Source: a virus
DNA length: 35,601 nucleotides
Reading direction: 5' to 3' (one strand)
Virus record (IMG/VR): IMGVR_UViG_3300034019_000188
Span: 1 to 35,601 of that record
Part shown: in pieces, positions 1 through 35,601 of the stretch
Position numbering within the stretch: position 1 is the first letter of the stretch
How the letters are laid out: each line of letters starts with the position of its first letter
Translations under genes and position numbers: made by a program
The notes under the pieces: generated by a model
The model's input: only the letters and a program-made list of their open reading frames with translations
What the model was told of the DNA's origin: nothing
The model's database searches: none

Positions 1-610
1 GCTCGCCTAAGTAAATGGCGGCATGGTTTGGCAGCGGCGAGGAGAACTGCATCAAGATGGCATCGCCATACTGCAGATCCTCAAACGGAATCTGGCGAAA
101 GCCCTCGTTGGCAAAGTTGTCCATGTACAGACTCTCGCCTCTTGTCCAAAACTGGTCGCGGCGGTCGTAGTCCCGCAGATCCAATCCGAACTCGCGCTTG
201 TACCAGTCGCGGCACAGGCTGTAGCAATCCACGATGCCGAAGACAAACTCGCGCCCCACGTAGGGCAGTTCAAAGCCTCCCGGCTCGCAGTAGCCCCATT
301 GCTCGGTCTGCGGATTGATGACGTGCCAAGGCAAGCCGGATTTTTCGCAAGCAACGCGATCAGCTTGCGACGGGGCGTGGTTCGTTTTGGGATGGCTGTG
401 GACGACTGCCACGATCTCGCCCAGCTCCTCGATTTCGACATACTGCGCCGCGTCAAGGACAAAGTGCTCGCTGGGGGTATCTGCCAAATTGCGGCAGGGG
501 AAATACCGCTTACGACCTTTGACGACCGCAACCAAACCGCATGATTCCTTAGGAAATTCGGCTTGTGCGTGCTCCAGTGCTTTTGCCTTAAGGCTGTCCG
601 ATAACTTCAT
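1..610 (-). CDS. K: Tail tip assembly protein K (JAMM protease + NlpC/P60), 3' end off window
   Basis: Lambda gpK-like protein; 203 codons are visible and the gene runs off the left edge. The N-terminal JAMM/Mov34 domain shows Glu22, the HSHP motif (His71, His73) and the SxxD motif (Ser81, Asp84) that bind catalytic zinc. The second domain is NlpC/P60-like, with Cys129 in DCYSLCRDWY and His196 in NHAAIYLGE. In lambda, K acts in tail-tip assembly and the peptidase domain is thought to open peptidoglycan at entry. The ATG overlaps the stop of the L gene (ATGA), as expected for coupled lambda-type L-K genes. Domain and catalytic residues are read directly; the role is from the family. Confidence 0.93.
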   Translation of the reverse strand, partial: MKLSDSLKAKALEHAQAEFPKESCGLVAVVKGRKRYFPCRNLADTPSEHFVLDAAQYVEIEELGEIVAVVHSHPKTNHAPSQADRVACEKSGLPWHVINPQTEQWGYCEPGGFELPYVGREFVFGIVDCYSLCRDWYKREFGLDLRDYDRRDQFWTRGESLYMDNFANEGFRQIPFEDLQYGDAILMQFSSPLPNHAAIYLGE

Positions 611-1500
611 GAGACAAGACCGGCGGACGGGAAGCTGCCAAAGGGTAATTCCGCTGTCTCCCCGAATCGCAACTTGCACGAACTGAGCCGCTTGCCGCAA
701 CGGTCTTCGACCAACACGCCGACAGTGTTGTCGTTGACGTCAAAGTAGTTGCTGCCTGTGTAGCCGCACTCACCGCTTCGGTATTGCCACTGGCAAATAT
801 TGGCAATGATCTGCCGACGAGGAATTTTGATGCCCGCCAAATCAAACTTGCTTGCCAATTCAAAGCTAACGACATCGCGGCTTTCGCTTGCTTTGCGATC
901 GATAAACCAGATCTCATCAGGGAACTTGGCATACGGATCGGCGCCAGTTTCACCGTCTAAGTACTTTTTCAGCGTGCGGATACGTGTGACCTTGGCACCG
1001 CCCAGATCGTTGCCTGCAGTGGTTGCGTTCACCAGCAGCAGCAACGTTGTGATGGTGCCGCCTAGGTTGGCAATAGTCAGCGTCGGGCGCGGCAGCGTCC
1101 CAGTGTTGCTGTAGTCAAAGCCTTCCGCCTTGATCGGCAGCCGCGTGTATGCATTGCCGTTCCAAATGATGTTGCCCGTGACGTTGGCATTGGCGCCATT
1201 GTGGAAGCGGTACACGTCACTGCTGCCGTGCAACGTTGCATCAAGCTGCAGCTCAAACAGTTCGATGATGGCGCTCGGTGCCAGCGCGGCTAGTTCTTCG
1301 TAGACGCTGCTAATCGCAACCCAAGTGACCGTGCCATCGACAATCGTGCTGCCAATATCCGTTGGCCACGTAGGTTGAGTAGCGCCGCTAGTGCCAGCAA
1401 CTTGGCACTGGAACACCAAGCCAGAAGCCTGCAGCGTGGTGGCGCGAACGATGTTGCCAACGCTGTAGCTATTAGTAGCAGCCCAAGATGCGTATGCCAT
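607..1500 (-). CDS. L: Minor tail protein L, likely Fe-S tail-tip protein
   Basis: 297 aa, lambda gpL-like. Residues ~1-63 form an extra N-terminal module (SYSVGNIV, TQPTWP, DGTVTW) of the carbohydrate-binding-like type often attached to phage tail proteins. The C-terminal domain carries four cysteines, Cys236, Cys245, Cys268 and Cys275. Their spacing (9, 23, 7) matches, from memory, the four cysteines of lambda gpL that hold an iron-sulfur cluster. It sits between M and K with 1- to 4-base overlaps, the lambda order. Family call is strong; cluster binding is inference from the cysteines. Confidence 0.9.
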   Translation of the reverse strand: MAYASWAATNSYSVGNIVRATTLQASGLVFQCQVAGTSGATQPTWPTDIGSTIVDGTVTWVAISSVYEELAALAPSAIIELFELQLDATLHGSSDVYRFHNGANANVTGNIIWNGNAYTRLPIKAEGFDYSNTGTLPRPTLTIANLGGTITTLLLLVNATTAGNDLGGAKVTRIRTLKKYLDGETGADPYAKFPDEIWFIDRKASESRDVVSFELASKFDLAGIKIPRRQIIANICQWQYRSGECGYTGSNYFDVNDNTVGVLVEDRCGKRLSSCKLRFGETAELPFGSFPSAGLVS

Positions 1501-1844
1501 CAGGGTTCAAATACTTCGCGGAACGTCGCCGTAATTGTTGCCCGACCGTTATATGTAATCGTTTTGTCCCACTGCGGGCAGACCCATTTATAAGTCACTG
1601 CCTCATCAGGAGGCGCCCACTCAAACGCGGCATTGTCGTCTGCACGCGCATCTAGAAACGTTTCAATGGTGTCACTGTTGGCTTCAGTGATGTTCTGCCA
1701 TGTCAGTGTCCATACCTTTGGATTTTGGTTTAGCCCGTAGGTTAGACGCTGCTCATAGCCATCACCGAACTGAACCGTGCGGACAATCGGTTGGTTGGCC
1801 TTAGAAGCGCCGTAGGTTGGGTTGATAGCAGGAAAGGTAGCCAT
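1500..1844 (-). CDS. M: Minor tail protein M
   Basis: 114 aa, the usual length for lambda gpM-type minor tail proteins. The family signature is visible near the N-terminus (INPTYGASK followed by VRTVQFGDGYEQRL) and the C-terminal half is beta-rich (TYKWVCPQWDKTI). In lambda, M acts with H, L, K, I and J to build the tail tip. Its start shares one base with the end of the tape measure gene and its stop shares one with the L start, so the tail-tip genes are translationally coupled. Confidence 0.88.
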   Translation of the reverse strand: MATFPAINPTYGASKANQPIVRTVQFGDGYEQRLTYGLNQNPKVWTLTWQNITEANSDTIETFLDARADDNAAFEWAPPDEAVTYKWVCPQWDKTITYNGRATITATFREVFEP

Positions 1845-4669
1845 TAAGAGAGCAAGCCTCCTGGGCGCTTCTGTTTAATCAATTCTTGCTGTACCGCAAG
1901 ACCAATCACCTTGCCGAGCTGGCTTGCCTGTCCAGGATCGCCCTGCACGCTACTACCGCCGGCGTCTACGTTCACCACCACGTTACCCATGCCACCAAAG
2001 CTGCCAGCAGGTGCGATACCACCGCTACGCCCAGGCATGAACAGTTCAGGACCACGCTCACCGACGAGGTAACCCTGACCAGCGGTAACGCTGCCGCCGC
2101 CAGCACGCTTAAACAAACCGCCAAGCAAACCGCCACCCGTGCCCGTGCCAGACATTGCACCGAACAAGGCAAGGTTGACAGCTACATCCAGCAGCTTGTT
2201 GGCAATGTTATTCAGCAAGTTGGTAGCAACCTCTTGCAGGCTCTTCGTGCCATCAATGGCGCCTTGGATAGCGCCAACAACACCGTCCTTAATGGACATA
2301 CCAATGTCGGCATAAAGCTGTTTAAGTTGAGTGGCAGCATCAATCTGTTGCTTGAGGGCGTTGTTGCGCTCTAAAAGTGCTTTGACTTGCCCTTCGTCCA
2401 ATCCTTTTGTATCTTTCGTTATTTGCGCAATCTGTTGCCTAAGCAAAACCTCTGCCTCATTGCCATTTATTTTTGCTTGCAGCAATTCGTTCTCTTCTTC
2501 TATAGTTTTGATTCTTTCAATGCCTGTCTCACGTTGCTGCAAGTCGAGCATCGCAAGTTCTTGTGCTGTTTGAATTTGGCTTTGAGCCAGTTGTTCACCA
2601 ATTTTGGCAATACCAAGCTGTTTCTCTTGTAGGGGTACAGAGCTTTGCTCAATAGCAAGGGCTTGATACAGAAGTTCAGTTTCTCGACCAATACCCTGCA
2701 GGCGAATCTCATCCTCTTTGTTTTTAGCCGAAGCAGCTTGACCTAGCAGACCCTGCAGTTGTGTTTGCTGCTGCAATAAACGAAGCTCACGAGTAAGCTC
2801 AGGCACTTGACTCTCGCGTGGCTTTTTATTCTTTTGCTTGGTCAGTGGATCTATGCCAACTCCTGAAGAGTCATCAAGATTCGATTGAGTTGTTGCCTCA
2901 GGTTTGAAATTACTAGGATTAAGACCTAATACTCCTCTTGCAAATTGTTGCTCTTCAGATATTCTTGTTTGCTCTGCTGCCATAAACGGCGACATCGCAG
3001 TCAGAGCCAAGGGTCCAACTACGGGTATTTGAAACAATGGACTTGATTTCGCCAATTTTTTTTGTCGCTCCTCTTCTTTTTTTTGCAGTGCCAACAAAGC
3101 TTTTCGCTGCCCCGCTTGTGCGCTGACAACTGTCTCACGAGTAGCGCCTTTGAATGCTGCTGCAGCACCTCCTGCTGCTCTGCGTTTCTGCAATTCTTCA
3201 ATACTTTTTGCTTCCCCAACAACGTTGCTTACATAGTTGATACCAGTGGTGACAATCCCAATGAGCGACAAAGCTCTTAGGCTTGCAGCTAAAGTATTAA
3301 CTAACGGCGCTGCTATTGCCGCAACACGTCCAGTTCCTGTAATACCTCCTTGAAGTAAAACCAATTTTGCGTTTCCCGTAAGTGCTGCTGCACCAGCCAT
3401 TGCTGTCTGGGCAGTCAGCAAAGCCATTGCACCCTTAAACAAAGCGGCTGCGCCAACTATCAACCCAATAAACTTTTTCAGTAACGTAATTTGAATAACT
3501 AGCTTGGTTACTTCAACAACTGCATCGAGCACAGGTTTAGGTAGTTGCCCAATACCTTGCACAAATTCAGCAATGCCGTTAGCAAGCGGCACAAGCTCCT
3601 CAATGAATCGAGACAACACTGGTAGCAACGTTCTGCCCAGCGACAACGCTAATAGCTCACCAGAAGACTGCAAAGTTTGCAGTTGTCCATTAAATGTTTT
3701 TAGGGATGCTTCAAAATCTTTTTGTACAGTACCTGCCGCTGCTGCACCACCTGCAGCAGCCTTAAGCTCTTCGTATTCCTTTTTATATTTCATCAGCGCC
3801 ATCAATGCCAATTTGGCTTCTTTGTCGCCAAATATCTGCGATAACTTAAATGTATCTTTGCCCGTGACACGAATCAATTCTTTGATTGCAGCATCCATAG
3901 GGTTGACACCCTTTGCCACTGCATCCTTCAGAACTTTTTCAATGTCTACACCAAATTTTTTAAAGTTTTTGACGGTCTCCGGTGCCGTCATTTTCAATAA
4001 CGCATCCGTCAGTCGTGTAGATGCCTCAGCAGCGCCGGGGGCATCTTTGCGAACCATCTGCATCATTGCCGCCAAGGCAACCGCGCCTTCTTTGCCTCGG
4101 ATGCCTAGTGATGTTGCAGCAGATGCAATGGTAGGCATGAACTGAGCCATGTCTTTCAGTTCAAATGCACCCGCCTTGCCAGCAAATGCCAAGGCGTCAA
4201 ATGTTTGTTTTAATTCATTTGGTCTAATCTTAAGTGCGCTTTGTAGCTGAAAACCAGTCTTAGTGACATCAGTCAATTCCGAGTTAGTTGCCACGGCAAC
4301 CTTCCCAAGAGTCTCCATTGACGCCACTGCGTCATTTAGCTTCAAACCCTGCGCCACAAGGTCTTTGACACCTTCGGCTAACACCGTGGGCGCTAGGTTT
4401 GTTTTACTTGGGGCAGACAACTGCTTAAGGCTTTCTGCTAGCTTGGTGATTTCCTTTTCGCTAGCGCCTGCAGTTTTGCCAATCTCACTTAAAACAGATT
4501 CAAACTGTGATGTTGTACGTACTATTTGTTGAAGAGCAAAACCTGCACCAAGAGTAGAAACAAGGCTTGCGATACTAGCCGCTGCACCTTTGGACGCCTG
4601 CTCAAGACGGTTTAATTCTTTGACCGCGCCGCCGGTCCTTACCTGTACGTCTACAACCGAAACAGCCAC
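1844..4669 (-). CDS. H: Tail tape measure protein
   Basis: 941 aa, the longest gene in the window. It begins at GTG with a good ribosome site (GGAGG) just upstream. The N-terminal ~330 residues match TP901-type tape measure proteins (QFESVLSEIGKTAGASEKE, LALMALMKYKKEYEEL). A hydrophobic stretch follows around residues 380-425 and a long glutamine-rich helical region around 625-800. The C-terminus carries the typical GERGPELFMPGRSGG and ends QELIKQKRPGG, as in lambda gpH-like proteins. It sets tail length and is ejected with the DNA. It follows the G/T chaperone pair, the canonical order. Confidence 0.95.
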   Translation of the reverse strand: MAVSVVDVQVRTGGAVKELNRLEQASKGAAASIASLVSTLGAGFALQQIVRTTSQFESVLSEIGKTAGASEKEITKLAESLKQLSAPSKTNLAPTVLAEGVKDLVAQGLKLNDAVASMETLGKVAVATNSELTDVTKTGFQLQSALKIRPNELKQTFDALAFAGKAGAFELKDMAQFMPTIASAATSLGIRGKEGAVALAAMMQMVRKDAPGAAEASTRLTDALLKMTAPETVKNFKKFGVDIEKVLKDAVAKGVNPMDAAIKELIRVTGKDTFKLSQIFGDKEAKLALMALMKYKKEYEELKAAAGGAAAAGTVQKDFEASLKTFNGQLQTLQSSGELLALSLGRTLLPVLSRFIEELVPLANGIAEFVQGIGQLPKPVLDAVVEVTKLVIQITLLKKFIGLIVGAAALFKGAMALLTAQTAMAGAAALTGNAKLVLLQGGITGTGRVAAIAAPLVNTLAASLRALSLIGIVTTGINYVSNVVGEAKSIEELQKRRAAGGAAAAFKGATRETVVSAQAGQRKALLALQKKEEERQKKLAKSSPLFQIPVVGPLALTAMSPFMAAEQTRISEEQQFARGVLGLNPSNFKPEATTQSNLDDSSGVGIDPLTKQKNKKPRESQVPELTRELRLLQQQTQLQGLLGQAASAKNKEDEIRLQGIGRETELLYQALAIEQSSVPLQEKQLGIAKIGEQLAQSQIQTAQELAMLDLQQRETGIERIKTIEEENELLQAKINGNEAEVLLRQQIAQITKDTKGLDEGQVKALLERNNALKQQIDAATQLKQLYADIGMSIKDGVVGAIQGAIDGTKSLQEVATNLLNNIANKLLDVAVNLALFGAMSGTGTGGGLLGGLFKRAGGGSVTAGQGYLVGERGPELFMPGRSGGIAPAGSFGGMGNVVVNVDAGGSSVQGDPGQASQLGKVIGLAVQQELIKQKRPGGLLS

Positions 4670-4694
4670 GGCGATACCTCCCTATAGAGTCAGT

Positions 4695-5227
4695 CTACCG
4701 TTTTGACTTTGCCTTATCCATTGCTTCTTTTTCGCGCTTGCCTTTTATCTCGTAGAAGGCTGCAAAATGAACAAACTCAGCGTCCGTCAACTCGCTACGC
4801 AAACGACTAACTGTCATCCCGAGCTTAGTAGCCAGGAAGAACTCAAAGAACAACCAAGAGTCTTCCTCTAATCGTTTTTTGCTTCATCTATATTGCCGTC
4901 ACCACCTAGCCCGAACAGGAACAGCTCTAAATCATTTAGCACACGTTCCGGCAGCTCTCGCTGCAGTTTGGCAGCATCAGCAGAGGCAAAGGCTTTAGTG
5001 CCATCTTCAAGCTCTGCCATTTGACATAGCATCTGCGTGCTGATATCCAATGCCTCTTCAGAACCAGCCAACGTGCTGGCACGCTTGCGGTCCGCTCGTG
5101 TGATGGGCTTGAAATAAAGAACCAGCACAGTTTCTCCAGCATCATTGGTGACGCTAAATTTACGGCGCTGGTTCAGATCAAAAGCGCCAGTGAGCAGGTC
5201 AACGGCGCGGGGTGTAGCAGCAGGCAT
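4695..5227 (-). CDS. GT: Tail assembly chaperone GT fusion (-1 frameshift product)
   Basis: Predicted 177-aa product: the first 118 codons of the G gene, then a -1 slip at AAAAAAC (4880-4874) into a 59-codon frame ending at TAG 4697-4695. The T part reads RLEEDSWLFFEFFLATKLGM and ends EAMDKAKSKR; it has no start codon of its own in a suitable place. It lies exactly between G and the tape measure gene, where lambda and most long-tailed phages make the same fusion. The GT protein is thought to bind the tape measure through G while T recruits tail-tube subunits. The slip site is read from sequence; frameshifting itself is inferred. Confidence 0.88.
4868..5227 (-). CDS. G: Tail assembly chaperone G
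   Basis: 119 aa. Acidic, helical protein (FKPITRADRKRASTLAG, LFLFGLGGDG) ending DEAKND at TAG 4870-4868. It follows the tail-tube genes and precedes the tape measure gene, the position of lambda gpG. It should coat the tape measure protein during tail assembly and is made in excess over the GT fusion. The stop codon lies two codons past the slippery heptamer, so the zero-frame product is the unshifted form. Confidence 0.87.
   Translation of the reverse strand: MPAATPRAVDLLTGAFDLNQRRKFSVTNDAGETVLVLYFKPITRADRKRASTLAGSEEALDISTQMLCQMAELEDGTKAFASADAAKLQRELPERVLNDLELFLFGLGGDGNIDEAKND
4874..4880 (-). promoter_or_regulatory. Programmed -1 frameshift slippery site
   Basis: On the minus strand the heptamer A AAA AAC is read in the G frame as GCA-AAA-AAC. 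This is a canonical X XXY YYZ -1 slip site. The zero frame stops at TAG two codons later, while the -1 frame stays open for 59 codons. I did not identify a clear downstream pseudoknot or stem, which some slip sites use. Confidence 0.85.
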
Positions 5228-5646
5228 CAGATACTGAGGGTAAGAGCACCGGATGTGACGAAGTTAACCGTCACAATTTCGATCTCTCCAACCGTAGCAC
5301 TGTATTCAGAGCCTGTCACCACCAGCGTGCCGGTAATCTTCTTACCGCCAGTCTCGTCCAAATACAGCTCAAAAGCTGCATCGGCTTCGTCGGTGGCTTG
5401 GTTAACGTCCTTGATCAGATCTAGCTTGTCGCCAGAGCCAGGGGCGTCATACATCAGCTCAATGGTGCCCGAGCCACTGATTAGACCACCCACGTTGGCA
5501 CGATAAGTGTCGCCATGGTCGGTTACATCCAGTGATTCCTTTTCGACGGTCATAGACCATGACCGCACTGCTGCGATCTCGGATAGACCGCCGCTACCGG
5601 CTTTGTCAAAGAAGACAGTGCCTTGTTGACCGCGATAAAAAGCCAT
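5227..5646 (-). CDS. Major tail tube protein, copy 2
   Basis: 139 aa. Beta-rich tail-tube-type protein starting MAFYRGQQGTV and containing SWSMTVEKESLDVTDHGDTY, YRANVGGLISGSGTIELMY and a C-terminal SATVGEIEIVTVNFVTSG. It is clearly paralogous to the gene directly upstream (5649-6065). The fold call follows from the TVEKESLDVT signature of lambda V/HK97-type tube proteins and from its place before the chaperone gene. One copy may be the tube subunit and the other a variant; sequence alone does not say which. Confidence 0.82.
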   Translation of the reverse strand: MAFYRGQQGTVFFDKAGSGGLSEIAAVRSWSMTVEKESLDVTDHGDTYRANVGGLISGSGTIELMYDAPGSGDKLDLIKDVNQATDEADAAFELYLDETGGKKITGTLVVTGSEYSATVGEIEIVTVNFVTSGALTLSI

Positions 5647-5648
5647 GA

Positions 5649-6065
5649 TCAGATGTCCAGAGAGATGGCGCCGTTGGTCACGAAGTTCAGGGTAATGACT
5701 TCGATTTCGCCCACGGTTGCAGAATACTCAGCCGAGGTAATGACACCATCAAAACTGATTTTTTTGGTGCCAGTGGTGTCAAGGAATAGCTCAAACAGAG
5801 CCAAGCCCTCATCGTTCGCCGTATTGACGTGTTCAATGAAGACGTTGGTTTCGTCCGCGCTAGAAGCGGTGTAAAGGATTTCGCAGGTGCCAGACCCACT
5901 AATCAAACCGCCTACGTTGGCACGATAGGTAGCGCCCAGGGCGGTGGTGTCCAGCGATTCCTTTTCAACGGTCAAAGACCAAGAGCGGGTGCTGGTAATA
6001 GCTGCGGCAGAAGAGCCAGCATCGTCAAACTTGACGCTGCCTTGCTGTCCCCGGTAAAAGGCCAT
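5649..6065 (-). CDS. Major tail tube protein, copy 1
   Basis: 138 aa, paralogue of the neighbouring 5227-5646 gene. It shares MAFYRGQQGSV, SWSLTVEKESLDTTALG, TYRANVGGLISGSG and the C-terminal YSATVGEIEVITLNFVTNGA. Only 2 bases separate its stop from the next start. The pair arose by tandem duplication and has diverged mostly in the middle (residues ~70-105). It is expected to polymerise as stacked rings around the tape measure protein. Confidence 0.82.
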   Translation of the reverse strand: MAFYRGQQGSVKFDDAGSSAAAITSTRSWSLTVEKESLDTTALGATYRANVGGLISGSGTCEILYTASSADETNVFIEHVNTANDEGLALFELFLDTTGTKKISFDGVITSAEYSATVGEIEVITLNFVTNGAISLDI

Positions 6066-6067
6066 GG

Positions 6068-6493
6068 TTAGAGATCCTCGAAGGTTTCAAAGGTCAATCT
6101 GACCTGTGTTTGGAAGTAACCCTCTGGAGCTGGCGATGCCACCACCTCGGGTCCAGTAGGCGGATCAAAATGAACGCCACTGACTACTTGCCTATTGTAA
6201 AGGTCACGGATTCGCTTACCTATTGTCAGATTTGCGCCAGGTCCAACACCCTTTGGCGTAAAGACATTCATCACGATGACACCGATGACGCTGTTACTGC
6301 TGCCAGTGGTGCCACCCATCGTCAGGAAGTTATTGTTGCCAAAGCTGACAAGGCATTGGACAAAGGAACTGTTAGGTGTTGGGGTTGAGGGTTGGTTGTG
6401 AAACACAACCGGGATCACTGGTGCCGATGCCAGCTCAGTAGCAAGCCTGCCCTCGATGGTTGAGCGGATGGTGTTGAGGTTGACGGATGCCAT
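6068..6493 (-). CDS. Tail terminator protein (lambda U-like)
   Basis: 141 aa. Pattern of the DUF4128/tail-terminator group: N-terminal helix with NLNTIRSTIEGRLAT, then PVVFHNQPSTP, and a C-terminal strand YFQTQVRLTFETFEDL. It lies between the HK97 gp10-like gene and the tail-tube genes, where the terminator is normally encoded. It would cap the growing tail tube and make the head-facing interface. Its ATG overlaps the upstream stop by one base. Confidence 0.75.
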   Translation of the reverse strand: MASVNLNTIRSTIEGRLATELASAPVIPVVFHNQPSTPTPNSSFVQCLVSFGNNNFLTMGGTTGSSNSVIGVIVMNVFTPKGVGPGANLTIGKRIRDLYNRQVVSGVHFDPPTGPEVVASPAPEGYFQTQVRLTFETFEDL

Positions 6494-6978
6494 CAGTCTT
6501 GTCTCCCGATGCGCCTAGCTTGTTGCTGTGCCCATGCCGTCATTTCACGGGCTATCAGATCAGTCCAACCGGGTCCATTGGTTTGGATGCTGCTTCCACC
6601 TCCAGGGGTAGCCCACGTTTCTACATCGCGCTTAGGGTTATAGCGAGTTTCGGTTCTGCGTCCTGAACCCGGCGCCCCATATGCCAATTTTTCGGCATAT
6701 GGCAGACTGTTATGAATGTGATATACACCTCCGGCTCGCTCTGTCGAATAATCAAGTCGCAAAGGAGGTTTCAACGCATTTGGGTTACCCTGCGGTCCAG
6801 CGTCAAAACCAGGGGTTCCCTGTTCACTGATCGCCCAGCTAGCGCGAAAGCGTCCGGTATCAACAGGGCTTTCTTGCTTTAGCCTGCTGTCTGTTTCAAA
6901 CACAACCACCCGCAGCAACTGCTCATACTTCTCTTGGGAGTAACTGCCAATCTGCGATAGGTTGATGCGTCGTGCCAC
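6493..6978 (-). CDS. HK97 gp10-like tail completion protein
   Basis: 161 aa. The motif SPVDTGRFRASW and the later SLPYAEKLAYG are typical of HK97 gp10/lambda Z-like neck and tail-completion proteins. The C-terminal helix (WTDLIAREMTAWAQQQARRI) also fits. It lies between the putative head-closure gene and the tail terminator. Start and stop overlap neighbours by one base each. Confidence 0.75.
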   Translation of the reverse strand: MARRINLSQIGSYSQEKYEQLLRVVVFETDSRLKQESPVDTGRFRASWAISEQGTPGFDAGPQGNPNALKPPLRLDYSTERAGGVYHIHNSLPYAEKLAYGAPGSGRRTETRYNPKRDVETWATPGGGSSIQTNGPGWTDLIAREMTAWAQQQARRIGRQD

Positions 6979-7334
6979 TATGCCCTCAGGATTAGCTCGT
7001 GCGTAATAGCCGTGTTGTCCTGTTCAATCGTAGTGACCCTAATAATCTGATGGCTCACGCTGCTGATCACTACACGGTCAGCCGTGCTAGGTGCTGCTGC
7101 TAGGTCTGCTGCAGCTACCGTCAGTTTCTTGTCGCTTGCTTGGATCAGGTCGTTCACCTCACGAGCGTTCACATCCTCAAGCACGCCACGCACTGCAGTG
7201 TCAGCAGTGGTTTCTGTGATGGCTCCAGTGGTTGTGTTGTAAGTTCCTAGGGTCACAACACGAATCGTTACCACACCACCAAACTTTGCCATCAACTTGC
7301 TGGCAACCTTGCGTAGCGGGCTGGCAAGAGTCAT
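6978..7334 (-). CDS. Putative head closure / head-tail joining protein
   Basis: 118 aa, beta-rich. The N-terminus (LRKVASKLMAKFGGVVTIR) and the following RGVLEDVNAREVNDLIQAS resemble small neck stopper proteins of the HK97 gp7/lambda FII kind. It sits directly before the gp10-like gene, the expected place. The ATG overlaps the upstream gene by 4 bases. The assignment rests mainly on context and size. Confidence 0.55.
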   Translation of the reverse strand: MTLASPLRKVASKLMAKFGGVVTIRVVTLGTYNTTTGAITETTADTAVRGVLEDVNAREVNDLIQASDKKLTVAAADLAAAPSTADRVVISSVSHQIIRVTTIEQDNTAITHELILRA

Positions 7335-7831
7335 GCAAATACCTCGCTTGCAACAAGGCGACCGCGCCGAAAGTCAATGTCAACGTCGCTGCTGTGGTTT
7401 GCCATAAACAAAGACACTTCATCGTCTTCGTCCATTTCAATCATCCAGCTTGTTACCAGCTTGGCCTCTTCATTTGAACCGCCGGTATAAGCGCGACATT
7501 CGGTTGCATCAATGGCCACACCATTCAAGGCCAACTTGACACCAAGAATTTTGTTGTTACCGCTGGTAGTGCGGGCATCAATGCTGCCGTAAAAGCGCAA
7601 CAGCTTAGTGCTAGGAATCGTGCTTTTCAAGCCAAATGCGTCAGTTGTACCAAGCACCAAGCCGTTGTCTGTTGTTGTGTCAAGTGTTGCAGTCAAACCC
7701 GTGCTAACATAGACACTTTGCGTCGTAATATTAACCGTACCAGTGGTCATCTTGCTGATTTGGCCACGCACCATTGTGTAGTTGCCTACATCATCCAGTC
7801 TTCTACTAAACGGATTAAATTTGTATGCCAT
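7331..7831 (-). CDS. Virion-associated protein of unknown function (beta-sandwich-like)
   Basis: 166 aa. The N-terminus FNPFSRRLDDVG is a short motif often placed at the start of phage structural proteins. The rest alternates short strands (GLTATLDTTTDNGLVLG, RFYGSIDARTTSGNNKILG, VSLFMANHSSDVDIDFRRG), suggesting a jelly-roll or TNF-like domain. Lying among connector genes it is probably a minor head or neck decoration protein, but I do not recognise the family. Confidence 0.7.
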   Translation of the reverse strand: MAYKFNPFSRRLDDVGNYTMVRGQISKMTTGTVNITTQSVYVSTGLTATLDTTTDNGLVLGTTDAFGLKSTIPSTKLLRFYGSIDARTTSGNNKILGVKLALNGVAIDATECRAYTGGSNEEAKLVTSWMIEMDEDDEVSLFMANHSSDVDIDFRRGRLVASEVFA

Positions 7832-7834
7832 GGT

Positions 7835-8044
7835 TTAGCTCTTGGTAACCGTCAAAAGATTGTTGTTGGCATCATATGTCATGGTCAATATCGCAACGGT
7901 TCGACCACTTGCGCCGCCGCGCTTGAATGTTGATGTCAGCATATTATTGCTGCCATCGTAGGTATTGGCAATGTAGTCATGCGTTGGTATCTCAAGCCCA
8001 TCGCGGCTTGTTGCGTCACCACCACCAAGGAAGACGGAAGTCAT
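7835..8044 (-). CDS. Small structural-region protein, unknown
   Basis: 69 aa from ATG 8044, or 71 aa from a TTG at 8050 that overlaps the upstream stop (TTGA). It contains DGLEIPTHDYIANTYDGSNN and ends in two beta-like strands (VAILTMTYDANNN, LLTVTKS). YDGSNN and YDANNN form a small internal repeat. Tight packing with both neighbours supports it. Probably a virion or fibre-attachment accessory; function unknown. Confidence 0.65.
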   Translation of the reverse strand: MTSVFLGGGDATSRDGLEIPTHDYIANTYDGSNNMLTSTFKRGGASGRTVAILTMTYDANNNLLTVTKS

Positions 8045-8046
8045 AA

Positions 8047-8274
8047 TCAAAGCCTATATGCAACAACAGTGCCACTGGTCAGAGTGATGCTGGTAAAGAC
8101 GCCTTCAATTTCAGTGCTTGCCTTAAATGGAATCGCGCTCAATGTGTTGCCGGTCCAGTCCATAGCTGTCAGGCTAGCAATCACCGAATCCTCAAGCGCC
8201 ACAATCTTGCCAAAGCGCCCGGCATGTGCTGCCGTGTCATCAATAAACTCAGCACTGGGATACGGGTAACCCAT
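8047..8274 (-). CDS. Small structural-region protein, unknown
   Basis: 75 aa. Contains KIVALEDSVIASLTAMDW followed by a strand-rich part (GVFTSITLTSGTVVAYRL). This looks like the short phage proteins found near capsid and connector genes that begin with a residue-counting or spike-like motif. It is packed 2 bases after the adaptor gene and overlaps the next gene's possible TTG start. No function assigned. Confidence 0.65.
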   Translation of the reverse strand: MGYPYPSAEFIDDTAAHAGRFGKIVALEDSVIASLTAMDWTGNTLSAIPFKASTEIEGVFTSITLTSGTVVAYRL

Positions 8275-8276
8275 GA

Positions 8277-8840
8277 TCAGCTCCGGCGAATCGAAAAGTT
8301 GCCTGGTCCACTAATTCTAAGCCCCGTCAAATACCGCTCCATAATTGGCGGCACTTTGTCAGCGCCCACCGCTCCATAGCCTAAATTCGGCGTCACGTCA
8401 ATGCTGCCAATTTTGACGTTCTTATAATCTTCCAAGCCGCTTAAGCCAATGCCATCTGGGTTGTTATTCAGGTAGACCGCCAATACAACCTGCGCCCTTT
8501 TTATCTGATCCGGGATTTCAGTGTCGGTAAAATAATCCGTAGAGATCCGAAACGGGAAGCCGACTGTGTAGGTGTTGATATATGTGTCTGGCTTGCGCAC
8601 ACCAGTACGCGGCCATTGCAGCGCCTGCGTATCAGTAGCACGGGCTCCTAAATATCGCTCACGGTCTAACCGTTGTGTTGCGGTATAAAGGGCACGATTT
8701 TTTTGATCAGTGGTAGCTGATGCCCATGCGGTTACATCAGCATCCTCTACAAGACCATCAATGATCGTCTGGGCGTCCGCCAGAGTCAGATAAGAGTTGG
8801 CGCTTGCCGACCCGACGGTTGCGACGATTACTACTGCCAT
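8277..8840 (-). CDS. Head-tail adaptor (DnaT-like fold annotation group)
   Basis: 187 aa. Opening strands then SANSYLTLADAQTIIDGL, and a helical core with RALYTATQRLDRERYLGAR and ALQWPRTGV. This pattern marks the phage family often labelled putative DnaT-like ssDNA-binding, which by position is the gp6-type head-tail adaptor. It lies downstream of capsid and decoration genes. ATG start at 8840; a small overlapping frame covers its 5' end. Confidence 0.72.
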   Translation of the reverse strand: MAVVIVATVGSASANSYLTLADAQTIIDGLVEDADVTAWASATTDQKNRALYTATQRLDRERYLGARATDTQALQWPRTGVRKPDTYINTYTVGFPFRISTDYFTDTEIPDQIKRAQVVLAVYLNNNPDGIGLSGLEDYKNVKIGSIDVTPNLGYGAVGADKVPPIMERYLTGLRISGPGNFSIRRS

Positions 8841-8955
8841 CGTTGGGTGGCTCCTTTGGTTCTAGTGTAGGCGCAGGCTCTGCAATAGAAAGAGAGGCTG
8901 CTTCCGTAGAAGCAACCTCACGATCACGCAGTCGCCGGAAAGCGAACAGCCCCAT
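8758..8955 (-). CDS. Possible small protein overlapping the adaptor gene
   Basis: 65 aa. Its ATG overlaps the stop of the decoration-protein gene (ATGA), the coupling used throughout this operon, and the first ~40 residues (MGLFAFRRLRDREV, PAPTLEPKEPP) fill the otherwise empty gap 8841-8954. The last 83 bases overlap the start of the adaptor gene in another frame. It may be a real linker-like peptide or only a coupling device. Confidence 0.45.
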   Translation of the reverse strand: MGLFAFRRLRDREVASTEAASLSIAEPAPTLEPKEPPNDGSSNRRNRRVGKRQLLSDSGGRPDDH

Positions 8956-9326
8956 CAGGCGTTAGCGCCCTTGATTACAGCAAAGCTAAGCACGATGGCT
9001 TGGCTAAGCGAACCACCAGACACGTTACGCACCGTGACCGCAAAGGATCCCGCTGCAATAGCGTTGGCTTCGATGGTATAGGCACCGGCAGTGCCCGCCG
9101 ATGAGTGGTTAACGATCACAACGTCATTAGCAGCAACAGTGCTGTTGGTGACGGTGAAGCTAACGTTGGTGGCATCAGCGAGTGATGCGTTGTGCATGGT
9201 GATCGCCCCACAAACTTTGTTGAGGGTGACACCAGTGGACTTGCTGGTGGCTTGGGTAACCGCACCACCAGTGCCGCTGACGTAGCCAATGGCACTGCCA
9301 GCAGTTACTTCAAAGAGGGAAGCCAT
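8955..9326 (-). CDS. Probable head decoration protein
   Basis: 123 aa, alanine-, threonine- and serine-rich and strongly beta-predicted, without charged clusters. Runs such as NVSFTVTNSTVAANDVVIVN and GSFAVTVRNVSGG suggest an immunoglobulin-like or beta-tulip surface fold. It follows the major capsid gene by 11 bases, the usual place of a decoration or head-fibre protein. Function is from position and composition. Confidence 0.65.
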   Translation of the reverse strand: MASLFEVTAGSAIGYVSGTGGAVTQATSKSTGVTLNKVCGAITMHNASLADATNVSFTVTNSTVAANDVVIVNHSSAGTAGAYTIEANAIAAGSFAVTVRNVSGGSLSQAIVLSFAVIKGANA

Positions 9327-9337
9327 AATTAGTTACC

Positions 9338-10363
9338 TCAATCAAAGTTAGAAGTGTTGGTCGCACGCAGAACGCCAATGTTCTTGGTTTCGTACACCTT
9401 CGACCAGTTGCCGATGGTCTCCAGTTGAGCACGGGTCGGGTTGACAGTGCTCACGCCCCACTTGGCACCAACGGGGTGGTAGCAGTAGTGGAGGTCGATC
9501 GACATGGCATCGCTCTTGGCGAGGATGTCACGGTCAGTTTCCGTCTGAAGAGCCAGCTGCTCACCGCTGGCGACAGCGCCGTTGGTGAAGAAGTAAGTGG
9601 CATATTCAGTGGAACTGCCACTGCCTGCGGTCTGCACATCGTCAGAGACGATGACACGCAAGCCCATGTACGTTGGCACGCTGGGGTCACCGCCGTAAGC
9701 GCCAACAAGGGAGCCACCGGATTGAGTGCTGGTAGTGCCACGAGCTTCAAGAGTGGACACGTAGTCGATCGCCTTGCGCTCAACGAGGTCGTAATAGACC
9801 TTGCTGTGCATACAAATGGCGGTCAGCTTGTCACCTTGATCGCCCAGCAGGCTGCGGGCTTCAGCAACGTGCCGAGGGGACAGCACGGTAGGGGTGTCAG
9901 CGGTCAGACCATCAATCGTCAGATCGACGAAGGATGCGCTGTCGTTGCTGCCCAGGCTGCCAAACACACCAGCCAAGCAGGACAGGAGGTCCTTCTGGCG
10001 CTGGTTAGCAATGTAGTCAGCAATCTTGGCGCCGATAGCAGCCATGGGGTCGGAACCTGCGGCAAGTGCAGCGAGGTCACGGCTTTCGAAGGCACGCCCA
10101 CGGTGCAGGATTACGCCAACTTGCTTGTCAGCAGTGATTTTGCCAGGGGTCAGCGAGGTGCTGTCAGACAGCACTTCAAAGTCACCAGTCAGGTTTGCCT
10201 TAAAGAAAGGCACGTTAATGAAGTCACCACCCTCGGTTGCGTTCAGCTCAGCCATCGGCTGCACCACACCGGATGCCAGGAAGGCATCGCGCTGGGTGGT
10301 CTGCTCAATGACGTAAGGCGTAAAAATCTCGGGGATGATGATGTCAGAGCGAAGAGTCGCCAT
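9338..10363 (-). CDS. Major capsid protein
   Basis: 341 aa. N-terminus SDIIIPEIFTPYVIEQTTQ, then GGDFINVPFFKANLTGD, HRGRAFESRDLAAL and ICMHSKVYYDLVERKAIDY. These are features of the Gp13/coat-protein-like branch of HK97-fold capsid proteins. It lies between scaffold and decoration genes. The C-terminal part (GVSTVNPTRAQLETIGNW) is also typical of the group. No N-terminal cleavage domain is evident, which fits use of a separate scaffold. Confidence 0.93.
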   Translation of the reverse strand: MATLRSDIIIPEIFTPYVIEQTTQRDAFLASGVVQPMAELNATEGGDFINVPFFKANLTGDFEVLSDSTSLTPGKITADKQVGVILHRGRAFESRDLAALAAGSDPMAAIGAKIADYIANQRQKDLLSCLAGVFGSLGSNDSASFVDLTIDGLTADTPTVLSPRHVAEARSLLGDQGDKLTAICMHSKVYYDLVERKAIDYVSTLEARGTTSTQSGGSLVGAYGGDPSVPTYMGLRVIVSDDVQTAGSGSSTEYATYFFTNGAVASGEQLALQTETDRDILAKSDAMSIDLHYCYHPVGAKWGVSTVNPTRAQLETIGNWSKVYETKNIGVLRATNTSNFD

Positions 10364-10435
10364 GAAGAATCACCAGGGTTGAGTTGGAAGGATGGGCACA
10401 GCCCTACATCACCAGCACAGCCGGTTTGTAACAGC

Positions 10436-11110
10436 TTAGCGGTTAGCTTGAGCCTTCATCCGATCATACAGATCACGATCTGTTCGATACAGTCGTGCCT
10501 GTTCAGTCAGATTGAAGCTGTCGCGGTTAAACGGATTGACCATCCCAGCAGGGACGGCACCGCCAACATTGCCGCCCGATGGCGCACCACTGCCCTGCGG
10601 CTTGGGTTGCTTCTGCATCCATGCTGGCAAAGTCTTTGCCCACTCGGCAACAGGCACACGTTTGTACCCATCAACTACAACCACGCTGCCGTCAGCCTCG
10701 CGTTCGATAGCTTCAGGCTTCAGCTTAGTCTTGAGCACCATGTCTGGGTCATGGACAATTTCAGCTAGTGCCGTGACAGCAGGCGTCACCAGCTCCAGTT
10801 CTCGCACGCGGGCTTCAAGCTGGCTGATGCGCTGGTCCTTTTCTGCCGTCGCCTCACGGAACTGCTGCTCCAGAGCTTGTCTTGCTTCTGAATACTTGCC
10901 TTGTGATTCGAGTTGCTGTTGCTCGTAGTTGCGTTTAAATTCCAGCAGCTCGTCAACATTGACTCCATCAGGCACAGCCTTTGCTTGGGCGATGGCTTTT
11001 TTGTACTCGTCCAACAGTTCTGAGTTCTTGCGCCGCATGGCGTCAAGCTCAGCTTGCATGTTGGCTACTTCTGCATTTTGCTCCACAGGAGCTTGTGCTT
11101 CATCAGACAT
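10436..11110 (-). CDS. Capsid scaffolding protein
   Basis: 224 aa, highly charged and mostly coiled coil: residues ~13-115 are rich in Glu, Gln, Lys and Arg (ELDAMRRKNSELLDEYKKA, EKDQRISQLEARVRELE). After a helical middle comes a flexible Gly/Pro stretch (SGAPSGGNVGGAVPAG) and a C-terminal capsid-binding-like helix. The position immediately upstream of the major capsid gene is diagnostic. A candidate promoter lies ~30 bases upstream. Confidence 0.88.
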   Translation of the reverse strand: MSDEAQAPVEQNAEVANMQAELDAMRRKNSELLDEYKKAIAQAKAVPDGVNVDELLEFKRNYEQQQLESQGKYSEARQALEQQFREATAEKDQRISQLEARVRELELVTPAVTALAEIVHDPDMVLKTKLKPEAIEREADGSVVVVDGYKRVPVAEWAKTLPAWMQKQPKPQGSGAPSGGNVGGAVPAGMVNPFNRDSFNLTEQARLYRTDRDLYDRMKAQANR

Positions 11111-11139
11111 GGACTAGCCACAGGCTTAGTTACGCTGCG

Positions 11140-11169
11140 ATCGTACAGCTTCTGACACAAAAGTGTCAA
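11140..11169 (-). promoter_or_regulatory. Candidate sigma70 promoter for scaffold-capsid genes
   Basis: On the minus strand a perfect -35 TTGACA (11169-11164) is followed after 18 bases by TACGAT (11145-11140), a 4/6 match to the -10 consensus. Transcription would start near 11133, just ahead of the scaffold gene. A perfect inverted repeat overlaps the -35 box. Confidence 0.55.
11153..11168. promoter_or_regulatory. Inverted repeat, possible operator
   Basis: TGACAC-AAAA-GTGTCA is a perfect 6-bp palindrome with a 4-base centre. It covers part of the -35 box and spacer of the candidate capsid-operon promoter and also contains the GTG start of the plus-strand gene at 11163. A dimeric repressor bound here could control both. 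Confidence 0.45.
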
Positions 11170-11399
11170 AACGAGAATTCAATACGCCAATCCGGGAACC
11201 CTGGAACCCGTTAATCAAACAGATGCTTGATGCTATTGATCGGCATGAGGATCTGTTGCGACGGACGGGTTGCGGGTGGCACGCTGCCAAAGCCCAGGAC
11301 TTACGCCGTTACGTCGCAGAACTTAAAGATTGGATCCACTGCGAGGAGGCTACCACTTTGTCTTGTCAGCCCAATACGCAGGAGACATCTTGCCTTTAG
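11163..11399 (+). CDS. Small helical protein on the opposite strand
   Basis: 78 aa from GTG, read against the late genes. The middle (IKQMLDAIDRHEDLLRRTG, AAKAQDLRRYVAELKDWI) is a convincing amphipathic helical protein rich in Asp, Glu, Arg and Leu. The last ~17 residues overlap the 3' end of the minus-strand gene 11350-11622 and look degenerate. It fills an otherwise empty 240-base gap. No family recognised. Confidence 0.55.
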   Translation: MSKREFNTPIREPWNPLIKQMLDAIDRHEDLLRRTGCGWHAAKAQDLRRYVAELKDWIHCEEATTLSCQPNTQETSCL

Positions 11400-11622
11400 C
11401 AATGTTGGCAGCATGACGTGCCTTAAAGCTGGCACGCCTTGCTGTTGCTGCTTTTGATTCACCTTGTCGCGGCGGGCTGCCACTAACGCCCTGCTGCCCA
11501 AACCGTATCAACTTGACCGTCTCGCCGTCTTTTGCAAGTACGGCATGGGACTTGGTTGGGTGGCTTGGCGTGCGCTTCGGCTTGTTATAGCCGTCAAATT
11601 GCTCGCCGCGATAGGTGATCAT
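11350..11622 (-). CDS. Conserved small basic phage protein
   Basis: 90 aa. The patterns THPTKSHAVLAKDGE-like (here TPSHPTKSHAVLAKDGE), LIRFGQQGVSGSP and FKARHAANIAKGKMS, then AYWADKTKW, match a short basic protein widespread in tailed phages. Its function is unknown to me; the C-terminal part looks nucleic-acid- or capsid-associated. Overlaps its upstream neighbour by 4 bases. Confidence 0.78.
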   Translation of the reverse strand: MITYRGEQFDGYNKPKRTPSHPTKSHAVLAKDGETVKLIRFGQQGVSGSPPRQGESKAATARRASFKARHAANIAKGKMSPAYWADKTKW

Positions 11623-11840
11623 CGACGGGGTGCTGCCTTTAGCTCCGAACGTTTTTTGATGACTGCGTTGCCAGTTGATTCAGATTTGATCCGAACGATT
11701 GGATCGTCCTGACTGCCAACACGAGTGACACTGCCACCAGTGCGTGTAGCAATAGTGGCGCGTTCGCCGCCAATGCTGGTGATCACGCCAAAGGTGCGCG
11801 TGCCTTGGTAGTTCCAGCTAACCCGGTCGCCGCGTTTCAT
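11619..11840 (-). CDS. Small Tudor-like (DUF2945-type) protein
   Basis: 73 aa. Starts MKRGDRVSWNYQGTRTFGVI and ends KKRSELKAA, a pattern of the DUF2945/hypervirulence-associated Tudor-like family, which folds as a small SH3-like barrel. These proteins are common in bacteria and phages, with no settled function. Its ATG overlaps the tiny gene upstream (ATGA) and its end overlaps the next gene by 4. Confidence 0.7.
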   Translation of the reverse strand: MKRGDRVSWNYQGTRTFGVITSIGGERATIATRTGGSVTRVGSQDDPIVRIKSESTGNAVIKKRSELKAAPRR

Positions 11841-11905
11841 TTCTTCTTGCCGCCTTTCTTGGGCATGGGTTTTTGAGGCTTGGCTGGTCCGGTGTACTTA
11901 GGCAT
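11837..11905 (-). CDS. Tiny lysine-rich peptide
   Basis: 22 aa: starts [18 protein letters not shown] and ends in a lysine run. The ATG overlaps the upstream stop (TGATG) and the stop overlaps the downstream ATG (ATGA), so it is coupled at both ends. Lys/Pro-rich composition suggests binding to nucleic acid or to the capsid; no family known. Confidence 0.6.
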   Translation of the reverse strand: MPKYTGPAKPQKPMPKKGGKKK

Positions 11906-12048
11906 CACTTTTTACCTTTGGGTTTACGGGCTTTGCCGGCTTTGGACAGGGCGATGGCGACGGCTTGCTTTTGCGGCTTGCCGGCCTTCATCTCAGCTTT
12001 TATGTTAACCGAGATGGTCTTCTGTGAGCTACCTTTCTTTAACGGCAC
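11905..12048 (-). CDS. Small conserved basic protein ([10 protein letters not shown] family)
   Basis: 47 aa from GTG. The sequence [19 protein letters not shown] followed by [19 protein letters not shown] is a recognisable short protein present in many phages, usually near the portal and head genes. Its first 20 bases overlap the end of the MuF-like gene. Function unknown. Confidence 0.8.
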
Positions 12049-13228
12049 CGTACCGAGCCCGCAACTGATCTAAGGTTAGCTCTGACCCGTCGTCGCGGAC
12101 CAGCTTGGCGATTGCAGCTTCTGGTCCATATTTGTTGGATAGTTTGTTGAAGTAAGCAACTTTGCTAGCGCCTAAGGCTTTTGCCTTGGTTGCAAGATCC
12201 TGCTCAGATAACCACTTGCCGTAGCTGGTGTTAGCTGGAACCTGACCGCCTTGTGCAGCACGGCGTCCTGGCGGTGGTGGGTCAAAGCCAAGCTCCTTGT
12301 AGTCAATGACCGGCACGGTGGTGCTACGGCAGTTGAAGTGCTGCGGCGGCGTTGGTCCTTTGCCATACTCAAATACCTTGCCGTCTAACGCCCGGCAGAT
12401 GGCACTTGTCCTGGTGTCAAGCGTGGCAACGTAGCGGTACTTTTTCGTGATGTCTTGGTTCGCCTCATACACCTGCTGGCTAGCGGTATTTGCTACCTGA
12501 TTGATGCTGGTGCGAACTAGCGCGACGATTTGATTGTCGGCTATAGCTGTTGCCTGACCGCCTGCTGCCGCAATTTCCCTGACGGTCTTGGCGCGTTCAC
12601 CAAACTGCAAACTGCCGATCAACCGTTTGGCAATGGCTGGCGTCGGTTCACCTGTCAGCAAGCCTTGCCGGACAACTTGGCTGAACCGCTCAGCCTGGTC
12701 CACCGCAATGCCACGAAATGCCTTGCTAACAACCTCGCCGTTGGGCAGCGTGATGGTGGCACCTTGAGCAGCCGTGAGGCTGAATGTCTGTGGTGCGCCC
12801 TGTACTGCGGCAAAGAGATCATCGCTAAGTGCCACCACATTGAGCTGCGTGGGGTCAGTCGTCACAACACTCTGCGCAAACTGCGGGCTGATTTCTACCG
12901 TGTTGACGATGTTGCGTGCGCCTGCGGGTAACGCCTTACGCAACTCTTCCGATACAAACTCCGATTGCAACTGGGCTATACCCTGCAGCTCTAGCGCCGT
13001 CAGCTCTGTCGAATCTCCAGCCCAAGTGCCCAGACTATCCTTTAGTTGCGCCAAAATGCCACGCAGCCTTGCAGCCTTGACAGGTGCAGCAAGCTCATCA
13101 ATCGTTCGTAACTGATTGACTGCATCAATAATGATGTCGTTATAAGCATTGATCACACGCCGAGCAACACTATTGCTGAAGCGATTCAGGTCAATCGCAT
13201 TGCGAAACAACGCCTCAGGTGTGCTCAT
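12029..13228 (-). CDS. MuF-like phage head morphogenesis protein
   Basis: 399 aa. The SPP1 gp7/Mu F domain lies in the C-terminal half: [20 protein letters not shown], then [16 protein letters not shown], with the usual Cys and His pattern. The N-terminal part is helical. These minor head proteins bind the portal and enter the capsid. The gene follows portal plus one small ORF, the standard order. Confidence 0.9.
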
Positions 13229-13437
13229 GGCTCAATGCCAAGCTGACTGGGCTTGTACTGCGACCGGATACTAACGTTTGCGCCACGCGTCAAGGCGCCG
13301 GTGATTGTAGAAGCAAAGGCGTCGTAACCATCTTGCCCATCTTCCAAAATCACCATTTCATCTACTTCAGCAGGTTTGCCGTCTTTGTAATACGTCATCC
13401 GTACAACTGCCAAAATCTCTTCCGGCAGTTTGCCCAT
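13225..13437 (-). CDS. Small protein between portal and MuF genes
   Basis: 70 aa from ATG 13437, chosen because it lies just past the portal stop (13445) with AGGAG about 12 bases upstream; an in-frame extension to 13614 would overlap the portal gene for 170 bases. Contains LPEEILAVVRMTYYKDGKPA and DAFASTITGALTRGANVSI. The stop overlaps the MuF ATG (ATGA). Function unknown. Confidence 0.75.
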   Translation of the reverse strand: MGKLPEEILAVVRMTYYKDGKPAEVDEMVILEDGQDGYDAFASTITGALTRGANVSIRSQYKPSQLGIEP

Positions 13438-13444
13438 CGTGTAA

Positions 13445-14908
13445 TCAAGCTCCTGCTTCCTCGGCGGTATCTGCATCTTCTGGGTCTTCGCTTCCAGCAT
13501 TATCGCCCAGTCCACCAACCAATCGATCAGCCTGTTCAGCAGATTGTAAATCCAGCCCGCCATTAGAAGTTGCCTCCAGTTCCTCTTCCACATCAAAATT
13601 ATCGCCAAGGACATCGCCCTCGGCTAACTCACGCAGGAGGGTTTCTTGGCTGATGGTGCCAGCGGTGTAAAGCGATAGCAGGGCTTGGATGTCCTGCGGT
13701 TCAAGGCGTGCGCCAAGGAAGTCACGGTTGACGTAGGAGCTGCCGGCAGCGGTGGCGTTGCCGATGAATTGCGCATGAAACTGCAGGCAGTTATCAATGA
13801 GGTCTTGCACGTTCTGTGCAATCACCATCATGGTGCTATCACCCTGGCTACGGTCTAGCCGCTTCGCTTCTGCAGTTTCGGCGCTGAGCTTTTGCCCCAA
13901 GACTGCTGACAGCCCTAGCTCGTTGATCTGCTGTGCCAGTTGCTCTAGGCGGCGAAACTGTGCTTCAAAGCTCTTGCCCTGCGGTTCGATGTACTCCGCA
14001 CGACCATCAGCAGGAAATGCAATCGCCTCACCAGGACCGGCGCTTACTTCCTCTGCAGCAGACGGGAAACCATAAAACGCCAGCATCGGCACGGCGCTGA
14101 TGTGCAGTTGGTTGTCTAGGTCTGACTGGATCTGGTAGGTCTTGAGGTTTAGCTCGGCAATGTCCTCAAGCGGTGGGCGCGATTCAAGGAACCCATGCCG
14201 CTGGGCGTAAGCAACGCTGAAGGGGATTTCAGACAAGCTGGTCCGCCCTTCGTCTACCACGCTGAAATCGCCGGTAGCATTCTGCCGATGCAACTGGTAC
14301 TCACCAGGCGTAAGCACCCGCACCTGCTGCACTTCTTTCTCGCCGTAGATGCCGTCAGGTATCGTCACAATCTCTGACAGCCTGAGCTGCGTCAGGACTT
14401 GTTTGCCTTCTTGCTGTTCGGTACGCCAACCAAGGATCTGCCTTGGCGTGTACGTCACCCAGTAAGGTCTACCCCCATCAGACGGTGCATCCACCAAGAC
14501 ACCAACGTGCCCATAACGGACCATCTTGCGGGCTGTTTCATAAGTCCAGACGTTGAGGTCATTGCCTTGCAGGTCAACGTCAAACAACTGCTCACGGATG
14601 ATGTCGGCAGTGTCGTCAAGCCGGACAGGCTTGCGGGTTAGCATCCCAGCCATCATGCGCTCAAGGCGCTGATAAAAGGGCGGCACCACGCTACGAGCTA
14701 GGCGATTGTCATAAGACTCGTCCAGCTCGCGTGGTTCCTGCGGCAGGTAACGGCGATGCTTGCGGCGCATCTCATAAGTCCCGCCCAGCAAGTCTTCAAT
14801 CAGCACCCAATGTGGCTCTTGCGCGTACCACGATGTGTTGGCATCTTGTACGCGAATTACCTTGCGCTCAGCCGTAGGGCGATTGTAAAAGTTATAGCCT
14901 GAATACAT
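13445..14908 (-). CDS. Portal protein (DUF4055-type)
   Basis: 487 aa. Features of the DUF4055 portal branch: DNRLARSVVPPFYQRLERMM, GMLTRKPV, YGHVGVLVDAPSDGG, then FLESRPPLEDIAELN and LDRSQGDSTMM-like text in the stem/wing region. The C-terminus is acidic. The portal forms the dodecameric DNA gate at one capsid vertex and docks the terminase. It heads the head-gene block, preceded by the structured non-coding gap. Confidence 0.92.
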   Translation of the reverse strand: MYSGYNFYNRPTAERKVIRVQDANTSWYAQEPHWVLIEDLLGGTYEMRRKHRRYLPQEPRELDESYDNRLARSVVPPFYQRLERMMAGMLTRKPVRLDDTADIIREQLFDVDLQGNDLNVWTYETARKMVRYGHVGVLVDAPSDGGRPYWVTYTPRQILGWRTEQQEGKQVLTQLRLSEIVTIPDGIYGEKEVQQVRVLTPGEYQLHRQNATGDFSVVDEGRTSLSEIPFSVAYAQRHGFLESRPPLEDIAELNLKTYQIQSDLDNQLHISAVPMLAFYGFPSAAEEVSAGPGEAIAFPADGRAEYIEPQGKSFEAQFRRLEQLAQQINELGLSAVLGQKLSAETAEAKRLDRSQGDSTMMVIAQNVQDLIDNCLQFHAQFIGNATAAGSSYVNRDFLGARLEPQDIQALLSLYTAGTISQETLLRELAEGDVLGDNFDVEEELEATSNGGLDLQSAEQADRLVGGLGDNAGSEDPEDADTAEEAGA

Positions 14909-14937
14909 CTGGGGCCGCCTAGTTGGTAACAGTGTAA

Positions 14938-14971
14938 AGCCACAGGACTGGTCTTACCCAATCCTGCGGCT
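14938..14971. terminator. Strong hairpin upstream of portal gene
   Basis: Two 14-base arms (14938-14951 and 14958-14971) pair with two mismatches around a 6-base loop. A short T run (14971-14974) follows on the plus strand; on the minus strand only TTTAC follows. It could terminate or attenuate minus-strand transcripts entering the portal gene, or stop plus-strand transcripts. Confidence 0.45.
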
Positions 14972-14994
14972 TTTGCAACCCGACCATGGCCCAA

Positions 14995-15234
14995 CTAGTC
15001 GTACCCCATCTGGCCATTCCAGAACTCGTCTCGCCATGCCTGTTCCCGAGAGAACAGTAGGGAGGGCGAACCCTCCGTACTGCCGTCTGCAGCGGTTGCC
15101 TTGCCGGAATATGCCAAGCCCCGACCTACCACGCCGGACCCGATCCGACCAGACCGGACCAATGTCTGGATTCCAAAGAACCCAGCGGAGAGCCCCGAAA
15201 GGCTCAGCGCTGAGATCATCAGCCATTGCCGCAT
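14995..15234 (-). CDS. Possible small membrane protein within structured region
   Basis: 79 aa. The first 25 residues would be a membrane helix (LMISALSLSGLSAGFFGIQT) followed by Gly-rich and polar sequence ending WNGQMGYD. However, two double-hairpin elements lie inside it and a third lies upstream in a comparable local frame (LMSALRASALSAAFI). The apparent protein may be a by-product of conserved RNA/DNA structure. Presented as possible only. Confidence 0.35.
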   Translation of the reverse strand: MRQWLMISALSLSGLSAGFFGIQTLVRSGRIGSGVVGRGLAYSGKATAADGSTEGSPSLLFSREQAWRDEFWNGQMGYD

Positions 15235-15353
15235 CGCACCAGGCCACTTCCGTCCTAAGCAGACCGAACCCAACCCATTAAAGCCCTACCGCATCGGACC
15301 ATTCCATGACTGCCTAATGAAGGCAGCAGAGAGGGCCGAAGCCCTCAGTGCTG
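15040..15353. repeat. Three double-hairpin elements with compensatory changes
   Basis: Units at 15040-15082, 15166-15212 and 15310-15353. Each reads CTG-stem A-CAG-stem B-CTG; the CAG ends hairpin A and starts hairpin B. Stem A arms: CTGTTC/GAACAG, CTGGaTTC/GAAcCCAG, CTGCCT/AGGCAG. Stem B outer arms: CAGTA/TACTG, CAGCG/CGCTG, CAGCA/TGCTG. A symmetric mismatch follows, then an inner GC stem (GGAGGG/CCCTCC, GAGCC/GGCTC, GAGGGC/GCCCTC). On the minus strand the loop of units 1 and 3 is TTCG and unit 2 contains TTCGG. Stems differ while pairing is kept, so structure is selected. The gap 14909-15439 otherwise holds one hairpin and one doubtful ORF. Confidence 0.8.
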
Positions 15354-15439
15354 ACATCAGCTCTTGATCTTGCCCTGCCACTCAATACCGGATCTTGCCG
15401 CGATAAACCATAGCTGACCAATCCGGGCCGCATCTGGAC

Positions 15440-16036
15440 TTACACCACTTGGATGCCAGCAGTGAATCGCCCATGCTTGGGTCGCCAGTCGCCTAAGCCG
15501 ACCAGCTTACCAGCATCAATGGCAATCTCTTCGATGTCGCGCAGGTTCAATACATCAGGATCAAACTGCGCAGTAGCAACTAGGCTCCAGTTGCGGAACA
15601 TCGGCCTAGTGCGCATGACCTTAGCCATGCCAACCTTAACCCCAACCGTATGAGTGAACTCACCGCTAGCAAACATCTCGCTAAGCGTGTCGTCGTTGAT
15701 GTCAGTGGGCTTGCCCGGAAACTCAAGCGGTGCGTGCTCAGTAAAGAACATGCCGCACTTAGCTTGTGGCCCGCGCTTTGACTTCTTAGCGCCGTTGATG
15801 AACACGGCTTCGAGCACGTAGTCGGGGATGACCAGCTCATCACGAAAGCGGTAGAGCCCAGCAAGCCACTCAAGCCTTGCAATCTCGTCGTAATCAGCGT
15901 CAGTCTTCTTCCGCTTGCTGCTGACCGCTTTCATCGCCTTGGCGTAGGTATTTCGCGGATCGGCTGTTTGCCCGTTGTGGCACAGCAATGGGCTCCCGCC
16001 CGAAATTGTGATCTGGATCGTAGTCAGGTCGGACAC
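15440..16036 (-). CDS. Conserved phage protein of unknown function
   Basis: 198 aa from GTG 16036; an ATG at 16075 would add 13 residues. I prefer the GTG because the conserved part begins at TTIQITISGGSPLLCHNGQT. Other marks are KAVSSKRKKTDADYDEIARL, NGAKKSKRGPQAKCGMF, MRTRPMFRNW and GLGDWRPKHGRF. I have the impression of a phage family seen near recombination or packaging genes, but know no activity. The 5' part overlaps the HNH gene by at least 137 bases, which is unusual here. Confidence 0.72.
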   Translation of the reverse strand: MSDLTTIQITISGGSPLLCHNGQTADPRNTYAKAMKAVSSKRKKTDADYDEIARLEWLAGLYRFRDELVIPDYVLEAVFINGAKKSKRGPQAKCGMFFTEHAPLEFPGKPTDINDDTLSEMFASGEFTHTVGVKVGMAKVMRTRPMFRNWSLVATAQFDPDVLNLRDIEEIAIDAGKLVGLGDWRPKHGRFTAGIQVV

Positions 16037-16376
16037 GTTGTAATTGCGATGGAATAGAGAGTGATGGCGCCGCAACGCTGGTGTGCTGCACTTGCTTGCG
16101 TGGATCTAACTTGAATCGCTGTTGCCTGACTGAATTGGTAATGCCGTCGTGGCAGATTGAGCACAGGGTCAAAAGATCCGTGATTTGCTCATTGCCAAAC
16201 GAGGGGTAACGGTAGTCCGGCGGTCCAGCGTTTTTGTGATGCACTTGCAAAGATGACCAGCTCAGTTCTTCCAGTTGCGCAGCAGTAATGCCGCACCCTT
16301 GGCAGGTGTGCTGATCGTGCTCTAGGCGCTGTTGGCGCTTGCGCTGCCATGATGCTGATCTGTAATACGCCTCCAT
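15900..16376 (-). CDS. HNH endonuclease
   Basis: 158 aa. Zinc-binding pairs Cys25/Cys28 (HTCQGCG) and Cys72/Cys75 (LCSICHDGITN), with catalytic-type HH at residues 46-47 in LQVHHKNAGP. The domain ends near residue 85; the rest is low-complexity and overlaps the next gene. HNH proteins beside terminase genes are needed for packaging in several cos-type phages, which may apply here, but a homing-type nuclease is also possible. Its promoter region is shared with the divergent ribbon-helix-helix gene. Confidence 0.85.
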   Translation of the reverse strand: MEAYYRSASWQRKRQQRLEHDQHTCQGCGITAAQLEELSWSSLQVHHKNAGPPDYRYPSFGNEQITDLLTLCSICHDGITNSVRQQRFKLDPRKQVQHTSVAAPSLSIPSQLQRVRPDYDPDHNFGREPIAVPQRANSRSAKYLRQGDESGQQQAEED

Positions 16377-16380
16377 TTGC

Positions 16381-16438
16381 GGTATGGTGTGGGTCGATCC
16401 GGTTGGATCGTGCTCTGATCATACCACAATCACACCAT
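16381..16438. promoter_or_regulatory. Divergent control region between HNH and RHH genes
   Basis: The 60 bases between the two starts contain inverted elements: ATGGTGTG (16384-16391) against CACACCAT (16431-16438), GGTATG (16381-16386) against CATACC (16420-16425), and GATCC-GGTT-GGATC in the middle. These look like operator sites, probably for the small repressor encoded to the right. No clear -35/-10 pair was identified. Confidence 0.5.
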
Positions 16439-16580
16439 GGCGCAAGGCACCCGCGTTCAGCTCGTACTCCCGCAGTCAGTTGCGGATCTGCTCAAAGCAA
16501 AAGCCAAAGCAGAAGGGCGCACCGTTTCCAGCCTTGGCTCGTATTTGATTGAGTCAGCGCTCAAGCTGCAGTCAGTGTAA
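16437..16580 (+). CDS. Ribbon-helix-helix DNA-binding protein
   Basis: 47 aa on the plus strand inside the minus-strand late region. A beta strand (GTRVQLVLPQS) is followed by two helices (VADLLKAKAKAEGR and VSSLGSYLIESALKLQ), the CopG/Arc ribbon-helix-helix layout. It faces the HNH gene across inverted repeats, as expected for an autoregulating repressor. Its stop overlaps the last 20 bases of the convergent cyAbrB gene. Confidence 0.78.
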   Translation: MAQGTRVQLVLPQSVADLLKAKAKAEGRTVSSLGSYLIESALKLQSV

Positions 16581-16878
16581 CGCTGTTGCGAGTTACCTTA
16601 ATTTTGAACTCATCGCCGGGCTTAAAACCCATCTCCTGCACGTAACCCTCACCGATGGAGAGCTTGCCGTTGAACTGCACCTTGGTCTTATAGGTCAGGC
16701 TACGACCGCGCTTGCCAGGCACGTTCATCTGCAGCCCCTTGGCTTCAAGGAGCGCCTCATAAAACTGGGTAAAGCATACCTTGTCATTTTTGACGTAACC
16801 ACATTCACGAACGAGGTCTGATTTATTCAGATCGCTCAGCTCTTTAACTTTGTTGATGAGATCTTGACCGACGAGCAT
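16561..16878 (-). CDS. cyAbrB-family transcription regulator
   Basis: 105 aa from ATG 16878; longer in-frame starts run into terL. The N-terminal helix-rich part (KVKELSDLNKSDLVRECGY, FTQFYEALLEAKG) and C-terminal AbrB-like swapped-hairpin part (VQFNGKLSIGEGY, GFKPGDEFKIKV) match cyanobacterial AbrB-like proteins (Synechocystis Sll0359/Sll0822 type) over the full length. In hosts these control carbon/nitrogen and other genes. A phage copy beside terL suggests regulation of host or late genes. The family is, to my knowledge, restricted to cyanobacteria and their phages. Confidence 0.9.
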   Translation of the reverse strand: MLVGQDLINKVKELSDLNKSDLVRECGYVKNDKVCFTQFYEALLEAKGLQMNVPGKRGRSLTYKTKVQFNGKLSIGEGYVQEMGFKPGDEFKIKVTRNSVTLTAA

Positions 16879-16942
16879 GAGTAGGCTCAAAGGTGGACAT
16901 TTGCGACCATAGCTTAAAAAGCCAATATCTGCAACCCAGCCG

Positions 16943-18292
16943 TCAATAAAGTCTGATGCCCGTTGCCCGTCCAGCTCCTGCGTGCAGCGGGTTGAACTCA
17001 CGCCAGACCAAGTACCCCAAGGCGTCGTTCATGTGGTCAAAGCCTGCATCCTTGTCAGGCTCTCCCTTGTCTGTGTAGCACTGCAGCTCCAAGCACTCGG
17101 TCAGTCTCTTGCATTGCGGCGCGACCTGTAACCGGACTTGCCCTTTGCCGTTTTCCAGCAGAGCCTGAACAGCAGCCACCCGATCACGAACGGGAGGATT
17201 AGCCCTGGGTGATTGGTTGGACATGCCATAGGACTCAAGGATTGCAATGTCGGTCTGCGTTGCATTGGTGCTGCGATTGCCGCCGCTGGCGTCTGGGTAG
17301 ATGTAAATACGGCGATCCGCGTATCGACGACGGATCTCGGCAGCCAGCGCGTCGGTGTCATGGGCGCCGGAGATCTCGTCGATGATCAGCAGGCCATTGC
17401 CAATGCGAACGCCGATCACTGCACTCATATTGCCGACGTTAAAGTCAATCCCAATGCGGATTGGTTCGCGGTCAGTATCAGGCAGGTCAGGTTGTACGTG
17501 CTTGGTGCGGTCGAAGCGGTCATAAACCTGCCCGGTGGTGAGGTTGACGAACTCGCCGTCTAAATATGCACGCAGCAAGCTGGGGTCGTAGTTGGCTTCA
17601 AGACGCTCAATAAAGTCGGGCGGCAGGTGGGGATTATCAGCGGTGCGCATCTTGATCAGATGCCGATCAGGTCTTGCCCTTGCGTCATCACTGCCAAAGG
17701 TATTCCACATCCAGCGGAAGCCCTCAGGTGTTGACGCTGCGCCAAACTGCCTGACGTTGCCGGAGCGTAAGCGACCAAGGATTTTAGGAAATGCCTTGTT
17801 GGCAATGCTTGGTGTGACAGTATCAATTTCGTCAGCCAAGACCCAGGCAAGGTTCAAGCCGATGATGCGTGACCAGTTCTCAAATGATCGGCACAGGATT
17901 TTGGTATCACCGCCTGGCAGGTGCAGCATGTACTCAGGCAACGGTGACGCCCTGAAGGTATAAGGAATATCGTATGACTCAAGGAATTGCTCGAAGTCGT
18001 TCTGCCAAATGTCACGGATCAGTGGTCCGGTTGGTTCCATGACCAGACCGATGAAGCCTTGATTAGCAGCGGCAAGGGTTACGGCCTTGGCACATAGCGC
18101 ACGGGTCTTTCCAGCACCGTAACCAGCAGAGATGCCAAGGATCTGAGTGCTGCTGTCGTCTACGAAGGCAAGTTGCCCTGGGTGCAGGTCGGTGCGGATG
18201 CGGGCTAAGAGTTCTGGTACATCAACATCGGCATCGCCATGACCAATTTGCTGAAGGACACTGCCTGTTGGCGCTGCAGCAAGAATGCTCAC
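16943..18292 (-). CDS. terL: Terminase large subunit
   Basis: 449 aa, complete. ATPase domain: Walker A GYGAGKT at residues 57-63 and Walker B ending LADEID (152-157). RNase H-like nuclease domain: Asp283 in GIDFNVG, Asp334 in YPDASGG and Asp419/Asp423 in FDHMNDALGY. It pumps DNA through the portal and cuts it. ATG overlaps the small-subunit stop (ATGA). Confidence 0.96.
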   Translation of the reverse strand: MSILAAAPTGSVLQQIGHGDADVDVPELLARIRTDLHPGQLAFVDDSSTQILGISAGYGAGKTRALCAKAVTLAAANQGFIGLVMEPTGPLIRDIWQNDFEQFLESYDIPYTFRASPLPEYMLHLPGGDTKILCRSFENWSRIIGLNLAWVLADEIDTVTPSIANKAFPKILGRLRSGNVRQFGAASTPEGFRWMWNTFGSDDARARPDRHLIKMRTADNPHLPPDFIERLEANYDPSLLRAYLDGEFVNLTTGQVYDRFDRTKHVQPDLPDTDREPIRIGIDFNVGNMSAVIGVRIGNGLLIIDEISGAHDTDALAAEIRRRYADRRIYIYPDASGGNRSTNATQTDIAILESYGMSNQSPRANPPVRDRVAAVQALLENGKGQVRLQVAPQCKRLTECLELQCYTDKGEPDKDAGFDHMNDALGYLVWREFNPLHAGAGRATGIRLY

Positions 18293-18612
18293 GAACAGAG
18301 TTGCGCCAGTTTGGCTGCGGTGTTAATGGCACCAAGGGCAATGTGATACTGCCCAGCCCGCCTGGCTTCCATCTGCAAGGTGCTGCACTGGGATAGGAGA
18401 TCAGCGATCATCTGCGGGCGTTCAATATCCCAGTCAGCCTTAAGCATCTCGCGTGCCAACTTGAGGTATTGATCGACCGTGCGGTCACCAACCCCCCAGT
18501 TCTCGGAGGCAAATCGAATGCAGTCCGAGCGTCTACCGCCATTTGCGATGATGCGTGCAAAGCGGTTAGCGCGGTCGATTGTTTCTTGTTTAGTGCCTCT
18601 TTGGGCAGCCAT
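18289..18612 (-). CDS. terS: Terminase small subunit
   Basis: 107 aa. N-terminal helix-turn-helix-like part (TIDRANRFARIIANGG, RFASENWGVGDRTVDQYL) then two oligomerisation helices. Size, HTH and the 4-base overlap with terL support a DNA-recognising small terminase subunit. It shares one base with the upstream methyltransferase stop. Confidence 0.82.
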   Translation of the reverse strand: MAAQRGTKQETIDRANRFARIIANGGRRSDCIRFASENWGVGDRTVDQYLKLAREMLKADWDIERPQMIADLLSQCSTLQMEARRAGQYHIALGAINTAAKLAQLCS

Positions 18613-19727
18613 TAGAACGCCTCTTGCTGCTCGGTGAAGTGTTGATCAGATGGTACGCAGACGGCGGTGTTGCCGGTGAAGTCTTCCCAGCGCTTGACGA
18701 TGACGTCGCAGTAAGCGGGGTCGAGTTCTATTAAACGGGCGTGGCGATGCTGACGTTCGCAGGCGACAAGGGTGGAGCCGCTGCCGCCAAACGGATCAAG
18801 AACAATCCCTTTAGCTTTTGCCAAGCACCACTCAAGAAGCTCAACAGGTTTTTGAGTTGGGTGGTCTTTTTTGTAAGAGGTAACTGAAAGGCGAAAGATT
18901 TTAGCAGGGCCTGGAATGTTAGTCCATGCAAGCTCACACATTGCAAGCGAGAAGTCTTCTGGCTGTTTTTTATCCCAAACGTAAAAGCACTGAGCAGGTG
19001 GAAGCCCGAAGTAATTGCCACCCCAAATAATTGAAGCTGTGGTTATGGAATTAAAGAAAGCTAATGTTTGGTCGTCAATCGGCTGGGCGTCCCAGTCTTT
19101 CTTCTGATGCTTTTGCCTTACAGGATTTGCACTAATGCCGATTCCATATGGAGGATCAGTAAGCAAAAGTTCCGCCTTCTGACCATCCATCAACCGCTCA
19201 ACGTGCTGGATGTTGGTGCTGTCGCCGCAGAGGAGGCGGTGATTGCCAAGGATCCAGAGGTCGCCTGGCTTGGTGATTGGTTCCTTTGGTGGCTCGGGGA
19301 CGTCATCTGGATCGGTCTTGCCCTGCTCCGGCTCTAGCACCTCGGCTAGTAGCTCGTCATCTTCAAACCAGGGTGTCAGGTCATGCTCTTCGCTGAGCTG
19401 CCGAAGCATCTCGTTGTCCCATTCGCTGAGGTCGCTGGAGCGGTTGTCAGCGATGGCTAAACCTACTTTTTCGTCTTCGCTAAGGCCAGTACGGCGTACA
19501 GCGATTAGCTCATCGCCTTCGGCTTCGATGATGCGGACTTTATTGATGCCTGCTTTTTTAGCGCCTTCGACGGTGCCGTTACCGGCAAGGATGCGACCGT
19601 CTTCGTCAATGACGATGCTGCGGGCGGCACCGTAACGCTTGAGGGATTCAGCAATTAGGGCAGCAGAGCGATCTGTCCGCTTGCGGGCATTTTTGTGATC
19701 TGACTTGAGGTTATTGATTGATGTCAC
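18612..19727 (-). CDS. ParB-like nuclease domain / DNA methyltransferase fusion
   Basis: 371 aa from GTG. Residues ~1-100 are ParB/Srx-like (SLKRYGAARSIVIDEDGRIL, AGNGTVEGAKKAG). The second domain is an N4/N6 amino-methyltransferase: GNHRLLCGDST, DPPYG at 191-195, HPTQKP at 289-294 and the SAM-binding DPFGGSGS at 311-318, so catalytic motif before SAM motif (beta order). It probably methylates phage DNA against host restriction. No cognate restriction gene is adjacent. ParB-methylase fusions are common next to terminase genes. Target sequence cannot be read. Confidence 0.92.
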   Translation of the reverse strand: MTSINNLKSDHKNARKRTDRSAALIAESLKRYGAARSIVIDEDGRILAGNGTVEGAKKAGINKVRIIEAEGDELIAVRRTGLSEDEKVGLAIADNRSSDLSEWDNEMLRQLSEEHDLTPWFEDDELLAEVLEPEQGKTDPDDVPEPPKEPITKPGDLWILGNHRLLCGDSTNIQHVERLMDGQKAELLLTDPPYGIGISANPVRQKHQKKDWDAQPIDDQTLAFFNSITTASIIWGGNYFGLPPAQCFYVWDKKQPEDFSLAMCELAWTNIPGPAKIFRLSVTSYKKDHPTQKPVELLEWCLAKAKGIVLDPFGGSGSTLVACERQHRHARLIELDPAYCDVIVKRWEDFTGNTAVCVPSDQHFTEQQEAF

Positions 19728-19737
19728 GCAGGCGGTT

Positions 19738-19761
19738 GTATGACGTTTGCGGGAATCATAC
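19738..19761. promoter_or_regulatory. Inverted repeat upstream of methyltransferase gene
   Basis: GTATGA (19738-19743) and TCATAC (19756-19761) are perfect inverted arms separated by 12 bases, 11 bases upstream of the GTG start. It may be an operator, possibly for one of the ribbon-helix-helix proteins. Confidence 0.35.
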
Positions 19762-19766
19762 AGAAA

Positions 19767-19952
19767 TCAACCTAGCCGGTACAGGCTTTGGAGTTGGTTG
19801 ATTTTAGGTTCGACGAGGTGGTGCGAGGAAACGGTGCCACAGGTGTTGCCGATGCAGACGCGGACACTGCCGTCATCGAGCGTATGGCAGATCGGCTGGA
19901 CGGAAGTAGCGGCTGATTCCACCAGTGAGTTCAGACGGTCTCTGGGGGTCAT
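19767..19952 (-). CDS. Possible small protein, unknown
   Basis: 61 aa from ATG 19952. The C-terminal half (ICHTLDDGSVRVCIGNTCG, SSHHLVEPKINQLQ) looks like real protein, with three cysteines and two histidines that could hold a metal. The first 80 bases overlap the neighbour 19873-20043 in another frame. No family recognised. Confidence 0.5.
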   Translation of the reverse strand: MTPRDRLNSLVESAATSVQPICHTLDDGSVRVCIGNTCGTVSSHHLVEPKINQLQSLYRLG

Positions 19953-20043
19953 TGGTCTGGTGGTAGAGGGCTGTGAGGTAGTCGTCCCACAGTTTGAGCC
20001 AGTGCGCAACGTCTTGGTTGGTGGGGTTACGGCTTGACTTCAT
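19873..20043 (-). CDS. Small protein, unknown
   Basis: 56 aa starting at an ATG just inside the end of the RHH-like gene (17-base overlap). Contains NQDVAHWLKLWDDYLTALYH, a helical aromatic stretch, and ends FRPADLPYAR. Coupled position and composition suggest a real early protein. Function unknown. Confidence 0.55.
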   Translation of the reverse strand: MKSSRNPTNQDVAHWLKLWDDYLTALYHQTNDPQRPSELTGGISRYFRPADLPYAR

Positions 20044-20329
20044 TTTGAAGGGAGCAGAGGACAGCGGCTGCAATGCATTCGAGGACTGGGCGCGGTGCGC
20101 TGCCTCTAGCAGCCCTACAAGCGGCTGTAACAGCGTTCTGATAGGCGTGCAGGGAGAAGGGCGCGGCAAGGGCTACAGAGGCGCCAGAGGCCACTGTGGG
20201 GTCTCCTAGCGCACGCAGGCGGATGAGCTGCCCGCGTTCAATGTTCAGTTCCTTGGCTTGGCGTAGCAGGTGGTCGTTCTCGTCTTGGGTGAGATAAACC
20301 TTGACGGGCAGGCGCTTTTCGGTGGTCAT
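20027..20329 (-). CDS. Ribbon-helix-helix-like protein (MobC/CopG type)
   Basis: 100 aa from ATG 20329 (longer frames overlap the upstream gene). RLPVKVYLTQDENDHLLRQA followed by KELNIERGQLIRLRALGD has the strand-helix-helix layout of MobC/CopG-like proteins. The C-terminal 50 residues are Ala-rich helices. It may act in DNA binding or repression. The start is 1 base past the stop of the upstream gene. Confidence 0.65.
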   Translation of the reverse strand: MTTEKRLPVKVYLTQDENDHLLRQAKELNIERGQLIRLRALGDPTVASGASVALAAPFSLHAYQNAVTAACRAARGSAPRPVLECIAAAVLCSLQNEVKP

Positions 20330-20330
20330 G

Positions 20331-20561
20331 TCAGTAAGGCAGGGCGTTTTCTTCAGCGGGTACAAAGTCGCGTGGGTTGACCACTTCGACCTTGGGGTCA
20401 GCGTCATCGACGGGATCGCGTAGCAGGTTGCGGTACATGCCTGGGTTGATATGACCGGGCGGTGGTGCGTCAAAGTCCTCTAGCACGCACCGCTTGGCAT
20501 CGATAAGGCGCTGCAGGAGTTTGCGGGCACCGACAGCGGTTGAGATTGGTTTGAGTGCCAT
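20331..20561 (-). CDS. Small phage protein, unknown
   Basis: 76 aa. A basic N-terminal helix (GARKLLQRLIDAKRCVLEDF) is followed by a proline-rich tail (DAPPPGHINPGMYRNLL). Its ATG overlaps the stop of the upstream gene. It sits in a compact cluster of five small genes after the replication initiator. No known function. Confidence 0.65.
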   Translation of the reverse strand: MALKPISTAVGARKLLQRLIDAKRCVLEDFDAPPPGHINPGMYRNLLRDPVDDADPKVEVVNPRDFVPAEENALPY

Positions 20562-20857
20562 CAGGAGAATGCCTCCTCGCGCTTGCGCTCCTCATCGGCA
20601 AACGGGTGCAGGACAAATCTGCCAGGGCTGACGCCTTCGATGGCAGGCTTGTGGGTCATGTACCGACCGAACTCGTCGTAACGCCCCACGCAGTACGGGT
20701 AAGCGTTACGCAGTTGGAACTTATCCAGCTTGCGCTGCGCTTCATCAAAGTCGTCAGCGTCAACGGTGCGGAACGCTGGTGCGGTGCCTTCCTTGGCAGC
20801 TTTAGGCAGGACGGCAAAAACAAATTGGTTACGGCTTTCTGGGCTGAACAGTTTCAT
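20561..20857 (-). CDS. Small phage protein, unknown
   Basis: 98 aa. Contains SRNQFVFAVLPKAAKEG, DADDFDEAQRKLDKFQL and YPYCVGRYDEFGRYMTHKPA, a well-formed globular alpha/beta composition. It overlaps the end of the initiator gene by 4 bases (ATGA). Probably early; unknown function. Confidence 0.7.
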   Translation of the reverse strand: MKLFSPESRNQFVFAVLPKAAKEGTAPAFRTVDADDFDEAQRKLDKFQLRNAYPYCVGRYDEFGRYMTHKPAIEGVSPGRFVLHPFADEERKREEAFS

Positions 20858-21627
20858 CGGATCACATCGGGGATGTAGTTGGTGGTGTTAAGGGGTCGGT
20901 CGTTGACCGTGAGGTAACGCTCGTCGCGTAGCCAGCGGAAGCAATCAGGCAAGGGGCTGACGAACGTGCCCGCTGCGAGGTGCTGATGGCTGATCTCAGT
21001 TTCCAATGCTTCGAGCAAGCTGGCAACGGTTTCGGTCCGGAGAGTTTTCTGCCACTGCCCAAGGGCTTTGGGCTTTGACTGACTGGCAGCGCGTACAGGG
21101 GCTGAAAGGTACGTTTTCCAGAACTGCTCAAAGGCTGGATCGCCTTTGGTTCTACGCCTTGGCGCGGGTTGGTCAGACGCTGCTGGAAACTCGTTTTCCA
21201 GCTTTACATGGGTTCTTGTTATGGGTTCTTGTTCATGGGTTCTTGTTTGTAGGTCGTTTTCGACCTGGGTACCTAGGTCGTTTTCGACCTGACCCCTAGG
21301 TCGTTTTTGACCTGGGTCGTTTTTGACCTTAGGTCGTTTTCGACCTGGGTGGTCTAGGACGACGTGGTACACGGCACTGGTGCCAGGGCGGCGTTCAACC
21401 TCCAGCCAGCCGGTTTCTACAAGTGTGCTCAACGACCGCTGAACGACCTTCCGTGAGATACCAGAACGATCTGAGATTGTTTGCAGTGATGCGTAGCAGC
21501 CTTTCGGGGAGTTCCAGCCGAACCTGTGTAACCAGAGATAAACAACGATGGCTTTTGAATCGATGCCGGCGTCCATGAGTTTGTATGGGACGGCAGCAAA
21601 AGCCGTGGACTTAACCGCAGCGGTCAT
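20854..21627 (-). CDS. Winged-helix replication initiator with internal iterons
   Basis: 257 aa from ATG 21627. A GTG at 21672 would extend it but sits in the loop of a strong hairpin, so ATG is preferred. The N-terminal ~85 residues form a winged helix-turn-helix (SKAIVVYLWLHRFGWNS, LQTISDRSGISRKVVQRSL, TLVETGWLEVERR) like lambda O/DnaD-type initiators. A charged linker (residues ~100-150) is encoded by the iterons, and the C-terminal domain (AFEQFWKTYLSAP) would bind a helicase loader. No helicase or polymerase gene is in the window, so it probably recruits the host replisome. Confidence 0.75.
   Translation of the reverse strand: MTAAVKSTAFAAVPYKLMDAGIDSKAIVVYLWLHRFGWNSPKGCYASLQTISDRSGISRKVVQRSLSTLVETGWLEVERRPGTSAVYHVVLDHPGRKRPKVKNDPGQKRPRGQVENDLGTQVENDLQTRTHEQEPITRTHVKLENEFPAASDQPAPRRRTKGDPAFEQFWKTYLSAPVRAASQSKPKALGQWQKTLRTETVASLLEALETEISHQHLAAGTFVSPLPDCFRWLRDERYLTVNDRPLNTTNYIPDVIR
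21208..21247. repeat. Three 13-bp direct repeats beside the iterons
   Basis: ATGGGTTCTTGTT occurs at 21208-21220, 21221-21233 and 21235-21247, directly next to the palindromic iterons and within the initiator gene. It is relatively AT-rich for this window and could be the melting region of the origin. Confidence 0.7.
21251..21346. repeat. Five palindromic iterons, probable replication origin
   Basis: Copies of AGGTCGTTTTCGACCT at 21251-21266, 21275-21290 and 21331-21346, and two variants (AGGTCGTTTTTGACCT at 21298-21313, GGGTCGTTTTTGACCT at 21314-21329). Start-to-start spacing is 24, 23, 16 and 17. They lie in the linker-coding part of the initiator gene, as lambda ori lies within O. The protein frame shifts across the array (QVENDL versus KRPKVKND), so repetition is conserved at DNA level rather than peptide level. 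Confidence 0.82.
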
Positions 21628-21652
21628 GTAAGATTTGCCCGTGATTTGTCTA

Positions 21653-21689
21653 CGCCTTGCAGGGTCCTTCACCCCTGCGGGGCGTTTTT
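21653..21689 (+). terminator. Strong intrinsic terminator, plus orientation
   Basis: Arms 21653-21664 and 21673-21684 form a 12-bp stem (two G-U pairs on the plus strand) with an 8-base loop, followed by TTTTT at 21685-21689. It lies between the initiator and the RHH gene and would stop rightward transcripts. On the minus strand the two wobbles become mismatches and no T run follows. Confidence 0.7.
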
Positions 21690-21862
21690 CATTGTGGCAG
21701 GGAATCTTGGGTCATGGGCACCTCCAGCTCGATCCGTTGCAGCGCTTGGTCTAGGAGCTGATTGACGAAAGATTTCTGTGATTGATAGGTAGGCATGACA
21801 GCCTTAGCGCGGCTGAGGATGGCGTCGTCGATGGCGACGTTGGTGGCTTTGCCGATGGGCAT
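21689..21862 (-). CDS. Ribbon-helix-helix regulator
   Basis: 57 aa from ATG 21862 (an upstream start at 21913 would reach near the divergent gene). A short strand (GKATNVAIDD) then helices AILSRAKAVMPTYQS and QKSFVNQLLDQALQRIELEV make a CopG-type fold. It sits at the divergence point between the leftward and rightward gene blocks, the classical place for a switch repressor. Confidence 0.65.
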   Translation of the reverse strand: MPIGKATNVAIDDAILSRAKAVMPTYQSQKSFVNQLLDQALQRIELEVPMTQDSLPQ

Positions 21863-21867
21863 AGAGG

Positions 21868-21896
21868 TTGCGTTATGCGGGTATCCGGCGTAGATT
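21868..21896 (+). promoter_or_regulatory. Candidate rightward early promoter
   Basis: TTGCGT (21868-21873), 17 bases, then TAGATT (21891-21896). The match to sigma70 consensus is partial (3/6 and 4/6) but spacing and position, 26 bases ahead of the first rightward gene, are right. GGGTA and TACCC form inverted arms around the -10. Confidence 0.35.
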
Positions 21897-21921
21897 ACCC
21901 CGAAATCGACCATTGCGCAAC

Positions 21922-22533
21922 ATGCTCGCCCCGGTCCAGCACCTTGAGTTCAACGAGGATTTGCACCGCTATCGGTACAAGGGGCGCTGGCTGCCGTTCA
22001 GCGTGTCAAAGGTTGCGAACCGCACCACGCCGGAACAGGAGGCGCAGTTTGAGCGGACCAAGCACATTTGGGCGCCACGCGGCACGACCATTCATTCCTT
22101 CTGTGAAGCAATGCTGCTAGGCGAGGAGCTGCCGGAGACTGATTACACGGCATGGACCGATGAGTTGCAGGAGTGCTGGCTGCTGCGTGACTCTGACGCA
22201 CTGGCTGTTGAGTACAGGCTGTGCGATGCCCGCAAGGGCGTTGGCGGCAGCTTTGACTTCCTGCTGCGGACATCGAACGGCAAGGTCGTGCTCGGTGACC
22301 TGAAGACGGTTGGCAGCAACTCAGGCGTATCGCAACGCAAGCCAGCCACAGCACAGCTTGGGGGCTATCTTGCCATGCTGATCGACCATCACCCGATGGT
22401 GACGGTGGACTGGTGCTACACGGTGGTGGTCGGTCCTGGGCGCTGCAGGGTCATCCAGAGTGAGCCTGACGAGTGCTTAGGTGCCTGGGTGGATGCTTGG
22501 GATGTGTTCAAGCAAGAGGTCTGCCCGTTCTGA
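21922..22533 (+). CDS. PD-(D/E)XK exonuclease (RecB/Cas4-like)
   Basis: 203 aa from ATG 21922. Nuclease motifs are visible in order: GGSFDFLLR (Asp), VVLGDLKTVG (the D-x-K signature) and ATAQLGGYLAML (the Q-xxxY helix). The N-terminus (FNEDLHRYRYKGRWLP) is typical of RecB-family phage exonucleases that start with a short-sheet motif. It would make ssDNA ends for the annealing protein encoded downstream at 25367. First gene of the rightward block. Confidence 0.82.
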   Translation: MLAPVQHLEFNEDLHRYRYKGRWLPFSVSKVANRTTPEQEAQFERTKHIWAPRGTTIHSFCEAMLLGEELPETDYTAWTDELQECWLLRDSDALAVEYRLCDARKGVGGSFDFLLRTSNGKVVLGDLKTVGSNSGVSQRKPATAQLGGYLAMLIDHHPMVTVDWCYTVVVGPGRCRVIQSEPDECLGAWVDAWDVFKQEVCPF

Positions 22534-22545
22534 GTCGCCGTACCG

Positions 22546-22569
22546 CGTGACAGTTTTTATGGTGTCACG
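22546..22569. promoter_or_regulatory. Inverted repeat in early gap
   Basis: CGTGACA (22546-22552) and TGTCACG (22563-22569) form perfect 7-bp arms around GTTTTTATGG. Located just after the exonuclease gene in a 125-base gap; either an operator or a weak terminator hairpin. Confidence 0.4.
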
Positions 22570-22658
22570 GGTTGAAATAGGTTGCATCTCCACCTGATCC
22601 ATGGCATCCTTTGTTTGTCGGGGATGCCCGGCTACCACCAACCACCTGCACAACCCCA

Positions 22659-22787
22659 ATGATCAACCGCATTAACAATGCAATTTGCCTTGTGGTGGTT
22701 GCAGCAGTCGTTGCCATGATCGGCATCGAGGCTGCTAACCAGCCCGGCATGACCCACAGCGGCACTCAGTTAGAGATTCGCCGCTGA
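22659..22787 (+). CDS. Small single-pass membrane protein
   Basis: 42 aa. After MINRINNAI comes a membrane segment (CLVVVAAVVAMIGIEAA) and a short polar tail ending EIRR. The stop overlaps the next ATG (TGATG), showing coupling. Likely an early inner-membrane peptide such as an exclusion or host-modifying factor; unproven. Confidence 0.65.
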   Translation: MINRINNAICLVVVAAVVAMIGIEAANQPGMTHSGTQLEIRR

Positions 22788-23092
22788 TGTCTGACAGAAT
22801 CGCCCGCAATTTCGCGCAGTTTGACCGCGAGAACCCAAGCGTCTATGACGGGCTGCGTCGTTTGGCGCTGCAGGTTCGCCGCACAGGGCGGCAACACTAC
22901 GGCATCAAAGCCTTGTTCGAGGTTCTTCGATATGAATATGCTTTGACCACATTCTCTGATGATGGCCTAAAGCTCAACAACAACTACACGGCTCTTTACG
23001 CCCGCAAGTTAATGGAGTGTGAACCAGAGCTGCAAGGCTTCTTTCACCTGCGCGAACGTGCGCCGCGTTTCAGAGCAGACCAGATCGTTTAA
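22787..23092 (+). CDS. Conserved phage protein, unknown
   Basis: 101 aa. The pattern NPSVYDGLRRLALQVRR, HYGIKALFEVLRYEYAL, LNNNYTALYARKLME and GFFHLRER belongs to a family I recognise as common in phages and some genomic islands. Its role is not known to me. Helical, basic N-terminal half. Confidence 0.8.
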   Translation: MSDRIARNFAQFDRENPSVYDGLRRLALQVRRTGRQHYGIKALFEVLRYEYALTTFSDDGLKLNNNYTALYARKLMECEPELQGFFHLRERAPRFRADQIV

Positions 23093-23115
23093 CCCCGTTC
23101 TTACAGCACCTATTC

Positions 23116-23367
23116 ATGACTGCCGACGAAAAACTGTCAAGCCTCCTCAAGGAGATTGAGCAGGACCTAGCAAGCTACCGTTACCCGGTAACTGAACAGA
23201 AAGATCTGTTTACATCGCTAGAACTTGACCTGCTTTACGAATTGACTCGTGATGCCCGCAACGCATTGCACGATCCAGAGGATGAGGTACAAGCGGGCAG
23301 TTGGGCTGATGCCATTATCAAGCTCGACAACAAACTGACCAAGCTCTTTCGCCAACGCCGCCAATGA
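23116..23367 (+). CDS. Small acidic helical protein
   Basis: 83 aa. Two helices (LSSLLKEIEQDLASYRY, FTSLELDLLYELTRDARNAL) and a C-terminal helix ending LFRQRRQ. Stop overlaps the following ATG (ATGA). Unknown function; composition like phage early inhibitors of host enzymes, which is only a suggestion. Confidence 0.7.
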   Translation: MTADEKLSSLLKEIEQDLASYRYPVTEQKDLFTSLELDLLYELTRDARNALHDPEDEVQAGSWADAIIKLDNKLTKLFRQRRQ

Positions 23368-23495
23368 ACCCCTACAGCCTGACGTGGCAAACAAGACTAT
23401 TGTTTTGGTTGCTTTCTATGCGACCAGATGTCAGTGCAATCCGTTTGCGCTCTGAAGTAGATCACCTCCAACACTGCCTTGTGAAATCACGATGA
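23364..23495 (+). CDS. Tiny coupled protein
   Basis: 43 aa. Begins MNPYSLTWQTRLLFWLLSMR, a hydrophobic aromatic stretch, then a charged part. Coupled to both neighbours by ATGA overlaps, which supports translation. No family known. Confidence 0.6.
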   Translation: MNPYSLTWQTRLLFWLLSMRPDVSAIRLRSEVDHLQHCLVKSR

Positions 23496-23677
23496 AACGA
23501 CCACTCGTTCGCTCCGTGCCGATGGAATTGATTCTCACGGGCTTCCATTGGGAAACCGTCCGGGAGGAATATTTCCTCAAGTACGGGCAATTTGCAAAAG
23601 CCCAAGACTGCAAACACCTACGCGCTTTGTACAAGCAACGTCTTTGGCAGGAGTGCGGCATTGAAGTGACGCTGTAG
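23492..23677 (+). CDS. Small basic protein
   Basis: 61 aa. Contains ELILTGFHWETVREEYFLKY and KHLRALYKQRLWQECGIEV, helical and basic. The N-terminal helix could be a short HTH but no motif is clear. Coupled to the tiny gene before it. Confidence 0.7.
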   Translation: MKRPLVRSVPMELILTGFHWETVREEYFLKYGQFAKAQDCKHLRALYKQRLWQECGIEVTL

Positions 23678-23687
23678 GCAGCCGGGA

Positions 23688-23888
23688 ATGATTAAAATCC
23701 TTAGACGCTGTTTCTTCCGATTGATGTCCCGCTACGAGTATTTGCCACCTGATGATTGCTTACCGCGATTCAATGGCAAGTTACTCAAGGACTTGGAGCC
23801 CGAATGGCAGGTGGCTTACTTGGAATACGTGTTCTTGCTGGATTGCGCCAAGCATTACCAGCTGAAGCCTGGTGAGATGCCAGACTGA
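23688..23888 (+). CDS. Small protein, unknown
   Basis: 66 aa with a plausible ribosome site (GCCGGGA) upstream. Starts MIKILRRCFFRLMSRYEYLP and contains LKDLEPEWQVAYLEYVFLLD. Ends the first cluster of tiny early genes. Unknown function. Confidence 0.65.
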   Translation: MIKILRRCFFRLMSRYEYLPPDDCLPRFNGKLLKDLEPEWQVAYLEYVFLLDCAKHYQLKPGEMPD

Positions 23889-24185
23889 TAACGAGGCATT
23901 GGGTGACTGGTGCAAACTTCGGTCGCTATGGTTGCTGCCTGCGTAGGGGATACCACTGGTCGGGCTAACTGGTGGAATAACATCCCAAGCGCAAGAAGCC
24001 AAGGTTCCCGTCGTGGACGCGGTGTAGTGCCAGCGGTGCGTGACCGTACATTGGCGCCGCGCAAGCAACCTGCCCATGTAAGTCCTCAACCTTTTCAATG
24101 GAAAAAGGGTTGCTTTTCGGGCGGTTTTGCCCCATAATACGGAGACGCGGGACAGACCCCTGCAACCCAACGCGCAACTCAACCC
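23889..24185 (+). other. 297-base gap with hairpin and promoter
   Basis: No convincing gene. A frame from GTG 23910 to 24137 is open (75 aa) but Gly/Arg-rich, and it runs through the promoter; I give it little weight. Near the end a hairpin (24088-24111, AACCTTTTC against GAAAAAGGGTT) may end the upstream transcript, followed at once by the promoter at 24110. Confidence 0.5.
24110..24138 (+). promoter_or_regulatory. Sigma70-type promoter for the recombination operon
   Basis: TTGCTT (24110-24115), exactly 17 bases, then CATAAT (24133-24138), a 5/6 match to the -10. It sits ~50 bases ahead of the gene at 24186. A small GC hairpin (GGGC/GCCC) lies in the spacer. Confidence 0.65.
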
Positions 24186-24416
24186 ATGCTTCCCTTCCAA
24201 CCCACCGACTGCCCTGAGCTGACCGCCGAGCAAGAAACGGCAATGGCTCAGGACCTTGCAGATCAGTTCAATGCCTACGTCTGCGAGGAGCTTGTTGGCG
24301 TCCTAGCTCACCTGGCGCAAGACGTTCTCAAAGACAACTACATCGACCCTGATTCCATGCTGGGTCACGACCTGATCCATGACCTGATCAACCGCATCGT
24401 GGTAACCGCCAAATGA
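24186..24416 (+). CDS. Small acidic protein, unknown
   Basis: 76 aa. Mostly helical and acidic (QDLADQFNAYVCEELVGVL, LGHDLIHDLINRIV). First gene after the 24110 promoter. The stop overlaps the next start (ATGA). Unknown role. Confidence 0.7.
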   Translation: MLPFQPTDCPELTAEQETAMAQDLADQFNAYVCEELVGVLAHLAQDVLKDNYIDPDSMLGHDLIHDLINRIVVTAK

Positions 24417-24613
24417 AGCACACCGTCCGCCTCCAGCGTGGGCTCTACGTGCTTGTGGATTCCTACGCCAGACCTACCTTTGCTTCACGCATCCGTCAGC
24501 ACTTCCCGATTGCCCTTTGCCTGACCAGCATTCTCGTCGCAGGCATCACGCTTCAAGTCATTGAGCAACGCACCATCACTGCTTGCCAAACCACCTATCG
24601 CGCATCCTTCTGA
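24413..24613 (+). CDS. Small membrane protein
   Basis: 66 aa. A basic N-terminal part (VRLQRGLYVLVDSYARP) and a membrane helix (FPIALCLTSILVAGITLQVI) around residues 31-50. One short polar tail. Unknown; possibly superinfection or host-modulation peptide. Confidence 0.65.
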   Translation: MKHTVRLQRGLYVLVDSYARPTFASRIRQHFPIALCLTSILVAGITLQVIEQRTITACQTTYRASF

Positions 24614-24615
24614 TC

Positions 24616-24927
24616 ATGTCAACCGCACAAGACCTTATTGATCAACTTGTCATCCTGCGTGCAGACAAAGAAGATCTAGAAGCCCGTGAGGCATTCCTGC
24701 GTGAGCAGCTTGAAGGTGCCATTGCCCTAGGCGAACTTGATCCCTACCAAATCGATGACAGCACCTACGAGTTCGTGAACGCCAAGTACGTCCGCTGTGA
24801 ACGCAACAGTTACAAACTCAGCAAGGAAGCCGAACGGGCAATCAGGTCTATTAAAGAACAGGACATCGACGCTGGACTTGCCCAGCGGAACGTGACAATC
24901 TACTACCAGCTCCGCATGAACCCTTGA
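24616..24927 (+). CDS. Coiled-coil protein, unknown
   Basis: 103 aa from ATG 24616. Long coiled coil (QLVILRADKEDLEAREAFLR, EQLEGAIALGEL) followed by a compact part (YKLSKEAERAIRSIKEQD). Resembles small phage proteins beside recombination genes that act as DNA-binding or helper factors, but I do not know its function. Its stop overlaps the RusA TTG start. Confidence 0.7.
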   Translation: MSTAQDLIDQLVILRADKEDLEAREAFLREQLEGAIALGELDPYQIDDSTYEFVNAKYVRCERNSYKLSKEAERAIRSIKEQDIDAGLAQRNVTIYYQLRMNP

Positions 24928-25367
24928 ACAACAGCATCACTTTTACGGTCATTGGCTTGCCTGCGCCTCAGGGTTCAAAGCGGCACATTGGTAAAGGAAT
25001 CATGGTCGAATCAAGTAAGAATGTAAAACCATGGCGTCAAGATGTCAAATTCGCAGCAATCGACCAAAAGCCAGCTGAATGGGATACATCCTCACCAATG
25101 GCATTGTCTGTTGTCTTTCGCTTCCAAAGACCTACATCACACTTCAAAAAAAATGGTCAACTTAGTCCGACCGCCCCCTTGCATTGCATTTCTGCCCGCA
25201 ATGGCGATCTTGACAAACTTGTTCGTTCGACCAATGACGCTTTGACTGGCGTTCTATTTGATGATGATAAATTGGTCATCCACATCAATGCCACCAAGCG
25301 TTTTTGTGTACAAGGCGAACAACCTGGCGCCGTTATCACGCTCACTGAGTTAAACGTATTACCTTAA
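24924..25367 (+). CDS. rusA: RusA-type Holliday junction resolvase
   Basis: 147 aa from TTG, overlapping the upstream stop (TTGA). N-terminus GLPAPQGSKRHIG, conserved acidic core GDLDKLVRSTNDAL (Asp95, Asp97, Asp105) and FDDDKLV (113-119) are the RusA metal-binding pattern. It resolves recombination intermediates and may debranch DNA before packaging. Operon with annealing protein and SSB. Confidence 0.92.
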   Translation: MNNSITFTVIGLPAPQGSKRHIGKGIMVESSKNVKPWRQDVKFAAIDQKPAEWDTSSPMALSVVFRFQRPTSHFKKNGQLSPTAPLHCISARNGDLDKLVRSTNDALTGVLFDDDKLVIHINATKRFCVQGEQPGAVITLTELNVLP

Positions 25368-26068
25368 TGACTTACCCCAATCTTGCGGGCGTCATCACCA
25401 AAGATGATGTATTCCGCAAAGGCACAGGATCCTACGCCGCAGATTACGTTTCTTGGGCACGGATCGCCAATTACTTGCACACTCATGCCTCTGGCTGGAT
25501 GATGCAAGTAAAACAGGCTCCAGATTATCAAGGACATGTTTGGAAAAGTCCTGATGGCAGTGGCTATCTAACTGTTTTTTTTAAACATGAAGATGGCACA
25601 CAAACGCCAGATTTTATTTACGCCATCACCGACAATCGCAATGTTCCTATTGCGTGGGACAAAATTAACAGCCGGATGGTATGTGATAGCCATCGTCGGG
25701 CATTATGCGCTGCTTCTGCTTTCTTTTTCTCCCTTGGCTATGAGTTATGGGCAAGAGAGGAGATTGAAGAGGCAAAGGCTGACAGACCGTTACCAACTGT
25801 TGAGCAGCTCGCTGCTGCCAAAGCAAAGCCCGTTGCCGCAGCTACAAAGAAGGAAGAGCCTCCTGAGTTGTCGTCAGAAGAACTCCCGATCACTGACGGT
25901 GATCTAAAAACGATCCGTGACTTGCTGGCAGCAGAACCTGTTGTCAAAAGGAACAAAATCATTAAGGAGTTCAACAAGGAATTTGCCGTGCCTGAGGGTG
26001 ATCTCATGACTGCCCACATCACGCTTCCTAAACACCTGCGCTACATCCAGGAACGGCTATCCACCTAA
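25367..26068 (+). CDS. Single-strand annealing protein (DUF1071/Rad52-like)
   Basis: 233 aa. The N-terminal ~130 residues show the annealing-protein pattern: YVSWARIANYLHTHA, then FIYAITDNRNVPI, INSRMVCDSHRRALCAASAF and FSLGYELWARE. A variable Ala/Lys linker follows, and a small C-terminal helical domain (DLKTIRDLLAAEPVVKRN). It would anneal ssDNA made by the exonuclease at 21922. Family identity is by pattern; it could be nearer Erf than Sak3. Confidence 0.75.
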   Translation: MTYPNLAGVITKDDVFRKGTGSYAADYVSWARIANYLHTHASGWMMQVKQAPDYQGHVWKSPDGSGYLTVFFKHEDGTQTPDFIYAITDNRNVPIAWDKINSRMVCDSHRRALCAASAFFFSLGYELWAREEIEEAKADRPLPTVEQLAAAKAKPVAAATKKEEPPELSSEELPITDGDLKTIRDLLAAEPVVKRNKIIKEFNKEFAVPEGDLMTAHITLPKHLRYIQERLST

Positions 26069-26080
26069 CAAGGATCAGCC

Positions 26081-26350
26081 ATGACCGATGAGATGATGCA
26101 CGCCCAAATGGCGGCAGCATATGCCGCTCAACGTGCAGAGCTGGTTAAACAGCAGGACAATCATCTCCAACAGCTTCTTCCGCCTGATTTAGTATCTTTC
26201 CTGCAGCATTACATGCAGTCCAGGGAATATACAGCAAGACAGGCATTGTCCGTTATCCTTTACCAATTTTTCGGATCATGCTCCAGATCACAGCAGTTGG
26301 CAACCTTGCCGCCGACCCTGAACTCAAAACCATTGGTGACCGTGAAGTAG
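26081..26350 (+). CDS. Small helical protein, unknown
   Basis: 89 aa with a good ribosome site (AAGGA) 8 bases upstream. MMHAQMAAAYAAQRAELVKQ and REYTARQALSVILYQFF look real. The last 24 residues overlap the SSB gene and are less convincing. Unknown function. Confidence 0.65.
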   Translation: MTDEMMHAQMAAAYAAQRAELVKQQDNHLQQLLPPDLVSFLQHYMQSREYTARQALSVILYQFFGSCSRSQQLATLPPTLNSKPLVTVK

Positions 26351-26610
26351 CCAACTTCACCTTGATGGTCAACAAAAAGGTCAAAGGCGAAGACCATACG
26401 ACAGTGCTGCGCTGTGCCGTATGGGGTCCACGCGCCAAGGTGGTAGGCGACTACCTGACCAAAGGTGCTCAAGTCACCGTTACTGGGCAGGCATACGTTG
26501 AGACCTTTGCACGGAAGGACGGCAGCCCTGGCGCTTCCTTGGTTGTAGAGGTCAATGATTTTTCACTGCCTGCCAAGACAAAGGTTGCAGTAGATGACAT
26601 GCCGTTCTAG
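26278..26610 (+). CDS. ssb: Single-stranded DNA-binding protein
   Basis: 110 aa OB-fold SSB: ITAVGNLAADPELKTIGDRE, VANFTLMVNKK, TTVLRCAVWGPRAKVVGDYL and GAQVTVTGQAYVETF. The C-terminus ends DDMPF, the acidic tail that recruits partner proteins. Shorter linker than host SSB. Binds ssDNA during replication and recombination. Confidence 0.96.
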   Translation: MLQITAVGNLAADPELKTIGDREVANFTLMVNKKVKGEDHTTVLRCAVWGPRAKVVGDYLTKGAQVTVTGQAYVETFARKDGSPGASLVVEVNDFSLPAKTKVAVDDMPF

Positions 26611-26616
26611 GGTCTC

Positions 26617-26638
26617 GGGGGCTCTGCCCCCTTTTTTT
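26617..26638 (+). terminator. Intrinsic terminator after ssb
   Basis: GGGGGC-TCT-GCCCCC (26617-26631) followed by seven T. Ends the recombination operon. The sigma factor start lies only 8 bases beyond, so sigma expression must depend on read-through or an internal promoter. Confidence 0.92.
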
Positions 26639-26646
26639 ATGATCGG

Positions 26647-27573
26647 ATGTCGGACCCTCTGCGCGATTACCTAAACCAGATCGGCAAAATCCCGCTGCTA
26701 ACCGCTGCCGAGGAGATTGAGCTGGGTCATGCCGTGCAGCGTATGGTGGCACTCAGATCAAAGCAGGAACACAGCAGAGAGGAGCTGCGGCATATCAAAG
26801 CAGGCATCCGGGCAAAAAAGCGGATGATCCAAGGCAACCTGCGGCTAGTGATTGGCATCGCGTCAAAGTACAAGCACCTTGCGAATCGCGTCACACTGCA
26901 CGACCTAGTGCAGGAAGGCAATATCGGCTTGATCCGTGCGGTTGAGCTGTTTGATCCAGAGCGCGGCTACAAGTTTTCGACGTATGCGTACTGGTGGATC
27001 CGTCAGGGCATCATGCGTTCAATCCAAGTACAGGACCGGATCATCAAATTGCCATCAGGCGCTAGCGACATCCTGCGCAAGGTCAAGACTTACATGGTTG
27101 AGCATCAGGACCTTTACGGTGAGCCGCCTTCCATCGAGCAATGCGCTGCACATGCTGGCGTTGCACCTAACACCCTTCGGGATTACATGCATAGCGCACA
27201 GGATGCTGTGAGCCTTGACGCAAAAGCAAGAACGCAAAATGAGGATGGCAGCTCAATCCTTGATTTAATAGCTGCCGAAAATGAAAAGCCTGAGGATGAT
27301 CTAATTTTGACAACCAAGGTACAAGCCGTTCAACAAGCACTTTCGTATATGTGCGAAAACAGCAAAATGATTCTGAGTATGCGTTATGGGCTAGACGGTG
27401 AGGAACCTTGCTCCAAGCGTGAGATTGCACGGCGAATAGGCATCGCGCAAGATACTACCGCTAGGTTGCTTGTTAACGCAGAGCGGCAACTAAGGCTGAT
27501 CCTAAAAGAGGGACCGCCGGGAAAGTATCAACCACAGAAACACAGCTCCAGCTTGATCTGGGGTTGGGGGTAA
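26647..27573 (+). CDS. RpoD-like sigma factor, cyanobacterial group 2 type
   Basis: 308 aa. Region 1.2 (DPLRDYLNQIGKIPLLT), region 2 with NLRLVIGIASKYKH, DLVQEGNIGLIRAVELFDP and STYAYWWIRQGIMRSI, region 3 (PPSIEQCAAHAGVAPNTLRD), and region 4 with ILSMRYGLDGE and the HTH at ~256-283. Regions 1.2-2.4 are close to host group 1/2 sigmas and should recognise a normal -10. The 4.2 recognition helix (IAQDTTARLLVNAERQL) departs strongly from the usual RERVRQIEAKAL. Likely redirects host RNA polymerase to phage promoters. Confidence 0.93.
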   Translation: MSDPLRDYLNQIGKIPLLTAAEEIELGHAVQRMVALRSKQEHSREELRHIKAGIRAKKRMIQGNLRLVIGIASKYKHLANRVTLHDLVQEGNIGLIRAVELFDPERGYKFSTYAYWWIRQGIMRSIQVQDRIIKLPSGASDILRKVKTYMVEHQDLYGEPPSIEQCAAHAGVAPNTLRDYMHSAQDAVSLDAKARTQNEDGSSILDLIAAENEKPEDDLILTTKVQAVQQALSYMCENSKMILSMRYGLDGEEPCSKREIARRIGIAQDTTARLLVNAERQLRLILKEGPPGKYQPQKHSSSLIWGWG

Positions 27574-27576
27574 GCC

Positions 27577-27825
27577 ATGTCAGTTAACAGAATGGGGCCG
27601 CCGTGTCCTGCTTGCGGTTCCTTGACTACTGATGTCATGCGCACTTGCCGCAGTGAAACAGGAGATTTTCATCGCCGCCGTGAATGCCCATGCTGTAATC
27701 ATCGGTTCAATACAATTCAGATGAGAGAACTTTTGGCACCACCAACGAGCGCCAAATGGAAAGATCGCAAGGTCACAATCAACTGGCGTCGTGTCAGCAA
27801 ACAACTGCTTAGCCTGTTGCAATGA
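27577..27825 (+). CDS. NrdR-like zinc-ribbon protein
   Basis: 82 aa. Cys10/Cys13 (CPAC) and Cys37/Cys40 (ECPCC) frame MRTCRSETGDFHRRREC and NHRFNTIQ, closely following the NrdR N-terminal ribbon (CxxC, RRRREC, RFTT). The ATP-cone domain of NrdR is absent. NrdR represses ribonucleotide reductase genes; a ribbon-only phage protein could compete for its boxes. Starts 3 bases after the sigma gene. Confidence 0.75.
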   Translation: MSVNRMGPPCPACGSLTTDVMRTCRSETGDFHRRRECPCCNHRFNTIQMRELLAPPTSAKWKDRKVTINWRRVSKQLLSLLQ

Positions 27826-28157
27826 AACGCGAGACACTGCACCTGCCGGGTGGTATGTCGGTTGAAACCGGCAAGGATTGGAACGGGCGGTATTTTGTCT
27901 GTTACGCCAAGACTGCCAGCGTCATCGTCAGGACAGACAAGGAGATTAAACGCTTTCTGCAGTTGCCCATCAAGACGCCGAGTCGCGATTCTCTCGATTC
28001 TTGGTTGGCATCACTCGCCGCAGCAGACCAAAGCAAAACTCACCAAGCTCCATCACTATCCCAAGAATTATCAGCAGAACATTTACAAACGGGTTTTGGA
28101 CCCGAGTGTCATCTTGATCAATCTGACCCGAATCATCAGACTCGGACGATAATTTAA
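27822..28157 (+). CDS. Small protein, unknown
   Basis: 111 aa, ATG overlapping the previous stop (ATGA). The first ~65 residues (LPGGMSVETGKDWNGRYFV, VRTDKEIKRFLQLP) look like a real alpha/beta domain. The last ~60 overlap the convergent membrane gene and are low quality. Function unknown. Confidence 0.65.
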   Translation: MKRETLHLPGGMSVETGKDWNGRYFVCYAKTASVIVRTDKEIKRFLQLPIKTPSRDSLDSWLASLAAADQSKTHQAPSLSQELSAEHLQTGFGPECHLDQSDPNHQTRTII

Positions 28158-28374
28158 CACTATCCCCAAAAGTCATAATCATCTCAAGTTCAGCAATATG
28201 CCCTGTGGCTTGCCTGACCAACTTGGTGTAGTAAGCATTTTGCTTGACGAGGGATGAGCAAAGATGCGCTAACTGCTCAATATCTTCGCAACGATACGCT
28301 GATCTACATTGATTCTCCAAACGCAGTTCTTCCTCTACGGAGAACTCAACGACCATCCACTGCCCCCAAGTCAT
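27970..28374 (-). CDS. Membrane protein with NblA-like N-terminal helices
   Basis: 134 aa on the minus strand between plus-strand genes. The N-terminus (WMVVEFSVEEELRLENQCR, DIEQLAHLCSSLVKQNAYY, KLVRQATGHIAELE) is an alpha-helical pair resembling cyanobacterial small proteins, faintly like NblA. A membrane helix follows (FVNVLLIILGIVMELGEFCF) and a basic tail. NblA drives phycobilisome degradation and is carried by some freshwater cyanophages; homology here is only suggestive. A TTG at 28392 would add 6 residues. It ends over the 3' part of the convergent gene. Confidence 0.75.
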   Translation of the reverse strand: MTWGQWMVVEFSVEEELRLENQCRSAYRCEDIEQLAHLCSSLVKQNAYYTKLVRQATGHIAELEMIMTFGDSVKLSSESDDSGQIDQDDTRVQNPFVNVLLIILGIVMELGEFCFGLLRRVMPTKNRENRDSAS

Positions 28375-28437
28375 TGGTTTTAGGCATATCAATCACGGTA
28401 GCGAGGGAAGCTAACCTTGGCTTGTCGCGCAGTTTTT

Positions 28438-29664
28438 ATGGCTTCCATCTCCAAGGCTGGTCTCTCGCTAATTAAAGAGTTTGAGGGGTGCAGACTGACC
28501 TCTTATACCTGCGCTGCTGGAGTGCTGACCATTGGCTATGGCAGCACAGGTCCGCACGTTACGCCAGGCAAAACCATCACCCAAGCCGAAGCTGATGCGC
28601 TGCTGCTAAAAGATGTGGCGCGGTTTGAAAAGGGCGTGGATGACCTGATTACTGTGCCGCTGAAGCAGTGCCAGTTTGATGCACTGGTCAGCTTTGCCTT
28701 CAACTGCGGCAATGGCGCACTGGAGGAATCAACACTCCGCAAGCGGCTAAACGCAGGCGAGGACCCGAACACCGTCGCCAAAGAGGAGCTGCCGCGTTGG
28801 ACAAATAAGGGCTTGGCAGGTTTGGTGCGTCGCCGAACGGCTGAAGTCAACATGTTCTGCTCAGGTGGCGGTGCGGCAACAGCAGCAAAGACCACGGACC
28901 TAACCGCTACCAATAACACCCTGCTAAAAAAGGAGCCGGTGCCTAGCTCTGAGCTGGAAGACAACGAAAAATCGGAGATCGACAAGGGCAAGGCGTTTAA
29001 GGGTGCCAAGGTCCTAGCTACCCAAGACAACCACACCCAAGTTGAATTGCCTTACGGGCTTGGGACTTGGTGGCTCTTTGATGGGCACTGGGCTGAGCTG
29101 GATGGCAAAGAGGACAAGCCCGAGCCTGCCGGTGATGGCAGCGTCAACCTTTCCGTGCCGTACTTCAACCAAGTTGACAACTACACGCAAGCCCAGCGGA
29201 CCTGCAATAGTTCAAGCTGTGCCATGTGCTTGGCGTTCCTAATGCCAGGCAAAATCAAGGGCGATGATGATTACTTGCGCAAGCTGCTAACAGGCGGCTA
29301 TGGCGACACCACCGACCACGGCGCTCAAGGCAGACTGCTGGCGTCGTATGGCTTGAAGTCAACTTGGCACACCAACCTCGGCTTTGATGACCTAGAGAAG
29401 GAAATCAAGGCAGGTCGCCCGGTGGTGATTGGCATTCTGCACCGTGGCAGCCTTGCCGCACCTACAGGCGGTCACATGCTGGTAGTACGTGGCATTACTG
29501 CCAAGGGTGACTTCATCGTCAATGACCCCTACGGCAGCGTCAACGATGGCTACAGCGGTCCTGTAACCAACGGCAATCAGGCTGTTTATAGCCGCGCCAT
29601 GCTGCAAAAGCGGTGGCTGCCTGAGGGTGTCAAATCGGGCTGGGGCAGGAAGTTCCAGCCCTAG
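28438..29664 (+). CDS. Two-domain endolysin: GH24 lysozyme + C39-like peptidase
   Basis: 408 aa from ATG 28438 (an upstream start at 28417 would add 7 residues). Residues 1-140 are a GH24 lysozyme with the Glu16-Cys25-Thr31 triad (FEGCRLTSYTCAAGVLTIGYG pattern, spacing 9 and 6 as in T4 lysozyme). Residues ~180-225 form an SH3-like link (GTWWLFDGHWAEL). Residues ~235-400 are a papain-like C39_2 peptidase: Cys256 in RTCNSSSC, His346 in GGHMLVVRG and Asn362/Asp363 in VNDPYG. No signal peptide or membrane anchor, so release depends on a holin. It would cut both glycan and peptide bonds. Confidence 0.92.
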   Translation: MASISKAGLSLIKEFEGCRLTSYTCAAGVLTIGYGSTGPHVTPGKTITQAEADALLLKDVARFEKGVDDLITVPLKQCQFDALVSFAFNCGNGALEESTLRKRLNAGEDPNTVAKEELPRWTNKGLAGLVRRRTAEVNMFCSGGGAATAAKTTDLTATNNTLLKKEPVPSSELEDNEKSEIDKGKAFKGAKVLATQDNHTQVELPYGLGTWWLFDGHWAELDGKEDKPEPAGDGSVNLSVPYFNQVDNYTQAQRTCNSSSCAMCLAFLMPGKIKGDDDYLRKLLTGGYGDTTDHGAQGRLLASYGLKSTWHTNLGFDDLEKEIKAGRPVVIGILHRGSLAAPTGGHMLVVRGITAKGDFIVNDPYGSVNDGYSGPVTNGNQAVYSRAMLQKRWLPEGVKSGWGRKFQP

Positions 29665-29825
29665 CCAGTGCGCTTGCCTGACTGGCTCCACACCTTGAAC
29701 CAACTGTTCTTGCGGGTGAAGAGACTGTCAGGCAGACGTTCCTCTAGCTCGGCAATAGCGGCTCGATGGTACGGGTCGCTTTTGTCAAAGTTCTCAAAGA
29801 ACTTGATGAGCTTCAGCTCCTTCAC
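29661..29825 (-). CDS. Small cyanophage-type protein
   Basis: 54 aa from GTG, overlapping the upstream stop (GTGA). KLIKFFENFDKSDPYHRAAI, ELEERLPDSLF and WFKVWSQSG. Its TAG shares the palindrome CTAG with the endolysin TAG on the other strand. Of a type I associate with cyanophage structural or lysis neighbourhoods. Confidence 0.7.
   Translation of the reverse strand: MKELKLIKFFENFDKSDPYHRAAIAELEERLPDSLFTRKNSWFKVWSQSGKRTG
29663..29687. terminator. Hairpin at convergent gene ends
   Basis: AGCCAGT (29663-29669) and ACTGGCT (29681-29687) are perfect 7-bp arms just past the meeting point of two convergent genes. No T run on either side, so termination is possible but weak. Confidence 0.35.
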
Positions 29826-29962
29826 CGACGCTTGGGCAGCGTCAACTTGAGCACCTGCAGGATCAACTGCACCCAGCTATTGGACTTCAGCGGGGACATG
29901 CCGATGATTTCCGAACCAGCGGCAACGACAACCCCAGCGATGGCAAGCTGTTCAGCGGTCAT
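29822..29962 (-). CDS. Small membrane protein
   Basis: 46 aa. MTAEQLAIAGVVVAAGSEII is a single membrane-like helix, then MSPLKSNSWVQLILQVLKLT. Similar short proteins occur in many cyanophages near lysis and fibre genes. A holin accessory is possible. Confidence 0.72.
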   Translation of the reverse strand: MTAEQLAIAGVVVAAGSEIIGMSPLKSNSWVQLILQVLKLTLPKRR

Positions 29963-29985
29963 ACAAATAAAGCAGACACCTCAGA

Positions 29986-30228
29986 CTAAGGCTTGACCTC
30001 AAGTTTGGCGATCCGCTGCTCGATCTGGTTTAACCGACCGAAAACTTCTACGCGATCAGTACGGAAGTCGTCGTGCAGTTGCTGAATCTTTTCAGCAACG
30101 CTTTCTACTGCCATCGTCAGCCTGAGCACAGAGTCCCGGCTTTCGCCGCTGCGGCGTGAAACACCTGTGAAAGCCATTGCCGCTACAGAGATGCTGGCTC
30201 CTGTAACAGCAGCAAGAATCTCAACCAC
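29986..30228 (-). CDS. Membrane-anchored coiled-coil protein (holin/antiholin candidate)
   Basis: 80 aa from GTG. One N-terminal membrane helix (EILAAVTGASISVAAMAFTG) then a long charged coiled coil (VAEKIQQLHDDFRTDRVEV, LNQIEQRIAKLEVKP). The layout fits a holin-type or antiholin-type protein next to lysis genes. Start divergent from the plus-strand holin candidate with 27 bases between. Confidence 0.7.
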   Translation of the reverse strand: MVEILAAVTGASISVAAMAFTGVSRRSGESRDSVLRLTMAVESVAEKIQQLHDDFRTDRVEVFGRLNQIEQRIAKLEVKP

Positions 30229-30255
30229 GTTCAGGGCTCTAGCTACGCTCTCATT

Positions 30256-30504
30256 ATGGCAACACCTCGGCGCCGGTCCCCTAATAACACTCGGATTGCC
30301 GAGCTGGTCCGGCTATGCGTGCTCACATGGACGGCAACCTTATTGACTGCCAGCTATGCCGGTTTGCTGCCTAAAATGGACCCTACCTTTATTGCCAGCA
30401 TCTTTACCGGCTCGCTGGCTTGGTACGGTATTAGCAAGATGGAACGCGATGAAACATCGGCTCCTACAGTGAAACCATCGCGTCCACCTGCAAAAAAGCC
30501 ATGA
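30256..30504 (+). CDS. Putative holin
   Basis: 82 aa. Basic N-terminus (RRRSPNNTR), two membrane helices (LVRLCVLTWTATLLTASYAG and PTFIASIFTGSLAWYGI) separated by a short turn, and a Lys/Pro/Arg-rich C-tail. Size and two-helix plan are those of class II holins. It is 0.6 kb downstream of the endolysin and overlaps the next gene by 4 bases. Confidence 0.72.
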   Translation: MATPRRRSPNNTRIAELVRLCVLTWTATLLTASYAGLLPKMDPTFIASIFTGSLAWYGISKMERDETSAPTVKPSRPPAKKP

Positions 30505-30857
30505 AATGGCGCCTTCTGCTGCTGGTCTTGGTGTTTCCCGTTCCGGCAATGGCTCAGTCGGTCACGCCCAACTTCACCCAGGGCAGCATGACCAGCACGA
30601 CCACCACAACGCAGACCATCAACGAAACGATCCAGACGCAGGTCTTTGGTGGCGCTTATCGCAGTGTGTCAGCCACCAACGTGACGCCAAGCGGGGACAT
30701 CAACGCCGCTGGTACTACCTTCAGCGTTACAACCCCTGGCAATACCTACAGCTTGGAAGTGGTAACCCGTGCCGCTGGCATCGTCGAACAGACAGACATC
30801 ACCCGCACTATTACAACCAACGCCACCACCAACTCGCTGTCTGTCTTCTCGCAGTAG
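30501..30857 (+). CDS. Secreted cyanophage protein A
   Basis: 118 aa. Signal peptide MKWRLLLLVLVFPVPAMA with cleavage before QSV. Mature part is Thr/Asn-rich beta sequence (TSTTTTTQTINETIQTQVFG, NVTPSGDINAAGTTFSV). I recall similar exported proteins from cyanophages. Likely virion surface or periplasmic; function unknown. ATG overlaps the previous stop. Confidence 0.78.
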   Translation: MKWRLLLLVLVFPVPAMAQSVTPNFTQGSMTSTTTTTQTINETIQTQVFGGAYRSVSATNVTPSGDINAAGTTFSVTTPGNTYSLEVVTRAAGIVEQTDITRTITTNATTNSLSVFSQ

Positions 30858-31363
30858 TCCTAGCCTTGCCAGCCAAGGCACAAGACAGCGGCGGCACCAC
30901 GGCAATCGCTAATCCTGTGGCGACCTCAACCGGCAGCGTGAGTAATCAAGCTGTCCAGATCAATCAAGGTAGTTACAGCCAACAAGGCTTTGGTGGCGGG
31001 CACATTTGCAACAGTGCCACCATGGTGTTCACGCCCTTTTACTTGGGCAACGATATATATCAATTAGAAGCGCCTTACACGCGCAACGCTAACTTCGGCG
31101 CACAAGTCAGCCTCAGTGTGCCGTTGGACTTTGAGATGGTCAACCTGTGTAAGCAGCTAGCTAAACGCAAGCTAGAGAAGGAACGGCTGGACTACGAACT
31201 GGTGCGTCTGATCAAATGCACCGAGGTCATGAAGAGTGGTTTTACTTTTGCGCCGGGCTCGCCGTTTGCAACGATCTGCAGTGACGTTGTGCCAATCGCT
31301 GCCGCGCCCAAGACTTCACCGGCTTCCCCCGCATCTTCTGCAACCGCTTCACCGCAACGCTAA
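30833..31363 (+). CDS. Secreted cyanophage protein B, start not identifiable
   Basis: ~176 aa in the -1 frame relative to its upstream neighbour. The frame opens with a signal-peptide-like LAVCLLAVVLALPAKA, then GGTTAIANPVATSTGSVSNQ, NQGSYSQQGFGGG and MNLC-like MVNLCKQLAKRKLEKERLDYE, ending FAPGSPFATICSDVV. These are features I associate with cyanophage exported proteins. There is no ATG, GTG or TTG near the signal peptide in frame. Either the start is non-canonical or the protein is made by frameshift from the upstream gene. Start coordinate is the first codon of the signal-like segment. Confidence 0.7.
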   Translation, partial: LAVCLLAVVLALPAKAQDSGGTTAIANPVATSTGSVSNQAVQINQGSYSQQGFGGGHICNSATMVFTPFYLGNDIYQLEAPYTRNANFGAQVSLSVPLDFEMVNLCKQLAKRKLEKERLDYELVRLIKCTEVMKSGFTFAPGSPFATICSDVVPIAAAPKTSPASPASSATASPQR

Positions 31364-31832
31364 TCACCGGCTTGAACAGCGACACCAACCGCTTAAACAA
31401 TGCTGTCGCACCAAGCGTGGCGGCAACACTGATCACACTGGTGGTTGCTGCGGCGCTCAAAATCTCCGCCTTTGGCACAGGGATTTGTATTGCGGTGCCC
31501 GGTAATGTGATTGTGGTTGTCTCTGCGCTAGTTGGTTGTGCAGGAGCCTCAATCGTTTTGGCTGGTTCTATTTCGGGCGACAGCTCCCACGCTGGCGGGG
31601 GTTGGATTGCTATTGGCGGTATTGATGCCGGTGCTATGGCTGGTGTCGCAGCAGGCTTCTCAGGAGGTTGCTCCTGGCTCGCGGGTGGTATGCCTACGTC
31701 GTTGACCGGGGTGTAGGGATACACCATCGGCGTATAAGAAGGCACCACCGCCCGAGGTAATTCCAGCCATGGCGCTGGGATCTCAGGCGGATTAGCAAGT
31801 GGCAGTGCCGGCAGCAGGACCGGCGGTTGCAT
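31242..31832 (-). CDS. Proline-rich protein with C-terminal membrane segment
   Basis: 196 aa. Residues ~1-115 are Pro/Ala-rich (IPAPWLELPRAVVPSYTP, PEKPAATPAIAPASIPPIAI), then a membrane-type segment (AAATTSVISVAATLGATALF) followed by basic helix (KRLVSLFKPVISVAVKRLQ). I associate this layout with a conserved cyanophage protein of unknown role. The Pro-rich arm could span the periplasm. Its 3' end overlaps the convergent secreted gene by ~120 bases. Coupled to the tiny gene upstream (TAATG). Confidence 0.72.
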   Translation of the reverse strand: MQPPVLLPALPLANPPEIPAPWLELPRAVVPSYTPMVYPYTPVNDVGIPPASQEQPPEKPAATPAIAPASIPPIAIQPPPAWELSPEIEPAKTIEAPAQPTSAETTTITLPGTAIQIPVPKAEILSAAATTSVISVAATLGATALFKRLVSLFKPVISVAVKRLQKMRGKPVKSWARQRLAQRHCRSLQTASPAQK

Positions 31833-31969
31833 TAACCCTTACCTTGGCCGCGCATCTTTTTGCGGCCGTGATTTGGCAGGCTGTGTTGTCCTTGGCCTTG
31901 CCGAGTGCGCTTTGGTTTGCCGGGGGTGTGCTCTACGCGGGCGGTGCCGGTTTTTGACTTAACAGCCAT
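31832..31969 (-). CDS. Small basic cyanophage protein
   Basis: 45 aa: MAVKSKTGTARVEHTPGKPK, TRQGQGQHSLPNHGRKK and ending GQGKG. The TRQGxGxHS core is one I recall from many cyanophage genomes. Strongly basic. Coupled at both ends (ATGA with the upstream gene and TAATG with the downstream gene). Confidence 0.8.
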   Translation of the reverse strand: MAVKSKTGTARVEHTPGKPKRTRQGQGQHSLPNHGRKKMRGQGKG

Positions 31970-32244
31970 CAGCAATCCACCGCGTCGGCGTATTCGGGTT
32001 GGGTCTTGAGCCAGGCATAGCCAATGGCAAGCGGATCAGCGCCGGGCTGCAGTTCTGCCGTGGGTGCAAACACCGTGCAATCGAACACCGGACTGGCGTT
32101 GGCGTGCCGTGCATCAGCATTGGCATAATGCGAAACCTGCATCAGGCACTGTTCTTTATCGCAGCGCATCAAGGTAATGCGGGCGTAGGTGTCGGCAAGC
32201 GGGATGCCGATGTTGGTTTCAGCTAGGGAACTTGTGAAGGCCAT
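31969..32244 (-). CDS. Fibre-cassette protein, unknown
   Basis: 91 aa from ATG 32244, which overlaps the stop of the fibre gene (TAATG); a longer frame would run antisense to nothing useful inside the fibre gene. LADTYARITLMRCDKEQCLM, SPVFDCTVFAPT and the C-terminal IGYAWLKTQPEYADAVDC. Resembles small proteins that follow tail fibres, perhaps chaperones. Four cysteines. Confidence 0.72.
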   Translation of the reverse strand: MAFTSSLAETNIGIPLADTYARITLMRCDKEQCLMQVSHYANADARHANASPVFDCTVFAPTAELQPGADPLAIGYAWLKTQPEYADAVDC

Positions 32245-33518
32245 TAGAAGGTCATCTCCGTGGTGTTGATTTTGCAGACCCAGCGGATCGTGGTGGCTGC
32301 TGCACCAGTCACTTCCACTTTGATGCCGCCGTTGGTCGTGTCTGCGGTGACGGCAACCACCCATGCTGCAGCGCCTGCGTCGTTGTGGGTCATGGTGACG
32401 GTGGCCGTACCAACCATGGTGGTGGAGGCTGCGTTGGCGCCGCGCTTGATGGCACCGTTGATCGTCCAGCGGGCAGTGTTGCCAGCACCAGTCACGCCAG
32501 CGATCACCTCACCCGAGAAGCTGTAGGCGCTGTTGTTAGGCAGGATGACTTGGTTGGTGGTGCCTGCGGCGCTGGTGTTGCTGGTGAGGACTGTTGTTGC
32601 GTCGCTGGTGGTTTGGCGGGCTAGAAGAAGGAGGGCGGATTGGGTGACGCCTTGAACGGTTGTAATAGGTGTTTCACATGCAGGAAAAACGTGATAACCC
32701 CTAATACTACGGGTTGTTCCATAAAAACCTCCGCCAATAAAAGAGTAAGCACCGGAAGCGGTATTATTCTCGCCGCCGCCTACAAAACTGTTAAGACCAG
32801 AAGCAGTATTACCAAAACCGCCGCAAATAACGCTGGCGTAGCCGGACGCGGTGTGGCTTCCGCCACCAATAATGCTTGTATATACGTTAGATGCAGTATT
32901 AACTTGTCCCCCGCCAACAACAGCCCGAGTACTACTTGCTGTATTAAAGTTCCCACTCCCCACAAATGCCGACCCGCCACTCGCCGTATTGCCCTGTCCC
33001 CCACACACCGTTGCGTGCGTGTTGGTTTGGGCGGTGTTGCTCTGGCCGCCGCCGACGAAGCTGTAGTTGCTGGATGCGCGTGCGCCATACCCAGCCACAA
33101 CTCCGCTGTATTGACCGCTTGCGATATTGTCAAAACCGCCCGCAACAGTGCTTGAAACTGCTGAGGCGATGTTATCCACACCACCTCCCACAAAAGTCCA
33201 TTGCCCGGAAGCAGTATTACTTTCGCCAGCAACTATGCCGCTGCTGGCACCGGATGCAATTTGCGCGGCGGCTGTTCTTGTTTTTTGCCAATCCGTCGCC
33301 CTAGTTCCCCGCTTATTACCGCCCGCCGCTGTCCCATCCGGCACCTGAGCCAATGTTGCACCTGTGCCTTTGGCGACCAGTGCAATATCCGCATCGGCCA
33401 CGCCAACCGGCGTTTCACTGATCGCTGTGACAGGCATGGTGCTGTTGACGCCACTATTGAACAGCCTGGCAACAATCCGCAGTGACGATGACGCCCAGCC
33501 AACTGGGTTTAGGTTCAT
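32244..33518 (-). CDS. YadA-like beta-roll tail fibre protein
   Basis: 424 aa. Residues ~95-290 carry about 12 short repeats of the form NTASG..S.V.GG..N (for example NTASGQWTFVGGGVDN, NTASGLNSFVGGGENN), the left-handed beta-roll of YadA-type trimeric adhesins. The N-terminal ~90 residues attach to the virion (VGWASSSLRIVARLFNSG), and the C-terminal ~130 are beta-rich and probably the binding head. Likely receptor-binding fibre. Coupled to 31969-32244. Confidence 0.82.
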   Translation of the reverse strand: MNLNPVGWASSSLRIVARLFNSGVNSTMPVTAISETPVGVADADIALVAKGTGATLAQVPDGTAAGGNKRGTRATDWQKTRTAAAQIASGASSGIVAGESNTASGQWTFVGGGVDNIASAVSSTVAGGFDNIASGQYSGVVAGYGARASSNYSFVGGGQSNTAQTNTHATVCGGQGNTASGGSAFVGSGNFNTASSTRAVVGGGQVNTASNVYTSIIGGGSHTASGYASVICGGFGNTASGLNSFVGGGENNTASGAYSFIGGGFYGTTRSIRGYHVFPACETPITTVQGVTQSALLLLARQTTSDATTVLTSNTSAAGTTNQVILPNNSAYSFSGEVIAGVTGAGNTARWTINGAIKRGANAASTTMVGTATVTMTHNDAGAAAWVVAVTADTTNGGIKVEVTGAAATTIRWVCKINTTEMTF

Positions 33519-33910
33519 GTCAAATCACCCCCGAACGCCAGCACACGCACGGTGCCAGTCGTCGGAGCAACTGTGATCGTCGCCCCCAGTTTGTGGCTCG
33601 CGCTTGGCAGCACCAGATCCGTGTACGCGGTCACCAGCCTGTAAGCCTTAGTTGTGTTGCTACCCGTCGTGGCGCTGATCGTGATCTGATCGAACAAGTC
33701 CCACTGCGTCCCGTCGTACAGGAACAGGTTTACCAGTGCCGCAACCGTCGTCGCAGTGCCTTGGACGTTTACGCTCAAGATCCTGGTGCCAGCAGACACA
33801 CCAACAATCAGGTCGTTGATCGTGCCGGTGCCATCAGTGGCGGTGTTTGCCGTGCTGAGCGACAGGCGCCCGATGCGCGGTGTTGAGATAAATGCGGGTG
33901 AGGCGGCCAT
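33515..33910 (-). CDS. Beta-rich fibre-cassette protein
   Basis: 131 aa. Starts SPAFISTPRIGRLSLSTANT and is almost all beta (VALVNLFLYDGTQWDLF, KLGATITVAPTTGTVRV). Typical of small virion proteins linking fibre genes in cyanophages. Start overlaps nothing upstream but ends inside the next start by 4 bases. Confidence 0.72.
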   Translation of the reverse strand: MAASPAFISTPRIGRLSLSTANTATDGTGTINDLIVGVSAGTRILSVNVQGTATTVAALVNLFLYDGTQWDLFDQITISATTGSNTTKAYRLVTAYTDLVLPSASHKLGATITVAPTTGTVRVLAFGGDLT

Positions 33911-33913
33911 GGC

Positions 33914-35377
33914 TTAAATACAAACGCTGTTGAGGTAAAGGTTGCCGCCGGTAGAGCTGCCACCGCCTCCACCTGTTGCACTAATCGTACCGGCGGAAAG
34001 CGTTAAACCACTACCAATCGTGATCTCTTCAGCAACACCCGTTCCAGCAGTTGAGCGTCCCAGCAACTTGTTGGTAGCCATGCTGGTGCTGACGGTTTGT
34101 GTGCCGCTGTCGTAGCTGATCGGAGCCGTGGCAGCGACCACACCAGCCGGACCCGTGGCGCCTGTAGCGCCTGTTGCACCCGTTGCGCCAGTAGCTCCGG
34201 TGGCACCCGTTGGACCTTGAGGACCGATCAGGCTTGTTCCCGTGCCCCACGTGCCAGCCGTCTTCGGTCCGTAAATTTCATCAGCGGTGGTGTCAATGTA
34301 AAAGTCGCCGTTAACGCCAAGACCGGAAGACGGAGCGCCGCTGCCATTCAGAACGGTTTTGCCGTCAGTTCCGGCAGGTCCGGTCGCACCCGTCGCGCCA
34401 GTGGCTCCCGTTGCACCAGTGGCTCCTGTGGGACCGGGATCACCTTGCAAACCCTGCGGACCTGTCGCACCTGTTGCACCAGTGGCTCCAGTTGCACCTT
34501 GGATGCCTTGCGGTCCTTGCGGCCCTGTAGCACCTGTTGTTCCAGTCGGTCCCTGAGGGCCAATCAGGCTTGTTCCCGTACCCCACGCGCCAGCAGTCTT
34601 TGGTCCGTAAATCTCATCGGCAGTGGTGTCGATGTAAAAGTCACCATCAACGCCTAAGCCAGACGAGGGTGCGCCGCTGCCATTAAGGATCGTCTTGCCG
34701 TCTGCACCAGCAGCGCCCGTTGCACCTGTTGCACCTGTAGCACCTGTAGCACCCTGCGGACCCGTCGCACCTGTTGCTCCAGTGGCGCCCGTATCACCGC
34801 GAGGGATGGTGAAGTCAAAAACAGCAGCAGAACTGGTGCCGCTATTGGTGACGACTACGCTCGATCCCGCCGTGCCAGTGGTGACCGTGCCAACGGCAAT
34901 CGTTGCGGCAGTACCTGCAGGACCAGTAGCACCCGTAGCTCCGGTGGCGCCTGTTGCACCAGTAGCGCCCGTGGCGCCTGTCGGTCCGGGATCGCCCTGT
35001 GGTCCCTGTGGTCCGGTATCCCCCGTGTCGCCTTTTGGTCCCTGCGCTCCGGTGGCACCTGTTGCACCAGTGGGTCCGGCTGGTCCGGTTGCACCCTGCG
35101 GTCCCGTCGCGCCAGTGGATCCAGCGGGGATAATGAAGTCGAGGATTGCGGCGCCAGTTGTGCCGCTATTGGTGACAGTCGCGCTGCTGCCCGGAGCGCC
35201 GGTTGTGACCGTGCCAACTGCAACGGTGGCGGCTGGACCCTGTGCGCCAGTGGCACCTTGAGGACCAGTCGTAGTCGCCGTCAGCGTTGAGGTCTGCGGG
35301 ACTGTGACGACAGTAGTGCTGCCGTTTTCAGTGACCGTGACGGTATTGGTTACCGTGCTGACGTTGACGGTGGTCAT
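33914..35377 (-). CDS. Collagen-like tail fibre protein
   Basis: 487 aa. Long Gly-X-Y runs ([23 protein letters not shown]) that should form a triple helix, separated by small beta modules. One module, beginning [12 protein letters not shown] and containing [15 protein letters not shown], occurs twice almost unchanged. Another (VGTVTTG..GSS...TNSG) also occurs twice. The C-terminus ends [14 protein letters not shown] after a Gly run. Likely part of the adsorption apparatus. Starts just 4 bases into the preceding gene. Confidence 0.9.
34211..34705. repeat. Duplicated module in collagen-like gene
   Basis: A segment of roughly 155 bases occurs at about 34211-34370 and again at 34551-34705, ~340 bases apart, with collagen-coding sequence between. 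The copies differ at scattered third positions, suggesting an old duplication or repeated conversion. Confidence 0.75.
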
Positions 35378-35601
35378 GCCGTATAACCCTCGGACACGTA
35401 AACAATGCCTTCTAGGTAATACTCCTTGAGGCCGGATCCGTTGGTCAACAGTACGTCGTAATACGCCTCATTGGGGAACAGCGCGGTTTGCTCGTCGGTG
35501 AGCGAAATGGTAATCGTTCCCGTGCTGCGGTTTGTATAAACGACGGTGAAATCGGCGTATTTGGTGGTCCGGTCTTGGTTCCACACCTGTGAGGCAGCGG
35601 T
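35374..35601 (-). CDS. Adhesin/fibre protein, 5' end off window
   Basis: C-terminal 75 codons of a gene entering from the right. [40 protein letters not shown] and [12 protein letters not shown] fit the BppU-like or cyanophage structural domains with repeated beta strands. The in-frame GTG at 35586 is probably internal since the frame is open to the edge. Its stop overlaps the collagen-like gene start. Confidence 0.7.

Follow-up and report, generated by a model that had tools for sequence, protein, structure and literature searches.

The intergenic region upstream of the portal gene in the 35,601-nt stretch of cyanobacterial virus DNA analysed here (the window; IMG/VR record IMGVR_UViG_3300034019_000188) can be read with high confidence as an array of guide RNAs that belongs to a VIPR system carried by the phage, in which one guide is directed against the portal gene of rival viruses, the carrier's own portal is mismatched to it, and the cassette and a protected portal sequence seem to be passed on together, by co-transfer or by homing. 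VIPR, a class of RNA-guided system known for only months, has been proposed as an ancestor of CRISPR (PMC13142463, doi 10.64898/2026.04.26.720920, a 2026 preprint). According to the main text of that preprint, it combines Vipr RAMP proteins with vrRNAs that carry YNNGG repeats and a structured 3′ tail, the NN bases read the DNA at a skip of one base, and the system is characterized by vrRNAs of about 100 nt that are bound by Vipr and by sequence-specific DNA binding; the activity demonstrated there is repression, not cutting.

The region belongs to the upstream gene, vipr. The profile of the vipr product matched PDB 36pp chain 36pp_D, 'SUSP1 Vipr protein', with E 2.1e-45, and this match to a solved Vipr identifies the region as the vrRNA array of a VIPR system. 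The product was 33% identical to the Felixounavirus homologue L188, its AlphaFold model had a pLDDT of 90.1 with Csm3/Cas7 as top fold matches (Z 11.0), and the C-terminal GLGDWRPKHGRF, corresponding to the G-rich loop of the RAMP fold, was conserved in the alignment. In L124:2582-3211, L133:2921-3550 and L150:3001-3621 a stop codon falls within the matched vipr stretch; in L133 and L150 it precedes the conserved GTG/ATG start, and the gene itself is probably intact.

The adjoining HNH gene was matched to PHROG HNH endonucleases with E values down to 1.9e-10. It occupies the same position beside vipr in about 100 loci, as is characteristic for a vap accessory gene, and the residues C25, C28, H46, H47, C72, C75 and H76 (CxxC, HH, CxxCH) are practically invariant. 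The 137-nt overlap of the two genes in different frames (15900-16036) is a long dual-coding stretch, conserved among about 100 loci even where identity drops to about 65%. Relatives of vipr were also present in about 60 bacterial genomes (L193-L250), with HNH in the same position in about 25 of them, mostly Alphaproteobacteria and also a Leptolyngbya; the distribution of the HNH-vipr pair is thus wider than the cyanophages. On the opposite strand, a small ribbon-helix-helix (RHH) gene was present in 83 of 103 vipr loci of the cyanophage clade versus 0 of 80 portal-relative loci, and its product is likely the regulator of the operon. A different ORF, 16349-16552 (+), was rejected as the divergent gene, and the small RHH gene lies in another frame. 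The cassette consists of RHH regulator, HNH nuclease, vipr and array and spans about 14909-16580.

Within the array, the first-pass annotation had described three double-hairpin units at 15040-15082, 15166-15212 and 15310-15353, and both the coordinates and the folds held when re-checked in the sequence. On the minus strand, which is the strand of the main neighbouring genes, each unit reads CAG-stem B-CTG-stem A-CAG, and the TTCG-type loops (minus strand) and the symmetric C.C or CU/UC mismatch of stem B were seen in the units as noted before. Stems A and B are real, but the description with two hairpins was incomplete: a third hairpin, P0 (e.g. GCTGC-AGACG-GCAGC), precedes stem B, which gives a chain CTG-CAG-CTG-CAG in most copies. 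CAG and CTG segments are common to P0, B and A, so that P0 and the outer part of B are mutually exclusive.

The compensatory changes noticed between the three copies were found again, balanced across dozens of related phages. Among 59 distinct units, a set partly selected by regular expression, stem B was paired in 95.5% of cells and 69 double-sided changes were counted versus 12.8 in shuffles. A test set of 177 places 3′ of vipr-type genes was chosen by the left arm of stem B alone, not by regular expression; here the right arm paired at 9 or 10 of 10 positions in 136 places, compared to 7 of 152 upstream controls (0 at 10/10) and 0 of 40 antisense controls. The pairing of the units is not chance. 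Stem A and P0 likewise vary between copies with pairing kept, and in the alignment with related phages the stems are maintained by covariation while the region is wholly absent from the closest relatives without the cassette.

A degenerate stem B pattern was present in 24 of 2.9 million viral contigs, nearly always adjoining a vipr relative; relatives of the vipr gene carry one to six or more units. Fungal mitochondrial double-hairpin elements consist of two adjacent hairpins, and the units had been compared to such organelle elements and to mobile repeats. A mobile element of this type that was multiplied in the intergenic region would fit the repetition, the divergence and the variable copy number of the double hairpins. 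However, they are confined to vipr loci, always lie on the vipr strand and stand in a fixed register with a 5-nt lattice, and no copies were seen in the other places examined, so this comparison was abandoned and we give the mobile-repeat explanation next to no credence. Rfam covariance models (hammerhead, HEARO and others) gave no match at the gathering threshold or E<=1. A hammerhead reading of unit 2 was discarded, as CUGAUGA is present but the GAAA segment is absent. The small ORFs across 14954-15281 had no family match and a 5-nt lattice does not fit a pattern of codons, and a protein-coding reading was therefore also dropped; the ~530 nt between the gene ending at 15440 and the portal start at 14908 hold no credible protein. 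A literature search retrieved no account of double-hairpin elements in phages.

The space between the hairpin units is filled by this lattice, YNNGG on the minus strand, in four tracts directly 3′ of vipr (Table 1). The count of GG at lag 5 was 21, compared to 10.0 +/- 3.0 in shuffled sequence and a maximum of 10 in 680 control windows. The TGGAATGG flank described beside two of the units does recur, but it is not a separate flank and belongs to the 5-nt periodic tract. Hairpins and lattice are in register: stem-A ends fell at offset 0 or 1 in 116 of 121 cases, stem-B starts at one offset in 73 of 89, and the distances from hairpin to hairpin proceed mostly in steps of five (72, 77, 82, 87, 92). 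In 48 of 53 loci, a leader hairpin motif lies on the vipr stop codon or close to it and shares the register of the repeats. At distant vipr loci of bacteria and other phages, YNNGG arrays were present in 58 cases, mostly on the same strand as vipr, and none of those examined had double hairpins with shared CTG/CAG. Near the distant vipr array of L183 (phage contig 2926133686, about 4350-4550), a palindrome GTGCAGACGTCTGCAC recurs several times.

The hairpins are therefore recurrent parts of the vrRNA array, and the informative part is formed by the tracts between them. The structured element that follows the tracts of VIPR systems has its probable counterpart in stems that are conserved, covary and keep register with the tract. 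Stem A, replaced by the leader at tract 1, lies directly ahead of every tract, and stem B with P0 directly behind every internal one. Judging from this arrangement, stem A or the leader would serve as 5′ cap for the tract it precedes and stem B with P0 as 3′ tail for the tract it follows, an assignment that yields as many caps as tracts. The CTG shared by a tail and the next cap is a likely processing junction, and the terminator-like terminal hairpin probably marks the end of the last vrRNA. Four vrRNAs would result, each a YNNGG tract bounded by hairpins. A small RNA had been among the roles first considered; this suggestion survives in that a guide-RNA (vrRNA) array fits, with transcription presumed, but the hairpins are not free-standing.

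Table 1. Features of the cassette and its flanks in the window (strand as given; positions count from the first nucleotide).
Feature	Position	Strand	Remarks
Introgressed portal 5′ end	14761..14908	(-)	about 147 nt; 65% identity to nearest cassette-less phage, 98% beyond
Own portal codons at guide 4 site	14765..14800	(-)	mismatched, 19/24
Terminal array hairpin	14936..14974	(-)	16-bp stem; fold -29.4 kcal/mol, z -8.2
vrRNA tract 4	14979..15038	(-)	12 repeats; guide vs portal motif IEDLMQGTYGMR
Unit 1	15040..15093	(-)	P0 15079-15093, stem B 15055-15082, stem A 15040-15057
vrRNA tract 3	15099..15163	(-)	about 13 repeats
Unit 2	15166..15223	(-)	P0 15209-15223, stem B 15183-15212, stem A 15166-15185
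vrRNA tract 2	15224..15308	(-)	17 repeats
Unit 3	15310..15361	(-)	P0 15350-15361, stem B 15324-15353, stem A 15310-15326
vrRNA tract 1	15363..15432	(-)	YNNGG repeats
Leader hairpin CTGCTGGCATCC..GGTGTAAGTCCAG	15434..15462	(-)	just before tract 1; overlaps vipr stop codon
vipr	15440..16036	(-)	GTG start, 198 aa; RAMP/Cas7-fold protein, phrog_4652
HNH nuclease gene	15900..16376	(-)	158 aa; candidate vipr-accessory protein; overlaps vipr start by 137 nt
Ribbon-helix-helix gene	16437..16580	(+)	47 aa; divergent from HNH-vipr; Pfam RHH_5 E 2.7e-11
Short introgressed stretch, other flank	16561..16625	(-)	3′ end of AbrB-like gene

For the analysis of the code, about 175 guides were decoded from 53 loci. 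Strong matches (local score 18 or more) were obtained for 27 guides at a skip of one base, versus 0, 0 and 1 at skips of 0, 2 and 3 and 0 in shuffles; the database scanned comprised mainly the neighbourhoods of vipr and portal genes, and targets elsewhere would be missed. The skip-3 match, of L109, was set aside, because three skipped bases correspond to the array period and the match probably comes from a copy of its own array that was left unmasked.

The guide of tract 4 (guide 4) was decoded as AT GA GA CT AT CA GG AC TA GG AT CG. At a skip of one base it matched the portal at 24 of 24 positions in L035, L059 and L131 and at 23 of 24 in the nearest relatives without the cassette, while other skips and shuffles stayed at background level. 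The full 24-base pattern occurred in 74 viral contigs, in every one in the portal gene, at one site, in codons for IEDLMQGTYGMR; among the 49 target contigs with 1.7 kb of upstream sequence, 48 were without vipr. The cultured cyanophage KBS-S-2A matched guide 4 at 22 of 24 positions. The match of the own portal was lower than that of all 80 relatives, and for other portal-targeting arrays, too, the carrier's own portal matched worse than most relatives. In arrays next to the portal, the last guide is in most cases directed at nt 57-381 of that gene, with targets on both strands; no portal target was found for the last guides of L128, L131, L154 and L173.

No targets of guides 1-3 were found in the sequences scanned (mainly vipr and portal neighbourhoods, and viral contigs). 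Two viral contigs hit by a 9-dinucleotide core of guide 1 were judged chance, the flanking dinucleotides being mismatched and the phage unrelated; guides 2 and 3 had no exact core match, and KBS-S-2A and S-H1 gave nothing above background. In a second phage group (L132-L172), the last guides are directed at sibling-phage genes that border the cassette on one side or the other, and not at the portal (e.g. L134:3922, L163:59, L170:2361), which is the same logic with a different neighbour gene.

Portal relatives at 95-97% identity are without everything from 14909 to 16562, and in these cassette-less relatives the upstream gene ends 32 bp before the portal. The cassette thus has no counterpart in phages that are otherwise about 97% identical, and the target is intact in alleles without the element and altered in carriers, the pattern of a homing element. 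The same comparison bears on the proposal that the region is a structured 5′ leader, or a terminator/antiterminator, of the portal mRNA. Its position directly upstream of the portal on the same strand and the terminal hairpin would suit such a function, but close relatives carry the portal without the array, and other phages have this array ahead of different genes. We consider the leader proposal very unlikely as the main role; the array may have a secondary regulatory role. No evidence of a packaging or pausing signal was found in the region.

Identity between the window and the close relative L003 is about 93-100% across the alignable packaging and head genes; the exceptions are the cassette, the portal's first 147 nt or so (65%) and a stretch of about 60 nt at the other flank. 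The carrier L115 is about 74% identical to the window elsewhere, but within 14770-16600 the flanks, HNH, vipr and the last guide are mostly 93-100% identical and the other guide tracts differ. Change-points between carrier portals and relatives were determined by maximum likelihood. They were located at portal nt 147 in the window and 129 in L118, where the guide target is 108-144, at 378, 369 and 374 in L111, L117 and L121 (target 336-381), and at 246 in L123 compared to L124 (target 211-253); the change-point of L114 was unstable or ambiguous. Among 52 cassette-less pairs no comparable drop of identity was present in the portal. Introgression into the portal hence stops at the guide's own target site, in few independent events (about four target sites).

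Variable gene content was observed in two further cases. The relative L005, which has no vipr, carries an unrelated endonuclease VII/HNH-like gene (4462-4971; phrog_1035, E 1.6e-13) at the same intergenic site before the portal, which suggests that nuclease genes have a hot spot here. In the window, a second site of variable cargo at about 18250-19700 was not aligned to L003; one gene at 18612-19727 joins ParB-like and DNA methyltransferase domains.

The location of the boundaries at target sites suggests RNA-guided homing, or at least that a guide and its protected target are transferred jointly. In the proposed mechanism, Vipr would bind the tract and only the NN bases would be read against DNA, with one base skipped per step. 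Guide 4 reads codon positions 1 and 2 of the conserved portal motif, so that synonymous changes at the third position would give rival phages no escape. Its target is the portal of related phages without the cassette, the host phage's own portal being mismatched there, and an attack at this site, by repression or by a cut of the HNH partner, would harm the rival. Should the DNA break, the cassette-bearing genome would serve as repair template, the cassette and the portal up to the break would be copied, and the recipient would gain the protected portal allele.

How the boundaries arise is the point on which explanations differ. We see an even chance that the cassette is an RNA-guided homing element, in which the last vrRNA would direct Vipr and HNH to break the sibling portal at a distance of a few hundred bases from where the cassette inserts, followed by carrier-templated repair. 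A reading to which we assign a substantial but somewhat smaller probability is that the array only binds and represses, that it is spread by ordinary homologous recombination, and that selection keeps recombinants with the protected portal 5′ end, as others would target themselves. Repression without cutting is what the main text of the VIPR preprint reports, and the self-mismatch and the co-transfer fit this reading equally; yet it predicts neither so tight a boundary, which in several arrays lies inside the target or a few nt beyond it, nor the conservation of an HNH partner whose metal-site and HH residues are intact. Without any cut, recombination at conserved motifs could also place boundaries at target sites, as could selection keeping guide and protected target together, and such selection is the main rival to homing. 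A DNA break at the guided site with repair from the carrier would, from the genome comparisons, be the best explanation of the boundaries.

The one-nucleotide skip code of VIPR was here reproduced independently, from sequence alone, in a distant phage group, and a new kind of target was encountered, a neighbouring structural gene in sibling phages. The genomic evidence that guide, nuclease partner and protected target move together would link RNA-guided interference to selfish homing, and this link is directly testable.

Among known systems, the SUSP1 type II VIPR, as described in the main text of the preprint (PMC13142463), shares with the present cassette a RAMP-like Vipr protein (about 20 kD), YNNGG repeats in tandem on the strand of vipr, structured tails, a 1-nt-skip code with the skipped base at the codon wobble position, and targets in competing mobile elements. 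Unlike in that description, double-hairpin separators with shared CTG/CAG and an HNH partner occur here in a phage-borne system, the target is the portal of sibling phages, and the own target is mismatched and co-transferred with the cassette. The combination of HNH and tails sets the cassette apart from the preprint's main text, but may already be one of its types I-VII. In contrast to fungal mitochondrial double-hairpin elements, the units are not dispersed and are part of a guide array. The RAMP fold is shared with Cas7/Csm3 of Class 1 CRISPR (type III and VII effectors), the best structural matches with Z about 11, whereas here CRISPR repeats and a cas operon are absent and the pairing is non-contiguous. 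Free-standing phage homing endonucleases are known for intronless homing and marker exclusion in T4 (review PMC2988022) and include the cyanophage enzyme F-CphI (PMC6083498). As here, the nuclease gene adjoins its target gene, flanking DNA is transferred along, and the target is intact in relatives without the cassette and altered in carriers. Unlike with a protein homing endonuclease, the sequence putatively cut would here be chosen by a guide RNA through Vipr, changes in the NN bases would retarget the system, and the guide would be rewritable when its target drifts.
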